Source: Candidatus Methanoperedens sp. (GTDB taxonomy: Archaea > Halobacteriota > Methanosarcinia > Methanosarcinales > Methanoperedenaceae). From it: DNA of 64,000 nucleotides. The notes under the pieces were generated by a model. It made no database searches. It was given only the letters and a program-made list of their open reading frames with translations, and was not told the origin of the DNA. The stretch lies in the NCBI GenBank assembly GCA_012026835.1, contig VEPN01000010.1, positions 1 through 64,000 of the forward strand, given 5' to 3'. The position numbers and the translations under genes are program-made. Positions 1-64,000 of the stretch are shown one piece after another. The first letter of the stretch is position 1, and each line of letters opens with the position of its first letter.

Positions 1-137
1 AGTTGTAATTTTTCATATATGTTTCCTACAGCAAGAATTGTTCCAATCGGAAAGCATATATTCTCATTAGGGATTATATCATATGTCCTCAGTTTTTTTG
101 GTATTTCATCAATAACAAACATGCTGAGGACTATCAT
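1..137 (-). CDS. Partial hypothetical protein (N-terminus only)
   Basis: An open frame on the minus strand starts with ATG at 137 and runs off the left edge after 45 codons without a stop. An AGGT ribosome-binding site lies about 8 bases upstream of the ATG. The visible peptide begins MIVLSMFVIDEIPKKL and matches no family I recognise. It lies downstream of the Hdr operon on the same strand, separated by a 160-base gap that holds a hairpin, so it probably has its own transcription unit. Confidence 0.45.
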   Translation of the reverse strand, partial: MIVLSMFVIDEIPKKLRTYDIIPNENICFPIGTILAVGNIYEKLQ

Positions 138-201
138 ATTATTTACCTGTCAAACTTAGGATTTTGTATTCAATTTTTTAAAATGAGCAAACAGAGTAAT
201 C

Positions 202-261
202 AACCACTGAGGACATGGAGAGCATAGAGATTTATTGTTTTGCTCTATGAACTCTGTGGTT
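202..261. repeat. Inverted repeat, possible terminator of the Hdr operon
   Basis: The outer arms AACCAC (202-207) and GTGGTT (256-261) enclose a perfect 7-bp inner stem, CATAGAG (223-229) with CTCTATG (243-249), around a 13-base loop. It sits about 40-100 bases past the last stop codon of the leftward Hdr operon. It could be a transcript end or a dispersed palindromic repeat. No other copy was seen in this window. Confidence 0.45.
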
Positions 262-299
262 TATAGATTGCTATCAAATGTTATGCGGAGGAATATAGA

Positions 300-818
300 T
301 TAATGCGCTGCTCCACCTTCCGCATGCGCCGCCGCATACCTCTCAGTTATCAGCGCGCGCTTGAGCTTGAACAGCACCCTTTGCTTATCAAAATTGTACT
401 GTTCGCCCAGCTTCTTGATAAGCCGTTTCTTTGATGCACCTTTCAGGCTCATCTCAGTCATGATGCCGTCCACGAACTCCTTGTTCGGATCGGCCTCTTT
501 CTTTACTTCAGCATTGGCCTGCGCTTTCGGCGCCTCTGGCTTTGCCCTGGCTTCAGGTTTGGAGGTATCTTTAGTAGCTTCCACTTTTACATCCTCAGTC
601 TTTACCAGCGGCGCTTTCTTGATTGCTTCCACTGATTTTTCTTCAGCTTTTGGCGCAGCCTGGACAGAAGATGGCGCTTTAACAGCTACAGCTTTATCCT
701 TTGGCGTATCGCCCTTTGATAGAGCCTGCAATGTCGCTTTCGCAGCTTCTTTTGAAGCGTTTTCATCGGGCTTTACAGGCTTTTCTTTTTTTACTGCTTT
801 CTTAACTGCTTCTGCCAT
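300..818 (-). CDS. Lys/Ala-rich protein, last gene of the Hdr operon
   Basis: The product is about 172 aa. The first 110 residues are low-complexity Lys/Ala/Pro/Glu sequence and look disordered. The last 60 form a compact basic helical segment (GASKKRLIKKLGEQYNFDK, then KLKRALITERYAAAHAE). I chose ATG 818 because GAGGTGA stands about 6 bases before it; ATG 824 and GTG 827, overlapping the upstream stop, are alternatives. Family and function are unknown. Tight coupling to the Hdr genes suggests an accessory or scaffold role for the Hdr complex, or nucleic-acid binding through the basic tail. A 48-base near-copy of its 3' end lies at 23617-23664 on the other strand. Confidence 0.7.
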   Translation of the reverse strand: MAEAVKKAVKKEKPVKPDENASKEAAKATLQALSKGDTPKDKAVAVKAPSSVQAAPKAEEKSVEAIKKAPLVKTEDVKVEATKDTSKPEARAKPEAPKAQANAEVKKEADPNKEFVDGIMTEMSLKGASKKRLIKKLGEQYNFDKQRVLFKLKRALITERYAAAHAEGGAAH

Positions 819-823
819 CTTCA

Positions 824-2242
824 TCACCTCGAAATCTCAACCGGCGTGAGCATTCCTTTCTCTATTCCGAACTTCCTGCCTGCAAGCAATACATTTTCCT
901 GCACCGGCGCGACCTTGAACCGCTTTTCTATTGCACTGCCGTTGGATTTTATCTTTAGCGTCGCGCCCTTTATAAGTTTCAGCGCCCTTGCGGTATTCAG
1001 GTTCAGCTCCACAAAATCGTTATCGTCAGCCAGCCCGAACCACAAGAAGGGGTTGTATATGCTCACAAGCGCTGTTTTTGTATCGATCGGTTTCGGCGCG
1101 GCCTGTATCGCGCCATAAGGGGGCCTATCATACTTCGGGATCGTGAATTCATCAACCGCTGCAATGCCAAGCGCCTTCCTGACAGATTCATGCAGGGAAT
1201 CGAACTCAAACTTCGTACCTGCAATTACACCGAGTGCCTCAAGCCCGCTTGTCCCCGCGCCGCCAAGAGCCTGAGCCCGTCCCTCGCTGTTGATGAGCGT
1301 TCCTCTCTTCTTATAGAGCGGTTCGTGGGCTATTACGACGTGCGCTTTTGCCGTGATGGCGCTTGCGCTGCCTGTCTGCACGATAAGATTTGTCAATTTC
1401 CCAAGCGTCTCTGCCGGGATTAAATCAACAGGGTCAGATTCCAGGCAGAATAATGTCTTTATCGCTCCTTTATTGATATCCTCCACAAGCGTTGCCAGCG
1501 ATTTTTGTTTTGCATCCTTTGAGAGGATATACACGCCAGTTGAATTCGCAAAAGGCTTAAGGAATGTTATTCTTGCCCCTGCATTCTTTGCAAGCAAGAG
1601 TACGTTCTTTATCTGCTCCACATCGGAAAGCGGATGGAAATCCGTGATAACAAGTGAATCCTTTGTAAGCTGCAATTTTGAAACGTCGGCAGGTCTTATA
1701 TTCTCATCAGCCAGAGGCATATCCTTCCACCAGACAGAAGTTATCTTCGCTCCTTTCTTTTTAGCTGAAAGAAGGCGCCTGACAATCAGGGGATACTGCT
1801 CATAGGGATCAATGAAAAGCACTATATGCTTTGCAGCTTCAATTTCATCGTAGGGTATTCCTACACTTAAAGTCTGATACGTGTCTTTCGGCAATGCCTC
1901 AAAGTCAACACCGCTATACAGGGATGACTCCGCAAGCTTCTGGAATGCCAGATGCTCCTCGCATGTTATATTGCCAAACGACAGGAATGCAACAGAACCC
2001 TTGCTCCCTGATAGTCTTTTTGCCGCCTCTTTTGCGGCTTCCTGCAGAGTTGTTTCCTTACCGTCCACCATGGACTTCACAGGCGCATAAAGGCGCGGCA
2101 GGTTCATCCCGAACCTGCATAGCTTTCCTGCGTTGGCAGGAGAGGACTTCCTGAAGTCCACTTCAAGCTTTCCATTTTCCCGGACATACAGGCCGCAGCC
2201 GAAATTGCAGCCCGGGCAAATTGTAGAATAAACATTAGCCAT
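824..2242 (-). CDS. FdhA/NuoG-like molybdopterin oxidoreductase-family protein, catalytic residue absent
   Basis: The 472-aa protein starts with the N-terminal [4Fe-4S] motif of the Mo/W-bisPGD oxidoreductase family: Cys9, Cys12, Cys16 and Cys42. Near residue 310 it keeps the signature GTLINSEGRAQ shared by NuoG and FdhA. It is shorter than archaeal FdhA (roughly 680 aa). The segment where FdhA or FwdB carries the metal-binding Sec/Cys (C-H-x-P type) reads GVDFEALPKDTYQT and has no Cys. So it is unlikely to oxidise formate; an electron-relay or structural role like NuoG is more likely. It lies 3 bases after the FrhB gene, as FdhA follows FdhB in real formate dehydrogenases. Family placement is confident, function is inferred. 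Confidence 0.75.
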   Translation of the reverse strand: MANVYSTICPGCNFGCGLYVRENGKLEVDFRKSSPANAGKLCRFGMNLPRLYAPVKSMVDGKETTLQEAAKEAAKRLSGSKGSVAFLSFGNITCEEHLAFQKLAESSLYSGVDFEALPKDTYQTLSVGIPYDEIEAAKHIVLFIDPYEQYPLIVRRLLSAKKKGAKITSVWWKDMPLADENIRPADVSKLQLTKDSLVITDFHPLSDVEQIKNVLLLAKNAGARITFLKPFANSTGVYILSKDAKQKSLATLVEDINKGAIKTLFCLESDPVDLIPAETLGKLTNLIVQTGSASAITAKAHVVIAHEPLYKKRGTLINSEGRAQALGGAGTSGLEALGVIAGTKFEFDSLHESVRKALGIAAVDEFTIPKYDRPPYGAIQAAPKPIDTKTALVSIYNPFLWFGLADDNDFVELNLNTARALKLIKGATLKIKSNGSAIEKRFKVAPVQENVLLAGRKFGIEKGMLTPVEISR

Positions 2243-2245
2243 GAT

Positions 2246-3400
2246 TTACACCTCAAGTTTAGCTTCAAAATATGGCGGCTTTCGCTGATCCATCCCGGGC
2301 TCGTACTTTAACTGCTCCTGCACGGTATTGGCAAAGCGCCTGTAAAGTCTTGTGAGCGGGATATCCACGGGACACACATCGCTGCACTGCCCGCACCCGA
2401 TACACGAGTCCGCAAGATGTAAAAAGCGAACAAGATGATACATCGACATCTTATAAGCGTCACCGCGGTAATGGAACTCGGTGCATTTTGAAATATCGCC
2501 GCATGAGCAGGTCGGGCATACTGCTTTGCATGCTCCGCAATCTATACAGTGCTCAAGTTCCTTCCTGAAATACTCAAGCCTGCCGTTATCCATCGGGACA
2601 AATACTTTATCTTTCCATTTCTTGCCAAGCCCTTCCATAGTTCCTTTTATCTTGGCACGGATAGCAACTCCTTTCTCATCCGGCTTCTGAACCTGCACGT
2701 ATCCGGCATCAATAGCGTTCTGAAGAAGCCTTGCACCTTTTTCCGAATTTATCTCAACGAATGTGGCTTTTCCCACAAGGTCTCCGGTAACACCCCAGTT
2801 GCCGCATGCAATGTCGGCATTATTTGGTATTTTTATTGTACAATAACGACAGCTTTCCCGCCTTCCGTATCCTTTCTCTTCAAGCTCATCGATGGTTATT
2901 GCATGCTCCTTTCCGTCCTTTGTCTCAAATATGAGCTTTCCCTTCTCGATCTCTTCACCGTGAACATCCTCGGGTTTTATCTTGTACATCACTTCGAGCA
3001 TTTCCCGCGTGACAACAGGATGCATCGACCCGCCGCAGTTCAATCCAACTACGAACGTGTTATCAAGATTTATCGCGTTGCGCTTGCTCTGCTCGATAAT
3101 CCCGCGCACATCGCATCCCTTGGCAGGAAGTGCGACTTTCAGGTTCTTATTAGCAATCAACTTTGCAAAGTTGCTCGGGACAGAGTGCAACGAACCCGCA
3201 GAGTTCAATACTTCATTAACATCAGATGTTATTACCGGAACTGCTTCGAATTCATTTATCTTTTTTAATACAACAACAGCGTCAACCATCTTCTTTTCAA
3301 GAGCTGCAGCAAGCATTGAAGTAACAAGGCCGCCTGACCCTCCGCGCTTTCTCACATCTTCTTTTGTTGACCAGCCAACGTACATCTCACCTTTCTGCAT
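2246..3400 (-). CDS. FrhB/FdhB-family F420-binding flavoprotein with C-terminal ferredoxin domain
   Basis: This 384-aa protein is of the coenzyme F420 hydrogenase/dehydrogenase beta-subunit family. The N-terminus has the glycine-rich GGSGGLVTSML segment and conserved cysteines (PAKGCDVRG, GLNCGGSMHP, ESCRYCTIK, IACGNWG). The C-terminus adds two [4Fe-4S] motifs, C285-I-D-C and C333-I-G-C. Such proteins use FAD to exchange hydride with F420. The FdhB-like C-terminal ferredoxin suits electron transfer to the neighbouring MvhD and FdhA-like proteins. The start overlaps the MvhD stop by one base. It is the likely F420 port of the complex. Confidence 0.88.
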   Translation of the reverse strand: MQKGEMYVGWSTKEDVRKRGGSGGLVTSMLAAALEKKMVDAVVVLKKINEFEAVPVITSDVNEVLNSAGSLHSVPSNFAKLIANKNLKVALPAKGCDVRGIIEQSKRNAINLDNTFVVGLNCGGSMHPVVTREMLEVMYKIKPEDVHGEEIEKGKLIFETKDGKEHAITIDELEEKGYGRRESCRYCTIKIPNNADIACGNWGVTGDLVGKATFVEINSEKGARLLQNAIDAGYVQVQKPDEKGVAIRAKIKGTMEGLGKKWKDKVFVPMDNGRLEYFRKELEHCIDCGACKAVCPTCSCGDISKCTEFHYRGDAYKMSMYHLVRFLHLADSCIGCGQCSDVCPVDIPLTRLYRRFANTVQEQLKYEPGMDQRKPPYFEAKLEV

Positions 3401-3876
3401 TAAACCACCCCCGCAGGTTTTAAGGGACTCGGGCCAAGCTTCTTTATCTGCTCGGTGACATCCCGGATGAAATTTGCGAATTTCTCGCCTTCGCTTGCCG
3501 ATATCCAGTTAAGCTGGAGTCTCTCTTTTTCAATGCCAAGCTCATGCGCCACATTTTCAAGGTACTTGTATTTTATTTTTGTCTTATCATTGCCGTTAAC
3601 ATAATGGCAGTCGCCGATATGACATCCTGTTACGAGCACTGCATCCGCGCCCTCCAGAAATGCATTGAAAACATGAAGCGGGTCTATCCTCCCTGAGCAC
3701 ATAACGCGAATAATCCTCGCAGATGCAGGCTGCTGGAATCTTCCCATACCTGCGCTGTCGGCGCCACCGTATGAACACCAGTTGCAGCAGAACGCTACTA
3801 TCTTGGGTTCCCAGCCGTCGGTTTTTGGCGCTGCGGCAGCTTCTGCGCTTATGCCGTCGCTTATGCTGTCGTTCAT
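3400..3876 (-). CDS. mvhD: MvhD-family iron-sulfur protein (copy 1)
   Basis: The 158-aa product matches MvhD, the [2Fe-2S] protein that passes electrons from a hydrogenase or formate dehydrogenase to HdrA. It shows the expected cysteine pattern: [19 protein letters not shown] and [13 protein letters not shown]. The family length is about 140-150 aa; the extra N-terminus is a 20-residue Ala-rich tail. It overlaps the upstream HdrA gene by 4 bases. No hydrogenase large or small subunit lies nearby, so its partner is probably the FrhB/FdhA-like pair just downstream. Confidence 0.92.
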
Positions 3877-5882
3877 ACCGCCACCTCCTGGAACCTGAAC
3901 ACGTTCTTGACCTGTGCAAGTATCTGGGCGTTCTTGAAGTGGCTTTGCTCAAGGGCACCGGTCGGACATGCCGTGACGCATGTTCCGCAGCCTTTGCACA
4001 GAGCTTTTACAACATTGGCTCTGCCTTCTTTTTCATCCATTTTGATAGCCTGGAACGGGCACATGGGTATGCAAACCTGGCATCCCACACACACATCGGG
4101 ATTCACAACAGCAGTGATGCCCTCTGTTATCGCTTTCTTGTTCTTCAATAAAATAGTGGCGCGGCTTGCGCATGCGCTGCCCTGGGAAACGGCATAAGGA
4201 ATATCCTTGGGCCCTGAAGCGCAGCCAGCGAGGAAAACGCCATCTATAGTGGTATCAACAGGCTTTAATTTGGGATGCGCTTCCATCAGCAGGCCGTCTG
4301 CTGCTTTTGATAATTTCAATAATTGCTGTATCTGGCCGATCCCTTCGTTCGGGACAATGCCAGTCGCAAGCACCATAAGATCGAATTCAAGGTTCCTTAT
4401 TTCCCCGGCAAGTGTATCCTCAACCCGAACCTTGATATTCTTTGTAACAGGGTCTTCTTTAACTTCCACAGGCCTTCCGCGCAGGAATTTCACTCCAAGG
4501 TTTCGCGACCTGTTGTATGATTCTTCATATCCCCTGAAGGGTGTCCTGATATCCATATACATTATAGTATGGTCTGTCTCAGGGCGCTTTTCCTTAAGGA
4601 GCTGCGCATTCTTTATGGTGTACATGCAGCAAACGCCCGAACAGTAAATGTTCGTTGCCTTATCGCGTGACCCGACACAGTTCACGAATCCCACACGTAT
4701 CGGCTCTTTGCAATCCGATGGCCGCACAACGTGACCGCCGGTGGGCCCTGCGGCGTTAAGAAGCCGCTCAAATTCCATCGCTGTAATGATATTATCGTAT
4801 AACCCATATCCGAAATCGTGCCTGGGTTCGGGGTCATAGGTCTTAAAGCCCACTGCGCCAATTATGACGCCTACATTCAAATCAGTATATGAAGGCTGCA
4901 TGTCATAATTTATAGCACCGCTTTGGCATGCTTTTGCGCACGCCTTGCAGTTGATGCAGTTCTCTTTGTCCAGGACTGCGCGAAGCGGTACTGCCTGCGG
5001 GAAAGGAACATATATTGCTTTTCTCGTACCGAATCCTTCATTGAAATCATAAGGCACTTCAACAGGGCATACTTCGCTGCATTTTGCACAGCCTGTACAC
5101 TTTGTAACATCAAGGTACCTGGGCTTATGCTCGATCTTAACATTGAAATTGCCCACGTATCCATCAACAGCTTTCACTTCCGAATAGCTCATTATCTTGA
5201 TATTCTTATTCCTTGCTACTTCCACCATCTTGGGACCAAGGATGCATATTGAACAGTCATTCGTAGGGAACACTTTGTCAAACCGTGCCATCCTTCCGCC
5301 TATTGAAGGCTCCTTCTCCACAAGATATACCTGGAAACCCATATCTGCAAGGTCAAGCGCCGATTGCATTCCTGCGACGCCGGCTCCCACAACAAGCGCC
5401 TTATCTGTAACGGGGACTTCGCTTGCCTGAAGCGGTTCAAGAAGCTTTGAGCGCTCAACGCCCATTCGAATAAGGTCTTTGGCTTTTTCCGTAGCTTTCT
5501 CCTTCTCCCACATGTGTATCCATGAGCAATGGTCTCTGATATTTACAAATTCAAGGAAGTACTGGTTCAATCCCATTTGCTCGATGCATGCGCGAAATGT
5601 TGGTTCATGTGTTTTCGGAGAGCACGCAGCCACAACAACGCGGTTAAGGTTGTATTCTTTTATCTTCGACTGAATATCAGCCTGGCCTGAGTCTGAACAT
5701 GTGAACTTGTTAACGGACGTTACTTTAACGCCAGGCAGTGTTCCGATGTATTCGGCCACAGCTTTTGTATTTACAACACCTCCGATATTTACGCCGCATT
5801 CACAAACAAATACTCCAACCCGTTTTTCATCACTATCTTTTGCAACAGTACTTTTATTTTCAGTACCTTTAATATCGCTCAT
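3873..5882 (-). CDS. hdrA: Heterodisulfide reductase subunit A (full-length, single module)
   Basis: A complete 669-aa HdrA. The N-terminal [4Fe-4S] domain has Cys27, Cys29, Cys62 and Cys87 (ACSPKTHEP). The FAD-binding motif [14 protein letters not shown] is at about 164-178. An inserted two-cluster ferredoxin follows (CTGCAKC from 262 and CINCKAC near 310). A C-terminal two-cluster ferredoxin has CVGC from 598 and CKGC from 629. HdrA holds the FAD that performs electron bifurcation. Both ends overlap MvhD genes by 4 bases, so this HdrA sits between two MvhD copies in the operon. Confidence 0.95.
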
Positions 5883-6328
5883 TTCTTCACTTCCTTGACA
5901 GGGTTTTCACCCAATTTCTTAATCTCTTCTGTAAAATCCCGGATGACTTCTGAGAATCGCAATCCTTCGCTGGCAGATATCCACTCAAGCCTCAACCTGC
6001 CGTCAAGGCCGAGTTTTGCAAGCGCTTTTTTAGTATTATTTATCCTGATTTCTGCGTTCTTGTTGCCGTCGATATAATGGCAGTCGCCGATATGACAGCC
6101 TGCCACCAGCACTCCGTCTGCTCCGTCTTTCAATGCTTTCAGGATGAAGGCGGGTTCGACCCTGCTTGAGCACATTACCCTCAGGATCCTGACTGTGGGA
6201 GGATACTGGAACCGGCTCACGCCTGCAAGGTCTGCACCTGCATATGAACACCAGTTACAGCAAAAAGCGAGGATATTAGGCTCCCAGCCGTTCCCTTTTG
6301 GTATTTCAGCAGCCACTTCCGCGCTCAT
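5879..6328 (-). CDS. mvhD: MvhD-family iron-sulfur protein (copy 2)
   Basis: The 149-aa protein has the same cysteine layout as copy 1: [24 protein letters not shown] and [14 protein letters not shown]. The two copies have clearly diverged, so they may serve different HdrA modules. It overlaps the double HdrA gene upstream and the single HdrA gene downstream, by 4 bases each. Position suggests it wires the double HdrA to the single HdrA or to the F420-linked subunits. Confidence 0.92.
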   Translation of the reverse strand: MSAEVAAEIPKGNGWEPNILAFCCNWCSYAGADLAGVSRFQYPPTVRILRVMCSSRVEPAFILKALKDGADGVLVAGCHIGDCHYIDGNKNAEIRINNTKKALAKLGLDGRLRLEWISASEGLRFSEVIRDFTEEIKKLGENPVKEVKK

Positions 6329-9300
6329 ACCGTCACCTCAACCATGTCTTTCCCGATTGAAATGCTCTTAACACCCTTATCGAAGGCATCTATCGCTTCG
6401 CCTATCTCTTTTGATGAGAAATGCTGTGCTATAATAGCACCTGCAGGGCAGGCGGCGGCGCATGAACCGCAGCCTTTGCACGCAGCCGGGTTTATTTTTG
6501 ATTTCTTTGTGGTGTATGTGACCTCTTCTGCTTTCACGGTCGCATCATACAATGAAGGCGCATTATACGGGCACATAGTAACACACGTGCCGCAGCCTAT
6601 GCATTTAGCTTCGTTCACAACTGAGACTGCACCCTCAGTTTCAATGAACTCCCTGGATAAAATGGTACAGGCACGAGATGCTGCGGCACTCGCCTGTGAT
6701 ATTGCTTCATCCATGAGTTTGGGTGCCTGCGCGCTCCCGCACAGGAAGACACCGTCAGTGGCGAAGTCAACAGGCCGCAGTTTGGGATGTGCTTCAAGGA
6801 AGAATTTGTTCTTATCAAGAGGAATCTTGAAAAGCTGGTTTATTTCTTCGTTCTCACCCGCCACCAGCGGAGTGCTCAGAACAACAAGGTCAGACGCTAT
6901 TTCAATATCCTCGTTCAGCATGGAATCATGGACCGTCACCACCGAACCGTTCTGCACTATGGGCTGTCTCTCAACATCGTATTTGATGAAAATCACACCG
7001 AGGTCTCTTGCGTTCTCATACAGCTTCTCATTGACCCCATATGTCCTCATATCGCGGTACAACACATAGACGCTGGCTTTGCTGTTCGCCTTTTTAATCC
7101 GTATGGCGTTCTTGACGGCATCCGTACAGCATGTCCTTCCGCAGTATTCCCTTTCCTTGTTGCGGGCCCCGACGCACTGTATCATTGTGATAGTATTGGC
7201 GCTTGTGCCTTTGCCAAGCATTTTTTCAAGCTGTGCCTGCGTTATGACGTTTGAATCTTTCCCGTAACCGAATAATCCGGCAGGCTCAAAGTTCCGTGCA
7301 CCAGTGGCGATAACGGCAGCCCCGAAATCAACAGGTATCTCCTTTCCTCTGGCATTGACAATGCCTTTAAAGTTGCCAAGGTAACCTTCAACCTTTTCAA
7401 GCTTTGCCTCGTTTAAAACCGTGATGTTCTTATTTTCACTTACCTTGCGAAGGAGTCCTTTCAGTACTTCCTCTGGCTTCTTTCCATTATATAATTCCGT
7501 CATTTCCCTGAGCATTCCGCCAAGCTCTTTTTCTTTCTCAACAAGTGTCACATTATAACCGTTTTCTGCGATATCAAGCGCAGCAGTCATCCCGGCTACG
7601 CCTCCCCCGAGCACGAGCGCCTTATTGATAAGTGAAACCTGTTGCTTGTATAAGGGCTGGAAAAGGGCGGATTTTGCAACAGCCATCTGCACTATCCCTT
7701 TTGCTTTCGCGGTAGCTTTCTCCTTCTCTTTCATGTGCACCCAGGAGCAGTGCTCACGGATATTGGCAAGTTCGAAAAGATATGGATTAAGTCCAGCCTC
7801 ACGGCAGGTATTCTGGAAAAGAGGCTCGTGAGTGCGCGGCGTGCATGATGCCACTACCACACGGTTCAAGTTATTTTTAGCAATCGCCTCTTTTATCGTG
7901 ACCTGGGAATCCGAGGAACATGCATACAGCATCTCCTGTGCATGCGCAACATAAGGAAGGGTCTTTGCGTATTCTACCACGTTCGGGACATTGACAACGC
8001 TTCCAATGTTGATCCCGCAATGGCATACGAACACGCCTACCCTGGGATCTGGTGAGAGCTTTTTCTCTTCAGGGAATTTCCTTTCTTTAATCTGGGTTCC
8101 CCGCTCTTTTGAAAGAAGAGATGCCGCCTTGCTTGCAGCTGCGCTTGCCTGGGCAACCGTGTCGGGTATATCTTTTGGTCCCTGCGCAACACCGCAGACG
8201 TATATCCCCGGAACGCTGGTTTCAACCGGATTTGCGATACTTGTGGCGATATTCCCGAAATCATCAAGTGCAATACCTGAACTGCGGGCGATGCCCTGCG
8301 TGGAATCAGACGGATCAAGACCGATGGAAAGTACAATCAGATCATAATTTTCAGTTTTTAATTCTCCTGAATTGAAATCCTCATATTTCATTGATAAAGA
8401 GTTCTTTGCATCCACAATAACTTCGGGAGGACGGGAATTGATGTATTTGATACCGTATTCTTTCTGCGCCCTGTTGTAAAATTCCTCGAAGTTCTTGCCA
8501 AATGCCCGTATATCAATATGGAATATGGTAATATCAAGTTCAGGATCATGCTCTTTTGCGATTATGGATTCTTTTGTGGCATACATGCAACATACAGAGG
8601 AGCAGTGTTTCCTGTCTATCCTGGGATTGCGCGAACCCACGCACTGGATGAAAGCGACTTTCTGCGGGACTTTGCCGTCAGACTGTTTTGTGACATGACC
8701 CTGTGTCGGGCCGCTTGCACTCAGGAGACGCTCGAACTGGAGCGAAGTGATAACATCAGGATGGTCAAACCTGTACTGCGAAAGCGCCGAGGGGTCAAAA
8801 GGCTTAAAACCCGTTGCAAGGATGACAGACCCGACATCAAGTTCGATTTCCTTATCTTTCTGCTCATAATCCACTGCTTTTGGCCCGCATACTTTCTTGC
8901 AGACGCCGCATTTGCCTTTTGTAAGATACATGCATTTTGCGGCATCGATCGTGGCGACCCGCGGGATGGCCTGGGCAAAAGGTATGTAGATGGCTTTGCG
9001 TTTACTCATTCCCGCGTTGTATTCATCCAGGACCTTTGTCGGGCATTTCTCAGTGCATGTGCCGCAGCCTGTGCATTTTGCATCATCCACATAGCGCGCT
9101 TTTTTAACTACTTTCACTTTGAAATCCCCGGCTTTGCCGGAGATGGATTTAACATCGCTGTATGAGAGCAATTCAATATTCGGATGCCGCCCTGTCTCAA
9201 CGAGTTTGGGCGAAAGTATGCACATCGCGCAGTCGTTTGTCGGGAAAGTCTTGTCAAGCTGGGACATCACCCCGCCTATGCTCGGTCTGGATTCAATGAG

Positions 9301-9387
9301 ATACGTCTTGAATCCGCTGTCTGCAAGGTCAAGGGCTGCCTGGATGCCGGCAATACCGCCTCCGACTACCGCTACTGAGCCTTTCAT
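6325..9387 (-). CDS. hdrA: Double HdrA (two fused, complementary HdrA modules)
   Basis: The 1020-aa protein contains two HdrA units in one frame. Module 1 begins directly at the FAD motif (VAVVGGGIAG, residues 5-14) and has the inserted ferredoxin (CTGCGTC from 105), but lacks both the N-terminal [4Fe-4S] domain and the C-terminal ferredoxin. Module 2, from about residue 445, has the N-terminal domain (VFVCHCGINIG), a second FAD motif (VLGGGVAGM) and the C-terminal ferredoxin (CIGC from 929, CKGC from 970), but no inserted ferredoxin. The halves are thus complementary and together carry two FADs. The open frame is clean, so a sequencing merge is unlikely. HdrB follows the usual HdrA partner role upstream, overlapping by 4 bases. 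Confidence 0.93.
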   Translation of the reverse strand: MKGSVAVVGGGIAGIQAALDLADSGFKTYLIESRPSIGGVMSQLDKTFPTNDCAMCILSPKLVETGRHPNIELLSYSDVKSISGKAGDFKVKVVKKARYVDDAKCTGCGTCTEKCPTKVLDEYNAGMSKRKAIYIPFAQAIPRVATIDAAKCMYLTKGKCGVCKKVCGPKAVDYEQKDKEIELDVGSVILATGFKPFDPSALSQYRFDHPDVITSLQFERLLSASGPTQGHVTKQSDGKVPQKVAFIQCVGSRNPRIDRKHCSSVCCMYATKESIIAKEHDPELDITIFHIDIRAFGKNFEEFYNRAQKEYGIKYINSRPPEVIVDAKNSLSMKYEDFNSGELKTENYDLIVLSIGLDPSDSTQGIARSSGIALDDFGNIATSIANPVETSVPGIYVCGVAQGPKDIPDTVAQASAAASKAASLLSKERGTQIKERKFPEEKKLSPDPRVGVFVCHCGINIGSVVNVPNVVEYAKTLPYVAHAQEMLYACSSDSQVTIKEAIAKNNLNRVVVASCTPRTHEPLFQNTCREAGLNPYLFELANIREHCSWVHMKEKEKATAKAKGIVQMAVAKSALFQPLYKQQVSLINKALVLGGGVAGMTAALDIAENGYNVTLVEKEKELGGMLREMTELYNGKKPEEVLKGLLRKVSENKNITVLNEAKLEKVEGYLGNFKGIVNARGKEIPVDFGAAVIATGARNFEPAGLFGYGKDSNVITQAQLEKMLGKGTSANTITMIQCVGARNKEREYCGRTCCTDAVKNAIRIKKANSKASVYVLYRDMRTYGVNEKLYENARDLGVIFIKYDVERQPIVQNGSVVTVHDSMLNEDIEIASDLVVLSTPLVAGENEEINQLFKIPLDKNKFFLEAHPKLRPVDFATDGVFLCGSAQAPKLMDEAISQASAAASRACTILSREFIETEGAVSVVNEAKCIGCGTCVTMCPYNAPSLYDATVKAEEVTYTTKKSKINPAACKGCGSCAAACPAGAIIAQHFSSKEIGEAIDAFDKGVKSISIGKDMVEVTV

Positions 9388-10325
9388 TTAGCCACCTCTT
9401 TTTCAGGTTCCGCGCCTGCTTTTGTTTCCGGTTTCTCCACTTTCTTTTCTTCCTTCGTCTCCTTGCCTATGGATTCAAGAAGCTGTTTTGGTGAAACCAT
9501 GTTCTTATCAAGTTCAAGCTCTTTATCGCCCAGACCCATGGCAAGGCCGATGAGCTGGGTAAAATAGAGGACAGGCATATTAATGACAGTATTATGCGCC
9601 TTCTCGACCATTGACTGCTGGCCGTCAAGCAACATATGGCACATGGGGCAGGCGACCACCATGCAATTGGCCCCTGCGGCTTTTGCTTCGTCGAATAATT
9701 TCTTTGTAAGTATGAAGGCGTAATCCTGTTTGCTCATAAGGAGATTCCCTCCACAGCATTTTGTCTTCTGGGTAAATGGCAGGCATTCTGCACCTGTGGC
9801 TTTTATCAGGTTATCAAGTGACTGGGGATTTTCCGGGTTATCGAATTTTGATACTTCGGAAGGGCGGACGAGAAGACAACCGTAGTAAGGTACTGCTTTG
9901 ATGCCCTTAAGTGATTTCTTGAATTTCTGTGACAGCGAATCTATTCCCACATCATTTACCATAACATCCAGAAGGTGTTTGATCTTAAACCCATTGTTCT
10001 TGTATTTATTGCCAAGCGCTTTCTCTATCTTTCCCCTGAATACTTCATCGGTCTTCATTGCTTTATCAGCCCGTGAAAGATTATGCGAGCAGATGCTGCA
10101 TGGTATTACAAGGTCAAGCCCGGTTTTCTGCGCAAGCATGTTGTTCCTTGCAGACAGGCCCATTGATAATTCCTTATCAAAGATCGCTTCAAGTGCGCCG
10201 CAGCAGTTCCAGTCTTCAATTTCTGTCAATTCAATGCCCGCGGTTTTGCTTACGGCTTTTGTCGAGGCGTCGTACTCACGCGCAGTACCGTGGAGTGTGC
10301 AGCCGGGATAATATGCGAGTTTCAT
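9384..10325 (-). CDS. hdrB: Heterodisulfide reductase subunit B
   Basis: The 313-aa product has the two CCG domains that bind the noncubane [4Fe-4S] clusters splitting CoM-S-S-CoB. Domain 1 runs from YYPGCTLHG through WNCCGALEAI to IPCSICSHN. Domain 2 runs from YYGCLLVRP through TKCCGGNLL to ACPMCHMLL. The last 45 residues form a charged Lys/Glu tail beyond the usual HdrB end. It overlaps hdrC and the double hdrA by 4 bases on either side, giving the order C-B-A. Confidence 0.95.
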   Translation of the reverse strand: MKLAYYPGCTLHGTAREYDASTKAVSKTAGIELTEIEDWNCCGALEAIFDKELSMGLSARNNMLAQKTGLDLVIPCSICSHNLSRADKAMKTDEVFRGKIEKALGNKYKNNGFKIKHLLDVMVNDVGIDSLSQKFKKSLKGIKAVPYYGCLLVRPSEVSKFDNPENPQSLDNLIKATGAECLPFTQKTKCCGGNLLMSKQDYAFILTKKLFDEAKAAGANCMVVACPMCHMLLDGQQSMVEKAHNTVINMPVLYFTQLIGLAMGLGDKELELDKNMVSPKQLLESIGKETKEEKKVEKPETKAGAEPEKEVAK

Positions 10326-10888
10326 TTCTCCACCTCCTCAAAGATGCGTTTTATCTGGTCGGTTCCTTTGATTTTATGGGGCAGGATACTGAGTTTTCCT
10401 TTCCTGAATAGTTCCATTCCCATCGGGGCGTAACCGATAACACCGCCGATGCCCTTTGTTTTCAGCATGAACATGCCGCTGACTCCTGCTTCATACCATT
10501 TGCCATTGCTCTTAACAGAGTCGATAAAAAGATTATCAAAAAGTGGTTTTGGATTGGCAAGCTTGATCTTCCCGGCTTTTGCCTCGCGCTGGGCAATTGC
10601 TCTTATCGCACCCATAACTTCTGTTATTTTCACATCCTGGGGGCAGCGCTCATAGCAGAGATAACATGAGGCGCAAAGCCACAGGGATTCATCAGTCAGG
10701 ACTTCGTTTCTCATGCCAAGCAATGCCTTCCTTAAGATTTTTCTCGGGTTGTAGCCTTTATCTATTTCAGTGACAGGGCATCCGACCGTACATCCTGTAC
10801 AGTTAAAACAGCGTTTGATGTTCTCTCCACCTGGTTCATTAGCTATCTCGTATTTGAAATTCGGGTCAAGCTCGCTTGTCTTAATCAT
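10322..10888 (-). CDS. hdrC: Heterodisulfide reductase subunit C
   Basis: The 188-aa protein carries two [4Fe-4S] ferredoxin motifs, FNCTGCTVGCPVTEIDKG near residues 28-45 and CASCYLCYERCPQDV near 70-85, as in HdrC. It relays electrons from HdrA to HdrB. The length is typical of HdrC. Stop and start codons overlap those of its neighbours by 4 bases, which implies translational coupling. Confidence 0.94.
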   Translation of the reverse strand: MIKTSELDPNFKYEIANEPGGENIKRCFNCTGCTVGCPVTEIDKGYNPRKILRKALLGMRNEVLTDESLWLCASCYLCYERCPQDVKITEVMGAIRAIAQREAKAGKIKLANPKPLFDNLFIDSVKSNGKWYEAGVSGMFMLKTKGIGGVIGYAPMGMELFRKGKLSILPHKIKGTDQIKRIFEEVEK

Positions 10889-11919
10889 TTGCCAGCCTCC
10901 AGTTGCCGTGCGAGGAATACAGTAAGGTCAACCACATCAAGATCGTACTTCTTTGCCGTGTCTTTTTCGTTCTTCAGGCAGTTAAAATGCGCGAGGCATT
11001 TTGAGCATGTAGTTATCAACGTCTTAGCGCCGGTAGCAGCGGCTTCATCCATCCTGGCTATCCTGAGGGCCTTTGTCTGCTCGTTGCAGTTCATGAAACT
11101 GCTGACCCCGCAGCATAGTGCATTTTCTTTTGAATGCTCCATTTCCTTAAGCTTTGCGCCATTTGCCGTCAATGCCCTGCGAGGAGCATCATAAACTCCC
11201 ATGTGCCTGCCCAGCCTGCAAGGGTCGTGATATGTAACTTCAGAATTTATCTTGAGGCCGAGTTTATCCATAAGTTCGGAAATATGGACGACCTTTATCC
11301 CGAGGTCGTAATCCTTTGATAACGTGCGATAGCATTCCGCGCAGCTTGTTATAAGGGTGTCGATACCGCTTTCCTTAAGATATTTGGTGTTATCATTCTT
11401 AAGCCTGTCAAAAACATCTTTTTTCCCCTGCCACAGCATATCATGGCCGCAGCATTTCATCTGCACCATCCGGGGTTTGATGCCTATTTTGTCAAGGAGT
11501 TTGAGAGATGAAGTCGTGATTTCCCCGAAATCAGTTTTTACATCGTGCAAAAACAAGCTCAGAGAATCCACACATCCCGGGAAAAAGCCGTATTTTGAAT
11601 CGGTTTTTTCCATTTTGGTGTTCCCGTTAAGCCTGGAACTCAATTCAGCAAGCTCTGTGAAAACGCCAAGATGGGCGATATCAAGCGGAGTTTTCCCTTC
11701 CCTTTCTTGTTTTATGAAACTTAAGAAATCCACCTGCTGCGGGCATTCCTGGGGGCAGAGACCGCATGTCAGGCATGTCCAGATGTCTTTTGTTTCAAGC
11801 CCGTAGATGTTTGAATTATAAATAGAATTGCGCGGGGATGTTTTAGAAACCCGCCGCATAGGACATATCGACGTGCATTTACCGCACTGATAACAGGACT
11901 GTGCTTTGCTATTTAACAT
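10885..11919 (-). CDS. HdrD-like (HdrC-HdrB fusion) iron-sulfur oxidoreductase, first gene of the operon
   Basis: The 344-aa protein starts with two [4Fe-4S] motifs (CYQCGKCTSICP and CLTCGLCPQECPQ). Two CCG-type domains follow: PGCVDS, KCCGHDM, CAECYR, then DPCRLGR, LCCGVSS, CSKCLAHF. This is the HdrC-HdrB fusion layout of HdrD, also seen in the GlpC/LldE-type families. No membrane HdrE partner is nearby. It could be a second disulfide-active site or a dehydrogenase-linked subunit. GGAGAACTGA before ATG 11919 is a good ribosome-binding site. Confidence 0.88.
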   Translation of the reverse strand: MLNSKAQSCYQCGKCTSICPMRRVSKTSPRNSIYNSNIYGLETKDIWTCLTCGLCPQECPQQVDFLSFIKQEREGKTPLDIAHLGVFTELAELSSRLNGNTKMEKTDSKYGFFPGCVDSLSLFLHDVKTDFGEITTSSLKLLDKIGIKPRMVQMKCCGHDMLWQGKKDVFDRLKNDNTKYLKESGIDTLITSCAECYRTLSKDYDLGIKVVHISELMDKLGLKINSEVTYHDPCRLGRHMGVYDAPRRALTANGAKLKEMEHSKENALCCGVSSFMNCNEQTKALRIARMDEAAATGAKTLITTCSKCLAHFNCLKNEKDTAKKYDLDVVDLTVFLARQLEAGK

Positions 11920-11973
11920 TCAGTTCTCCTTATTATATAATATAATGTCTATGTGCCATATTAAACATTTTGG

Positions 11974-11989
11974 TTCGTAAACTAACGAA
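11974..11989. promoter_or_regulatory. Dyad TTCGT-N6-ACGAA in the Hdr operon leader
   Basis: A perfect 16-base dyad (TTCGT AAACTA ACGAA, extendable by one G/C pair) lies 55 bases before the first Hdr start codon. It is just downstream of a TATA-like TTATAAAAAT read on the minus strand at 12030-12021. An identically spaced dyad lies upstream of the DUF1858 gene at 21230-21245. The position between core promoter and start codon suits a repressor site. The binding factor is unknown. Confidence 0.45.
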
Positions 11990-12177
11990 CAAAATGATTA
12001 ATAATGACCTATCGTTTTTAATTTTTATAAGAAATGCTTAGCTTTAAAGATTTCTATTTTAACGCGGCAGAGCATCATTATTAATAATGTTACTCTCCAG
12101 AAAAAATTAGCAACAACCTTTACCAAAAATCTGACCGCAGATGAAAGCGCACAGAGTCACGCCTCTTTTGAGAGTAT

Positions 12178-12305
12178 CCACGTCGACTGTCACGCCAGTC
12201 GATTGCGTGCACACATATGCCAGCGCACCGGCATACGTGGACGTGCCTCCTCAAGGAGCGCAACCCTTGACGTATGCCCTGTTGGGCATACGTGTGCACA
12301 ATCGA
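12178..12305. repeat. Cluster of nested inverted repeats (possible structured RNA or transposon-end relic)
   Basis: Several stems pack into 130 bases. TCGACTG 12183-12189 pairs with CAGTCGA 12196-12202. An outer pair 12199-12220 with 12286-12305 matches over about 20 bases with a 2-base bulge. ATGCC 12217-12221 pairs with GGCAT 12230-12234. A perfect 10-bp stem, ACGTATGCCC 12270-12279 with GGGCATACGT 12284-12293, closes on a 4-base loop. An open frame crosses it (12141-12329) but looks non-coding. The remaining bases of the 500-base Hdr/DUF2124 gap show only A/T-rich promoter sequence. Confidence 0.55.
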
Positions 12306-12426
12306 GAACCCTCAGGGCTTCGGCATTGATGAACGCAAATTTAGTGAATGAGGAATTGTTTTGTCATGTCGTCATCCGGGCAATAAAAAAAACCCTTATA
12401 TTACCATCAAACAATCTATACCATGT

Positions 12427-12909
12427 ATGAAACCTATAGAAAAAGCATCAGGTATCGGCGGCTTGCTTACAGCGTTCAGGAAACTTGCCCGCGGCAGGGA
12501 CAAAATAACGTTCATAGGCTGCCCCGGATGGTGCAACCCGTTTGCTGAGCTGCTTGGCTATGTTCTGCGCGATGCAGGCAAAGAGATGGTATTTATACCC
12601 AACCTGAGAAAGGATATGGCTGTAAGGGTAGAAATGACTGTTTATGGCATGCAGCTTGGGGATAATGCAGACCCGTCTTCTGATACTATCGTTCTCCTGG
12701 GAGGTCTTGCCATGCCCAAGATGGAAGTTGACGTCGGGGGTCTGAAGGAATTGATTGATGAAGTTACTGACGGGAAACCTGACAGGAGGATATTTGGCGT
12801 CTGTGTGGGCGGGGTTTTCCAGAAAGCGGGGTGGGATAAGTTGATCCATTTTGATTATCTTGTGGATGCAGACATGGAAGTTACGACATACGGGAGCACT
12901 GATGGATAA
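12427..12909 (+). CDS. DUF2124-family archaeal protein
   Basis: The 160-aa soluble protein resembles the archaeal DUF2124 family, recognised by ITFIGCPGWCNPFAELLGY, the VLLGGLAMPKM core and the end DYLVDADMEV. The pattern suggests an alpha/beta fold with conserved Cys-Pro-Gly; function is unknown. I start at ATG 12427 because the 22 codons upstream are not family-like and read through a spacer. The stop overlaps the next gene by 8 bases, so it begins a three-gene operon with a mini-COX1 and a CGGC protein. Confidence 0.72.
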   Translation: MKPIEKASGIGGLLTAFRKLARGRDKITFIGCPGWCNPFAELLGYVLRDAGKEMVFIPNLRKDMAVRVEMTVYGMQLGDNADPSSDTIVLLGGLAMPKMEVDVGGLKELIDEVTDGKPDRRIFGVCVGGVFQKAGWDKLIHFDYLVDADMEVTTYGSTDG

Positions 12910-13351
12910 GCTTTCGAGCCTGTTCATAAAAGCAGCACTTATATACCTTGCAATCAGCACAATTCTTGGAGTTCTGATAACCATTGGCCCGGGATATAGT
13001 TTTATGCATTCCCATCTTGCCCTTATAGGGTGGGTTTCTTTTTTGCTTTTTGGCCTTGCTTATCTTTTGCTTCCGCAGTATACCGGAAATCCGTTATTCA
13101 GTGAAAGACTGGGACTTATACAGTTCTGGCTTGCAAACATTGGTCTCATCGGCCTGTCGCTTTCATATCCGTTCATGAGAATGTATATGCTTAAAGAACT
13201 GGATTATTCCCTTGCCCGGACAATGGTTATATTATTCGGAACGGTTGAAGCGATTTCTGTTTTTATGTTCATATACAATATCTGGAAGAGTATGGGGATA
13301 GTACGCTCTCAGGAAGAAAATATATTTTATACCGAATATAGGGATAAGTGA
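12902..13351 (+). CDS. Mini heme-copper-oxidase subunit I-like membrane protein (copy 1)
   Basis: The 149-aa integral membrane protein has four predicted hydrophobic helices and the motif FMHSHLALIGWVSFLLFG followed by LLPQYTGNPL. This resembles single-domain COX1/CcoN/NorB-like proteins, about one third the length of a true oxidase subunit. The histidines of MHSH might bind heme. The remaining oxidase ligands and a copper site are not present, so turnover of oxygen or NO is not supported. A paralogue is encoded at 17479. The start was set at ATG 12902; the 17 codons upstream are antisense-like filler. Confidence 0.65.
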   Translation: MDKLSSLFIKAALIYLAISTILGVLITIGPGYSFMHSHLALIGWVSFLLFGLAYLLLPQYTGNPLFSERLGLIQFWLANIGLIGLSLSYPFMRMYMLKELDYSLARTMVILFGTVEAISVFMFIYNIWKSMGIVRSQEENIFYTEYRDK

Positions 13352-13356
13352 TAACA

Positions 13357-13869
13357 ATGGAATGGACTACCGAAGCATCAGGGGAACTTGAAAAAGTACC
13401 TGAACATGTCCGCAAAATGGCAAAAATGGGAATAGAGACATCTGTAGAAAAGAAAGGGAAAGGAATTGTGACCCTTGAAGATGTGAGGGAAGCAGCACAG
13501 CGTTTCGGGGCTTTGATGGAAAAGGATGAAAAAGACAATAAGACTACAAGGATCGCAGTAGTAAGATGCGATATCGTAAGTGAGACCTGTCCGGGAGTTG
13601 CGTGTTTTAAGTCGTTCAATAAAAGAAAAGTGCATTTTAGTGAGTACGGCCCTGATACCGAGATAATCGGTTTTTTCACATGCGGAGGATGTCCGGGAAG
13701 ACGTGTTTTCAGGCTTGTGGATAGCCTCATGAAGCACGGCGTGGATGTGGTACATTTGAGTTCATGCATGCTTATGGACACAGGCTACCCGAAATGCCCG
13801 CATATAGATGAGATTAAAAAGATGATACTAAAAAAAGGCGTAAAAGTAGTGGAAGGGACTCATCATTAG
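13357..13869 (+). CDS. PCP_red-CGGC two-domain cysteine protein
   Basis: About 170 aa. Residues 1-50 resemble the PCP_red domain found at the C-terminus of light-independent protochlorophyllide reductase subunits (MEWTTEASGELEKVPEHVR ... TLEDVREAA). Residues 65-165 are a CGGC domain: VVRCDIVSETCPGVACF, FFTCGGCPGRR, HLSSCMLMDTGYPKCPH. It therefore has at least eight cysteines suited to metal or cluster binding. The role is unknown; redox or metal sensing is a guess. ATG 13357 is preferred over GTG 13348, which overlaps the previous stop. Third gene of the DUF2124 operon. Confidence 0.75.
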   Translation: MEWTTEASGELEKVPEHVRKMAKMGIETSVEKKGKGIVTLEDVREAAQRFGALMEKDEKDNKTTRIAVVRCDIVSETCPGVACFKSFNKRKVHFSEYGPDTEIIGFFTCGGCPGRRVFRLVDSLMKHGVDVVHLSSCMLMDTGYPKCPHIDEIKKMILKKGVKVVEGTHH

Positions 13870-14024
13870 AACGAGTGCAGGGTTCAGGAACCGGATTAAG
13901 ATTCAAGAGGAGCCTTAAGTCAAAGCCCTCTCTAATATGGCCGCATCACTTTCAGTATGCTACATCACTTTCAGTACGCTCTCCCAACGCTTATTAATAT
14001 GCAAATCCTATTTCTGTTCATATC

Positions 14025-15362
14025 ATGGAGCTTACCTTTAACAGGGGCACAATTGTAGTCAAGGGAGATGTACGCGTCCCAAATTCCACCTGGGATGAAC
14101 GGTCAAGAACCTTCAGGGCAATGGCTCTGCACTACAGGGATATTATAGATTATCTGAAAAATTCAGGCATCAGTTATACAGATAATGTTCTTGACCTGCT
14201 GCCATGCCCTGAACTCAAAAGCTGCATAATATCGAGGGACTACCAGAAAATGGCTCTTGATGCATGGGTTATCAGTGGCAAACGCGGTGTCATGGTATTA
14301 CCAACCGGGAGCGGAAAAACAATCATCGGGATAGAAGCTATCTCGCTGCTGAATACTCCGACATTAGTTGTTGTTCCGACCCTTAGCCTGGTTGACCAAT
14401 GGCGTTCCAGGCTGAAGAAGGAGTTTGGAACAGACGTTGGAATCCTTGGAGGAGGAGAGCAGGATATAAAAGCCTTAACCGTATCCACATACAATTCTGC
14501 ATACATTCATGCAGACAGGCTGGGTAACAGGTTTTGCCTCATCATCTTTGATGAAGTTCACCACCTCGCTGCTGAAGGTTACAGGCACATAGCAGAGATG
14601 TTTGCTTCCCCTTTTAGAATGGGATTAACGGCTACATACGAACGGGAAGATGGTCTTCACACAGAACTTAACCGTCTTGTAGGCGGAAAGATTTTCGAGA
14701 GAAAAGTGAAAGAACTTGCAGGAGAGCACCTTTCGCCCTTTAAACTTGAAAAGGTTATAGTAGAACTGACAGAAGAAGAACAAAAAGAGTATAGCCTGAA
14801 TCAGGGGATTTTTACCGATTATCTCAGGAAATACGGCATAACAATCAGGACTCCTCTGGATTTCCAGAATATAGTAATCAGAAGTGGAAGAGATCCGAAT
14901 GCAAGGAAAGCTCTGCTTGCAAGGAACAAGGCAAGGGACATCGCCCTTAACAGCATCTCGAAAATTGGTAGTTTCAGGGAAATTCTGAACAGGCATGCGG
15001 ATAGCAGGATATTCATTTTCACCGAACATAACAGGCTTGTCCACAGGATTTCAAAGGAGTTCCTCATACCAGCCATAACTTACAGAACCGCAGGCAGGGA
15101 GAGAAGTGAAATCCTTGATAGATTCAGGTCAGGCATATACAGGGCAGTTATCACATCGAAAGTTCTGGATGAGGGAATAGATGTCCCGGATGCCGATATC
15201 GGTATAATCCTTAGCGGAACAGGCAGCGAAAGAGCCTTTATTCAGCGGTTGGGAAGGATACTCAGGAAGAAAGAAGGAAAGGAAGCCATCCTGTACGAAA
15301 TCGTATCAGCAGAGACCAGTGAGGTTAATACGGCAAAAAGAAGAAAGAAATACTTGAGGTAA
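14025..15362 (+). CDS. xpb: XPB-type DNA helicase
   Basis: The 445-aa superfamily 2 helicase has Walker A LPTGSGKT (92-99), the DEVH box FDEVHHL near 175, motif III GLTATYEREDG and motif VI QRLGRILRKK. The N-terminal damage-recognition-like region is short, as in archaeal XPB. Archaeal XPB works with the Bax1 nuclease in DNA repair; Bax1 is encoded 14 bases downstream. The two form a two-gene operon preceded by a 155-base gap with a small tandem repeat of the CATCACTTTCAGTA type. Confidence 0.93.
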   Translation: MELTFNRGTIVVKGDVRVPNSTWDERSRTFRAMALHYRDIIDYLKNSGISYTDNVLDLLPCPELKSCIISRDYQKMALDAWVISGKRGVMVLPTGSGKTIIGIEAISLLNTPTLVVVPTLSLVDQWRSRLKKEFGTDVGILGGGEQDIKALTVSTYNSAYIHADRLGNRFCLIIFDEVHHLAAEGYRHIAEMFASPFRMGLTATYEREDGLHTELNRLVGGKIFERKVKELAGEHLSPFKLEKVIVELTEEEQKEYSLNQGIFTDYLRKYGITIRTPLDFQNIVIRSGRDPNARKALLARNKARDIALNSISKIGSFREILNRHADSRIFIFTEHNRLVHRISKEFLIPAITYRTAGRERSEILDRFRSGIYRAVITSKVLDEGIDVPDADIGIILSGTGSERAFIQRLGRILRKKEGKEAILYEIVSAETSEVNTAKRRKKYLR

Positions 15363-15376
15363 GAAAGGTTCAGGAA

Positions 15377-16882
15377 ATGCTCACAAGCGACCTTCTCGTC
15401 ACAAAAAGTTACAGGGGAAAAATAGAGCCTGCTTATGCTGCTCTTGACCCTGAACACATGGAGATTTCCGACTCGCTTATAGATATTTTCCAGAGGCATG
15501 TCGGGAAAACATACGGGGAACTCATTGAAGAAATCGAAGGCATTGAGGAAATCAACTATCGGTTAATCCGGGGACTGGCTCAGATACTTGAGAGGAGATG
15601 CGTTATCAGGTTGGATTCTCCTATCGAACCGACCGATGCCAGAAGAACGGTTTTTGAGGAATGTAAAGGCGCAGTCTCAGATATTAAAGAAAGAAAAGTG
15701 GTTATAGATAGGGCTGCCAGGAAGCTATCCGTTAATCCTGCTGAACTGGAAAAAGCTCTCTGGGCGGATCAGGAAGAAAATCTCATGATAAAAGAATTCC
15801 AGGCCGTAACTTCAGAAAATCTGCTCCGTCAGTACAACCTGTCCCTGACACAGACCCTCCTTTTCAAGGCAACCGGAATGGAGTTCCAGATAGAAGATAA
15901 TTACCAGCAGGTATTCAGGAAAATTAAACAGCTTGGACTGATGTACTCCATCGAACTGAACAAGATATACCTGGACGGACCGGTTTCCTTATTCAAGCTG
16001 ACTGAAAGATACGGTACAGCGCTGGCAAAACTGCTACCCATTATTATGAAGTGCAGCAGGTGGAGTCTAAAATCGAGCATCCTGAAAAAAACAATGCAGG
16101 GAAAAAGGATTTATGATTTTGCCCTGGATGATACCAGGCGGATTTTCAGTGTCGAAACTGTATCTGATTCAGGGACGTTTGACAGTGCAATCGAAAAAGA
16201 TTTTTCAACATTCGGCTTCAACGGCTGGTCGGTCAGGAGAGAACCTGCCGTACTCCAGGCAGGTCAGTATGCCTTTATCCCTGATTTCTCACTTGAGAAA
16301 AATGGCAGCAGGATATATGTCGAAATTATCGGCTTCTGGACGCCTGAATATCTCAAAAATAAGATCCTGAAAATAAACCAGTTGAAAGAAAAAGAAAACA
16401 TGATACTTCTTGTCGATAAAAATCTTGCATGTTCAGGCTCGGAGTTCAAAACTGAGAATCTTATCTTCTATAATAGAAAAATACCATACCTTGAGATACT
16501 CAAGGTTTTGAGAAAATATGAAGAGAAACAGCTTACCACAGAAGTTGAGAAGCTCAAATATATTGAAATCCCTCTGGAGGAAGGCGTAGTCAATCTCTGT
16601 GAAACTGCCGAAAAATACAGTGTCAGCATGGATGCCCTGAAAGCTGTGAATAAACAAAATAATAGGGATGGCTATTTGCTCGTTGGAGACCAGCTTGTTA
16701 ATAATCAGACCCTTAAAGCCGTTCAGAACGAACTGGTTGGAGTGAAAAAGCACAGCGAAGCCCTTGAAATTCTCAGGAAATATGGAATAAAGAGCCAGCA
16801 GATATTTGATGTTCTTGGTTATAAGGTGAAATGGAACGGACTTGACCCGGAGAATGCAGAAATATTGAAGCTCGAGGGCTGA
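15377..16882 (+). CDS. bax1: Bax1 nuclease (DUF790), XPB partner
   Basis: The 501-aa protein matches DUF790/Bax1, the archaeal endonuclease that binds XPB and cuts bubble DNA. The N-terminus LTSDLLVTKSYRGKIEPAY is typical. A PD-(D/E)xK-like nuclease core is visible near residues 295-325: FIPDFSLEKN, then YVEIIGFWTPEYL, then a conserved Lys-rich helix. The C-terminal 110 residues contain a LysM-like stretch (EKYSVSMDALKAVNKQN, VGDQLVN). The gene order with XPB supports the call. Confidence 0.9.
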   Translation: MLTSDLLVTKSYRGKIEPAYAALDPEHMEISDSLIDIFQRHVGKTYGELIEEIEGIEEINYRLIRGLAQILERRCVIRLDSPIEPTDARRTVFEECKGAVSDIKERKVVIDRAARKLSVNPAELEKALWADQEENLMIKEFQAVTSENLLRQYNLSLTQTLLFKATGMEFQIEDNYQQVFRKIKQLGLMYSIELNKIYLDGPVSLFKLTERYGTALAKLLPIIMKCSRWSLKSSILKKTMQGKRIYDFALDDTRRIFSVETVSDSGTFDSAIEKDFSTFGFNGWSVRREPAVLQAGQYAFIPDFSLEKNGSRIYVEIIGFWTPEYLKNKILKINQLKEKENMILLVDKNLACSGSEFKTENLIFYNRKIPYLEILKVLRKYEEKQLTTEVEKLKYIEIPLEEGVVNLCETAEKYSVSMDALKAVNKQNNRDGYLLVGDQLVNNQTLKAVQNELVGVKKHSEALEILRKYGIKSQQIFDVLGYKVKWNGLDPENAEILKLEG

Positions 16883-16928
16883 CAATATTTTAATATGCAT
16901 TTGATTCCATTTGAATTTGAGTGATTAT

Positions 16929-17231
16929 ATGACAGAGAATCCACTGAAAATTTACGAGAAATTAGATCCTGAACTGCTGAAGTTCGTTGAAAACTCCGGC
17001 GATTTTGTTTTTGCAGATGGTGCCTTGCCCCGGAAATTCAAGCTGCTTATAGCTATGGCTTTTGATGCATCTTATGGAGCAGTTAATGGCGTGAAGTCAC
17101 TGGCGCAGCAAGCAATAGAAGCAGGAGCAACCCAAGAAGAAATTACCGAAGCATTGAGAGTTGCACAATATCTGGGTGGAGTAGGCAGCATTTATACAGC
17201 AGGGCAAGCTCTAAAGGAGCTGTTTGGCTGA
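16929..17231 (+). CDS. Carboxymuconolactone decarboxylase (AhpD-fold) family protein without redox cysteines
   Basis: The 100-aa helical protein has the AhpD-fold core (AMAFDASYGAVNGVKSLAQQ, then EAGATQEEITEALRVA). The family's usual C-x2-C catalytic pair falls at YGAVNG and is missing, so peroxidatic chemistry is unlikely. ATG 16929 with GAGTGAT upstream was preferred to TTG 16911. It starts a group with DUF1858 and mini-COX1 genes separated by fewer than 30 bases. Confidence 0.8.
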   Translation: MTENPLKIYEKLDPELLKFVENSGDFVFADGALPRKFKLLIAMAFDASYGAVNGVKSLAQQAIEAGATQEEITEALRVAQYLGGVGSIYTAGQALKELFG

Positions 17232-17249
17232 ATGATGAAAGGTGAGGAA

Positions 17250-17453
17250 ATGTCTGAGAAAATAACAAAGGATAACAAGCTAAATGAAGTAATAGAGAAG
17301 TACCCTCAGACAAGAGAGGTATTTATCATGCACGGAATGCCTAAATATGCAGGCAGGCTTCCATCTGAGAAAATCGAATTTTTTTGCAGGATGCACAGGG
17401 TTGAGATTAACCAGTTGCTTGATGAATTGAATAAGGCGGCAGGGCTGGTATAA
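17250..17453 (+). CDS. DUF1858-like protein lacking the CxxC pair
   Basis: About 67 aa. It follows the DUF1858 pattern (NKLNEVIEKYPQTREVFIMHGM ... INQLLDELNKA), but the central Cys-x-x-Cys is replaced by a MPKYAGRLPSEKIEFFC segment. DUF1858 domains often accompany hemerythrin/PAS and NO- or oxygen-related proteins; no function is proven. ATG 17250 is preferred because GGTGAG precedes it by 3 bases. A second member with an intact CVGC is encoded at 21262. Confidence 0.7.
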   Translation: MSEKITKDNKLNEVIEKYPQTREVFIMHGMPKYAGRLPSEKIEFFCRMHRVEINQLLDELNKAAGLV

Positions 17454-17478
17454 GCAAATAGACTTAACCGAAGGGAAA

Positions 17479-17880
17479 ATGGAAGTACCACTGAAGTTCG
17501 CCTGGGCAAGCCTGATTTATTTAATGATTGGCAGCACAATGGGGGTGGTAATGGTTTTGACCTCATTACCACTTATACCCTCTCATGCCCATGTATTATT
17601 GATAGGCTTTGTATCGATGATGATATTTGGGGTAGGATATCATCTTTTGCCAGTATTTGCTGGAACTGACCTCTATAGCCTCCGCCTGGCAGAGATACAA
17701 TTCTGGCTCCAGAACATAGGTCTTATTGGTCTTGCGTTCACCATGCCGTACAGGTTTACGAGCAACAATTACCAGCTTGGAACTACAATATTTGGATTGG
17801 TATCGCTTCTGGCTATTTATATTTTCGTTTATAATGTGGCGCGCTCAATCATACCCCCAAAGGAAATAAAAAAAATTTAA
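17479..17880 (+). CDS. Mini heme-copper-oxidase subunit I-like membrane protein (copy 2)
   Basis: The 133-aa protein has four hydrophobic helices and the motif IPSHAHVLLIGFVSMMIFGV followed by YHLLPVFAG. It is a clear paralogue of the protein at 12902 (shared S-H-x-H, LP-x-x-x-G and IQFWLQNIGLIGL). The His pair could ligate heme. It is far too short for an oxidase. Its neighbours are a DUF1858 and an AhpD-fold gene, while copy 1 neighbours DUF2124 and CGGC genes, so both copies sit with small redox proteins. Confidence 0.68.
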   Translation: MEVPLKFAWASLIYLMIGSTMGVVMVLTSLPLIPSHAHVLLIGFVSMMIFGVGYHLLPVFAGTDLYSLRLAEIQFWLQNIGLIGLAFTMPYRFTSNNYQLGTTIFGLVSLLAIYIFVYNVARSIIPPKEIKKI

Positions 17881-18017
17881 TCTCTTATAGTAATCTCCTG
17901 GTCGAGCAGTGGTTCGTCATTATTGAGGCATCTGCCTGCTCTAAAACGTGCTTTGATATTCTGGGATACTTTTAAGCCAAAGGACGATAGAAGGTCAATA
18001 GTGAGGAGGTAATTTTT

Positions 18018-18686
18018 ATGGATGTTACAGATGCCCTGTATTCCCGTTACAGCACCCGGGCGTTTAAGCCCGATCCCGTTGATAGGAGAATAATTACTAA
18101 AATCCTGGAAGCTGCAACCCGCGCGCCCTCGTGGGCCAATACACAGCCATGGGAGATATTTGCAGCCAGCGGGGATGTTTTGAACAGGCTGCGCGTTGCC
18201 TGTTTAGAAAATTTTCATAATGGTGTGACCGGCAAATCGGATCTACCAAGGCCACAACAATGGCCTCCTGCCCTGCAGAAACGTATGGAGGAACTGGCAG
18301 CAGAGCGCTCTAAAACTGCTGCTGGCATGGGACCAGATGAAAAATCCGCAAGGCAGGCTATTTTTGAGGCGAATTACAGGTTTTTCGGGGCACCGGTGGT
18401 CATCTACCTGTGCATGGACCGTACTCTCACGCCGTGGTCAATATTTGATATCGGGATGCTTGCCCAGAGCATTATGCTGGCGGCGCAGCAGCATGGCATA
18501 GGCTCAATCCCTGCTGTTAGCCTGGTATCTTATCCTGACCTGATCCGCAAAGAACTGGAAATCCCGGATGAACTATCAATCATATTCGGAATTGCTCTTG
18601 GCTATAGCGACGCGCAGCATCTACAGAATAAATTCAGGAGCCCAAGGCGACCTGTGCAGGAAGTTGTGAGGTTTAAGGGGTTCTAA
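18018..18686 (+). CDS. Nitroreductase-family flavoprotein
   Basis: The 222-aa protein is of the FMN-dependent nitroreductase family: N-terminal LYSRYSTRAFKPDPV with the conserved R-x-S/T-x-R FMN-phosphate contact, APSWANTQPW, and C-terminal GIALGYSDAQH. Members reduce nitro groups, quinones or flavins with NAD(P)H. The physiological substrate cannot be told. GAGGAGGT stands 7 bases before the ATG. It appears monocistronic. Confidence 0.9.
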   Translation: MDVTDALYSRYSTRAFKPDPVDRRIITKILEAATRAPSWANTQPWEIFAASGDVLNRLRVACLENFHNGVTGKSDLPRPQQWPPALQKRMEELAAERSKTAAGMGPDEKSARQAIFEANYRFFGAPVVIYLCMDRTLTPWSIFDIGMLAQSIMLAAQQHGIGSIPAVSLVSYPDLIRKELEIPDELSIIFGIALGYSDAQHLQNKFRSPRRPVQEVVRFKGF

Positions 18687-18737
18687 CTGTCTGAATTAAC
18701 CGGTTGTAATCGGCACCGAGGGGGAAAATGAGGGGGT

Positions 18738-19511
18738 ATGCCAGAACAGGTAATACTAATTGCCCTTATGATAGCTATAGTCTTCTCAGCTGTTCATCTT
18801 ACAGCTCCCAGGTTATATAGCTTCTCAGAGCGGTATAAGAAACCAGTAATCTCCTTCTCAGGTGGTGTTGCGGCAGCCTACATATTCTTCGATCTGCTGC
18901 CTTCAATACAGAAGGCAGGGGAACATCTCAAGCTGCTGATATACAAATATCTCGGAAAAATGCCTCCCTCGGAGGTCGCAATCTTCGGGATCGCATTCAT
19001 AGGCTTTCTTGTGTTCTTCATATTAGAACATGCTGCAATACATTCGCGCCGCCATATCGCAGCAGAGGCCGGACAGCATATAGATTCTGTTGCAGCCTCA
19101 AAAGGAATATTTATTCTCCATTTCAGCATGCTTGCCCTTGTAAGTCTGCTGATAGCCTTCAACCTGCGCTTTGAGGTCCGGACGAGTTTACCCGGAGCAG
19201 TACTGTTCTCTATTGCCCTGATTCTTCATTTTTTTGGGGCTGATAGAACCATGGAGATACACTATAGTTCTTTATTCAACAGGTACGGCAGGTATATACT
19301 CAGTATAATGCCACTTATAGGCTGGTTTCTATCCGTCCTTTTCCCGGAGAGACAATCAGAAGCAGCGGTATTACTGGCGTTTATAGCAGGTGCGGTACTG
19401 TTCAATGTTATCAAGGATGAAGTCCCGGGTGCAGAAAGAGGCGAGCCTAAATTCTTCGTAGCCGGTTCATTAATCTACAGCGGAGTACTGATTCTGCTAT
19501 TACTTGTATAG
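18738..19511 (+). CDS. Polytopic membrane protein, weakly ZIP-transporter-like
   Basis: The 257-aa protein has about seven or eight hydrophobic segments. SFSGGVAAAYIFFDLLPSI near residues 38-56 and LAFIAGAVLFNVIKDEVP near 215-232 resemble the helix pairs of ZIP metal transporters. The classical HxxxE metal site is not clear; ALILHFFGADRTMEIH is the closest stretch. A metal-transport role is only possible. It follows the nitroreductase gene by 51 bases on the same strand. Confidence 0.5.
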   Translation: MPEQVILIALMIAIVFSAVHLTAPRLYSFSERYKKPVISFSGGVAAAYIFFDLLPSIQKAGEHLKLLIYKYLGKMPPSEVAIFGIAFIGFLVFFILEHAAIHSRRHIAAEAGQHIDSVAASKGIFILHFSMLALVSLLIAFNLRFEVRTSLPGAVLFSIALILHFFGADRTMEIHYSSLFNRYGRYILSIMPLIGWFLSVLFPERQSEAAVLLAFIAGAVLFNVIKDEVPGAERGEPKFFVAGSLIYSGVLILLLLV

Positions 19512-19723
19512 CCAAGAGTGCATAAATGTATAGCAGAGATTAATAGGATATATTTGAAACCGTTATTTGCGAGGTTACTATCTCGTTATACAAGATTTAA
19601 ATACTATAATAAGTAATTACTTTAATGAGGGGTTGCTCTGTGGAAATTTAATAGGGTAAACACCAAGCCAAAAACGCACTAAGGGAGCGTAAATAATTGA
19701 TAGGAAAGAACCGGGAGGTATAG

Positions 19724-21034
19724 ATGCCTAAATTGGAAAGAAGCCTGGGGTTGTTAGGGGCTACGAATGTAAGTATCGGCGCAATAATTGGCGCAGGGAT
19801 ATTTGTCCTTAGCGGTGTTGCTTCAGGGATCGCAGGGCCTGCTGTCATACTTTCATTCGTGATCGCAGGGGCTACTGCATTCCTTACGGCATTGAGTTCT
19901 GCCGAACTATCCTCATTCATTACCGAAGCCGGAGGTTCCTATATTTATGCAGATAAGGCGTTCGGAAAATTCTGGGGATTCCTGGTTGGCTGGACTAAAT
20001 CATTTGACTATATAGTGGGAGCAAGCGCAGTTAGTATCGGATTCGCAACATACTTTGCATATTTTATTGGAATCCCGGCCATGCAGAGCGTAATAATAAT
20101 TGTCGGGGCAGCACTGCCTTTGCTCTTCATGCTGTTAAACTTCAAAGGAGTAAAAGAAGCCTCAGGCGCAAACAATTTACTGGTGATACTGAAGGTTACG
20201 GCACTTGTGCTTTTCATAATTGTAGGAGGATTTTTCATAATTTCACGCGGGGATTTTTCCAATTATCATCCTTTTTTTCCCAGGGGTTTTGCCGGGGTGA
20301 TGTCAGGCGCAGCGGTAATTTTCTTTGCGTTTATAGGTTTCAATACGGTTACAGTGCTGTCAGAAGAAATAAAGAATCCTGAAAAAACAGTACCAAGGGC
20401 AATAATGCTTGCGTTTGGAGTAAGCACTTTGCTCTATATCGGTGTTTCGGCGGTTGAGGTTGGGCTGTTGAACTGGAAGATTATAGGCTCTTCGAGCGCA
20501 CCGCTTGAAGTATCAATGAGGGTAGCAACAAATAATTTTTTCCTGCTGAAATTCATCTCTATTTCAGCACTGTTTGCAACGGCGTCCGTAGTGATGGCAT
20601 CTATCCTTGGAGGTTCGAGGGCTCTCTTTGCGATGGCAAGGCAGAATGTGATCCCACGTTCGCTTGCAAAGGTTTCGAAAAATGGTGTTCCTTTCTTTAC
20701 GGTATTGATAAGCGGAGTTGTAATTGCACTAATTGTTATTGCTACTCGCGGCAATCTGGAATGGCTTGCTTCGGTATTTAACTTCGGGACATTGATGACT
20801 TTCTTTTTCATCAATCTAAGTGCGGTGCGACTAAGGCAAAAAATGCCTTATGCAGACCGTACATTCAAGGTACCACTATACCCGATTCCGCCGATACTCG
20901 GGATACTGTTCTGCTTTATCCTTGCTCTTTATTTGAATCTTAATGCTATAATGTTTGCAGGAGCATGGATTGCGATTGGCATAATGGCATACTATTACCA
21001 CAAAAAAAGAAAGAAAACAGGCGGTGAATTTTGA
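19724..21034 (+). CDS. APC-superfamily amino acid permease
   Basis: The 436-aa protein has about twelve hydrophobic helices. The first is the APC signature GATNVSIGAIIGAGIFVLSG (residues 13-32), whose broken glycine-rich helix binds substrate. FFAFIGFNTVTVLSEEIKNP is the helix 6 region. It imports amino acids or polyamines; the substrate is unknown. GGGAGGT precedes the ATG. The 210-base gap upstream holds an A/T-rich promoter (TTTAAATACTATAATA) and nothing else I can name. Confidence 0.9.
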   Translation: MPKLERSLGLLGATNVSIGAIIGAGIFVLSGVASGIAGPAVILSFVIAGATAFLTALSSAELSSFITEAGGSYIYADKAFGKFWGFLVGWTKSFDYIVGASAVSIGFATYFAYFIGIPAMQSVIIIVGAALPLLFMLLNFKGVKEASGANNLLVILKVTALVLFIIVGGFFIISRGDFSNYHPFFPRGFAGVMSGAAVIFFAFIGFNTVTVLSEEIKNPEKTVPRAIMLAFGVSTLLYIGVSAVEVGLLNWKIIGSSSAPLEVSMRVATNNFFLLKFISISALFATASVVMASILGGSRALFAMARQNVIPRSLAKVSKNGVPFFTVLISGVVIALIVIATRGNLEWLASVFNFGTLMTFFFINLSAVRLRQKMPYADRTFKVPLYPIPPILGILFCFILALYLNLNAIMFAGAWIAIGIMAYYYHKKRKKTGGEF

Positions 21035-21229
21035 GTTGTGAAATATGGAAAAATATGATGTGATTTATTTAATATTATAATATTAACAACCGATAACTTG
21101 ACAGAACCCAGAAGTCCTATGGAAGTTATGACGGCTAAAATGTCGAATTTACCCCGGCAGGTTTGTGGACACTAACTTTAAGTGTTAAAATAACCTTAAA
21201 TCTATAGAGTCCAGAAAGCTTTATTACTG

Positions 21230-21245
21230 TTCGTGAATATACGAA
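21230..21245. promoter_or_regulatory. Dyad TTCGT-N6-ACGAA upstream of DUF1858
   Basis: The dyad TTCGT GAATAT ACGAA ends 16 bases before the start codon and directly precedes the AAGGAG ribosome-binding site. Arms and spacing are identical to the dyad in front of the Hdr operon (11974-11989), suggesting one shared regulator. The rest of the 227-base gap contains an A/T-rich stretch (ATTTATTTAATATTATAATA) past the permease stop. Confidence 0.45.
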
Positions 21246-21261
21246 TAAAAAGGAGTAAATC

Positions 21262-21468
21262 ATGACCATAACAAAAGAAATGACAATAGAGGAAGTCGTC
21301 ACACAGTATCCTGAGACCATGATGGTATTCATGAGGCACGGGCTGCACTGTGTGGGGTGCCACGTATCTGCTTTTGAGAGCATAGAAGAAGGTGCGATGG
21401 CGCACGGCATCAACACAGATGCACTTGTGGCCGACCTGAATAAAGTTACAGCAGCTCGAAAGAAGTAG
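21262..21468 (+). CDS. DUF1858 protein with CxxC
   Basis: The 68-aa protein is a stand-alone DUF1858 domain: MTIEEVVTQYPETMMVFMRH, then GLHCVGCHVSAFESI, then GINTDALVADLNK. The two cysteines could bind a metal or form a disulfide. AAGGAG lies 6 bases upstream of the ATG. The gene converges with carbamate kinase, stops 2 bases apart. It shares a promoter dyad with the Hdr operon. Confidence 0.85.
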   Translation: MTITKEMTIEEVVTQYPETMMVFMRHGLHCVGCHVSAFESIEEGAMAHGINTDALVADLNKVTAARKK

Positions 21469-21470
21469 CT

Positions 21471-22391
21471 TCAAACGACTCTTGTACCAGTCCCGCCGCA
21501 AAGCGCGGGAAGCGCCTTATCAAGGCTTGAAATAATCGCCATTTTGCCCCCCGATCTTATAAACCTGAGTGCGGCAAGTATCTTTGGTTCCATGCTGCCT
21601 TTCCCGAAATGTCCTTCTTTTACATACCTTTCAGCCTCAGTTACTGATATTTCGCCAAGGTTCACCTGGTTTTCTTTCCCGTAATTCAGTGATGCATGCT
21701 CGACATCTGTAAGTATCAGGAGAACCTCAGCCCCGACAGCAGATGCCATCATGCCTGCCGTAAGGTCTTTATCGATAACGGCTTCTACCCCCAGAAGTTT
21801 CTCTTCCTTCTCGATGACAGGGACCCCGCCGCCTCCGGCAGCAATGACTATTGCCCCTTCCCGGACGAGCTTTTTGATGATATTCTCTTCAACGATCTTG
21901 ACTGGTGCAGGTGAAGCAACGACCTTTCGAAAACCTTTTTTATCCTTTATCATTTTTATCCCCTGCCTCATCATTTTTTGCGCTTTTTCTTCATCATAGT
22001 AAAGACCTATCGGTTTTGTTGGGGTCTTAAAAGAAGAACAGAATTCATCCACGATCACCTGCGTAAGTATTGTTACCACCTGCCTGTTAATCCCTGATTC
22101 CTTAAGCCTGTTATCAAGGGACTGCTGGAGAAGATATCCGATCATCCCCTGCGTCTGTGCGCCCAGGACATCCAGTGGCTGGGCATGCACAAGACCGCAT
22201 TCTTCCTGCATCGCAAGGAGATTTCCCACCTGAGGGCCGTTGCCGTGTGTAAGTACCACATCATGTCCTTCCCTGATTATCTGGGCGATCTCCGATGCTG
22301 TATTATCGATAATCCTTTGCTGTTCCAGAGGGTTTCCTCTTGAGGGATTCAATATTGCGTTCCCGCCTACTGCTATTACAATCCTGCTCAT
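21471..22391 (-). CDS. arcC: Carbamate kinase
   Basis: The 306-aa amino-acid-kinase-fold enzyme starts IVIAVGGNAILNPSRGNP and has THGNGPQVGNLL, QTQGMIGYLLQQ, AAGGGGVPV, DKDLTAGMMA and LTDVEHASLNYG, the standard carbamate kinase motifs. It interconverts carbamoyl phosphate plus ADP with carbamate plus ATP. No arcA or arcB is beside it, so it may act in nucleotide or amino-acid catabolism. It appears monocistronic. Confidence 0.95.
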   Translation of the reverse strand: MSRIVIAVGGNAILNPSRGNPLEQQRIIDNTASEIAQIIREGHDVVLTHGNGPQVGNLLAMQEECGLVHAQPLDVLGAQTQGMIGYLLQQSLDNRLKESGINRQVVTILTQVIVDEFCSSFKTPTKPIGLYYDEEKAQKMMRQGIKMIKDKKGFRKVVASPAPVKIVEENIIKKLVREGAIVIAAGGGGVPVIEKEEKLLGVEAVIDKDLTAGMMASAVGAEVLLILTDVEHASLNYGKENQVNLGEISVTEAERYVKEGHFGKGSMEPKILAALRFIRSGGKMAIISSLDKALPALCGGTGTRVV

Positions 22392-22600
22392 TATCCTGCC
22401 CCAGATACTTTTTATAGGAGCCGGTTCATATATTTTTCCATTACTTAATATGTTATGAGGAGGACAAAATTCTTATTTGTATGTATCAGGTATTTATTAT
22501 ACCATAGTAACTATAGTAACTAACCGTGAATTATAGTCATTACAGGAAGTCCATATATTCGGCGGTCTTCTGAAGTATTCCACACATTAATGGGATTAAA

Positions 22601-22680
22601 CACCGCAAAGTTCGAAAAGTTCGCAAAGCATAGCGGGAAAAATCTTTGCGAACTTTGCGTTCTTTGTGCCCTTTGCGGTG
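22601..22680. repeat. GCAAAG-type inverted repeat, 80 bases
   Basis: The ends are perfect complements (CACCGCAAAG 22601-22610 and CTTTGCGGTG 22671-22680). An inner perfect 9-bp pair is TTCGCAAAG 22620-22628 with CTTTGCGAA 22644-22652. A related shorter element lies at 46407-46455. It lies in a 438-base gap between carbamate kinase and the toxin-antitoxin pair; the rest of the gap shows only the arcC promoter. It could be a miniature mobile or REP-like repeat or a transcribed hairpin. Confidence 0.6.
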
Positions 22681-22829
22681 ACCACACCCGAATTGTTATA
22701 TGTTTTTCATATCGGCGCTGCTTCGCTATAGGAAATTCAGGCAAAAATTCCCAACCATATCAATCATTTCATGGCGCAAATCAAAAACCAACCACAAATA
22801 TTAATATGCACCAAAAAAGATAGAAGATC

Positions 22830-23105
22830 ATGGCCAAAACCAGACCAAAAATTCCCCCAAAAACCCGGATAGCCAAAACAAACATAGCTCATGGATTCAG
22901 GACCACAATCCCGAAAGACATCCGCAAAGCCTATTCTGTGAAACAGGGAATGCAGGTGGTCTGGTATGATAAAAACGGGGAAATACGGATTTATTTCAGA
23001 AAGCCTGTCAAATCCATCAGGGAACTTAAAGGAAGCATCCGCGGCGGGCGAGACCTCTCAAAAGTGAGCGCAGAAGAGCTAATAGATAGAGAATACAACC
23101 TATGA
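22830..23105 (+). CDS. AbrB/SpoVT-type antitoxin
   Basis: The 91-aa protein has a swapped-hairpin AbrB DNA-binding segment (GFRTTIPKDIRKAYSVKQGM) followed by a toxin-binding tail (SIRELKGSIRGGRDLSKVSA). It overlaps the downstream PIN gene by 4 bases (ATGA), the usual antitoxin-first VapBC layout, and probably represses its own promoter. Confidence 0.88.
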   Translation: MAKTRPKIPPKTRIAKTNIAHGFRTTIPKDIRKAYSVKQGMQVVWYDKNGEIRIYFRKPVKSIRELKGSIRGGRDLSKVSAEELIDREYNL

Positions 23106-23545
23106 AGAAATACGATATCTTCCTCGATGCCAGCGCCCTGGTGGCTTACTTCAATATAGAGGATGAATTTCATAAGGTGGCAACCGAAATAATCGATACT
23201 GAACAGATTAACCTGAATCTTTATACTTGCGATGTCACTGTTCTTGAGCTACAGTATGTGCTGTGGAAAAAAACAGACCTTCCCACAGCAATCGATAAGA
23301 CGCTGGGTCTGGTTGAAGCCAAGGATGTTACTGTGCTGGTCAGCGATATCGATGATATACTCAGTGAACTGGAAATATTCAAACTCCATCCTATGCCAAG
23401 TTTTGATGCTCTCATATGCTCTATTATGAGCAGGCAGGGGATAGAACTACTCGTATCTTTTGACAGGGAACATTTTGATGCTGTTAATGGCATTGTGAGA
23501 GTTGAAAGCCTGAAAGAGTTAAAAGTGAAAATTGGAAAGAAGTAA
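23102..23545 (+). CDS. vapC: PIN-domain toxin (VapC-type)
   Basis: The 147-aa PIN-domain ribonuclease has the expected acidic residues: FLDASALVAYF (Asp8 region), a Glu in TVLELQYVL, FDALICSIM, and FDREHFDAV near the end. VapC toxins cut tRNA or rRNA with a divalent metal and are neutralised by the cognate AbrB-type antitoxin, here encoded immediately upstream. Confidence 0.9.
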   Translation: MKKYDIFLDASALVAYFNIEDEFHKVATEIIDTEQINLNLYTCDVTVLELQYVLWKKTDLPTAIDKTLGLVEAKDVTVLVSDIDDILSELEIFKLHPMPSFDALICSIMSRQGIELLVSFDREHFDAVNGIVRVESLKELKVKIGKK

Positions 23546-23616
23546 GTGCAGCCGGCCTCTCATCCATGCCCGAAGCTGCGGGCTCGCATCTGCTTCCGAT
23601 GAAAGCTGAAGCAAAA

Positions 23617-23664
23617 TCAAGCGCGCACTGATAACTGAGAGGTATGCGGCGGCGCATGCGGAAG
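23617..23664 (+). pseudogene. Fragment copied from the 3' end of the Hdr-operon terminal gene
   Basis: These 48 bases match the reverse complement of 317-364 with a single mismatch. They encode the same peptide, KRALITERYAAAHAE, and end near an in-frame stop (TGA about 23677). Upstream the match fades within a few codons and there is no start. It is therefore a gene relic or recombination scar, not a working gene. Confidence 0.65.
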
Positions 23665-23737
23665 CGGGCGGGCATTGATTAGTTTTTTATTCACATCTTT
23701 CCTGTTATTCTGACAGTGGTTTCTGTTACCACAATGA

Positions 23738-23929
23738 AATTTCCAGGGAGAGATTTTTCATATTTTTCACTTTATCTATTATCTTGTAAAGAAGGGAATT
23801 CACGAGCCTGTTGCTATGTATTTTAGGAATCCCTACGTCCAGAAATACGAAGAATGCCCGGATGCGGTGCTTGATGTGTACCATTATAGAAAATCTTTCT
23901 TCAGTAGCCTATTTGACATAAGGGGGTGA
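23738..23929 (+). pseudogene. Possible gene remnant, C-terminal-like open fragment
   Basis: An open frame of about 63 codons without a convincing start ends at TGA 23929. The peptide is protein-like (GIHEPVAMYFRNPYVQKYEE, DVYHYRKSFFSSLFDI), with an internal ATG at 23816. I do not recognise the parent family. Together with the fragment at 23617 it suggests that this 520-base gap between vapC and the KaiC-like gene is a gene graveyard. Confidence 0.35.
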
Positions 23930-24065
23930 AAAAAAGTTACCAATGGTTTTATAGGGGTCTTGGTAACCACCTATTAATAACCTGACAACTGCAAAAACCT
24001 ATAAGTAATGAATAAAGCCATACATATTGTGTGTTCAGTAACTTCCTTATGGTGGAGTTCCTAAT

Positions 24066-25529
24066 ATGAAAACAGTACCTACCGGAATAAAAGGCCTTGA
24101 CCATGTCCTTAAGGGAGGATTTAACCATCCTTCAACAGTTTTAGTTGCAGGCACCGCGGGGGCGGGTAAAACCACAATGGCAATGCAATCATTGTTCAAT
24201 GCCGCCCGCGAAGGGGAAGTATGTCTTTTCATTTCAGCCATTTCCGAACCTGTTGCCATGATGGAAAGCTTTGTATCCAATTACTCTTTTTTCGATTATT
24301 CTTTGCTTGAACAGAATAAAATAAAATTATTCAACATTGAGGAAAACCTTCTCAAGGCAGGCGCTCCTGAGGTCATAAAATTCATTGAAGATAAGATCAG
24401 GATGTACAAGCCAAACAGGGTAGTCATCGACCCGATAACTGTTATTGCGGAATCAAAAGAGACCGAATTCGAACAGCGCTTATTCCTTTATGAACTCCTC
24501 ACCAGGATGAAAAGCTGGAACCTCCTCGTTCTTATTACCGGTGAATTCAGCATGGAGGCCCTGAAAAATAACCCGCTAAGCTACCTTGTGGACTGCGTCC
24601 TGCACATCACCGAGACAATAGAAGGAGATAAAAGCGAACGCTACCTGACAGTGGTCAAGATGCGTGGAAGGAGTTATATTTCCGGAAGGCACACGTATAA
24701 ATTGAGCGATGACGGGATTTCAGTTTTCCCCAGGTTGCTGCCTGGGCCCGAATTCAAGACAGCTTCAACCCTCAGGGCAAGCACGGGCGTAGAGGGCCTG
24801 GACAGGATGTTAAAAGGAGGCCTGTTAAAGGACGATATAATCTTATTCTCAGGCAGCCCGGGCACAGGAAAAACGATTTTCGGTCTTTCATTCATATATG
24901 AAGGAACAAAAAAAGGGGAAACGGGTCTAATTATTTCACTTGAGGAATGGCCTGAAAAACTAAAGAGAAATGCCAGGTCTTTCGGATGGGATTTTGAACA
25001 GCTCGAAAAAAAAGGGCTTGTCAGGTTCCTTTATTTTCCCCCCGCCCTGTTCCATGCTGATGAACATGCAGTGCTGATAAAAGAGATCTTAAAACAATAT
25101 AACATACAAAGGGTCTTATTTGACGGCATCGAGGACCTGGAAACAGCCCTGCCCGATTCCATAAAAAGAAGAGATTATGTTCATTCCCTGGTGGATTATT
25201 TTTCATCCCAGGGTGTTACGACCCTTTTAACAAGCGAGATACCTGAGCTTTTTGGGACTATCCGGCTGACCCAGGAAACCCTCTCAGGTTCCGTGGATAC
25301 TGTAGTGCTTTTGCGGCAGGTGGAAGTTGAGGGACATATGATAAAAGCCCTCAGCATTTTAAAATCCCGCGGCTCTGACCATGATAAAGAGATAAGAGAG
25401 TTTGAAATAACAGATAAAGGAATAGAAGTTAAAGTTGCCTTAAAAGGATATGAGAACGTGCTTGCGGGTATAGCAAGAAAGCCGCCAGTAGATGTATTCA
25501 GGGAAATGTTCGGTGGTAAAAAACCATGA
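24066..25529 (+). CDS. Two-domain KaiC/RadA-like ATPase
   Basis: The 487-aa protein has two KaiC-type RecA domains. Domain 1 starts VPTGIKGLDHVLKGGF with Walker A GTAGAGKTT at 29-37. Domain 2 starts STGVEGLDRMLKGGL with Walker A GSPGTGKT near 263-270 and Walker B-like VLFDGIEDL. Archaeal KaiC-like proteins act in signalling, not in a cyanobacterial-type clock, and no KaiA or KaiB is present. It is the first gene of a five-gene operon leading to a response regulator and histidine kinase. Confidence 0.9.
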   Translation: MKTVPTGIKGLDHVLKGGFNHPSTVLVAGTAGAGKTTMAMQSLFNAAREGEVCLFISAISEPVAMMESFVSNYSFFDYSLLEQNKIKLFNIEENLLKAGAPEVIKFIEDKIRMYKPNRVVIDPITVIAESKETEFEQRLFLYELLTRMKSWNLLVLITGEFSMEALKNNPLSYLVDCVLHITETIEGDKSERYLTVVKMRGRSYISGRHTYKLSDDGISVFPRLLPGPEFKTASTLRASTGVEGLDRMLKGGLLKDDIILFSGSPGTGKTIFGLSFIYEGTKKGETGLIISLEEWPEKLKRNARSFGWDFEQLEKKGLVRFLYFPPALFHADEHAVLIKEILKQYNIQRVLFDGIEDLETALPDSIKRRDYVHSLVDYFSSQGVTTLLTSEIPELFGTIRLTQETLSGSVDTVVLLRQVEVEGHMIKALSILKSRGSDHDKEIREFEITDKGIEVKVALKGYENVLAGIARKPPVDVFREMFGGKKP

Positions 25530-25792
25530 GTCTCATGGAAATACTCTGGATAATTTCAATGGTTCCATTGCTTATTTTGCCCTACGGCATAGCAACATTT
25601 TATGAACGCACTTTTAAAAGGAAAACATACCCCTATCTTTTCCTGATAGCTCTTCTCCTGTATGCTGCTATATTGCTCAAGTACCTGTATCCTTCTTTCT
25701 CCGGGGAGAACCTGCTTTTCGCTCTTGGCGGGTTAATCCTTGGATTGACAAGCATAAGATTAGATTATGTCATGACACGCAGAGGAAAATGA
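25526..25792 (+). CDS. Small membrane protein of the KaiC-kinase operon (three helices)
   Basis: The 88-aa protein has three hydrophobic helices (WIISMVPLLILPYGIATF, YLFLIALLLYAAILL, LLFALGGLILGL). No known domain was recognised. It overlaps the KaiC-like gene and the next membrane gene by 4 bases on each side. It may be a membrane anchor or subunit of the signalling system; this rests on position only. Confidence 0.75.
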   Translation: MSLMEILWIISMVPLLILPYGIATFYERTFKRKTYPYLFLIALLLYAAILLKYLYPSFSGENLLFALGGLILGLTSIRLDYVMTRRGK

Positions 25793-26097
25793 TGATCGAT
25801 TTAGTCCTTTTCTATGCAGGCATCCTGGGCATACTGGTTTTTTATGCAGTACTGATGCATCTGAGCGCAAGAATGGGTGAAGGGATGGGTCTCCCAAAAT
25901 ATTATCTTTTATACTACCTGGCTATTTTTGCGTTAATTCTAACAATACCTGCCGTTCAATACGCCCCGGACGGCAGTTCCGGAGATACTTTATTCATCCT
26001 GCTCATAGCCGGGAATATCATAGTTATGGCTGTTTCTTTTAAGTACTGGTGGTGGCTAAAAAACGAATTTTTTGGAAAGGAAGATAAACAAACATGA
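25789..26097 (+). CDS. Small membrane protein of the KaiC-kinase operon (second)
   Basis: The 102-aa protein has three hydrophobic helices (VLFYAGILGILVFYAVLMH, YLLYYLAIFALILTIPAV, LFILLIAGNIIVMAVSF) and ends in an aromatic YWWWLKNEFFG stretch. The family is unknown. It overlaps its neighbours by 4 bases and resembles the preceding protein in size and topology, so the two may form a complex. Confidence 0.75.
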   Translation: MMIDLVLFYAGILGILVFYAVLMHLSARMGEGMGLPKYYLLYYLAIFALILTIPAVQYAPDGSSGDTLFILLIAGNIIVMAVSFKYWWWLKNEFFGKEDKQT

Positions 26098-26459
26098 CAA
26101 AAAAAATTATGGTAGTAGATGATGAGCCTGATACCGTGGACCTGGTACAGCTTGTACTTGAAACCGAAGGTTATGAAGTAATAACAGCTTACAGCGGCAG
26201 CGAGTGCCTGGAAAAGCTGGACAGGGAAAAGCCTGATGCCGTACTTCTTGACATAATGATGCCTGAGATGGATGGTTGGGAAGTGTTCAAGAGAATTAAG
26301 AAAAAATTCAAAGACCTGCCTGTAGCCATGCTCACCGTCAGGAACCAGGACATTGATAAAATGCTGGGGCTGCATGTCCTGAAAGCAGACGACTACATCA
26401 CCAAGCCTTTCGGGAGAAAAGACCTGGTTGAAAGGGTCAAAAAGATGGTCGAACCTTGA
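26094..26459 (+). CDS. CheY-like response regulator (receiver domain only)
   Basis: The 121-aa receiver domain has the acidic pocket VVDDEPD, the phospho-acceptor Asp53 in LLDIMMPEMDGW, and Lys in DDYITKPFGRKDL. It has no output domain, so it must act by protein contact, perhaps on the KaiC-like ATPase. Its stop overlaps the kinase start by 4 bases. Confidence 0.95.
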   Translation: MTKKIMVVDDEPDTVDLVQLVLETEGYEVITAYSGSECLEKLDREKPDAVLLDIMMPEMDGWEVFKRIKKKFKDLPVAMLTVRNQDIDKMLGLHVLKADDYITKPFGRKDLVERVKKMVEP

Positions 26460-29400
26460 AAAGCCTCAACATAAGCCAGAAATTAATATTATCTCTTATA
26501 ATAATATCTCTCCTCCCCTATGCTATAATAAGCTATGTCAATTATTCTGCTGAAGCGGTTGCGCTTGAAAAAACAGTAATGGATGACCTGAGCGCACTTG
26601 CCGAGGCAAAAAAAACTCACATCACAACAGTCGTTAGTTTCAGGAAAGAGCAGGCAAGTGAGATTGCCTCCACTAATTTCATGCAACAAGTAGAAGAAAG
26701 GAATGCAGCCTATATTACTACAAATCTCTTAAGGGTAAAAAAAGAAATCCCTGAATTCTTTGAAATATCAGCCCTTGACCCGAATGGTATGGTATTAGCT
26801 TCTACGGAAAGCAGATTGATCGGTATGGACTACTCTGGAGAAGATCATTTCATAAAAGCCAGGGAAAAACTGTATCTTGGAAATATAAGTTACTTTAATA
26901 ACAAAACAGGGTATATAATATCGACCCCTGTGTTAAATAAAAGCACAGGTAAATTCATCGGCGTAGTTGCTATCAGGGTTTATCCTCTTTTTATCTACGA
27001 TGTTACAAGCGATTATACGGGACTTGGGAAAACCGGTGAAGCACTTCTTGTGCAGAAAAGAGATGGTGAAGTCGTTTTTTTGAACCCTTTAAGAAAGAAT
27101 TCAAGCGCCCCCATGACGCTGCATTATTCCGTCAATTCCAGCCTGGCGCGGCCCGCTGTCCTTGCCGCAAATGGGGAGAACGGAACAATACAGGCGCTTG
27201 ATTATAACGGTGACGAGGCTTTTGCAGCATATACCTACATACCTTCCGGGGACTGGGGACTGGTAGTAAAAATGGATTCACGGGAAGCACTGATACCTGC
27301 GGCAAAATTAAAAGAGAGGTCAATTGCACTCGGTTTATTTTATTTTGTAGTAATAGCCATTCTTGCTTATTTTCTTGGCAGGAGGTTTACATATCCACTT
27401 ATCCGTCTCACAAACGCGTCCAGGAAGGTATCGAAAGGTTACCTGACAGTCAGCATAGAGCCTGAGAGCAGGGATGAAATTGGGGAGCTTGCACAGTCTT
27501 TTAATGTGATGGTACAAAAATTGAAAGAAGTATATGAAGGTCTTGACCAGAAAGTAAAAGAGAGAACAAGGGATCTAAACTTGAGAAATCTTGAGCTGTC
27601 CGCGCTTATCAAAACAAACCAGAGCATCTCAAGCGGTCTTGACCTGAAAAAAGTCCTTGAGATTGCAGTAAGGGAGGCGGTAAGGATAGTCAGCGTCTCC
27701 TACTGTTCCATCATGCTCGTAGAGGAAGGAAAGGAGCAGGGTACTATAGTTTCAGAATATAGTCCGGGTGATGAACTAAAACCAGCTACAGGAGAAATAT
27801 TATATCTTAACGACTATCCGATAATGAATAAGGCATATCAGGAAAAGCAATATGTTCTGGTTTCAGATACGCAGAAAGAAGATCTGTCTCCAAAAGAAAA
27901 AGAAATGGCAAAGAAACTGAATATAAGGTCAATCCTTATAGTGCCGCTTGTTCTTGGAAATAAATCCCTGGGAACCATGCAGTTAAGCAGCCTGGGTGAT
28001 GTCAAGGAATTCACAGAGGGGGAAATCGGCATTTGCCAGGCGATTGCAAACCAGGTGGCAATAGCTATTGAAAACACCCGTCTTTACGAAGAAGAGCAAA
28101 AGGCAAAAAAGTTAAGCGATGCTCTTAATAACATCAATACCGCAATAAATTCAACTCTTGACATCGATGAGATACTAAAGCGCATTACAGTTGAGTCGGG
28201 CAGGGTGCTGGCCACAGAAGCGACAGGGATATTGATGCGTGAGGACAATTACTGGGTGATAAGGTATCTGTACGGGCTGCCTGATGAGATGATCGGGATG
28301 AGGTTCACGGATGAGGAGGTTTCTCATATAGCGCTTGCAGCCCACACCAAAAAACCGGTCGCTATAAACGATGCTCACTGTGATGACAGGATTAATCCAG
28401 AGATAGTGGATAAATTCGGGATTAAATCTGCCCTTATAGTCCCAATGATCGTAAGAGAGGAGGTGATAGGCGTTATCGGTTTCAGTTACCATTCTGCTTC
28501 TTTTGACTTTACCGAAACCCAGATCGATTTTGCAGGCAAGCTTGCAGCCTCCGTATCGCTTGCAATTGAGAACGCCCATCTATTTTCAGAGCTTAAACAT
28601 CATGACAGGACACTTGAGACGCTTTTTGAAATAGACAGGGTGGTGAGCCGGTATCTTGATATTGATGAGATGCTAAAAGAGGCAATCACCAAAACCATCG
28701 AAGTAACTTCTTCGGATGCGGGATGGGTTTACTTACTTGAAAAAGACGGGGAAACGCTGAGTTTAAAAGCTTATATCGGTATATCAACTGAGCTTGCAAA
28801 GGTTGCTTCAAAGTTAAAAGTAGGGCAGGGCGTATCAGGATTGGCGGTCAGGTCAAAAGAACCTGTAACTCTTGACATAGAGAACTATCCGCATGCTGAG
28901 CTACTCCATCTCATGAAAAAAGATAGTATTACTTCACTTGCCGGAGTCCCCCTTATTTCGAAAGGCGAGGTCGTGGGAGCTATGGTCCTCTCGAACCGCA
29001 AGCACAGGATATTCTCAAAGGACGATATCGATGTCCTTTCATCCATCGGAAGCCAGATAGGGGTTGCGGTTGAGAATGCAAGGCTATATTCACAACTTAA
29101 AAGCCATGACCAGACACTTGAAATACTTTTTGAAATAGACAGGGTGGTAAGCCAGTCACTTGACCTGGATGAGATATTCAGGGAGTCCCTTGCAAAAACC
29201 ATCCAGGTGACTTCTGCATGCTCAGGCGCCATTTATTTGCTCGAAGAAGATGGCAAGGTACTGAAATTAAAGACTTCTAAAGGCCTATCCCGGAATTTCA
29301 CCAGAGCCGTTTCTGAGATAAAGGTGGGCGACGGAATCGCGGGGAGCGCGGTCAAGGCTAAAAGACCCCTGTACGTGGATATAAACCACTATCCCAGCCG

Positions 29401-30346
29401 GGACCTCCTGCCGTATCTTGAAAAAGAAGGGCTTTTTTCTGTCGTGGGCGTGCCGCTGATGGCTAAAGGCAAGGTGGTAGGAGCTATGAATCTTGCAAAT
29501 TGCAGGCGCAAGGATTTTTCGAAAGAAGATATTGATGTCCTTTCAGCAATAGGCGGCCAGATAGGTGTGGCAGTTGAGAATGCAAGGTTGTACCAGGAAG
29601 CCATGGTGGCATATAAAAAGCTCCAGGAAGCTTATAACGAGCTAAAGTCCCTCGACAGGATGAAGAGTGAATTTCTTTCAAACGTATCCCACGAACTCAA
29701 GACCCCGCTTGTTTCTATCAGGGGATATAGCGAATTGATATATGACAGGAAACTTGGAGAAATCCCGCAAGTCCAAAGCAAGGCAATTGAAGCCATAATC
29801 AGGAACACCGACAGGCTCACACGCCTGATTGATGCCCTGCTATTTTTAAGCATTCAGCAGATAGGCAAGCCCGATATTAAGATGAAATCTGGACCCAGGT
29901 CAGCAGATGAGATAATAACAGCCTCCATAGCCGATATGAAGGTACAGGCCGAGAGAAAGAAAATTACCATCATAAAAGATGTGCCTCCTGACCTTATGGT
30001 CGCAGGAGACAGGGACAGGCTGACAGAGGTGTTTTTGAATCTTATAGACAATGCTATAAAATTCTCGCATCCTGAAGGCAAAATCACCATCAGGGCATGG
30101 GAGGAAGAGAGCAGGATTCATATTACGGTGGCAGATACGGGGATCGGGATTCCTGAAGAGGTGATACCCTTCCTGTTCCAGAGATTTTACCAGGCCGATG
30201 CCTCCATAACCAGGAAATATGGCGGCACAGGACTTGGGCTTTACATATGTAAGAGCATAATTGATGCACATAAAGGTGAGATATGGATAGAGAGCAAAGT
30301 AGGGGAAGGTACGACCGTGCATGTCAGGCTTCCGGGGAATGCATGA
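26456..30346 (+). CDS. Membrane sensor histidine kinase with Cache, HAMP and four GAF domains
   Basis: The 1296-aa protein starts with TTG, overlapping the receiver gene. Order of domains: TM1 about 10-30; extracellular double-Cache-like sensor about 35-280; TM2 about 287-305; HAMP about 305-357; a short coil; four GAF domains about 385-1040; HisKA with phospho-acceptor His1079 in NVSHELKTPL; HATPase with NLIDNAIKF, DTGIGIP and GGTGLGLY. GAF3 and GAF4 are clear tandem duplicates (both begin HD-x-TLE-x-LFEIDRVVS). It senses an external ligand and probably phosphorylates the receiver encoded just upstream. Confidence 0.93.
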   Translation: MKSLNISQKLILSLIIISLLPYAIISYVNYSAEAVALEKTVMDDLSALAEAKKTHITTVVSFRKEQASEIASTNFMQQVEERNAAYITTNLLRVKKEIPEFFEISALDPNGMVLASTESRLIGMDYSGEDHFIKAREKLYLGNISYFNNKTGYIISTPVLNKSTGKFIGVVAIRVYPLFIYDVTSDYTGLGKTGEALLVQKRDGEVVFLNPLRKNSSAPMTLHYSVNSSLARPAVLAANGENGTIQALDYNGDEAFAAYTYIPSGDWGLVVKMDSREALIPAAKLKERSIALGLFYFVVIAILAYFLGRRFTYPLIRLTNASRKVSKGYLTVSIEPESRDEIGELAQSFNVMVQKLKEVYEGLDQKVKERTRDLNLRNLELSALIKTNQSISSGLDLKKVLEIAVREAVRIVSVSYCSIMLVEEGKEQGTIVSEYSPGDELKPATGEILYLNDYPIMNKAYQEKQYVLVSDTQKEDLSPKEKEMAKKLNIRSILIVPLVLGNKSLGTMQLSSLGDVKEFTEGEIGICQAIANQVAIAIENTRLYEEEQKAKKLSDALNNINTAINSTLDIDEILKRITVESGRVLATEATGILMREDNYWVIRYLYGLPDEMIGMRFTDEEVSHIALAAHTKKPVAINDAHCDDRINPEIVDKFGIKSALIVPMIVREEVIGVIGFSYHSASFDFTETQIDFAGKLAASVSLAIENAHLFSELKHHDRTLETLFEIDRVVSRYLDIDEMLKEAITKTIEVTSSDAGWVYLLEKDGETLSLKAYIGISTELAKVASKLKVGQGVSGLAVRSKEPVTLDIENYPHAELLHLMKKDSITSLAGVPLISKGEVVGAMVLSNRKHRIFSKDDIDVLSSIGSQIGVAVENARLYSQLKSHDQTLEILFEIDRVVSQSLDLDEIFRESLAKTIQVTSACSGAIYLLEEDGKVLKLKTSKGLSRNFTRAVSEIKVGDGIAGSAVKAKRPLYVDINHYPSRDLLPYLEKEGLFSVVGVPLMAKGKVVGAMNLANCRRKDFSKEDIDVLSAIGGQIGVAVENARLYQEAMVAYKKLQEAYNELKSLDRMKSEFLSNVSHELKTPLVSIRGYSELIYDRKLGEIPQVQSKAIEAIIRNTDRLTRLIDALLFLSIQQIGKPDIKMKSGPRSADEIITASIADMKVQAERKKITIIKDVPPDLMVAGDRDRLTEVFLNLIDNAIKFSHPEGKITIRAWEEESRIHITVADTGIGIPEEVIPFLFQRFYQADASITRKYGGTGLGLYICKSIIDAHKGEIWIESKVGEGTTVHVRLPGNA

Positions 30347-30409
30347 TGATAGAAACAATTAATAAGTATCTCAGATATTTGACACCTGTTTAATATTAAA
30401 GGGATTTTG

Positions 30410-31666
30410 ATGAAAGATTACATAATAAAAGACATAAACCTTGCTGCTGAGGGGAAGCAGAGAATTGAATGGGCAAGAAGGCACATGCCTGTGCTTCACA
30501 AGATCAAAGAACAATTCGAGAGAGAAAAACCGCTCGAGGGGATCAACGTGGTGGCATGTCTTCATGTTACTGTTGAAACCGCAAACCTTATCCATGCGAT
30601 GAAAGCAGGAGGTGCGAATATCGCGCTTGCGGCATCAAACCCGTTGAGCACACAGGATGATGTAGCTGCAGCGCTTGCGTCTGAGGGTATAAAAGTCTTT
30701 GCGATAAAAGGTGAGGATGAGAAACAATATTATGAATGCCTTGAAGAAGCACTCAAGGTCAAACCTCATGTAACCCTTGATGACGGCGCTGATACGATAG
30801 CGCTTGTCCACTCAAAACACAGGGAGCTTATTAAGGACATAAAAGGAGGTTGCGAGGAGACAACCACTGGTGTCATAAGGCTGCGTGCAATGGCCTCTGA
30901 GGGTGCCCTGAAATACCCTGTAATAGCTGTAAACGATGCAGAGACCAAGATGATGTTCGATAACCGCTATGGTACGGGGCAGAGCACCATACACGGGATA
31001 ATGAACGCCACAAATATCCTGTTCGCAGGAAAGACAATCGTAGTGGCAGGCTATGGCTGGTGCGGCAGAGGTGTGGCCTCGCGGGCGCGCGGGCTCGGCG
31101 GCAATGTTGTTGTTGTGGAAGTCGAGCCGAGAAAAGCCCTTGAAGCTGTCATGGATGGCTTCCGTGTCATGCCGATGAACGAAGCTGCAAAAGCCGGGGA
31201 CCTTTTCATCACAGTCACAGGCGATATAAAAGCAATAAGGAAGGAACATTTCCAGTTAATGAAAGACCAGGCGATAGTGTGCAATTCAGGCCATTTCAAC
31301 GTGGAAATCGATATCCCTGCACTTGTAAAGCTATCAAAAGAGGTCAACCAGATAAAGAACGATGTCCAGGAATACGTCCTGAAAGACGGCAAAAGGATAT
31401 ACCTGCTTGCAGAGGGCAGGCTCGTGAACCTTGCAAGCGCGTTCGGGCACCCGCCAGAGGTTATGGATATGAGCTTTGCAAACCAGGCCCTTGCAGTAAG
31501 GTACATAGCAGAAAAAGGCAGAGAACTTCAGAACCAGGTCTATAGGGTCCCTGTCGAGATCGACAGCCGTGTGGCCAAACTTAAGCTTGAGGCAATGGGC
31601 ATTGAGATTGAAACCCTGACAGAAGAGCAGGATAAATACCTGCATTCATGGGAGATGGGGACATAA
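30410..31666 (+). CDS. ahcY: S-adenosylhomocysteine hydrolase
   Basis: The 418-aa enzyme of the SAHase family has the N-terminal substrate region (HVTVETANL), [16 protein letters not shown], and the NAD-binding [15 protein letters not shown]. The C-terminus lacks the long bacterial insertion, as in archaeal forms. It removes the product of methyltransferase reactions. GGGAT lies upstream of ATG 30410; the TTG at 30407 is less likely. It heads a run of genes of related small-molecule phosphoryl chemistry. Confidence 0.96.
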
Positions 31667-31667
31667 G

Positions 31668-32762
31668 ATGCAGTTAAGTATCAAAGCCGTCGAAAACTAC
31701 TTAAAAGAACTATATGGCAGTGCAAGGGTTACAGGGATCGGCGAACTTGGCGGCATACCTGTCGAAGTTGAAGAGGGGATAAAAGGATTCGGCTATGGAA
31801 AGCCCTATCTTATAGAATTTGAAACAAAAGGCAGGAAGAGTTCAGTTGTCCTCTCAACCATGCGTGTGCAGAAAGGCTTCGGGCATGATCATTTCTCTGA
31901 CAGGGCGCAAATACTGATATGGCAGAATTCGGTTTTTAATAGACTGCCCGGTCATGTGCGCTCTCTTGATGTCGGATACTTCACAGGCGAAGGCAAGCTG
32001 CTCTCGGCAGGCAAGGCTGAGGAGTATTTCATATTAATGGAAAAAATAGAAGGGAAGGAGTATTTCCTTGACCTTGAGAGAATAAAGAAGGAAGGGAAGC
32101 TTCTCAAGCTCGACATTGACAGGGCAAAGGCACTATCCTCTTATCTTGCTCAAATCCATGCGAATAAACACGACGACCGGGAGCTATACCTCCGGAAAAT
32201 CAGGGATATTGTGGGGCACGGCGAATGTATCATGGGGCTTACGGACAGCTACCCCGACAACCTGGACTTTGTGAGCCAGGAAGACCTTTGCCGGATAGAA
32301 AAGAAATGCGTTGACTGGCGCTATAAGATAAAGGGGTTGACGCATCGCCTCTGCATGGCACACGGGGACTTTCACCCCTGGAACATAATGTTTCGCGAAG
32401 GTGCGGACTTTACGGTGCTTGACAGAAGCCGCGGGGAATGGGGAGAGGCCGCGGATGACGTTTCTTCCATCACAATGAACTATCTTTTCTATTCCCTTCA
32501 AAAATATGGTGAGCTTGCGGGGCCGTTCCGTGAATTGTACGAGCTTTTCTTTAAGAATTACCTTGAAAAAACCCATGATAATGAAATGCTGAAAGTCATA
32601 CAACCATTCTACGTTTTCAGGAGCCTTGTTGTGGCAAGCCCGGTATGGTATCCAAATCTCGAACATGAAGTTCGAAAAAAGCTCTTTAATTATATTTATA
32701 ACATACTGGACAATGAAGAATTTGACTATATGAATGTGAATTCGTACCTGTCGCGGGAATAA
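31668..32762 (+). CDS. APH-family kinase (phosphotransferase fold)
   Basis: The 364-aa protein has the aminoglycoside-phosphotransferase-type Brenner motif AHGDFHPWNIMF near 245 and a metal-binding region TVLDRSRGEWGEAADD. Such proteins phosphorylate small molecules; the substrate here is unknown and antibiotic resistance should not be assumed. It begins 2 bases after ahcY and ends 2 bases before the APS-kinase-like gene, so they are co-transcribed. Confidence 0.82.
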   Translation: MQLSIKAVENYLKELYGSARVTGIGELGGIPVEVEEGIKGFGYGKPYLIEFETKGRKSSVVLSTMRVQKGFGHDHFSDRAQILIWQNSVFNRLPGHVRSLDVGYFTGEGKLLSAGKAEEYFILMEKIEGKEYFLDLERIKKEGKLLKLDIDRAKALSSYLAQIHANKHDDRELYLRKIRDIVGHGECIMGLTDSYPDNLDFVSQEDLCRIEKKCVDWRYKIKGLTHRLCMAHGDFHPWNIMFREGADFTVLDRSRGEWGEAADDVSSITMNYLFYSLQKYGELAGPFRELYELFFKNYLEKTHDNEMLKVIQPFYVFRSLVVASPVWYPNLEHEVRKKLFNYIYNILDNEEFDYMNVNSYLSRE

Positions 32763-32763
32763 A

Positions 32764-33327
32764 ATGGCATTTGCAGTCTGGTTCACGGGTCTTCCGGGAA
32801 GCGGTAAAACGGTCATTGCTTCGCGTGCTGCCAACATCATAAGGCAAAAAGGAATCAATGTCAGGATACTCCAGCTTGACGAGATACGAAGGGTCCTTAC
32901 CCCGGCCCCGAAATATACGGATGATGAGCGGGATATTGTTTATGCGTCTCTTGCCTATATGGCAAAGCTCCTTACTGAGTGCGGGACCAATGTTTTTATA
33001 GATGCGACCGCCAACAGGAGAAGGTACAGGGACGCAGCCCGTAAAATAATACCACAGTTTGCCGAAGTGTTTATCAAGTGCCCGCTTCCTGTTTGCATGG
33101 AACGTGAAGCGCGAAGGAAAGCCGTTTTTTCCCCAAAGAATATTTATAAGAAATCAGCACAGGCAGGTGCGACAGTTCCAGGTGTGAATGTCCCTTACGA
33201 AGAACCTCTCATTCCAGAAATAGTGATCGAAAGTGATAAAACTAAGCCTGACGAGGCTGCAAGTAAAGCGGCTGATGCCATAATGGCACTTTTCGGAGAA
33301 ATACATGGAAATCGGAACCCTGATTGA
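32764..33327 (+). CDS. Adenylylsulfate kinase-like P-loop kinase
   Basis: The 187-aa protein has Walker A GLPGSGKTV, an APS-kinase-like middle (GTNVFIDATANRRRYRDAAR) and the loop YKKSAQAG ... VPYEEP, typical of APS kinases. The usual DGDN motif reads LQLDEIRR, retaining an Asp. It could make PAPS or phosphorylate another substrate. No sulfate adenylyltransferase is visible in the window. It overlaps the next gene by 23 bases. Confidence 0.82.
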   Translation: MAFAVWFTGLPGSGKTVIASRAANIIRQKGINVRILQLDEIRRVLTPAPKYTDDERDIVYASLAYMAKLLTECGTNVFIDATANRRRYRDAARKIIPQFAEVFIKCPLPVCMEREARRKAVFSPKNIYKKSAQAGATVPGVNVPYEEPLIPEIVIESDKTKPDEAASKAADAIMALFGEIHGNRNPD

Positions 33328-34102
33328 TATCGGTAATGAAATAAGGGACGTTATCAAATCTTTCATAATGGAGAATGCTGATTATGGTGAAATGATAGTG
33401 CAGCGCCCCAAGGATATCACGCGCAAGATGGATATAGCGGCTGAGAATGCGCTTGATAAGGCTCTTCTGGGCAGGGGCATGTCTGCAAGAGTGATATCCG
33501 AGGAACTTGGCGACAGGATTGTGGGTAATGATCCAGGTTTCATGCTGGTTTTTGACCCTATCGACGGTTCCACAAACGCCACATGCGGTATCCCATATTT
33601 TTGCACTTCGCTTGCTTATACTGAGAAAACCGGTATAGCAACTTTTGAGGATATCAGCATGGCTGTTATCTGTGATATCCAGGGAAATACCTATTGCGCA
33701 GAGAAAGGGAACGGCGCATTCTTAAATGGCAAAAAGATCTCAGGTATAAAACCGGGTACAAGACAGAAACCTGTGATCTCTGTGTATTCCTACGGCGTGC
33801 CGGATGTCCCGGCCGGGTTAATCGAACTTGAAAAGTCAATCATAGTCAGGGCGCTTGGAAGCATTGCGCTGGATATGTGTTTTGTGGCCGACAGTACGCT
33901 TGATGGCGTTATTGACACAAGGGGTCTTGCCAGCGGCTATGATATTATGGCATCTGCCCTGATATTGAAAGAGGCAGGCGGGCTGCTCACTGACCTTAAA
34001 GGGAAACCCATAGCAGGTGACGTTAGATTGACGGGATTATCGATAATAGGGACTAAAAATAAGGAATTGCACAAAAGAACAGTGGAGACAATTAATTCTT
34101 AA
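33305..34102 (+). CDS. Inositol monophosphatase / FBPase-family phosphatase
   Basis: The 265-aa metal-dependent phosphatase has FDPIDGSTNATCGIPYFCTS near residues 80-100, SEELGDR upstream and SGYDIMASALILKEAGG near the end. Archaeal members act on fructose 1,6-bisphosphate and inositol phosphate; some relatives (CysQ) act on PAP. Its position after an APS-kinase-like gene and an SAH hydrolase gene makes PAP a possible substrate, but sequence alone does not decide. Confidence 0.88.
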   Translation: MEIGTLIDIGNEIRDVIKSFIMENADYGEMIVQRPKDITRKMDIAAENALDKALLGRGMSARVISEELGDRIVGNDPGFMLVFDPIDGSTNATCGIPYFCTSLAYTEKTGIATFEDISMAVICDIQGNTYCAEKGNGAFLNGKKISGIKPGTRQKPVISVYSYGVPDVPAGLIELEKSIIVRALGSIALDMCFVADSTLDGVIDTRGLASGYDIMASALILKEAGGLLTDLKGKPIAGDVRLTGLSIIGTKNKELHKRTVETINS

Positions 34103-34125
34103 AATATTATATACATGCAGGTATA

Positions 34126-35214
34126 ATGGAAACAGATAATTCGGGTTCATTTTTCAATTACCTCCCTGAAGGCTGCCGCCTTTGTTATAAAGGTGCAAAG
34201 ATGGTGCTGTTTGTAACAGGCGTATGCGGAAAAAACTGCTTTTACTGTCCTGTCTCATATGAAAGAAAAGAGAAGGACGTGGTGTTCGCAAATGAAAGAC
34301 CTGTTGAGAAAGATGAGGACGTGATCGAGGAAGCCCTTTCGATGGATGCGCTGGGGACAGGCATAACAGGCGGGGAACCGCTTTTAAGATTGGAGCGCGT
34401 GAATCATTATATCAAACTTCTAAAAAACAGGTTCGGCAAATCCCACCACATACACCTTTACACAGCGCTCGCGCCTGATAAGGAAATGCTTGGATCGCTA
34501 AGGAAAGCGGGTCTTGACGAGATAAGGTTCCATCCTCCCCAGGATATGCTGGCAAATATAGGCAGCACGCATTACAGGGAATCCATTATTGCAGCCCGCG
34601 AACTTGGCCTCTGTGCAGGTATTGAAATCCCGTCTATACCTAATGATTTTAGAGGTATTTTATTATTACTTGAAGAAGTAGAGGGCTTCCTGAACCTCAA
34701 TGAGCTTGAGTTCTCAGAAACAAACGCAACTGAACTGAGGAAACGCGGCTTTGCTCCTCTTAATGATATATCCTCTGCGGCATCAGGGAGCAGGAAGGCG
34801 GCAGAATCAGTACAGGGCAGTAAGGTTCATTTCTGCTCTTCCTCGTTCAAAGATGCCGTCCAGCTTAGGGAAAGATTAAAAAGGACTGCCAGGATGACAG
34901 CCCGGGATTTTGATGAGATAACAGAGGATGGGACGCTCGTCTATGGGATTATTGCGGGTAACTGCCTTGATATATTGAGAGATGCAGGAGTGACAGATGA
35001 TATGTACATCCTCTCAAATGAGTCTGTTGGGTCTGTTGGGTCTGTTGGGTCTGTTGGGTCTGTTGGGTCTGTTGGGCCTGTTGGGTCTGTTGAGACTGCC
35101 TGGTGGATAGCTGAGGACCTGGCTCAGGAACTGAAAGAAGCAGGATGCAGTGTTTCTGTGATAGAGAGATATCCTGTGAAGAACGGAATGATTGTTGAAA
35201 AGACGCCATTTTAA
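34126..35214 (+). CDS. Radical SAM protein (COG2108-like) with in-frame 9-base repeats
   Basis: The 362-aa protein starts with the archaeal COG2108 pattern CRLCYKGAKMVLFVTGVCG followed by KNCFYCP, giving the C-x3-C-x2-C cluster that cleaves SAM. TGGEPLLR is the glycine-rich SAM-binding strand. It is related to pyruvate-formate-lyase activases; the substrate is unknown. Between residues 300 and 323 a Ser-Val-Gly run is inserted, from a DNA minisatellite (separate entry). The gene follows the phosphatase by 23 bases. Confidence 0.85.
   Translation: METDNSGSFFNYLPEGCRLCYKGAKMVLFVTGVCGKNCFYCPVSYERKEKDVVFANERPVEKDEDVIEEALSMDALGTGITGGEPLLRLERVNHYIKLLKNRFGKSHHIHLYTALAPDKEMLGSLRKAGLDEIRFHPPQDMLANIGSTHYRESIIAARELGLCAGIEIPSIPNDFRGILLLLEEVEGFLNLNELEFSETNATELRKRGFAPLNDISSAASGSRKAAESVQGSKVHFCSSSFKDAVQLRERLKRTARMTARDFDEITEDGTLVYGIIAGNCLDILRDAGVTDDMYILSNESVGSVGSVGSVGSVGSVGPVGSVETAWWIAEDLAQELKEAGCSVSVIERYPVKNGMIVEKTPF
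35023..35094 (+). repeat. Eight-copy 9-base minisatellite inside the radical SAM gene
   Basis: The unit TCTGTTGGG is repeated six times perfectly (35023-35076), followed by one CCTGTTGGG (35077-35085) and one TCTGTTGAG (35086-35094). Each unit encodes Ser-Val-Gly, so copy-number change keeps the reading frame. It lies in a linker before the C-terminal part of the protein and is probably prone to slippage. Confidence 0.95.
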
Positions 35215-35254
35215 CCATGCAAAGGTATAAACTCTTAAAATTGAATAATGGGAA

Positions 35255-35572
35255 ATGGTGGTCTCACTGAGCGTCGAAGGAAACGAAAAAATCAAGACAC
35301 GGCTTACAAAATATCTGGTAAGGGATGAAACGGGGATACGAAAATCCGTTTTGAAATTATTCCTTAGCAGCAAGCCCTATACCACCCAGGATGTCTATGA
35401 ATCTCTTATTAAGGAAGGTTTTGATGTTAATTACAGGGGAGTATCGGCCATGGTTGGCCTTATGAATACGAGGCTTGGTATTTTGAGGATTGATGTAAAA
35501 GGTGACCATAATGTCTATTCTCTTAAGATCGAATATAAGAGCGCAGTGAAGGCTATTATGGATAATTATTGA
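35255..35572 (+). CDS. DUF2551-like archaeal protein (winged-helix-like)
   Basis: The 105-aa protein resembles archaeal DUF2551: KTRLTKYLVRDETGIRKSVL, then YTTQDVYESLIKEGFDVNYR, then AMVGLMNTRLGILRI. The helix pattern fits a small winged-helix DNA-binding fold, so a regulatory role is plausible. It lies 40 bases after the radical SAM gene. The 286-base gap beyond contains only short weak open frames. Confidence 0.7.
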   Translation: MVVSLSVEGNEKIKTRLTKYLVRDETGIRKSVLKLFLSSKPYTTQDVYESLIKEGFDVNYRGVSAMVGLMNTRLGILRIDVKGDHNVYSLKIEYKSAVKAIMDNY

Positions 35573-35858
35573 AGATTTGTGCTTTCCCTTCCGATAAGGT
35601 CTTAATAAGGATAAATGAACCCTAACCAGAAAGCGGAAATGTTATCTTTATATGAAAGTTATATTGGCAGAAAGATCAGTCATTGATTGGGCTCTTCCAC
35701 GCATTAAAAAATCGCGGGAAAGTCTTATAGGCAAAAAACGCTATCAAGCCATGTAACTTTCAAGTACGGGGTATAGTGGCTATTATGAAGCAAAAATAGG
35801 GCACTGACAAAACTGCATAAGATAGCATGAGTTGTACCAAAAGTTTCAGCAAATATGG

Positions 35859-36068
35859 TTACACTCCCCTAACCTTGGTTCTCTTTTCCTTAATTTCTCT
35901 AAAAATGTCATCCAGACTCTCAGATAACCATTGAGAGCGCTCTTTAGTGTAGTCACCCCTTCCTAAATCAAAACTCTGGACGAACCTGACCATCCCTATT
36001 GGTCCCAAGGCTTTTGCAAGCACTTCCAGTCCCTCTTTTCTTATTTCATTGATGGTTTTAGCTTTCAT
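35859..36068 (-). CDS. Small protein coupled to a PIN-domain gene (possible antitoxin)
   Basis: The 69-aa charged helical protein (INEIRKEGLEVLAKALGPIG, ending EIKEKRTKVRGV) overlaps the upstream PIN gene by 11 bases. A small partner next to a PIN gene suggests an antitoxin, although here it follows rather than precedes the toxin. No DNA-binding motif was recognised. Confidence 0.65.
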   Translation of the reverse strand: MKAKTINEIRKEGLEVLAKALGPIGMVRFVQSFDLGRGDYTKERSQWLSESLDDIFREIKEKRTKVRGV

Positions 36069-36504
36069 TTTCGGTTATCTCCATCAGCCATCTGACTGGG
36101 TTTTCAACTCTAACCTTAATCAGGCTGTCATCCACCATAACCTTTTTCACGATCTCATCATCAGTTGTGAGCATAACCTCTGAAGATTTCTCAGCGCATG
36201 CAAGATGCAGGGCATCCAATGCTTTCAATCCAATATTTTCAAGTTCAGAAGCCCTTTTCAATATGCTTTCATTAACAGTCACTCTATGTCCTGAAATTGC
36301 AGCAAGAACCTTAACGCCGGTTCTTCTTTCATCATCAGGGATTTTAGAAATTTCATAATTTATAGCTTCACTCCCTACGAGCTCCCAATCATACAGACAT
36401 CTGTTTAATATCGCCAATACCGCTTCGGATTCAATCCTTATTCTATCTTGGCTTTGTTCATCAAAAGGTCTGTTCAGGCAGCAGACATCCATATAAATTC
36501 TCAT
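36058..36504 (-). CDS. PIN-domain protein (putative toxin)
   Basis: The 148-aa PIN-fold protein starts MRIYMDVCCLNRPFD (Asp6), with Glu in AINYEISKIPDD, then ALDALHLACAE and LTTDDEIVKK as the later acidic residues. It likely cleaves RNA. It is the first gene of a two-gene unit with the small protein downstream. ATG 36504 was used; upstream is A/T-rich promoter-like DNA. Confidence 0.82.
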   Translation of the reverse strand: MRIYMDVCCLNRPFDEQSQDRIRIESEAVLAILNRCLYDWELVGSEAINYEISKIPDDERRTGVKVLAAISGHRVTVNESILKRASELENIGLKALDALHLACAEKSSEVMLTTDDEIVKKVMVDDSLIKVRVENPVRWLMEITENES

Positions 36505-36642
36505 GAATAATTACTTCCATAGTGCTTACTATTAGATAATAATTTGCTTTTATATAATTCGATTTCCAGTGCCCCCTTTTATTTTATCAATAGGTAGAGA
36601 AACAAATGAACTTTAGCATCCTCATGCACCTGCGCGTGGATG

Positions 36643-36662
36643 CCCCCGACCTCGGTCGGGGG
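36643..36662. repeat. GC-rich perfect hairpin resembling IS200/IS605-family ends
   Basis: CCCCCGACC (36643-36651) pairs with GGTCGGGGG (36654-36662) around a 2-base centre, preceded by GGATG and followed by TAGTGACG. Very similar CCCCCGAC hairpins occur near the right ends of archaeal IS200/IS605/TnpB elements. No tnpA or tnpB lies nearby, so it may be a solo relic. The surrounding 322-base gap is otherwise GC-rich sequence unlike its neighbours, with no other gene. Confidence 0.45.
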
Positions 36663-36788
36663 TAGTGACGCGTGCCTCGAACCATAAGAAAGGATTATCG
36701 TCCATTCGCCAGGACAATCATGCCCCTGCCGTACCACCAGTGACGCAGGCAGATGAGAACGGCGCGCCCCGAATCATAGGGAGGCGAC

Positions 36789-36805
36789 CCTGCAAACCGC
36801 ACAGC
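36789..36805 (+). repeat. Left direct repeat flanking the MqsRA-like pair
   Basis: The 17-base CCTGCAAACCGCACAGC recurs at 37491-37507 with a single mismatch, in the same orientation. The two copies bracket the toxin-antitoxin genes at 36827-37415. They could mark the borders of an inserted cassette or a pre-existing duplicated motif. Confidence 0.55.
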
Positions 36806-36826
36806 GTCCTTATATAATAAGATACA

Positions 36827-37171
36827 TCAACTCACTATCTTGACTTCCAGCTTATCTTTATCCACCGGGAAAAGCTGGACTATAGATTTATAATGAATAC
36901 CAAGGAACTCCGCAATCTCCGGAGGAATCCTTATCACGAGGGAATTCCCGGATTTTGTAACAGATACCTTTCGCTCCAATCCGAAAATATTCTTCTTTTT
37001 AACCTCGGCCTCAATCTCTTTCATTGTATCCTGATCCAGATATTCTGAGCCGCACAAAGTACAAACTTCCGCATCTCTCAATCCAAAATTGATCCCAAAA
37101 AACTCCACTTCAACTTTTGATTTTTTTAATTCGCCTCCACAACTGCATTTATACGGAATTTCTTTATTCAT
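36827..37171 (-). CDS. MqsA-like antitoxin (YgiT zinc finger plus AbrB-like domain)
   Basis: The 114-aa protein has an N-terminal zinc-finger of the YgiT type (CSCGGEL and CTLCGSEYL) and a C-terminal AbrB-like segment (VTKSGNSLVIRIPPEIAEFL). This is the fold plan of antitoxins partnered with small mRNA interferases. It starts 4 bases after the toxin-like gene; the toxin-first order matches mqsRA. Confidence 0.85.
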   Translation of the reverse strand: MNKEIPYKCSCGGELKKSKVEVEFFGINFGLRDAEVCTLCGSEYLDQDTMKEIEAEVKKKNIFGLERKVSVTKSGNSLVIRIPPEIAEFLGIHYKSIVQLFPVDKDKLEVKIVS

Positions 37172-37175
37172 GTTA

Positions 37176-37415
37176 TCACCACAATTTTACGGTAACCGGA
37201 TATATCTTTCTTATTTCTTTATTTTTCAGTACTTGCTCATCATACACGATGCTAAAGAACCTGTAGAACGCTTCTATTAAACCTGTGTTCATTTGCATTG
37301 ATTTCTTCCCTTTGATAATAGCATCTTTCACTTCGTCCATCGATACCCCTCGCAGCCACATTCGCTCAATCGCATGTTTGCATCTTTTATGATTCCAATT
37401 AATTTTTAGTTCCAT
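37176..37415 (-). CDS. DUF4258-like small toxin
   Basis: The 79-aa protein (MELKINWNHKRCKHAIERMW ... SMDEVKDAIIKGKK) resembles DUF4258/RelE-fold mRNA interferase-type toxins, with a basic core and conserved His/Arg. ATG 37415 is preferred; the longer frame to 37520 adds 35 unlike residues that overlap the next gene. It is paired with the zinc-finger antitoxin just downstream. Confidence 0.75.
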   Translation of the reverse strand: MELKINWNHKRCKHAIERMWLRGVSMDEVKDAIIKGKKSMQMNTGLIEAFYRFFSIVYDEQVLKNKEIRKIYPVTVKLW

Positions 37416-37490
37416 ATGTATTATTCGTATTCTTCGTATTATTAATATTTTTGGGTCAATCATTGTACCCACACTATAACGAGAATGCAA

Positions 37491-37507
37491 CCTGCAAACC
37501 GCGCAGC
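37491..37507 (+). repeat. Right direct repeat flanking the MqsRA-like pair
   Basis: CCTGCAAACCGCGCAGC is the second copy of the 17-base repeat at 36789, differing at one base. It lies only 9 bases beyond the stop codon of the ruvA-linked gene, which suggests the toxin-antitoxin unit was inserted at the 3' end of that operon. Confidence 0.55.
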
Positions 37508-37516
37508 TTCGTGATA

Positions 37517-37948
37517 TCAATCCCCTTCAAACCTCTCAGACAGCAGCATTCCTTTTACCTCGAATTGTTTCTTTCTGTCCTTGAGCCCGGAAAGTTCAAA
37601 AAAAGATTCTGTTTTCCTGCCAGCTTTCCTGCGCCCGAATAATATTTGGCCGCCTTTCTCAAGGTATTCCTTATAAACGTCTTCGAACTGGTCCTTTTCT
37701 TCATCATTTAACTCGATGGTGGATACATTGCCTGAAAGCTGGTTCAGTACCTTGAGCACATGAACCTTTCGCATACGCTTGAGTTCGCCCGCATCCACCA
37801 TTCCAGGGGTGATATAGACACTTTTGTTTAACTTAGGAGACCAGGCTACGGTCTCATCTGTTATTTCGATGAACGCTATTGGTACATACTCGCCAGGTTT
37901 GGGCTTTATGAAGTGCTTGATAAGCCTTTTTTCAATTTCGGGCAACAA
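37517..37948 (-). CDS. Conserved-looking hypothetical protein coupled to ruvA
   Basis: The 143-aa soluble protein is rich in charged residues (FIKPKPGEYVPIAFIEITDE, LNDEEKDQFEDVYKEYLEKG). I do not recognise the family. It begins one base after the ruvA stop, so it is translated from the same message and may act in recombination. There is no signal peptide or membrane segment. Confidence 0.7.
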   Translation of the reverse strand: MLPEIEKRLIKHFIKPKPGEYVPIAFIEITDETVAWSPKLNKSVYITPGMVDAGELKRMRKVHVLKVLNQLSGNVSTIELNDEEKDQFEDVYKEYLEKGGQILFGRRKAGRKTESFFELSGLKDRKKQFEVKGMLLSERFEGD

Positions 37949-37949
37949 A

Positions 37950-38534
37950 TCATTCCTTTATTTTCAAGAGAGCGGCTTTTATCAGCGCCTCTACTGTAGG
38001 TTCTTTCATTCTTTGCGATACGGCCTCCACTGCTTCCTGAGCCCTCTTTTCAGGGAAACCAAGCGCAGTAAGGGCGCTCACAGCATCATAATTGATGCTG
38101 CTCTGGGGATATCCTTTGAAGCTTTCCATTTTCTTTTTTATCTTGTCCCGAAGCTCAAGGATAAGCCTTTTGGCGTTTTTTTGCCCTACCCCGGAAATAC
38201 GGGTCAGGACTTTTTCATCTTCATGGATTATGGCAACAGCAAGTTCTTCAAGCCGTATCTGGGACATGATGTTTAAAGCGGTCTGCGGCCCTATTCTTGT
38301 CACACTTATCAGCAGCTTGAACATCTCAAGCTCGTTCTCGCTGGTAAATCCATACAGTGTAAGTGCGTCTTCTCTTACATTGAGATACGTAAAAAGTTTT
38401 ACTTTCCCTTTCTTATCCGCAAGTTCCTGCAATGTCGGCTTGCCTACGTTCACGTGGTATCCGATACCCCCGACATCGATTACAATAAAACCTTCGCCCT
38501 GATGCGCTACCTCGCCGCAGATATGTGATATCAT
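37950..38534 (-). CDS. ruvA: Holliday junction DNA-binding protein RuvA (bacterial type)
   Basis: The 194-aa protein matches bacterial RuvA in length and motifs. The N-terminal OB fold is ISHICGEVAHQGEGFIVID ... YLNVREDALTLYGF. The helix-hairpin-helix pairs are LISVTRIGPQTALNIMS and LTRISGVGQKNAKRLILEL. The C-terminal RuvB-binding domain includes AVSALTALGFPEKRAQEAV. RuvA tetramers hold four-way junctions for the RuvB motor. RuvB is not in this window. It is unusual in archaea, which normally use Hjc/Hje. Confidence 0.92.
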   Translation of the reverse strand: MISHICGEVAHQGEGFIVIDVGGIGYHVNVGKPTLQELADKKGKVKLFTYLNVREDALTLYGFTSENELEMFKLLISVTRIGPQTALNIMSQIRLEELAVAIIHEDEKVLTRISGVGQKNAKRLILELRDKIKKKMESFKGYPQSSINYDAVSALTALGFPEKRAQEAVEAVSQRMKEPTVEALIKAALLKIKE

Positions 38535-38616
38535 AGCACCGTCCCATTATTATTGTTAAATCGTTTCATAGATGTCTATACGTTTTGATATATTTTAAAT
38601 TATTTGAAACATTATT

Positions 38617-38636
38617 ATAATCATAATTATGATTAT
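38617..38636. promoter_or_regulatory. Perfect 20-base A/T-rich palindrome between ruvC and ruvA
   Basis: ATAATCATAATTATGATTAT reads identically on both strands. It lies 83 bases upstream of the ruvA start and 93 bases past the ruvC stop. A TATA-like run (TTTAAAATATATC on the minus strand, about 38600-38588) stands between it and ruvA. The position suits an operator or upstream activator site for ruvA; the binding factor is unknown. Confidence 0.45.
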
Positions 38637-38728
38637 TATTTTAATGGATAAATATATAACACATACGATTGTATATGGGCTGGGGGAAGATGGGAGTGGG
38701 TTTACCTCCAGAAATTAACAAAAAAAGC

Positions 38729-39199
38729 TTATTTTTGCCAGTTAATATGGCATAAAGCGATCGAAAGGCCATCGGCAGCGTCATCAGGTTTGGGTATATC
38801 ATCAAGCTTGAGCAGATTCCGTATCATCTCCTGCATCTGCCTCTTATCGGCACGGCCCGAACCGGTAATCGCCTGCTTCACCTGGGCAGGAGTATATTCA
38901 AATAAAGGAATATGCCTTTGCTGGGCTGCAAGAAATATGACGCCTCTTGCTTCGCTCACACCCATCGCCGAGGTAACGTTCCTTGTGAAAAACAGTTTTT
39001 CGACCGCTATATTGTCGGGCGCATACTTCTCAAGCAACTCATTTATTTCGGTATATATCTCCAGCAGGCGCTGCGGGGTTCTTTTATCTCCTGAAGTCCG
39101 GATGCAGCCGTAGCTTAAAGGAATGATGCTGTTTTCATAAGTCTCAATTACACCAAAGCCGACAGTTGCAAGTCCGGGGTCGATCCCTACAACAATCAT
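38729..39199 (-). CDS. ruvC: Crossover junction endodeoxyribonuclease RuvC (bacterial type)
   Basis: The 156-aa resolvase has the catalytic acids in VVGIDPGLATVGFG (Asp near 6), IAVEKLFFTRN (Glu) and KPDDAADGLSIALCH (two Asp), matching the D-E-D-D set of RuvC. It cleaves Holliday junctions. ATG 39199 fits the family start; the longer frame adds 38 residues reading through the promoter. It is in the same orientation as ruvA, 194 bases upstream of it. Confidence 0.93.
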   Translation of the reverse strand: MIVVGIDPGLATVGFGVIETYENSIIPLSYGCIRTSGDKRTPQRLLEIYTEINELLEKYAPDNIAVEKLFFTRNVTSAMGVSEARGVIFLAAQQRHIPLFEYTPAQVKQAITGSGRADKRQMQEMIRNLLKLDDIPKPDDAADGLSIALCHINWQK

Positions 39200-39338
39200 A
39201 ATAATATAAAATACATGATAAGGGTTTAACTTATCGGTCAAGGGGTAAAAACTCCAGCTCTTCAGGGCGGAGGATGTTATGCCCGGCAATTTTGAATAAG
39301 CTTTAATATACACTTAACCATTACGTGAACCGATTAAG

Positions 39339-39986
39339 ATGAATATTATTTTACTAGGGCCCCCAGGTGCAGGAAAAGGTACCCAGGCCAAAAAAATCGC
39401 AGAGTATTGCTTGATCCCCCATATATCCACCGGGGATATACTGCGTGAGAATATCAATAATAACACGAATCTCGGATTGAAAGCAAAATCGTATATGTCA
39501 AAAGGTGAACTTGTGCCTGATGAGCTTTTGATAACTATCATAAAGGACAGGTTATCTAAGAAGGATTGTTCAGGCGGGTTCCTTCTAGATGGCTATCCGA
39601 GAACCATACCGCAGGCGGATGCCTTGCAGATGATTCTTACAGAATCCAATAAAAAGCTTGATGTTGTGCTGAACATCGATGTGGATGACGAGGAATTGAT
39701 AAATAGACTGTCAGGACGAAGAATGTGCTCATGCGGCGCAAGCTATCACCTGATATTCAATCCTCCAGCAAAGGATGAGATATGTGACCGCTGTGGAGGG
39801 AAATTGTACCAGAGAGATGATGACAAGGCTGAGGCAATAAAAAACAGGCTGGTTGTTTATAAGAAACAGACCCAGCCCCTGATAGAATATTATAAGAAGA
39901 AAGGTATCCTGCAAGAGATTGACGGCGGAAAGGATATTCAGGCTATCTTTGAAAATATTAAAAAAGTATTGGAGAAGTATGATTAA
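39339..39986 (+). CDS. adk: Adenylate kinase (long form, zinc-binding lid)
   Basis: The 215-aa enzyme has the P-loop LGPPGAGKGTQ at 6-16, STGDILRENI, LLDGYPRTIPQADAL, and a LID with four cysteines (MCSCGASY and CDRCGG) for zinc. It interconverts ATP plus AMP with two ADP. It resembles bacterial-type Adk rather than the trimeric archaeal AdkA. It heads the adk-DUF106-cmk-cbf5 order found in archaeal translation-linked clusters. Confidence 0.95.
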   Translation: MNIILLGPPGAGKGTQAKKIAEYCLIPHISTGDILRENINNNTNLGLKAKSYMSKGELVPDELLITIIKDRLSKKDCSGGFLLDGYPRTIPQADALQMILTESNKKLDVVLNIDVDDEELINRLSGRRMCSCGASYHLIFNPPAKDEICDRCGGKLYQRDDDKAEAIKNRLVVYKKQTQPLIEYYKKKGILQEIDGGKDIQAIFENIKKVLEKYD

Positions 39987-40575
39987 GAAAACGTTAAATA
40001 AAATAGCGCTTGGCCTGGGAATCTTCCTTCTTCTGGGTGTCATGTTTATCCAGGGCTTTGTGGGCACTATAGGACAACTTATGGATTCCCTGTTCAAACC
40101 TTTGATCAGTATATTTCCGCTGTATATTTTAATATTTATATTTGCTACAATTACAGGCCTGTATGCTTCTCTTATCCAGAAATATACAATGGACTGGACA
40201 TTAATGAGGCGTGTCCAGGAACGGACGAAAAGCATGCAAAAGGAAATGAGGGAAGCGCAGCTGGCCAACAATGCCCAGAAAATGAAAAAATTACAGGCCC
40301 AGCAAACAGAAATGATGGGTGACCAGATGGAACTGATGAAGCAGCAGTTCAAACCGATGCTATATATAAGCATTATATCAATGCCGATTTTCTTCTGGAT
40401 ATACCTTATAATCAGCCAGCAGCCCGACGCCACAATGGTATTCCCTTTCTGGGGAGAACAGAAATTAACCGGTAAAGTCTTCTGGGAAATCCAATACTGG
40501 TTGTTCTGGTATTTCGTATGTTCTTTTCCTATAAGCCAGATAACAAGAAAAGCATTGAATATAGGCGGTATTTGA
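39979..40575 (+). CDS. DUF106 membrane protein (archaeal Oxa1/YidC/EMC3-type insertase)
   Basis: The 198-aa protein has three main hydrophobic segments (IALGLGIFLLLGVMFIQGFV, LYILIFIFATITGLYASLI, and YISIISMPIFFWIYLII) with a charged coiled coil between them (QERTKSMQKEMREAQLA). That is the DUF106/Ylp1 layout of archaeal YidC homologues that insert small membrane proteins. ATG 39979 with GGAG upstream overlaps the adk stop by 8 bases. The location next to secretion and rRNA-processing genes is typical. Confidence 0.88.
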   Translation: MIKKTLNKIALGLGIFLLLGVMFIQGFVGTIGQLMDSLFKPLISIFPLYILIFIFATITGLYASLIQKYTMDWTLMRRVQERTKSMQKEMREAQLANNAQKMKKLQAQQTEMMGDQMELMKQQFKPMLYISIISMPIFFWIYLIISQQPDATMVFPFWGEQKLTGKVFWEIQYWLFWYFVCSFPISQITRKALNIGGI

Positions 40576-41097
40576 TTGATAATCACTATCAGCGGTCCAC
40601 CCGGAAGCGGCAAGAGCACGCTTTCCAGGTTACTGTCAGCCAGGCTGGGACTTGAACTTGTCTCAATGGGAGACGTTTTCAGGAAATGTGCAGAGGATAG
40701 GTGCATGTCGCTTGAAGAGTTCGGTCTGCTTGCAAAATGCGAGGATGGCATCGACAGGAAAATCGATGAAATGCAAAAAAAGATAGCTGCTGAAAGGGAT
40801 AATATCATTCTTGAAGGCAGGCTTTCGGGTTTTCTTGTGGATGCGGATCTTAAGGTCTGGCTCAAAGCCCCGATCGAAGTAAGGGCGGAGCGTATTGCAA
40901 AAAGAGAATGTAAACCCATCTCTTCAGCCATGGCAGAAACACTGGAAAGGGAACAATGTGAAAGGGTGAGGTATCAAAGCTATTATTACATAGATATAAG
41001 AGACCTGTCCATATACGACCTTGTGATAGATTCCAGTAAATGGAATCCTGAAGAAATCAGCGAAATTGTACTTAAAGCGGTTGGATTTCTGGCATGA
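40576..41097 (+). CDS. cmk: Cytidylate kinase (archaeal type)
   Basis: The 173-aa nucleotide kinase starts with TTG directly after the DUF106 stop. P-loop ISGPPGSGKSTLS is at residues 5-17; SMGDVFRKCAED and ILEGRLSGFL follow. It phosphorylates CMP/dCMP. The short length and the lack of the bacterial insert match archaeal Cmk. The stop overlaps the Cbf5 start by 4 bases. Confidence 0.92.
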   Translation: MIITISGPPGSGKSTLSRLLSARLGLELVSMGDVFRKCAEDRCMSLEEFGLLAKCEDGIDRKIDEMQKKIAAERDNIILEGRLSGFLVDADLKVWLKAPIEVRAERIAKRECKPISSAMAETLEREQCERVRYQSYYYIDIRDLSIYDLVIDSSKWNPEEISEIVLKAVGFLA

Positions 41098-42089
41098 ACC
41101 TGTTACCTTCTGAGAAAAAAAGAGAAACACTGGTTAAATCAGAGGATTCAACCGATGAACGTTTCGGTAAAAGACCGGGTGAGCGCCCCATTAAAGAATA
41201 TATTGAAAAGGGGGTGATAAATCTGGATAAGCCTGCGGGACCCACAAGCCATGAAGTGACATCGTGGGTAATAAAAATCCTGGGACTTGAAAAAGCAGGG
41301 CATAGCGGTACTCTTGATCCAAACGTGACCGGACTTCTCCCGGTTATGCTTGGTGACGCCACAAAAGCAGTGGATGCGCTCCTGACCGCAGGAAAGGAGT
41401 ATGTGTGTCTTATGAAGCTTCATTCCAAAGTCCCCGAAAAGGAGATAAAACAGGTTTTTCGCGAATTCACAGGTCCTATATTCCAGAAACCTTCGATCAA
41501 GTCTGCAGTAAAACGTGAAACAAGGATAAGGAATATCTATTATCTTGAGTTTCTTGAAATGGATGGTGAAAACATCCTGTTCCTGGTGGGATGCGAGGCA
41601 GGGACGTATATAAGGAAGCTATGCCACGATATGGGATTGTACATGGGTACGGGGGCGCATATGCAGGAACTGCGGCGTACAAAATCCGGGCCATTTCGTG
41701 AAGATGGGACAATGGTGACACTTTTTGATGTTAAGGATGCGTATATCGAATGGGAAGAGAATAAGAATGAAGAGTTCCTGCGAAAGGTGATATACCCCAT
41801 GGAATTTGCTCTTTCGCACCTGCCCAGGATAGTTATAAGGGATAATGCCGTGGATGCTATCTGCCATGGTGCAAGCCTTGCGGCCCCGGGTGTGCTCACA
41901 GTAGAGAGCAACATTGAGAAAGGAGATGCGGTGGCCATCTTTACCCTGAAAGGAGAGGCTATCTCTTTTGGGGTTGCGCAGATGAAGTCCCTGGATATAT
42001 TGAAAGCTGCCACTGGTATCGTGACTTCTACCGAGCGGGTGTTTTTAGAGCCCGGGACATACCCGAAAGGATGGAAGGCAAAAGCATAA
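41094..42089 (+). CDS. cbf5: rRNA/tRNA pseudouridine synthase Cbf5 (TruB family)
   Basis: The 331-aa protein has the TruB/Cbf5 core VINLDKPAGPTSHEV, then HSGTLDPNVTGLLPV with catalytic Asp75, and CEAGTYIRKLCHDMG. A C-terminal PUA domain runs from about residue 250 (HLPRIVIRDNAVDAICHGAS). Cbf5 is the catalytic subunit of archaeal H/ACA guide RNPs. It closes the adk cluster; tRNA-Ser follows 28 bases downstream. Confidence 0.95.
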   Translation: MNLLPSEKKRETLVKSEDSTDERFGKRPGERPIKEYIEKGVINLDKPAGPTSHEVTSWVIKILGLEKAGHSGTLDPNVTGLLPVMLGDATKAVDALLTAGKEYVCLMKLHSKVPEKEIKQVFREFTGPIFQKPSIKSAVKRETRIRNIYYLEFLEMDGENILFLVGCEAGTYIRKLCHDMGLYMGTGAHMQELRRTKSGPFREDGTMVTLFDVKDAYIEWEENKNEEFLRKVIYPMEFALSHLPRIVIRDNAVDAICHGASLAAPGVLTVESNIEKGDAVAIFTLKGEAISFGVAQMKSLDILKAATGIVTSTERVFLEPGTYPKGWKAKA

Positions 42090-42117
42090 GAACCCTTTGG
42101 TATATTCAGGTGTTAAA

Positions 42118-42203
42118 GCCGAGGTAGTCTAGCGGCCTAAGGCGCAAGCCTGGAAAGCTTGTGGGGCTCACGCCCCTCGGGAGTTCAAGTCTCCCCCTCG
42201 GCG
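42118..42203 (+). tRNA. tRNA-Ser (anticodon GGA)
   Basis: The 86-base cloverleaf has acceptor GCCGAGG / CCTCGGC and discriminator G42203. The anticodon stem CAAGC/GCTTG carries loop CTGGAAA, so the anticodon is GGA (UCC/UCU codons). A long class II variable arm and the T stem-loop GGGAG TTCAAGT CTCCC confirm serine. CCA is not encoded. Confidence 0.96.
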
Positions 42204-42246
42204 CTTTGATCTCTAAAAGGACAGTTTCAAAAAAGCAGAAAGTTGC

Positions 42247-42256
42247 TTTATATATA
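42247..42256 (+). promoter_or_regulatory. TATA-box-like element for the beta-helix surface protein gene
   Basis: TTTATATATA lies 74 bases upstream of the start codon of the next gene and 44 bases past the tRNA. It matches an archaeal TATA box. The implied start site would leave a leader of roughly 50 bases. Confidence 0.4.
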
Positions 42257-42329
42257 CCCCTCATTTGATACAAAAGAATTAAGTGCCATGTAATATCAGT
42301 AGGTATTACCGGATAGGATGTGAGTTCAA

Positions 42330-43637
42330 ATGGTCATTAATAAAATAGGAATAGAACATCTAATTATTACATTGTTGCTGGCTTTATATTTTACAGGCAG
42401 CAGCGCAGCAGCAAACGGTATAATTGTAACGGGTGCTCCTACCACGACGTTTACTCTTACTGTAAATGCAGCAGGAGGCGCTGATTACAAAAAGATACAG
42501 GATGCGGTAGACAATGCAGGGGACGGTTATACGATCCTGGTAAGCGGTGGAGTAACTTATACGCTTACATATTACGAGAACTTGAATGTGAACAGGTCAG
42601 TCAAACTAAAAGGAATTGACAATGGCAGGGGGATGCCTGTTGTGAATGCAAGCAAAAAAGGAAGCACAATCATACTGAACGCCAGTAATTCCACAATTGA
42701 AGGCTTTACTATTGTGAACTCGGGAAGTCTGTCCGGCGATGCCGGGATTCGCATCAATTCCAGAAATAACACGATCAGAAATAACACTATAACTAGAAAT
42801 AATTATGGCATATATATGGCTGTCTCAGGTAATAATTATATATACAACAATTATTTCAACAATACAAACAACTTCAAAACTAATGGATCCAACAAATGGA
42901 ATTCAACAAAGACGGCAGGAAAAAATATCAATGGAGGGCCCTTTATAGGGGGGAATTTCTGGGCAAATCCCAGCGGTACTGGTTACAGTCAGAAATGTGC
43001 CGATTATAATAGAGATGGCATATGTGATATTTCCTATACGCTTGCCATTAATAACAAAGATTACCTGCCGCTTGCCATCAATGATACGGTGCCACCTGCC
43101 AGTGTCACAAAACTTTCCAATGTGAGCTATAATTCGTATTATATTAAATGGAACTGGACGGACCCGATTGATAAAGACTTTTCAAGGGTGATGATCTACC
43201 TTGATGGAAAATTCAAGATCAATGTATCAAAAGGCATAAAGAACTATAATGCAACAGGACTTTTAGCTAATACCCAGCATACTATTTCAACAAGGACTGT
43301 GGATATATATGGCAACATCAATACTACCTGGATGAACAATACAGCAAGGACAGCAGCGGATTCCATACCCCCCGCAAATGTTTCAGGCTTGAAAAATGTA
43401 AGCTATGCCAAAGTCTATATCAAATGGACATGGATAGATCCCCCAGATAAGGATTTCTCAAAAGTCATGGTTTATCTTGATGGAAAATTCAAGATAAATG
43501 TATCCAAAGGTATAAAGAACTATAACGCAACAGGGCTTTTGGCCGGTACCCAGCATACCATTGCAACAAGAACAGTTGATGTGAATGGAAACATCAACGC
43601 CACATGGACAAATCATACTGCAAGGACAGCACCCTGA
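42330..43637 (+). CDS. Exported NosD/parallel beta-helix protein with two FN3-like repeats
   Basis: The 435-aa protein has an N-terminal signal-like helix (IEHLIITLLLALYFTGSSAA). A right-handed beta-helix follows (DYKKIQDAVDNAGDGYTILV, then NTIRNNTITRNNYGIYM), and then two nearly identical 90-residue FN3-like units, both containing DGKFKINVSKGIKNYNATGL. Asn-x-Ser/Thr sites are very frequent. It is probably a secreted or S-layer-associated protein; the ligand is unknown. Only the signal, not an anchor, is visible. Confidence 0.85.
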   Translation: MVINKIGIEHLIITLLLALYFTGSSAAANGIIVTGAPTTTFTLTVNAAGGADYKKIQDAVDNAGDGYTILVSGGVTYTLTYYENLNVNRSVKLKGIDNGRGMPVVNASKKGSTIILNASNSTIEGFTIVNSGSLSGDAGIRINSRNNTIRNNTITRNNYGIYMAVSGNNYIYNNYFNNTNNFKTNGSNKWNSTKTAGKNINGGPFIGGNFWANPSGTGYSQKCADYNRDGICDISYTLAINNKDYLPLAINDTVPPASVTKLSNVSYNSYYIKWNWTDPIDKDFSRVMIYLDGKFKINVSKGIKNYNATGLLANTQHTISTRTVDIYGNINTTWMNNTARTAADSIPPANVSGLKNVSYAKVYIKWTWIDPPDKDFSKVMVYLDGKFKINVSKGIKNYNATGLLAGTQHTIATRTVDVNGNINATWTNHTARTAP

Positions 43638-43722
43638 TTGTCATTGGCAATCACTTCTTAACCACAAACTACATAAGTAAGGAAACCCAAATTAAAAATG
43701 GATAGAATAGGAAGAATGACCC

Positions 43723-43980
43723 ATGACGATCAATGAGCTAATGCTGATAGTATTCCTGATAAACCTGCCATTCGGGTATATCAGAAGTAACTCTACAAAA
43801 TTCTCAAGAAAATGGATAATGGCCATACATATCCCCGTACCATTTGTGTTCTTATTGAGGATGATATCAGGCCTTAACTGGACTGTTATCCCTCTGCTTA
43901 TATTATCGGATATTGCCGGGCAATTTGCAGGCGGAAAGCTAAAAAGGCCTGGATCTATGAACCCGATCGAAAAAGCCTGA
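43723..43980 (+). CDS. Small hydrophobic membrane protein
   Basis: The 85-aa protein has three hydrophobic stretches (ELMLIVFLINLPFGYI, IPVPFVFLLRMISGL and VIPLLILSDIAGQFAGG). The family is not recognised. A ribosome-binding site is weak. It lies alone between two exported-protein genes. Confidence 0.6.
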   Translation: MTINELMLIVFLINLPFGYIRSNSTKFSRKWIMAIHIPVPFVFLLRMISGLNWTVIPLLILSDIAGQFAGGKLKRPGSMNPIEKA

Positions 43981-44112
43981 TTAGAGACTTTAAAAATCAA
44001 AAATAAAGCCTAATAATGGTTCAAATCCTGGAATTTCATTTTTGAAGTTTAACTGATTACCAAGGGAATGGTGCCATAACTTCAAATGAAATTGAAGTTA
44101 AAGATAAGCTTA

Positions 44113-44120
44113 TTTATATA
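44113..44120 (+). promoter_or_regulatory. TATA-box-like element for the beta-propeller lipoprotein
   Basis: TTTATATA stands 36 bases before the start codon; AGGTGAT is the ribosome-binding site. The spacing allows a short 5' leader of roughly 10-15 bases. Confidence 0.4.
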
Positions 44121-44155
44121 CACTTCAAGTATTGAAATAACGAACAGGTGATATT

Positions 44156-46357
44156 ATGGCAAAGAAAATCTTTATGATGTTTATTTTGCTGGTCATTGGT
44201 GCTGTGGTTTTCAGCGGATGCACCTACACGACTGGTAAAAAGCCAGTTAACGAAAGCAAAGACATAAAAACCCCGGATATAAAAATACCCGAATTGGGAT
44301 CAACACAGGGAATAAATAAATTCTCGTCTGTCCAGGAGATCCGGGAGTTCCTTAAAGCCAGCGCTGCAAGTTCAGGCAGAGATGACGTTGTAATGGGTAT
44401 CAGGGATGAAATGGGCGCAGTCAGGGTGCCGATGCCGGTGATGGCAACTCCTGCGATGTCCAAAGGGATGGCGGAGACAACTTCAGTCCAGTATTCAGGA
44501 GCGGCAGGAACATCCGATTACTCAAAAACGAATGTCCAGGTGGAGGGTGTGGATGAGGCGGATTTTGTAAAAAACGATGGAAAATACATCTATGTCCTTG
44601 CGCAGGACAAACTGGTGATTGTTGACGCTTATCCTGCTGAAAATTCAAGCATACTTTCCAGGATCGAGATAGAGGGCAGGCCAAAAGATATGTTCGTCGA
44701 TGGAGACAGGCTCCTTGTTTTCACTGAAGATAACAACGAAGTTTATGTATATCAGGAATACGATTACAGGCCTGTACCAAGATATACTCCAACGACTAAT
44801 GCGCTGGTGTACGACATCACAGACAGGAAAAAGCCGCAGCAGGTTGCAAATTACAGCATTAATGGTAATTATTTCAGATCAAGGATGATAGGCGACTATG
44901 TTTACTTCATCGTAAAGGATAATGTCTATTTTTATGATACTGTGGTAGATGTGCCCGTGATAAAGCAGGGCTCTCAAAAAATCCTTGCTCCGGATGTGTA
45001 TTATTTTGATAATCCAGAGCAAAACTATGTATTCCATACAATCGCATCCATCAACATAAAATCCGATAGGGATATAAACGCGAAGTCGTTCATGATGGGC
45101 TACTCCGACAACCTGTACGTATCAGGGGACAATATTTACATCACCTACAGGAAGAACCTGCCCTGGCAGTATTATGAAAAAGACCGTGAGGAGCGGTTCT
45201 ACAATGTTATTGTGCCGCTGCTTCCTGGAGATGCACAGAAAAAGATTAACGACATCAAAGGCAGCAACCTGAGCTCATACGAGAAGTGGGATAAAATTTC
45301 ATCCATACTTGAGGAGACCTACAACAGCATGGGTGAAAAAGAAAAGCTTGAATACATACAGAATGCAGCAAAGAATGTTGAAGAATACGAGGTAAAGCTG
45401 GCCCAGGAAAGGGAAAAGACCGTAATCCAGAAGATAGGGATCGAAAAAGGAAATATAGAATACAGGGCAAAAGGCGAAGTACAGGGGAGCCTCCTGAACC
45501 AGTTCTCAATGGATGAATCCGATGATTATTTCAGGGTCGCAACGACAACACAGTTCTGGACAGCAAAAGGTTCTGTGCAGTACAACAATGTTTACATAAT
45601 GGATAAAGACCTGGAAATTACAGGAACCCTGGAGAAAATCGCCCCTGATGAAAGGATATACTCGACAAGATTTATAGGGAACAGGCTTTACATGGTGACA
45701 TTCAAGAGGATGGACCCGCTGTTCGTTATCGACCTTTCGGACCCGAAAAATCCCGGGATACTGGGCGAGCTCAAGATACCCGGGTTTTCCGATTACCTGC
45801 ACCCGTATGATGAAAAACATATAATCGGCGTGGGCAAGGAAACGGGCGATACAGGATGGGGCGGGGTATCCATAAAAGGAGTTAAGCTTTCCCTGTTCGA
45901 TGTATCAGATGTCGGGAACCCAAAGCAGATAGATACATACGAGATCGGCACGGCAGGCACGGATTCCGAGGCGCTGAGGGACCATAAGGCATTCCTGTTT
46001 GACAAAGTGAAGAACCTGCTCGTTATTCCTGTCAGGGAAGTCACGGAGACAGGGCAGTATGATAGCAGATACGGCTATTACAGGCAGAAAGTATGGCAGG
46101 GCGCCTATGTTTTCGGTGTTACTCCTGAGGACGGCTTCAAGCTCAAAGGAAAAATCTCCCACCTCGATGAATACGAGGACCAGCAGTTCTACTGGAATTC
46201 ACCAGGCGCTGTCCGAAGATCACTGTACATGGATGATGTGCTTTATACCATCTCTGCAAAGAAGGTTTTGATGAACGGTCTTAAGGATTTAACGAAAATG
46301 AACGAAGTCGGGCTTCCTTTTGAGATGGACAAATACTATCAGTATGGGTGGAATTAG
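44156..46357 (+). CDS. Lipoprotein with a beta-propeller domain
   Basis: The 733-aa exported protein has an N-terminal hydrophobic helix ending in a lipobox, VVFSGC with Cys22. The rest matches the archaeal/bacterial beta-propeller family: GVDEADFVKNDGKYIYVLAQ, YSTRFIGNRLYMVTF, DPLFVIDLSDPKNPGILGEL, HPYDEKHIIGVGK. It is probably anchored outside the membrane for protein-protein contact. Substrate or partner unknown. It has its own promoter. Confidence 0.9.
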   Translation: MAKKIFMMFILLVIGAVVFSGCTYTTGKKPVNESKDIKTPDIKIPELGSTQGINKFSSVQEIREFLKASAASSGRDDVVMGIRDEMGAVRVPMPVMATPAMSKGMAETTSVQYSGAAGTSDYSKTNVQVEGVDEADFVKNDGKYIYVLAQDKLVIVDAYPAENSSILSRIEIEGRPKDMFVDGDRLLVFTEDNNEVYVYQEYDYRPVPRYTPTTNALVYDITDRKKPQQVANYSINGNYFRSRMIGDYVYFIVKDNVYFYDTVVDVPVIKQGSQKILAPDVYYFDNPEQNYVFHTIASINIKSDRDINAKSFMMGYSDNLYVSGDNIYITYRKNLPWQYYEKDREERFYNVIVPLLPGDAQKKINDIKGSNLSSYEKWDKISSILEETYNSMGEKEKLEYIQNAAKNVEEYEVKLAQEREKTVIQKIGIEKGNIEYRAKGEVQGSLLNQFSMDESDDYFRVATTTQFWTAKGSVQYNNVYIMDKDLEITGTLEKIAPDERIYSTRFIGNRLYMVTFKRMDPLFVIDLSDPKNPGILGELKIPGFSDYLHPYDEKHIIGVGKETGDTGWGGVSIKGVKLSLFDVSDVGNPKQIDTYEIGTAGTDSEALRDHKAFLFDKVKNLLVIPVREVTETGQYDSRYGYYRQKVWQGAYVFGVTPEDGFKLKGKISHLDEYEDQQFYWNSPGAVRRSLYMDDVLYTISAKKVLMNGLKDLTKMNEVGLPFEMDKYYQYGWN

Positions 46358-46406
46358 TTTTTTGTTCCAGCCCATTTTTTATTTTTAAATAAATTGTAAA
46401 TTTCAT

Positions 46407-46455
46407 CGCAAAGTTCGCGAAAATATTGCTGCTAAGCTTTGCGTTCTTCGCGCCC
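46407..46455. repeat. GCAAAG-type inverted repeat, shorter copy
   Basis: CGCAAAG (46407-46413) pairs with CTTTGCG (46437-46443), followed by TTCTTCGCGCCC, which resembles the right side of the element at 22601-22680. It is 50 bases past the beta-propeller stop, so it may also end the transcript. Confidence 0.5.
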
Positions 46456-46482
46456 TGGTATGAAAAACAGCACCATATAAAC

Positions 46483-46549
46483 AACTAACTGGCACGAACT
46501 GATACGAACCCTGATGGCATGAGTTCGTTTCAGTTCGTATTAGTTCGTT
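46483..46549. repeat. Imperfect 27-base inverted repeat of ACGAAC units
   Basis: The left arm 46483-46509 and right arm 46523-46549 pair over 27 bases with about five mismatches, several of which would be G-U pairs in RNA. Both arms are built of GTTCGT/ACGAAC units spaced about 10 bases. It lies in a 383-base gap between the lipoprotein gene and a short open frame; no other gene is visible there. Confidence 0.5.
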
Positions 46550-46740
46550 GTTAAAGTCTATTTTGTTGCTCTTTTTCGTGGTTGTCTGTGAACGATACAT
46601 GGCCGACTTTGCGGTGCCTATGTCCACCCCTTTTCATCAACAGGTAGTTGGACATTAAGCTTTAGAATGATCACCTTTTGATAAAACGATTATATTATAA
46701 GCTATTAGAAATATTGTTTTACAAAAGATTTGCATTATGT

Positions 46741-46896
46741 ATGACAGAGAGGCAAAAAAGAGAATTGATGGAAGAGACTTTGAAAAACCTGGACATCGAT
46801 GAAGATGATTTAAGAGAACTTGAGAAGATAAGAGAAGAGGTATGGAAAAAAGAAAAAACTAAGATTGGGCCGGTCTTAGATACAAACATTCTATAA
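46741..46896 (+). CDS. Short charged hypothetical protein
   Basis: The 51-aa acidic helical peptide (MTERQKRELMEETLKNLDID ... REEVWKKEKTKIG) ends 4 bases before the TPR gene. It could also start 21 codons upstream at 46678. It resembles coiled-coil or antitoxin-type small proteins; no family assigned. Confidence 0.4.
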   Translation: MTERQKRELMEETLKNLDIDEDDLRELEKIREEVWKKEKTKIGPVLDTNIL

Positions 46897-46900
46897 AATT

Positions 46901-48529
46901 ATGCCAGAAAGCAACAAAACCAACGAATTCCTGCAAAAACTCGCGCCCTGCATCGAGCGCGGAGAGCTTGAGAAGTGCGTGGAAGAGGCGGCGCGGCTGG
47001 CGGGAGAGATGGGGGTGGGGGCGGAGGAGCTATTTGGATTTTCAGCAAAAAAGAGTGTTGACGGAAAGTATGATTTTGCGTATGTGCTTGCGCTTGCGGC
47101 GGCTCATGATCTGGAAGGAAATAAAAAAGCAAGAGCTTATAATAGTGTAGCAAATGCCGCGCGGTATCTCAGAAAATTTGAAAACGCGGAACAAAAGTAT
47201 AAACTGGCAATTGATGCTGATCCGAAATATGGGGTGGCGCATTATAATTACGCAATCCTGCTATCGGAATTGAAAAGGAACGAAGAGGCAGAAGAACAAT
47301 ATAAACTCGCTATTGCCGTTGACCCGAACGATGCGTCGGCACATTACAATTATGCAAATCTGCTATCGGAACTGAAAAGGAACCAGGAGGCGGAAAAACA
47401 CTATCTGCTGGCAATTGAAATTAGTCAAAAAAGTGCAAAGGTGCAATTCGATTATGCAAAACTGCTACAGAGAGTGGAAATGAACAAGGAGGCGGAACAA
47501 GAGTATAAAGAGGCAATTGACTCCAACCCGAACCTTGTGGTGGCGCATGGAGGTTATGGTTTTCTATTGGTCGAAATGAACAGAAGAGAAGAAGCGCTGG
47601 AACATATAAATGAAGCATCAGACTTTTTATCTATAGTAGGGCTCGTTGTCGAGTCACATCTGCTCAAAGCATGGTTTTATCAGACGTTATCTGAAAAAAA
47701 TTTATCCCGAAAAAGATTTGGAGAGAGTGGCAAAGATGCAAATGAGGCTGGCGAGGAATACCTGAAAGCGGCGAGTATCGCAGAGGGATTTATGAAAGAT
47801 AATCTGATTATGCAGGGAAATGTACTTAAAGCAAAATCCTGCGTCAGGAAAATACCTGAAAAATCATGGTATAAGATTTTCTATATCTTTAAAAGCCCTG
47901 ATATTCCAGAATTAATAGAAAATCTGAAAAACGCAGCAATATATTATAAAAAAGCCTCCCTTTGTCCTATCGGGGAGAAAAAAGATGTCTGTAATGCGTG
48001 CTTTTTTTCTATGAATGTATTCTCAGATACTCTCGATGCAATGAGCGCTTTTATTAACGGAGATGATGCTGAAATAAACATAAATAAATGGTCAGACTCA
48101 TTGGAGCAGGCATACAAAATATATTCTGAAAAGAATCTAAATAAAGGTGTCGCACTTGTCGAAACTTTAAAACAATTAATAAAATGTGTCGATGAGCTGG
48201 CTGAACACCGAAAATACGGAAATAAAGTTAAGGAAGAAAAATTGGGAAAATGTCTCAACAATTTGATCGAGGTAAGCAATGAGATGGAAGGTGCTCTCAA
48301 GGTTATCGCCGAACATTCTGCCGAAGCTATTAGAGATTATGCGAAAAAACAAGGCATGGGTTTTGTCAAAGAAGAAAAAATTGAAAAGCCATCCGTTAAT
48401 AAATGGTTAATTGGTGTCTTAGTAGCCATTGTTTTGGGAATAATATCAAATCGACTGTTCTCATGGGATATTGATTTGAAAATATTTAGATTTTTTAAAT
48501 CTCTTTTCTTTGGTGCTGATATCCCATGA
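46901..48529 (+). CDS. TPR protein with C-terminal membrane anchor
   Basis: The 542-aa protein has about five tetratricopeptide repeats between residues 75 and 245 (HYNYAILLSELKRNEEAEEQ, HYNYANLLSELKRNQEAEKH). A helical region follows, and a C-terminal transmembrane helix (WLIGVLVAIVLGIISNRLF near 508-527). TPRs bind other proteins; the partner is unknown. The stop overlaps the TatD gene by 4 bases. Confidence 0.82.
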   Translation: MPESNKTNEFLQKLAPCIERGELEKCVEEAARLAGEMGVGAEELFGFSAKKSVDGKYDFAYVLALAAAHDLEGNKKARAYNSVANAARYLRKFENAEQKYKLAIDADPKYGVAHYNYAILLSELKRNEEAEEQYKLAIAVDPNDASAHYNYANLLSELKRNQEAEKHYLLAIEISQKSAKVQFDYAKLLQRVEMNKEAEQEYKEAIDSNPNLVVAHGGYGFLLVEMNRREEALEHINEASDFLSIVGLVVESHLLKAWFYQTLSEKNLSRKRFGESGKDANEAGEEYLKAASIAEGFMKDNLIMQGNVLKAKSCVRKIPEKSWYKIFYIFKSPDIPELIENLKNAAIYYKKASLCPIGEKKDVCNACFFSMNVFSDTLDAMSAFINGDDAEININKWSDSLEQAYKIYSEKNLNKGVALVETLKQLIKCVDELAEHRKYGNKVKEEKLGKCLNNLIEVSNEMEGALKVIAEHSAEAIRDYAKKQGMGFVKEEKIEKPSVNKWLIGVLVAIVLGIISNRLFSWDIDLKIFRFFKSLFFGADIP

Positions 48530-49374
48530 CCCCACCCCCCATCCCCATCCTCGACAACCACATGCACCTCAACCCCAGCGGCAGATGTCTCTCAGCAGTC
48601 CGCGAATTCGTGCGCGCCGGGGGGACGCACATAGTCCTCGTTTCGCTTCCGCCTTGGTCGCTGGGCATCGATATAAGCGCGCCCGAAGATTACAGGAAGG
48701 TCTTTGACAGGGTGCTTAAAATTGCGCGGCGCGCTGGGGAAGCCGAGAAAGTGAAGGTGTTCGTTGTTCTTGGGGTGCATCCTGCCGAATTGACGAAATA
48801 TTACGGAAGATTGGGGCTTTCGCGCGCAGTCGAGATAATGAAAGGCGGGCTTGAAGTGGCATGCGAATATGTGGATAACGGCAGAGCAATCGGATTAAAA
48901 TCCGGGCGTCCCCATTATGAGGTGGAACAGAAATTATGGGACGCCTCAAACGACATAATGCGCCATAGTTTTTATCTGGCAAAGGATTCAGGGTGCGCCG
49001 TGCAACTGCACACCGAGAGTGCCACAGAAGAAGGATTATCGGAAATCTCGGCAATTTCCAGGGATGCGGGATTATCTCCTGAAAAAGTCGTAAAACATTT
49101 CTCGCTCCCGCTGGTGAAGGCCTGTGAAAAAGCAGGTATTTTCCCAAGTGTCCTGGCAGGCGAAGATGCGATACAGAAAGCCCTTGCTGAAGGCACGCGC
49201 TTCATGATGGAAACGGATTATATCGACGACCTGAAAAGACCGGGCTCAGTGCTTGGGCCAAAAACAGTCCCGAAAAGGACAAAACAACTGATACCTGAAT
49301 GGGGAGAGGATGTGTTCTGGAAAATACATAAACATAATCCTGAAAAAGTTTACGGTGTAGAGATAGAAATTTGA
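48526..49374 (+). CDS. TatD-family metal-dependent hydrolase
   Basis: The 282-aa amidohydrolase-fold protein has the metal ligands in DNHMHLNPSG, GVHPAEL, AIGLKSGRPHY, QLHTES, KHFSLP and METDYIDD, the TatD-type set in its archaeal variant. TatD proteins are nucleases or related hydrolases; the substrate is unproven here. Translationally coupled to the TPR gene. Confidence 0.88.
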   Translation: MTPPPIPILDNHMHLNPSGRCLSAVREFVRAGGTHIVLVSLPPWSLGIDISAPEDYRKVFDRVLKIARRAGEAEKVKVFVVLGVHPAELTKYYGRLGLSRAVEIMKGGLEVACEYVDNGRAIGLKSGRPHYEVEQKLWDASNDIMRHSFYLAKDSGCAVQLHTESATEEGLSEISAISRDAGLSPEKVVKHFSLPLVKACEKAGIFPSVLAGEDAIQKALAEGTRFMMETDYIDDLKRPGSVLGPKTVPKRTKQLIPEWGEDVFWKIHKHNPEKVYGVEIEI

Positions 49375-49430
49375 CAAAAACCCTATTATCGCTAAATTTA
49401 TTGCTATCCTCAAAGAATTAAAGTTCCTTT

Positions 49431-50651
49431 ATGCGGGATTATCTTACTATCGATGACATCAGAACAAAAGGAAAAACTGTATTGTGCAGGCTTGATCTTA
49501 ACTCGCCTATGGACCCAAAAGGCATAATCCTGGACGACAGCAGGTTCAGGAGCCATATCACTACCCTGAAAGAACTTGAAGATTCCAAAATCGTTATCAT
49601 GTCCCACCAGAGCCGCCCGGGTAAAAGCGATTTTACAACAATGGAGCCTCATTCACGGTTATTATCAAGACTAATGCGAAGAAACATAGACTATATCGAT
49701 GATATATTCGGCTCAAATGCGCTGGAATCAATAATGAGAATGAACACTGGCGAGATAATCTTACTTGAAAACAGCCGTTTCTATTCAGAAGAATCCCTTG
49801 AGAGAAAACCGGAAGAACATGCGAAAACCCACATGGTAAAACGTCTTACAACTGTTTGCGATATTTTCATGAACGACGCTTTCTCGGTTTCCCACAGGTC
49901 GCATCTTTCAGTTACAGGCTTTACGCATGTACTGCCAAGCATCGCAGGCAGAGTAATGGAAAAAGAGATTGACTCCCTGAACAGGGGGCTTTCATGCAAT
50001 GAACGTCCATGCATATATGTGCTTGGGGGAGCGAAGGTGGACGATTCCATCAAAGTGACGAAAAACGTACTTGAAAAGGGAAGCGCGGATAAAGTATTAG
50101 TAACAGGGGTCGTCGCAAATGTATTCCTTGCGGCCTCAGGCGTTAATATCGGAAGCTCGAACATCAATTTTATAGAAAAGCAGGGTTATTCTAACCAGAT
50201 AGGCCTTGCCGGCGACCTTCTTTCACGATTCAAGGATAATATCTGGCTGCCTGTTGATGTTGCATTGAATAAGGATGATGAACGTGTTGAAGAAAAAGTC
50301 AGCAGACTTAATTCGGATTCACCTATCAACGATATTGGCATCGAAACGATGGTCAAATTCTCAAAGGAAATCAGCAGTGCAAAAACCGTAGTAATGAACG
50401 GGCCGGCCGGAGTGTTTGAAAAAGAGGCCTTTGCCCTGGGAACAAACGAACTTATCAGGGCTGGGGCCCAGGCAGGATTCTCGGTTATCGGGGGGGGGCA
50501 TATCGCTGCTGCGGCAGAAAAATCCGGGATTTCCGGTAAATTTTCCCATGTCAGCACAGGTGGAGGCGCCTGTATTGATTATTTAGCAGGTGAAAAACTG
50601 CCTGGGATTGAGGCGCTAAAAGATGCAGCCCGCAAATTCAGGAAAAAATAA
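49431..50651 (+). CDS. pgk: Phosphoglycerate kinase
   Basis: The 406-aa enzyme has VLCRLDLNSPMD near the N-terminus, SHQSRPG, MNDAFSVSHRSHLSVTGF and VLGGAKVDDSIKV, then the nucleotide site VMNGPAGVFE and STGGGACIDYLAG at the end. It interconverts 1,3-bisphosphoglycerate plus ADP with 3-phosphoglycerate plus ATP; in this organism it probably serves gluconeogenesis. Confidence 0.96.
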   Translation: MRDYLTIDDIRTKGKTVLCRLDLNSPMDPKGIILDDSRFRSHITTLKELEDSKIVIMSHQSRPGKSDFTTMEPHSRLLSRLMRRNIDYIDDIFGSNALESIMRMNTGEIILLENSRFYSEESLERKPEEHAKTHMVKRLTTVCDIFMNDAFSVSHRSHLSVTGFTHVLPSIAGRVMEKEIDSLNRGLSCNERPCIYVLGGAKVDDSIKVTKNVLEKGSADKVLVTGVVANVFLAASGVNIGSSNINFIEKQGYSNQIGLAGDLLSRFKDNIWLPVDVALNKDDERVEEKVSRLNSDSPINDIGIETMVKFSKEISSAKTVVMNGPAGVFEKEAFALGTNELIRAGAQAGFSVIGGGHIAAAAEKSGISGKFSHVSTGGGACIDYLAGEKLPGIEALKDAARKFRKK

Positions 50652-51222
50652 CGTATCAGGTTTTGATTTTACCGGCAGCATGAAAATGCTGGTAGGAGAT
50701 ATTGTAAAGACTCATCCGGATTTTAGCCATATTGCGCTTGAAAGTATTTTTATTGCAATATCCCCTTCAAACCGAAGGAGGGATGGGGTCGTCGCAAAAC
50801 TTAGGCCGTTACGATATGAAGGAGGCTCAAAGACACAGATTTGCCGCGGAACCAAATATACCTCCCCTGAAATCCAGATTAAAGGGAACGATATCCTGTA
50901 TATCGTTTATTTTCATTTACCACGTTTTCTTAATCACGGGGACCATAGGGACAAGCTGGAAACGGTATTGCACGAATTATACCATATTTCCCCTTTATTT
51001 AATGGTGATATCAGGCGATTTCCGGGAAAGAATTATGCACATGGCAATTCCAGGAAGAGTTACAACAGGCTGATATCGACATATACTGATGAATACATCA
51101 ACTCCACAACCAGACCCGAATTAAGCATTTTTTTGAAATACGGATACTCCGGGCTGAAGCGTAAATATGGCGCAATATACGGCGATATTATCCGTGTCCC
51201 GCGTTCAAAACCTGCAAGGTGA
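50623..51222 (+). CDS. Uncharacterised protein with an HExxH zinc-type motif
   Basis: The 199-aa product has VLHELYHISPLFNGD with an H-E-x-x-H pair, as in zinc metallopeptidases, followed by a His-rich stretch (GKNYAHGNSRKSYN). No full peptidase family was recognised. The ATG at 50623 overlaps pgk by 29 bases; ATG 50680 is a possible internal start. A metalloprotein role is an inference from one motif. Confidence 0.6.
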   Translation: MQPANSGKNNVSGFDFTGSMKMLVGDIVKTHPDFSHIALESIFIAISPSNRRRDGVVAKLRPLRYEGGSKTQICRGTKYTSPEIQIKGNDILYIVYFHLPRFLNHGDHRDKLETVLHELYHISPLFNGDIRRFPGKNYAHGNSRKSYNRLISTYTDEYINSTTRPELSIFLKYGYSGLKRKYGAIYGDIIRVPRSKPAR

Positions 51223-51254
51223 TTTACAATAATTGTGCAATAATTGTGCAATAA

Positions 51255-52124
51255 TTATGCGATATCTTTGGTGGTATCGATCTGAACGCCATCTCCGACC
51301 CTGAACTTGATCATTTCTGATGTCGGGACCCTGCCTCTTATTTTTGGTATTGACAGCTTGTTTGAGATTTTATCCGAATTTTTTTCAAGTTCCACATCAA
51401 ATATTACGTCGCATGATTTTAAGATCTCATTTTCAAGCGTCTTTTCATGCGTATCCTTGAGGCCGTATAAAAAAGTAACACAGTTGAGGTTTTTTGTTAA
51501 TTCATAAATCACATTTATGAGCCTTTTTATTATTCCAGGATTAACATTGAGGTTCAGGTAAAAAGAAAATGAGTCAAAGATCAGGTTTAAATCCTTTACT
51601 TCATCAGCCATTATCTTTTTCAGGTTATATTCCGTGAACTCCACTATCTTGGCATCAACAAATTCATTTCCTACATTATCCACCATTTCCCCATGAGGTG
51701 TTATATAATACTCACTATATACATCTATGAAAGTAATACCCTCTGATTTAAACCCGAAGTTCTTAATGTCACGAAGCACATACGCGGGACGTCTCTCATC
51801 TGAGAAGTAATAGGTTTTTCGGGCCTGCGTAAACTGGTATAAGAAAACTTCAGCCATGGATTTTGCATCAGCATATATATAAACGACCGAACCTGAAGGC
51901 AAACCCCCGCCCAGGGTACGGTCAAGAATAGATATACCTGTGGTGCGGTTAAGCTGTTGCTGGAGATCTGCAGGTACATTGGCAGGGGGAATTTCATTAA
52001 CTGCGGGTGATTTTGCCGGAACTTGTACCTGTGGGGCGGGAGCGATCCCATTAACTGCGGATTGTCCTGCGATAACCTGAGTTACTGGCGTCTGTTTTAC
52101 GCCTGCCTTTTTTACGCTGGGCAT
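51255..52124 (-). CDS. RecA/KaiC-fold protein with a degenerate Walker A
   Basis: The 289-aa protein has a Pro/Ala/Val-rich 55-residue N-terminal tail, then a KaiC/RadA-like core beginning GISILDRTLGGGLPSGSVVY. Where GxxxxGK(S/T) is expected it reads IYADAKSMAEVFL, so the P-loop is destroyed. The Walker B-like strand LNLIFDSFSFYL is kept. It may have lost ATP binding and act as a regulator or scaffold. It lies beside a TPR protein gene on the same strand. Confidence 0.75.
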   Translation of the reverse strand: MPSVKKAGVKQTPVTQVIAGQSAVNGIAPAPQVQVPAKSPAVNEIPPANVPADLQQQLNRTTGISILDRTLGGGLPSGSVVYIYADAKSMAEVFLYQFTQARKTYYFSDERRPAYVLRDIKNFGFKSEGITFIDVYSEYYITPHGEMVDNVGNEFVDAKIVEFTEYNLKKIMADEVKDLNLIFDSFSFYLNLNVNPGIIKRLINVIYELTKNLNCVTFLYGLKDTHEKTLENEILKSCDVIFDVELEKNSDKISNKLSIPKIRGRVPTSEMIKFRVGDGVQIDTTKDIA

Positions 52125-52245
52125 TTTTCATCCTCAACTTTTTTGTTCTTTATAATGTTATTTTTTAAACTTTATAAAGTTAGTCATCATGCTCATAATA
52201 TTAATGATGAAAAACCCGGTAAACAGGAAATTGCACTTAATATGT

Positions 52246-53910
52246 TTAATATTTTATATTTTTTAACTTTTTTAAACAGATTTCCATGCCATGCATGGCG
52301 GTCTTGCTATCAGGATTCAAATTCAGGGCAGAATTATAACACTTCATAGCATCCTTAAAATCCCCTTTTTTGTAAAGTGCGCTTCCTTTATTACTTAACG
52401 CGACAGAATCATTTGAGTCAATCCCAATTGCCGTATCATAGCATTTGATGGCTTCAACAAGCTTTCCGGTCTTTGCAAGGACCAATCCTTTATTATTCCA
52501 GGCGGTATTATTTCTTGGAAATATCTTTAAAGACCTGTTATATGATTCGATTGCATCCTCAAACTTCCCTTTTGAGAAAAACGCATTTCCTTTAACCAGG
52601 TGTTCCTCTGCTTTTTTTATAGTTTGAATCGATGCCGGTTCCATGGTAATTGGTTCTGCCGTTGAAGGTTCTGTCTTTTCCATTTTCGCGGGGTTGATCG
52701 CTCCTGCGGTCTTTTCAGCAACGGGTTCCGGTTTTACAGTACTCTGCACAGGTAGGGGTATTATGGTAATTGCAGGCTTATTTTCCCCTTCTCCTGGTAG
52801 GATTGATGCCTTTTCCACCGGACTGACCGGCTCTCTGGTCTTTTCCGTAACTGGTACAGGTTTTATGGTATCCTGCGCAGACAGAGGTATTACGGTAATC
52901 GCAGGCTTATTTTCCTCTTCCCCTATCGCAATTATTGTCTTATCCTTATCCATTGGATTAACTGTCCTTGCGACCTGTTCTGTAATGGCTTCAGGCTTTA
53001 CAGTATCCTGTACGGGTGGTGGGACTATGGTAATTGCAGGATTCTCTTCCCCTTCTCCCGGGGCAGCTACCGTCGTTTCCATATTCACGGGATTAACTGT
53101 CCCAAGTGGCTGTTCCATAACAGATTCCTGAGGCCCGGCTTCCTGCACCGGAGGCATTGTTGTAATTGGAATTCCGGTTTCTTCCCCTGGTATTGAGGCA
53201 GCTATTTCCTGTAAATCGACTTTGTCTTCAGTTTCTTTCATTCTTGCAAGGGCACACCCTTTATTGCTCCAGATTTTTTCTATCTTCGGATTTATTTCAA
53301 GCGCCTTATCATATGATTCAATGGCTTCTTTGAAACGATTGAGCCTTACGAATGCTAATCCCTTATTATTCCAGACTGACTCATCCTTTGGATTTATTTC
53401 AATTGATTTATCATACGCTTTAAGGGCTTCTTCAAAATTCCCGCTTTCAAACAGCACATCACCTTTGCTGCTCCATGCACCCGCATCAGTAGGATGTGTC
53501 TCGATAAGTTTATCAAAACATTGTATCGCTTCCGGGTATTTCCCGGTATGGGAAAGTGCGATGCCTTTATTGTATAATACCTCAAAATCGCCGGGAACAA
53601 TCTCAAGTGCTTTATCATAGCACTGGATAGCTTCGGCATGACGCTCGGTTCTTGCAAGCGCAAGTCCCTTATTGTTCCATATCTCCACTGAACCCGGCTT
53701 TATCTCAAGAGCCTTGTCATAGCATTGTACTGCTTCGGCATACATACCTCTCTCGACCAGTTCGTTACCCTTATTGCTCCACATGGAGGCGTCAGGATTG
53801 TCCGCCTTATCAGGATTTGCGTTTGCAGGCCCACCTGGCATGTCTGGTTTTTTCACCTTGCTGTCGGGATTTGACTTCTTTTTATTGAAAATCTTATCAT
53901 AAAATCCCAT
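52246..53910 (-). CDS. TPR protein with Pro-rich repeated linker
   Basis: The 554-aa protein has an N-terminal block of about six TPRs (MWSNKGNELVERGMYAEAVQ through SNKGCALARM, residues 42-225). Then comes a Pro/Val/Thr-rich linker with about four repeated units of the kind KPAITVIPLSAQDTIKPVPV, and three C-terminal TPRs from about 440. No signal peptide is seen. It probably links protein complexes. It is near the P-loop-less RecA-fold gene, 122 bases apart. Confidence 0.85.
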   Translation of the reverse strand: MGFYDKIFNKKKSNPDSKVKKPDMPGGPANANPDKADNPDASMWSNKGNELVERGMYAEAVQCYDKALEIKPGSVEIWNNKGLALARTERHAEAIQCYDKALEIVPGDFEVLYNKGIALSHTGKYPEAIQCFDKLIETHPTDAGAWSSKGDVLFESGNFEEALKAYDKSIEINPKDESVWNNKGLAFVRLNRFKEAIESYDKALEINPKIEKIWSNKGCALARMKETEDKVDLQEIAASIPGEETGIPITTMPPVQEAGPQESVMEQPLGTVNPVNMETTVAAPGEGEENPAITIVPPPVQDTVKPEAITEQVARTVNPMDKDKTIIAIGEEENKPAITVIPLSAQDTIKPVPVTEKTREPVSPVEKASILPGEGENKPAITIIPLPVQSTVKPEPVAEKTAGAINPAKMEKTEPSTAEPITMEPASIQTIKKAEEHLVKGNAFFSKGKFEDAIESYNRSLKIFPRNNTAWNNKGLVLAKTGKLVEAIKCYDTAIGIDSNDSVALSNKGSALYKKGDFKDAMKCYNSALNLNPDSKTAMHGMEICLKKLKNIKY

Positions 53911-54055
53911 ATCTATATCTTTTATTAAATTACGTCTATTTATGCCTTTTTATGCTTATATATTTATACCGATATCTGCCTTTTTGTAAATATTTCATTT
54001 CAGGAAAATATTAAAAAAATATAATTGCATTTGGATTGGCAGCCGCACAGTCAAA

Positions 54056-56245
54056 TTACTGATATATAAAGTTCTCAGATATCTTCTGGTACTTCTCCAT
54101 CTCCTTCTTGGAGTAAGGTTTTACTTTAGTCATTGCATCCCTGAAATGATGGTAACCCACTTTTAAATCATTGATTAAAGCATTATCCGTGGATTTTCCT
54201 GAATTTATATATTCTCTTATGGCAAGCATGATAGCCTCATTGCATATCGATGCTATATCAGCACCTGTGAAACCGTCTGTATCCTCGGCCAGCTTATTCA
54301 GGTCAACATCATCCTGGAGGCGTGTTTTTGCCGTATGTATCCTGAATATCTCATACCTTGCTTTCTCATCAGGTGGAGATACAAAGACAAGGCGGTCTAT
54401 CCTTCCGGGACGAAGCAATGCCGGATCGAGTATATCAGGCCTGTTTGTCGCTGTAATTATGGTGACATTGTGCAATTCCTCAAGGCCGTCTATTTCAGAT
54501 AGTATCTGGCTTACCACCCTCTCCGTAACATGGGAATCAGACCCTGTCCCGCGTGCCGGGGCTATGGAATCAATCTCATCAAAGAAGATTATGCAGGGCG
54601 CAGCCTGTTTCGCTTTCCTGAAGGTCTCGCGGACTGCTTTCTCGCTTTCCCCGACCCATTTGCTCAGGAACTCAGGCCCTTTCACGCTTATGAAATTTGC
54701 TTCGCTCTCGGTGGCAACGGCTTTTGCAAGCATGGTCTTGCCGGTCCCGGGCGGGCCGTACAGGAGGATACCTTTTGGCGGCCTGGCGTTTAGGTGTTTA
54801 AAAATTGCAGGATACTTCATTGGCCATTCCACGGCCTCTTTCAATTCCTGTTTTGCCTCCTCAAGCCCCCCGATCTCGCTCCAGTGTGTATTGGGCGACT
54901 CGATGAAGACTTCACGAAGTGCTGATGGCGTCATCTCGCGCAGGGCGTTGTTAAAGTCATCGCCTGTCACAGTCATCTTGTTCAGTATCTCGGCTGGTAT
55001 GCTCTGCACATCAAGATCAAGTTCAGGCAGGACGCGCCTGATGGAACACATGGCTGCTTCACGCGCAAGCGCAGCAAGGTCGGCCCCCACAAAACCGTGT
55101 GTCAGGTCGGCTAATTTTTCAAGGCTCACGTTCTCGGTAACTGGCATTCCTCTTGTGTGTATTTGCATTATTTCAAGACGTGCCTTTCTGTCAGGTACCC
55201 CGATCTCGATCTCGCGGTCAAACCTGCCCGGGCGGCGAAGTGCAGGGTCAATAGCATTGGGCCGGTTTGTTGCACCTATGACGACTACTTTGCCCCGCGC
55301 TTTAAGACCGTCCATCACTGCAAGCAACTGCGCCACAACGCGGCGTTCAACTTCGCCTGTGACTTCTTCTCTTTTCGGGGCAATGCTATCTATCTCGTCT
55401 ATTAATATGATGCTTGGGGCATTCTCTTCTGCCTGTTTAAAGATCTCCCGCAACCTTTCCTCGGATTCACCGTAGAATTTGCTCATAATCTCAGGACCGC
55501 TAAGAGTCAGGAAATTAGCATTGGTTTCAGAAGCAAGAGCCTTTGCAAGAAGAGTCTTGCCTGTGCCTGGAGGACCGTGAAGCAGGACGCCTTTCGGGGC
55601 TTCCACACCGAGCCTTTCAAATATCTCAGGGTGGCGCAGCGGCAGTTCTATCATCTCTCTCACTTTTCTTACTTCGTCTCCCAGGCCGCCTATATCTTCA
55701 TAAGATACCCTGGGGATGGTTGGCATTTCCTTTGCGGGTTTCTCACTAATCTCTATCTGTGTGCCGTCGCGGATTATGACAGAGTCTATAATAGGCTTTA
55801 TGGATATGACCACAAGATCAACCCGCCTGCCCATGATATTTAATTCGACTACGTCCCCGCGGGTAATTACCCGTCCTTCAAGGTTATGGGCAAGGTAGGC
55901 TTCTCCTCCCTGGATTTTCAAAGGCTGCGTTGGGGCGAAAAGGATTTTTTCAGCCGGAGCGGTCTGTATTTTATGAATATGTACCCTGTCGTCGATACTG
56001 GAACCTGCATTTCTTCTTACAGTTCCATCGATGCGGATTAAACCCGAGTTCCTGTCCTCAGGATAACCCGGCCATATCAGGGCTGCCGTCTTTTTTGTGC
56101 CTTCAATGCCTATAACGTCGCCTGTTTGCAGCCCCAGCTCAAAGGCGACTTCAGGATCTATCCTTGCGATACCTCTTCCGGCATCGTAGGACTTGGCTTC
56201 ACCGACTTTTAGTACAACTGTTTTATCTTTTTTTTCTATTGCCAT
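54056..56245 (-). CDS. cdc48: Cdc48/VCP-type AAA ATPase
   Basis: The 729-aa protein has the N-terminal double-psi barrel ([20 protein letters not shown]), and D1 and D2 AAA domains, each with GPPGTGKT (about 222 and 495) and Walker [15 protein letters not shown]. It unfolds substrates for degradation or disassembly using ATP. It is the last gene of a heat-shock operon with an ArsR-type regulator and Hsp20, the same gene set reported for the Archaeoglobus HSR1 operon. Confidence 0.97.
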
Positions 56246-56278
56246 ATTTATTTTTCTTTAAATAATTTATTCAACCTT

Positions 56279-56770
56279 TTATTCGATCGTTATTTTTTTC
56301 CCTTTTGGTTTCAGGGGTTCTTTTAATTTGAAAGTAACTTCAAGCACTCCGTTATTGTATTTGGCTTTGGCACTGTCAGGATCAACTGGACTTGCAGTCT
56401 TCAGTTTCTTGCTGTATTTGCGCTCGCCGTCTGCGTTAATGGTTATCTCGTCCTCAGTCGCATTGACCTGGATCTCCTCTTTCTGGATTCCTGGCATCTC
56501 GGCAGTTATCCTGATTTCATTATTCTCTTCGTCTATTATCGAACTTGTAAAGGGTTCCCTCACACCCGCACCTGCGTCCATCGGCGTAACATTGCCGAAG
56601 CGTTCAATATGCGGGATACCATCTGGCCCGACCTGCAGGCTGAACCCATAAACAAGAGGCTCCTTGCCCGTGGACTGTATTACACGATTCATTAATTCAT
56701 TCATTTCTTCAAACTGTCTCTCAAATTCATCAAAAAAACCTTTCTCTGGTCTTCTCCATCCTCTAAACAT
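56279..56770 (-). CDS. hsp20: Hsp20/alpha-crystallin small heat-shock protein
   Basis: The 163-aa chaperone has the alpha-crystallin domain: IRITAEMPGIQKEEIQVNA, through AKYNNGVLEVTFKLKEP, and the C-terminal GKKITIE tail (I-x-I type). It holds unfolded proteins at stress. It sits 21 bases after the regulator gene and 33 bases before cdc48. Confidence 0.93.
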   Translation of the reverse strand: MFRGWRRPEKGFFDEFERQFEEMNELMNRVIQSTGKEPLVYGFSLQVGPDGIPHIERFGNVTPMDAGAGVREPFTSSIIDEENNEIRITAEMPGIQKEEIQVNATEDEITINADGERKYSKKLKTASPVDPDSAKAKYNNGVLEVTFKLKEPLKPKGKKITIE

Positions 56771-56791
56771 ATTTTTCTAACCTCCATATTT

Positions 56792-57421
56792 TTATACTAT
56801 GCTGTATTTATTTATATCTCTTCTTATCAGTTCTCTTTTTTCCAGTCTTTCAAGATATCCCTCAAGCACGTATTCGGGTACTTCAAGCTGCATGGATAGT
56901 TCCCTCATATTTGAAGGGCCTTTTAGCAGGTTATAGAGTATTTCGGCTTCCACATTGTCCTGGGCAATTTCCTCTATCGCATCCATTCCGGACCCCATTG
57001 CCCGTGTGATGCCAGCCTGGATGTCCTGGTACTCCTGCATCACCTGCCGCCGCCTTTCCATAAGTTCATGTATCTCCCCGTAAAGGGATTTCAGGTCGGC
57101 TATTGCAGGCACTTCAGCCCCCGGGTTTTGTGGCTCTCCGGCGGCAAAAGCTGTGGTCTCGACTTCAAAGGAGTAGGGCGACACAAATACTTCCAACCGC
57201 AGGTTGTCCGTAATATGGAAATATTTGCGCCGCTGGTTATCTACGCTGGCTTCTATCAGACCTGATTGCTCAAGGAGCAGGAGATGTCCTAGTATCGCTT
57301 TGGCGCCTACATCCAGCCTTTCTGCTATTTCGCTCATATAGCATGGCCGGCTTGCCAGAAGCTGGAGGATCTTCCTCCTGTTCCCGTTTCCGAGTATGTC
57401 TAACAATTGTGCTGATTCCAT
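56792..57421 (-). CDS. ArsR-family heat-shock regulator (HSR1/Phr-like)
   Basis: The 209-aa protein has an N-terminal winged helix (LLDILGNGNRRKILQLLASR, then YMSEIAERLDVGAKAILGHL, recognition helix included). A second helical C-terminal domain contains another wHTH-like stretch (NMRELSMQLEVPEYVLEGYL). In Archaeoglobus fulgidus the HSR1 repressor heads an hsp20/cdc48 operon, as here. It probably represses its own promoter through the CTAAC-N5-GTTAG dyad upstream and releases on heat. Confidence 0.85.
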   Translation of the reverse strand: MESAQLLDILGNGNRRKILQLLASRPCYMSEIAERLDVGAKAILGHLLLLEQSGLIEASVDNQRRKYFHITDNLRLEVFVSPYSFEVETTAFAAGEPQNPGAEVPAIADLKSLYGEIHELMERRRQVMQEYQDIQAGITRAMGSGMDAIEEIAQDNVEAEILYNLLKGPSNMRELSMQLEVPEYVLEGYLERLEKRELIRRDINKYSIV

Positions 57422-57439
57422 GTCTGTGCTTCACCCCGA

Positions 57440-57474
57440 GTTAGTGACTTGAGGTTACTAACCTTAAGTTAGTA
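57440..57474 (-). promoter_or_regulatory. HSR1-type operator of the heat-shock operon
   Basis: A perfect dyad TACTAAC-CTTAA-GTTAGTA spans 57456-57474 and contains CTAAC-N5-GTTAG, the motif reported for HSR1 of A. fulgidus. An additional GTTAGT half-site at 57440-57445 forms a second dyad with ACTAAC 57457-57462. It starts 19 bases before the regulator start codon, covering the likely transcription start. Confidence 0.8.
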
Positions 57475-57480
57475 TTGATG

Positions 57481-57490
57481 GTATATAAAC
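57481..57490 (-). promoter_or_regulatory. TATA box of the heat-shock operon
   Basis: Read on the minus strand, GTTTATATAC matches an archaeal TATA box. It is about 60-70 bases upstream of the regulator start and directly beside the operator, so bound repressor would block transcription initiation. Confidence 0.6.
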
Positions 57491-57536
57491 ATTGCTATAG
57501 AAAATTTATAAAAAATTATAAAAAATGATTTAAATT

Positions 57537-58301
57537 TTAATAATTCTCAGATTCTGCAATGAACCCAGTAGATTCCAGATAAAACATTGTGAATATATAC
57601 TGCCCTGCTACATAACTGGCTATTATTACAAAAGGATACGTCACAATGAACATGATTGCAATCGAATATACCAGGGTAACAATGAAGTAAATAAAGAAAT
57701 CGATAGTGTATGCCTTGATATTGCCAAAAACAAGTGAATATATATAAGGGATATTAAGGGCTTTCCTGACAGAACCGGTCCTGGCAAAGTGTGCACCTGC
57801 TATATGAAATACAAAGAACAGGGGATATAATAAAAATATATATAAAAACATTAGGATTATAGTAACGGCTTCAGCAAAAGAGACAGAGATAAAAGCCCAC
57901 AGGATATATGTGGCCATCAATGCCAATAATAAAAACAACAACGGAGCTATGGCATATACAAGACCGATAATCATAAATTTTATGCCATCAATAAAAATCC
58001 TGCCGATATCTGTTATCTCAGGCGCTTTTGCATGGTTTCCTGCTATGATGCTTCTTGACACGCTCACCATATACCCGTTGAAGAATGTAAACAGAAGTAT
58101 CAGCGCGGTAACAAAAAAGATAATGTATAATATTATTGGGGAAAAAATCCCATCGCTCGTGGCGCCTGTTAGCATATCTTTACTGAAAGAAAATGATGGT
58201 ATAAAAAGAGCTAACAGTACTATGAAAAATAACATTCCCAGCATAAGCAGCGGCTTGAAGCTCAGAGGGTATTTTAACGCCTTTTCAAATTCGACTGCCA
58301 T
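57537..58301 (-). CDS. DUF4013-like polytopic membrane protein
   Basis: The 254-aa protein begins EFEKALKYPLSFKPLLMLG and has about five hydrophobic helices, with GNHAKAPEITDIGRIFIDGI between helices 2 and 3, as in DUF4013 proteins of archaea. Function unknown. It is separated from the heat-shock operon by its own 115-base gap, the operon's promoter. Confidence 0.75.
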   Translation of the reverse strand: MAVEFEKALKYPLSFKPLLMLGMLFFIVLLALFIPSFSFSKDMLTGATSDGIFSPIILYIIFFVTALILLFTFFNGYMVSVSRSIIAGNHAKAPEITDIGRIFIDGIKFMIIGLVYAIAPLLFLLLALMATYILWAFISVSFAEAVTIILMFLYIFLLYPLFFVFHIAGAHFARTGSVRKALNIPYIYSLVFGNIKAYTIDFFIYFIVTLVYSIAIMFIVTYPFVIIASYVAGQYIFTMFYLESTGFIAESENY

Positions 58302-58482
58302 GGTCTATGCATTCCTTGTTCAGTATGGAAAATTCGGCATTCCAGTTTTTTTTGACGTTTATTTTAATTACCAGCGTCTCCGCCAGCATAGCTTCATCCA
58401 TATTATCAACTTTATGATATAATTAAGTTTATGATATTTATAATTAATGACAATTATCATATAACTCTGTGGTTTCGGAACC

Positions 58483-59028
58483 CTAAAAATTTTTTATGAA
58501 TCTACACAACAGTTTATCGGCAGCAGCCGAATCTTTCACCCATGCCCCCTTTATCCCATAATCCTTCCGCAGCCGCAAAGGTACGCAGCAGCAGGGGCAG
58601 CAATTGCATATCGCATAAAAATCGCCCTGGCATTTCAGGAGGGATTGGACAAGCCCGTGCTTTTTGCACTCATCTATTATATCAAGGGCTTCTTCCCTGC
58701 TTATTTCTGTGTACTCGTCTTTTCTCACTTCCCTGAATACATCAAAACCGACCCCGAAAACTATATCGGCCCTGACAGGTTTATTGCAATTGTGAAAGAC
58801 CTTCCTGCACTTGCAATCTCCCACAGCGATGCTTGTAGCAGCGCCTATGACCTTTTTTGCGTCTTCATAAGTTAATATAAATGCAGAGTGCCGGGTTATT
58901 GCATAACGGTCAATCAAAGCTGTCAGGTACTTCCCGACGAACGGGAGCTTTGTGAACTTTGCGCCGAACATGTAAAACCTGACCGCAAGCTCCTGGTGGG
59001 CACTGTAAAATCGGAGTGCATGGTGCAT
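58483..59028 (-). CDS. Cysteine-rich putative iron-sulfur protein
   Basis: The 181-aa protein has cysteine clusters SIAVGDCKCRKVFHNCNKPV and YAICNCCPCCCVPLRLRKDY, enough for one or two [4Fe-4S] clusters, and DIIDECKKHGLVQSL. The N-terminal 60 residues are amphipathic. It resembles archaeal 4Fe-4S proteins of unknown role. It may be co-transcribed with the PPC/DUF296 gene, 12 bases away. Confidence 0.72.
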   Translation of the reverse strand: MHHALRFYSAHQELAVRFYMFGAKFTKLPFVGKYLTALIDRYAITRHSAFILTYEDAKKVIGAATSIAVGDCKCRKVFHNCNKPVRADIVFGVGFDVFREVRKDEYTEISREEALDIIDECKKHGLVQSLLKCQGDFYAICNCCPCCCVPLRLRKDYGIKGAWVKDSAAADKLLCRFIKNF

Positions 59029-59040
59029 ATTTCCACCTCT

Positions 59041-59478
59041 TCACCCTGGAAATGTCACTGGCGAAAAACCGATTTTTTCATCAAAGACCCTTTCTGCCGG
59101 AATATCCATCTCCACTATGAAAACCTCAACTACCATGAAAGCTTCAGCCTCTTTCCTGATACATCCCATGACCATTCCTTTACTATTGCCTGCCGCTCCG
59201 TGAAGATGTATCTTAGGAGTGCCGTTCTCCCGGAATATGTTGCCCACGCCGATTACTTCCCGTGCATCATTGAACGTTGACCACACTACTTCAGGCGGGA
59301 TTGATTTTTCTTTCGGGCCTGTCACTAACCGCACGCCGCCCACGGCTCCGAGCAATACGAAAAAAGCTGACCTTATATTTTCTTTGAAGGCCAAACCCGA
59401 TAGTTCGGCGAGCAAATCTTCACCGTGGTCTATTCTTGCGACGAATAAACGTCCTATCGAACCTTTGCGATAATCCAT
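59041..59478 (-). CDS. PPC/DUF296-domain protein
   Basis: The 145-aa protein matches the PPC (DUF296) fold: FVARIDHGEDLLAELSGLA, FFVLLGAVGGVRLVTG, TPKIHLHGAAGN, VVEVFIVEM. The H-x-H in IHLHGA is conserved and may bind metal. PPC proteins are DNA-binding in plants; the archaeal role is unknown. Gene is divergent from dapL with a shared 90-base promoter region containing TATATGTTATATAC. Confidence 0.85.
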   Translation of the reverse strand: MDYRKGSIGRLFVARIDHGEDLLAELSGLAFKENIRSAFFVLLGAVGGVRLVTGPKEKSIPPEVVWSTFNDAREVIGVGNIFRENGTPKIHLHGAAGNSKGMVMGCIRKEAEAFMVVEVFIVEMDIPAERVFDEKIGFSPVTFPG

Positions 59479-59568
59479 GCACTGAGTACATCAATTATAA
59501 CTTTAAAACTTTTGATGAACAAAACTTATATGTTATATACATAAACAACGTGAAAGCGCTTGATGATT

Positions 59569-60720
59569 ATGTACGCCGACAGGATAAATTCATTACCCCC
59601 TTATTTATTTGCAGCCATCGACAAAGCAAAGGCTGAGATCGCCAGGAAGGGCGTCGATGTTATCAACCTGAGCATTGGCGACCCGGATTTGCCAACTCCT
59701 TCCCATATCGTGGAAGCTATGAAAGAATCTATTGAAAGGCCTGAAAGACATCGTTATCCTTCATATGAGGGACTGCTTTCTTTCAGGAAAGCGGCAGCGA
59801 CGTGGTATAAAAAGATCATGAACGTGGATCTAAACCCCGAAGACGAGGTTCTAACGCTTATAGGCTCAAAGGAAGGAATCGCCCATATCCCTCTTGCGTT
59901 CCTGAACCCGGGTGACATCTCCCTTGTTCCTGACCCTGCATATCCCGTGTATAATATCGGGTCGATACTTGCGGACGGCAAGCCTTTCAAAATGCCGCTG
60001 CTTGAAGAGAACGATTTCCTCCCAGATCTTGATGCCATCCCGGCCGGTATCGCTAAAAAAGCAAGGCTGATGTTCCTCAATTACCCGAATAATCCGACTT
60101 CAGCGATAGCTTCTCTGAAATTTTTTGAGGAGGTAGTGGACTTTTCAAATGAGAACGAAATCCTGGTCATCCATGATAATCCATATTCTGAAATGGCTTA
60201 CGATGGTTACAAAGCACCCAGCTTCCTTAGTGTAAGCGGCGCAAAAGAAGTAGGCATAGAGATGCACTCACTGTCCAAAACATATAATATGACCGGGTGG
60301 AGGATCGGTTTTGCAGTAGGGAACCGGGAAATCCTTTCAGGCCTTGGCAAGGTCAAGACAAACGTGGACTCGGGCGCGTTTGAAGCTGTCCAGGAGGCAG
60401 GCATCACAGCCCTCACAGGCCCCCAGGATTGTGTCCGCGAGATGAACCGGATATATAAGGAGAGACGTGACGTACTGCTGACGGGCTTGAACGAACTGGG
60501 ACTCCATGTAAAACCTCCAAGGGCCACATTCTATGTGTGGGTGCGCGTTAAAGGCAAATCCTTCGATTTCACCAGGATGCTGCTTGAAAAAGCTGGAATT
60601 GTTGCGACGCCCGGTATCGGATTTGGTGAATACGGTGAGGGATACATAAGGTTTGCACTGACACAATCTGTTGACAGGATCAATGAAGCAGTTGATAGAA
60701 TGCGAAAACTGGATATCTGA
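59569..60720 (+). CDS. dapL: LL-diaminopimelate aminotransferase (DapL)
   Basis: The 383-aa class I PLP aminotransferase has the DapL-type start YADRINSLPPYLFAAIDKAK, then IGDPDLPTP, NPTSAIASL and the PLP lysine in HSLSKTYNMTGWRIGFAVG. DapL makes LL-diaminopimelate for lysine synthesis. ATG 59569 was chosen over 59563 and TTG 59560 on family length. Another aminotransferase role cannot be excluded. Confidence 0.85.
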   Translation: MYADRINSLPPYLFAAIDKAKAEIARKGVDVINLSIGDPDLPTPSHIVEAMKESIERPERHRYPSYEGLLSFRKAAATWYKKIMNVDLNPEDEVLTLIGSKEGIAHIPLAFLNPGDISLVPDPAYPVYNIGSILADGKPFKMPLLEENDFLPDLDAIPAGIAKKARLMFLNYPNNPTSAIASLKFFEEVVDFSNENEILVIHDNPYSEMAYDGYKAPSFLSVSGAKEVGIEMHSLSKTYNMTGWRIGFAVGNREILSGLGKVKTNVDSGAFEAVQEAGITALTGPQDCVREMNRIYKERRDVLLTGLNELGLHVKPPRATFYVWVRVKGKSFDFTRMLLEKAGIVATPGIGFGEYGEGYIRFALTQSVDRINEAVDRMRKLDI

Positions 60721-60839
60721 ATGATAATTGCCGATATTGCTGGATACAAATTAGAAAAGTCTATTTATGATAAGTTAAATTAGGCTGAGATTATGCATTT
60801 CAATATAAACTCTTTTTCTTCAGGCAGTGGGAGTAAATA

Positions 60840-61751
60840 ATGGATATTGAACAACTTCTGGCCGAGCGGGCAAGGCTTGTGGATTCGGAACTGCCGGACC
60901 TGCTTCAAAATATAAGGCCGCCCGAACTTGCGGCTGCTGTAACTTACGCCCTGGGTTCAAGGGGAAAACGTATACGTCCTGCGCTTGTCACATTATCATG
61001 TGAAGCCGTTGGCGGCAGTGCCAGCCAGGCAAGTTTTGCCGCAGCTTCCATCGAATTGATACATTCATCGTCTCTTGTGCTTGATGACGTTATAGATAAA
61101 TCCGAGATAAGACGCGGAAGATCCACAATCCATAAAATGTGGGGAACCGATATGGCTCTTCTTACAGTCCAGATCCTTGCCGCCCTTTCACTCAAGGTCG
61201 CAACAAAGGACCCGAGAATAATATATGCAATAGCGGATTCACTGTTCTATATGGGTGAAGGGGAAGCCATGGAACTTGTAGACTATGCAAAAGATAAGAA
61301 CAGTTATCTTGAACTTGCTTTCAGGAAAACGGGTTCACTCTTCGGTTCAGCAGCCGAGGTCGGTTCGATGGTAGGCGGGGGAGACGAGGAACAGAACAGG
61401 AACCTTCTTGAATTTGGTAATCATATCGGTATTGCCTTCCAGATACGTGATGATATTCTGGATTGCATTTCAAATGAAGATGACCTCGGTAAACCTGTTA
61501 AGAACGATCTTTTTATGGGAAGACCTTCTATCGTGCTGCTTGATGCCATAAACTCAGGCATTTCTATTGATAGGATGATGAGATGCAATAATGGAGAACT
61601 CATGCACCTTGTTGCAGATTCGATAGATTATGCGCAGGAAATTGCTAAAGATGAGCTTGACCTTGCAAAAAGCCATCTTGGTGAATTGGATAGCCCTGCA
61701 AAAAAAATACTGATTGAACTGGGTGAGTATATTATCAGCCGCAGCAAGTAG
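60840..61751 (+). CDS. idsA: Polyprenyl diphosphate synthase (GGPP synthase type)
   Basis: The 303-aa enzyme has the two Asp-rich motifs LVLDDVIDKSEIRRGRST and FQIRDDILD, plus GSRGKRIRPALV at the N-terminus. It condenses isopentenyl diphosphate to make geranylgeranyl or longer diphosphates for archaeal ether lipids. Product length cannot be read from the sequence. GGGP synthase, the next lipid enzyme, is encoded at the right edge. Confidence 0.93.
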   Translation: MDIEQLLAERARLVDSELPDLLQNIRPPELAAAVTYALGSRGKRIRPALVTLSCEAVGGSASQASFAAASIELIHSSSLVLDDVIDKSEIRRGRSTIHKMWGTDMALLTVQILAALSLKVATKDPRIIYAIADSLFYMGEGEAMELVDYAKDKNSYLELAFRKTGSLFGSAAEVGSMVGGGDEEQNRNLLEFGNHIGIAFQIRDDILDCISNEDDLGKPVKNDLFMGRPSIVLLDAINSGISIDRMMRCNNGELMHLVADSIDYAQEIAKDELDLAKSHLGELDSPAKKILIELGEYIISRSK

Positions 61752-61853
61752 GGTATTATTGTTCTATTGGCGTGTATTTGTAAGGAGTTTTAATTGTATC
61801 CACGCATAAAAAATGCAAAGATATAAGTAACGATTAAACATGGTGAAGTGAAA

Positions 61854-63020
61854 ATGATAAAGATGGCCGATTATTCAAGAAACAGCCTGATGCAATTCAT
61901 TAATACGAAACCAAAAGATATAGAGATATGCGATGTCACCCTGAGAGATGGTGAGCAGACGCCAGGCGTGGTATTCACGAAAGAAGAGAAGATAGCGATA
62001 GCGGAGAAGCTTGACAGCATCGGCGTCGAGGTGATCGAGGCAGGGTTCCCCGTTGTTTCATCAACAGAAGAAGCCATCGTCAGGGAAATAGCCCATCTGG
62101 GGCTTAATGCAAGGGTATGCTGTCTTTCCCGCGCAGTAGCAAAAGACCTTGACGTTGCTCTACGCTGCGATGTGGATTTTGTAAGCATCTTTATAGCAAC
62201 TTCCGACCTTCACCTCAAGTACAAATACCACAAGACATTTGAAGAGGCGCAATCATGTGCGCTTGACGTTCTTGATTATGCAAAAGATCACGGTCTCACT
62301 GTAAGGTTTGCGGCCGAGGATGCGACCCGTACAGATATAAATACCCTGAAATCGATATTCAAAGCTGCGGAAGATCATGGCGCGGATTATGTAAGTATCG
62401 CAGATACGGTTGGTATATTGAATCCCGCCACTGCATCCTATCTTGTCAGCGAGATAAAGAAAACCATAAAAACAAAAGTATGCATCCACTGTCACAACGA
62501 CCTTGGCATGGCTGTCGCGAATACCATGAGCGCAGCCGAGGCAGGGGCTTTCCAGCTTCATACCACTGTCAACGGCATCGGGGAGAGATGCGGGAATGCC
62601 GCTCTTGAGGAACTTCTCGTGGGCCTGCGTGTCCAGTATGGCATCGAAAGATACGATGTCAGCAGGCTTATGGAACTGTCTGGCCTGGTGGAGCAATATT
62701 CCGGCCTTCCTATCCCGCGGATCAAACCCATAGTTGGGGCAAATGCCTTTGCGCATGAATCAGGTATACATGTTGCAGCAGTCCTTGAAGAGCCCATGAC
62801 CTATGAACTGTTCGCTCCTGAAATGGTGGGAGGAAAACGGGAGATAATCATAGGAAAGCATACGGGCAGCAAGGCGCTAAAAGGGGTAGTGCAGAAAATG
62901 GGGTATAATTTATCGCGTGAACAGATGTGTTCACTTCTTGACAAGGTCAAAAAATGCAGCGAGGCCAAGAAAAAGGTCACATGCGACAGGCTGGGCGAGT
63001 TCATAAAAGAACTTGAGTGA
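61854..63020 (+). CDS. aksA: Homocitrate synthase family protein (AksA type)
   Basis: The 388-aa protein of the alpha-isopropylmalate synthase family has DVTLRDGEQTPGVVF, EDATRTDINTL, CHNDLGMAVANT and NGIGERCGNAALEE. It lacks the C-terminal LeuA allosteric domain, as AksA and NifV do. AksA elongates 2-oxo acids for coenzyme B. GGTGA lies about 7 bases before ATG 61854; GTG 61848 is an alternative. LeuA-like or citramalate synthase roles are less likely. Confidence 0.87.
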   Translation: MIKMADYSRNSLMQFINTKPKDIEICDVTLRDGEQTPGVVFTKEEKIAIAEKLDSIGVEVIEAGFPVVSSTEEAIVREIAHLGLNARVCCLSRAVAKDLDVALRCDVDFVSIFIATSDLHLKYKYHKTFEEAQSCALDVLDYAKDHGLTVRFAAEDATRTDINTLKSIFKAAEDHGADYVSIADTVGILNPATASYLVSEIKKTIKTKVCIHCHNDLGMAVANTMSAAEAGAFQLHTTVNGIGERCGNAALEELLVGLRVQYGIERYDVSRLMELSGLVEQYSGLPIPRIKPIVGANAFAHESGIHVAAVLEEPMTYELFAPEMVGGKREIIIGKHTGSKALKGVVQKMGYNLSREQMCSLLDKVKKCSEAKKKVTCDRLGEFIKELE

Positions 63021-63225
63021 GACAGTCACATTTAAAAGTATTGGTTAAGCAAACAAATGAAATAATATATATATCAGATGCTCATAATGGTCAGTATAGG
63101 ATATTCACAGGTTAGAACATTAAAGGGCCGTTGAACTACTCGGACAATTAATATTTTTATTAATTGTTAATATGTTCGGTGGCAAATGTTATAGGTGGTT
63201 AAAATTTCAGGAGGAGTGAAATCAA

Positions 63226-63462
63226 ATGAAATCAAAGGGACTGATAAGTGTCCTGACATTCTCAGGAAAGAGTAGAAATACTCTTTTTTTTCGTATACCA
63301 ATGATATTATCCGGGATTAGGGATCATTTCAATATTTCTTCTCCAGAGATACCTCTACACATCAAAGAATTAGAACCTAAGAATTTAATTCGCAGGTTTC
63401 CGGATATATCTGCTACTAAAACACTTACTCAATATAAAAAATCTATTAAAGAAGGCAGGTGA
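63226..63462 (+). CDS. Truncated winged-helix protein (FilR1-like N-terminal fragment)
   Basis: The 78-aa peptide shows LISVLTFSGKSRNTLFF followed by HFNISSPEIPLHIKELEPKN, resembling the N-terminal winged helix of methanogen FilR1-type regulators. The rest of the usual 250-aa protein is missing. It may be a decayed gene or a short regulator. Its stop lies 5 bases before the GGGP synthase start, so the two would be co-transcribed. Confidence 0.5.
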   Translation: MKSKGLISVLTFSGKSRNTLFFRIPMILSGIRDHFNISSPEIPLHIKELEPKNLIRRFPDISATKTLTQYKKSIKEGR

Positions 63463-63467
63463 GATGT

Positions 63468-64000
63468 ATGAATCGAACATGGAGTTATTTATATAACTCA
63501 ATTAATACTAATGGGTTCGTCCTATTTGGACTAATTGATCCTGATAAACACTATGAAGAAAATGGTGCTAATTTGGCTTTATCCATGGAAAAAGGCGAAG
63601 CTGATGCGATACTTGTAGGAGGATCAACAGGGGCTGAAGGAGAGATAATCTCGGATACAATCAGGTCAATCAAGAAAAAAGTGAATATACCTGTCATAAT
63701 TTTTCCCGGAAATGCAGGTGCGGTTTCCAGGTATGCAGATGCAATATTCTACCTTAATATCAAAAATACTACAAGCTCTTACTGGGGATCGGAATTCCCG
63801 TTTTTAATGACACCCTTGATAAAAAAGGCCGCTATTGAGCCAATCCCTGTGGTTTATATGTTGCTTGAGCCCGGACAGACTGCCGGATGGATAAGCCAGG
63901 CCTGTCCATTTCCCCGTCAGAAACCGGATTTGGCGGTTATCGGGGCGCTTTCAGCTGAATATGCTGGTGCTAAAATGATAGTTGTGGATTCAGGGTCGGG
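63468..64000 (+). CDS. Geranylgeranylglyceryl phosphate synthase, partial at right edge
   Basis: The open frame from ATG 63468 runs 177 codons to the edge. It matches GGGPS/PcrB: GLIDPDKHYEENGANLALSM, ILVGGSTGAEG, IFPGNAGAVSRYADAIFYLN. This TIM-barrel enzyme makes the first ether bond of archaeal lipids from GGPP and glycerol 1-phosphate. AGGTGAG precedes the ATG. The C-terminal third is outside the window. Confidence 0.92.
   Translation, partial: MNRTWSYLYNSINTNGFVLFGLIDPDKHYEENGANLALSMEKGEADAILVGGSTGAEGEIISDTIRSIKKKVNIPVIIFPGNAGAVSRYADAIFYLNIKNTTSSYWGSEFPFLMTPLIKKAAIEPIPVVYMLLEPGQTAGWISQACPFPRQKPDLAVIGALSAEYAGAKMIVVDSGS

Follow-up and report, generated by a model that had tools for sequence, protein, structure and literature searches.

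The genes ruvC and ruvA lie on a common strand, 194 bp apart, in the stretch of 64,000 nucleotides analyzed here (the window), which comes from a draft genome of Candidatus Methanoperedens sp. An additional open reading frame, ORF3, follows ruvA immediately:

38729-39199, (-): ruvC, Holliday junction endonuclease, 156 aa, ATG start (NF000711)
37950-38534, (-): ruvA, Holliday junction binding subunit, 194 aa, three domains (TIGR00084 and Pfam)
37517-37948, (-): ORF3, protein without assigned function, 143 aa, TTG start, 1 bp after ruvA

A preliminary description of the window had recorded two co-oriented genes for full-length, bacterial-type proteins with intact motifs, and profile searches bore this out. 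RuvC scored well above the equivalog cut-off of NCBIfam NF000711 (224.3 bits, cut-off 163), covered positions 1-155 of the 161 in that model, matched Pfam RuvC at 180.5 bits and could be aligned almost end to end with the Escherichia coli protein (1hjr). The equivalents of E. coli D7, E66, D138 and D141, which we take to be the four catalytic positions of this RNase H-like fold, were all kept. The list of open reading frames gives an upstream GTG start (39313, 194 aa), while homologue alignments begin at the ATG at 39199. RuvA was similarly complete (TIGR00084, 203.8 bits, cut-off 85), aligned with 7x7q and 1ixr, and showed an OB-fold N domain, a helix-hairpin-helix domain and a C-terminal RuvB-contact domain, each above its Pfam cut-off (RuvA_N PF01330, 77.1 bits; HHH_5 PF14520, 54.0 bits; RuvA_C PF07499, 45.1 bits).

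No ruvB was found within the 64-kb window, as also stated in the preliminary description. A search of the whole assembly (G000; 3.32 Mb, 116 contigs, 99.82% complete, 1.13% contamination) yielded a single RuvB above cut-off, full length and located on contig C64 (6712-7749, + strand; TIGR00635, 451.5 bits, cut-off 299.05), with the C-terminal winged-helix domain PF05491 present (82.4 bits). The accompanying search for hjc, proposed at the same time, gave no PF01870 match anywhere in this genome, and hence no Hjc beside ruvCA; in control genomes the same profile had matches in Methanocaldococcus jannaschii, Haloferax volcanii and Sulfolobus acidocaldarius, and none in Methanosarcina acetivorans.

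On its other side ruvC is flanked by an adenylate kinase gene in the opposite direction, beyond which genes for an EMC3-like membrane protein, a cytidylate-kinase-like protein and a Cbf5/TruB-like protein were recognized by eye. ORF3 had been described as a third protein coupled to ruvA. It matched no Pfam or NCBIfam family above cut-off, and homologues in 32 of 34 Methanoperedenaceae genomes indicate that it is a real gene; its adjacency to ruvA, however, was limited to the present genome and G273 among the 30 loci read (L302-L331), which rules out a general coupling. Elsewhere its neighbours, assigned by eye, were nucleoside deoxyribosyltransferase-like, FMN-reductase-like, Mch-like and ThiI-like genes. 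ORF3 is thus best treated as a neighbour of ruvA in those two genomes, and not as an established part of the Ruv system. Its fold, predicted from two sequences, had a pLDDT of 38.0. Small open reading frames 3' of ORF3 on the same strand (35859-37520) may form toxin-antitoxin pairs: a PIN-type toxin lookalike and its partner lie at 36058-36504 and 35859-36068, and a MazE-type protein (36827-37171) stands alongside another small frame. A run of GSV repeats (approximately 35000-35110) was also seen near the C-terminus of a radical SAM protein (34126-35214).

Distribution and phylogeny of RuvABC in Methanoperedenaceae

RuvC and RuvB_C were each detected in 31 of the 34 Methanoperedenaceae genomes. 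The three genomes without a RuvC or RuvB match were all less than 70% complete, and every one of the 21 good genomes (at least 90% complete, at most 5% contaminated) carried both proteins. The genes, first taken for the oddity of one archaeon, are therefore a feature of the family, and they also occur in many Methanomicrobiales. In 16 of the 18 other family genomes that were fetched (exceptions G272 and G258), ruvC, ruvA and ruvB lay on a single contig within about 6 kb, and the order ruvC-ruvA-ruvB was found in many relatives. Genome G273 resembled the present one, with ruvC, ruvA and ORF3 adjacent and ruvB on a separate contig.

The nearest relative of the window, an uncultured archaeon (L103), showed 95% identity in RuvC and shared the adenylate kinase, TruB-like and ORF3 neighbours. 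Records at 72-76% identity were named Methanoperedens, Methanoperedenaceae, ANME-2 or Methanosarcinales; those at 61-70% were mostly Methanomicrobiales, and were followed at 46-55% by 48 bacterial loci, 35 of them Chloroflexota (NCBI rank), from a pattern scan that is biased to the query. In two family genomes, G257 (L248:1436-4479) and G250 (L249:1493-4517), an ORF3 homologue, a queA-like gene and a bacterial-type tgt-like gene lead directly into ruvC. Transfer of queA-tgt-ruvCAB as one block was weighed and set aside, the arrangement being confined to these two genomes among the archaeal loci fetched.

Quick trees were built from 90 RuvC rows (leaving out the partial proteins of L140 and L145), 58 RuvA rows and 37 RuvB rows. 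In all of them Methanoperedenaceae and Methanomicrobiales formed one clade together with G191, a genome from a neighbouring family (SH-aLRT 100, 99 and 98 for RuvC, RuvA and RuvB, respectively), and further archaeal groups were made up of families f12, f18 and f8/f26. Constraining all archaeal rows together was not rejected in any of the three trees (AU p 0.709, 0.517 and 0.269), and the trees neither establish nor reject one common origin for the RuvC proteins of all archaea. RuvB_C was present in all ten bacterial controls and in none of four archaeal control genomes. Taken together with the finding that only 35 of the 246 phylum genomes have RuvA and RuvB above cut-off, this makes an old transfer from bacteria the likeliest origin of RuvABC, with no specific donor placed by the trees. 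Chloroflexota were considered as donors in view of their share of the bacterial loci, but the trees gave them no supported join with the archaeal clade, and the scan bias noted above affects that share. Of the earlier proposal that the genes were acquired from bacteria, a deep bacterial origin thus appears likely, while a recent acquisition is contradicted by the shared archaeal clade.

Resolvase types across the phylum and the dHjc family

Junction resolution is usually described domain by domain, with RuvABC in bacteria and Hjc in archaea. In an even draw of 246 genomes of the phylum, strong matches to the Hjc profile (> 100 bits) were found in 87 genomes and weak matches only in 24, the latter (PF01870 < 100 bits) not being scored as canonical Hjc. 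Many of the weak matches were proteins of 150-195 aa in Methanomicrobiales lacking RuvC. These belong to a divergent Hjc-like family, here called dHjc, for which a profile was built from an alignment of 13 rows (A1). Residues E5, R27, D39, E54 and K56 were invariant, and the catalytic set E5, D39, E54 and K56 (E, D, ExK) was present in 13 of 13. The profile matched 84 of the 246 genomes, including 32 of 32 in family f2 of our order and 9 of 9 in f4 of our class, and none of the 34 Methanoperedenaceae genomes.

Three dHjc members were compared with the known models. Two of them scored 21.9 and 19.4 bits against the Hjc equivalog NF040854 and the third had no match, all below the cut-off of 70, and the family was therefore named Hjc-like rather than Hjc; against PF01870 (gathering score 21.1) the three reached 23.9, 21.9 and 19.6 bits. 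Profile-profile alignment with canonical Hjc (hhalign) gave a probability of 86% (E 5e-6), with coinciding E, D and ExK positions. A search of PDB sequences with the dHjc profile returned nothing credible (one row, E 0.58). Structure was addressed through a viral relative (L362), not a cellular dHjc, whose model (pLDDT 80.1, pTM 0.81) retrieved Hjc, Hje or RecU, the last also named PrfA or PBP-related factor A, in all of rows 1-32 of 593 in Foldseek, and superimposed on Archaeoglobus fulgidus Hjc (2wiw) with Z 11.4 and rmsd 3.0 over 119 aligned residues. Ten viral contigs (L362-L371) encode relatives of dHjc, some of them by genes that look by eye like phage portal, head-morphogenesis or HNH genes. 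The dHjc locus was fetched for 11 Methanosarcinaceae-type genomes of f2 (L351-L361, L381), and in all 11 the gene lies at most 50 bp upstream of archaeal recJ, which fits a role in recombination; the two loci read from f3 lack this adjacency.

The resolvase types were distributed as follows:

Canonical Hjc only: 87/246
dHjc only: 81/246
RuvC with RuvA and RuvB: 32/246
RuvC without RuvA or RuvB above cut-off: 34/246
RuvABC and dHjc: 3/246
No type: 9/246

Exactly one of canonical Hjc, dHjc and RuvC was thus found in 234 genomes, two in three and none in nine, and canonical Hjc occurred together with dHjc or RuvC in 0 of 246. RuvA and RuvB exceeded their cut-offs in an identical set of 35 genomes, every one of which had RuvC. 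A RuvC match in G026 (19.4 bits, below cut-off, with one internal stop) was not counted. Among the 159 genomes without canonical Hjc, RuvC and dHjc nearly always excluded each other (Fisher p 1e-30, a value inflated by relatedness), and the two were exchanged within families f6, f14, f17, f23 and f25 and within genera g15 and g45. The one-type rule has exceptions, since the nine genomes without any type include G112 (99% complete), G051 (94%), G058 (93%) and G203 (91%); two of the nine, G112 and G118, have a weak PF01870 match only.

RuvC as the only Ruv protein above cut-off, the state of 34 genomes, was noted for families f8 and f26 (e.g., L276 and L278-L281), and all four catalytic acids were present in the five proteins read. 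The presence of RuvC therefore need not imply a full RuvABC complex. A distant RuvB-like protein scoring 182.8 bits (cut-off 299) is encoded in one f8 genome (G133:C86:26522-27412, L277), whose lineage otherwise has no RuvAB, and in a genome of f12 (G009:C1:602448-603360) RuvB is split over two overlapping frames, as if by a frameshift or a sequencing error.

Among the loci read from Methanomicrobiales, cfbA (NF033198) and the gene for methanogenesis marker 9 (TIGR03277) usually flank dHjc; in G212 the marker 9 gene adjoins dHjc and cfbA was not seen within the stretch. The marker 9 gene was found in 28 of 29 genomes asked (absent in G148), each time with cfbA at most 1.2 kb away. At this site dHjc was intact in G131 and G182, both without RuvC, and in G232, which has RuvABC. 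In G153, also with RuvABC, it was decayed, the lysine of the ExK motif being replaced by T and a conserved arginine by W, with the frame broken afterwards. Three genomes retained scraps: G158 had 41 residues from the N-terminus (E 5e-6) and 15 from the C-terminus (E 1e-5), and G033 and G003 had C-terminal residues only (E 0.001 and 0.002, weak taken singly). No trace of dHjc at E 0.01 was found at the site in 21 of 28 genomes, all of them RuvC-bearing. Overall, the site could be located in 26 RuvC-bearing Methanomicrobiales, and in 25 of these dHjc was lost, truncated or decayed.

The ruvCAB genes had no common neighbourhood across the Methanomicrobiales families compared, except in one Methanolinea/Methanoregulaceae group. 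The contrast between a conserved dHjc site with scraps and scattered ruvCAB sites indicates that in Methanomicrobiales RuvABC most likely arrived where dHjc was already resident. Genome G232 points the same way, its RuvCAB being nearest to f24 (up to 83.7%) and less similar to f6 (71.6-78.9%), while its dHjc and host marker resemble those of f6; yet a single f6 clade for RuvCAB was not rejected (p 0.103). Elsewhere the host-marker and RuvCAB trees agreed, both splitting f14, so vertical descent also contributes. G068, which had no RuvABC proteins in the loci used, was left out of the RuvCAB trees, and the long branches G148 and G242 were left out of the second.

Proposed resolvase replacement, alternatives and known systems

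In the RuvABC system, RuvA holds the four-way junction open, RuvB rings pump its arms and RuvC cuts two opposed strands. The genes described here encode a complete bacterial-type resolvasome, divided between the window (ruvC and ruvA) and another contig (the relocated ruvB), which would be expected to work in this way. The ancestor of the Methanoperedenaceae would have carried this ultimately bacterial system, the Hjc-type enzyme having since gone, and RuvABC would have taken over the job of the archaeal resolvase. That RuvABC of bacterial origin stands in for an Hjc-type resolvase in this line is, in our assessment, quite probable, given genes that are present and intact, the absence of canonical Hjc matches from the present genome and of dHjc from all 34 family genomes, and the nearly complete exclusion across the phylum. 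The search covered Hjc, dHjc and Ruv proteins, and RuvC need not be the sole junction nuclease beside possible Hef or other XPF-type enzymes.

For the phylum as a whole we lean, with reservations, towards a wider interpretation: Halobacteriota would use any one of three interchangeable resolvases (Hjc, dHjc or RuvC), and a bacterial-derived RuvABC operon would have moved repeatedly between methanogen lineages, displacing dHjc in place, with the replacement complete in Methanoperedenaceae. Displacement, and not chance loss, would then be the cause of the exclusion, and its steps may be in view as genomes with both systems intact (G232, G191), a decayed dHjc (G153), scraps (G158, G033, G003) and no trace (the 21 genomes above). 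A serious rival, which we regard as possible although it convinces us less, is that the ancestor of Methanosarcinia and Methanomicrobia had both RuvABC and dHjc, and that each lineage lost one redundant system at random with no later invasion. The tolerance of the trees for one clade of all archaeal RuvC, the agreement of RuvCAB and host-marker trees for several groups, and the coexistence of both systems in G191 and G232 are in line with it. It demands a long coexistence, however, which only 3 of the 246 genomes display, and it leaves aside both the dHjc remains at a conserved site in RuvC-bearing genomes and the lack of a shared ruvCAB neighbourhood outside one subgroup; the f24-like RuvCAB of the f6-like G232 also speaks against it, with the qualification given above.

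The exclusion could, in turn, reflect shared ancestry, with RuvABC an accessory repair system and Hef, another XPF-type nuclease or a further enzyme doing the housekeeping. Relatedness does inflate simple exclusion tests, the search was confined to Hjc, dHjc and Ruv proteins and would have passed over Hef-type nucleases, and Hef and Hjc reportedly define alternative pathways in Haloferax, to judge by the title of a study. We nevertheless consider this improbable, as RuvC and dHjc are exchanged inside the families and genera named above, dHjc decays in place where RuvC is present, and RuvC and RuvB are kept in nearly all Methanoperedenaceae genomes. The occurrence of bacterial-type genes in a 116-contig draft might also be read as a bacterial contaminant contig, which the preliminary description had named as a possible refutation, or as a recent gain by one archaeon. 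This we count as refuted: L103 has the same neighbours, the genes recur throughout the family, including all of its good genomes, all three trees nest them within the family's own group, and their GC content (0.473 for ruvC and 0.456 for ruvA) is close to that of the window (0.443).

Interpreted as replacement, the data present one phylum as a set of natural exchanges between RuvABC and an archaeal resolvase, including double carriers and a broken resident copy, through which the exchangeability of resolvases with unrelated folds becomes testable in living archaea. They also name dHjc as a likely resolvase for the genetically tractable Methanosarcina, in which the Hjc family model had found no match in the M. 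acetivorans control.

Among openly licensed papers, searched by titles and the starts of abstracts and thus weak evidence of absence, none was found on RuvC/Hjc exclusion, dHjc or RuvABC of Methanoperedenaceae. Archaeal ruvABC as such is already known, being mentioned in passing for a Methanoregulaceae draft genome in 2019 in a passage that states its absence from Methanosphaerula palustris (PMC6498233). That case resembles ours in being archaeal and in concerning a family within the Methanomicrobiales group that shares our clade; it differs in that the passage gives neither distribution nor tree and does not connect ruvABC with an archaeal resolvase having been lost. With bacterial RuvABC (NF000711/TIGR00228, TIGR00084, TIGR00635) the present system shares all three proteins above the equivalog cut-offs, with catalytic residues and domains intact, and is set apart by its archaeal host, its distinct archaeal clade and the location of ruvB on another contig in G000 and G273. 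Compared with Hjc/Hje and RecU (PF01870, NF040854; PDB 2wcw, 1gef, 1zp7), dHjc has the acidic and ExK positions in common and its viral relative the fold, while dHjc differs in scoring at most 21.9 bits against the equivalog cut-off of 70 among the three members tested, and in never co-occurring with canonical Hjc in the 246 genomes.
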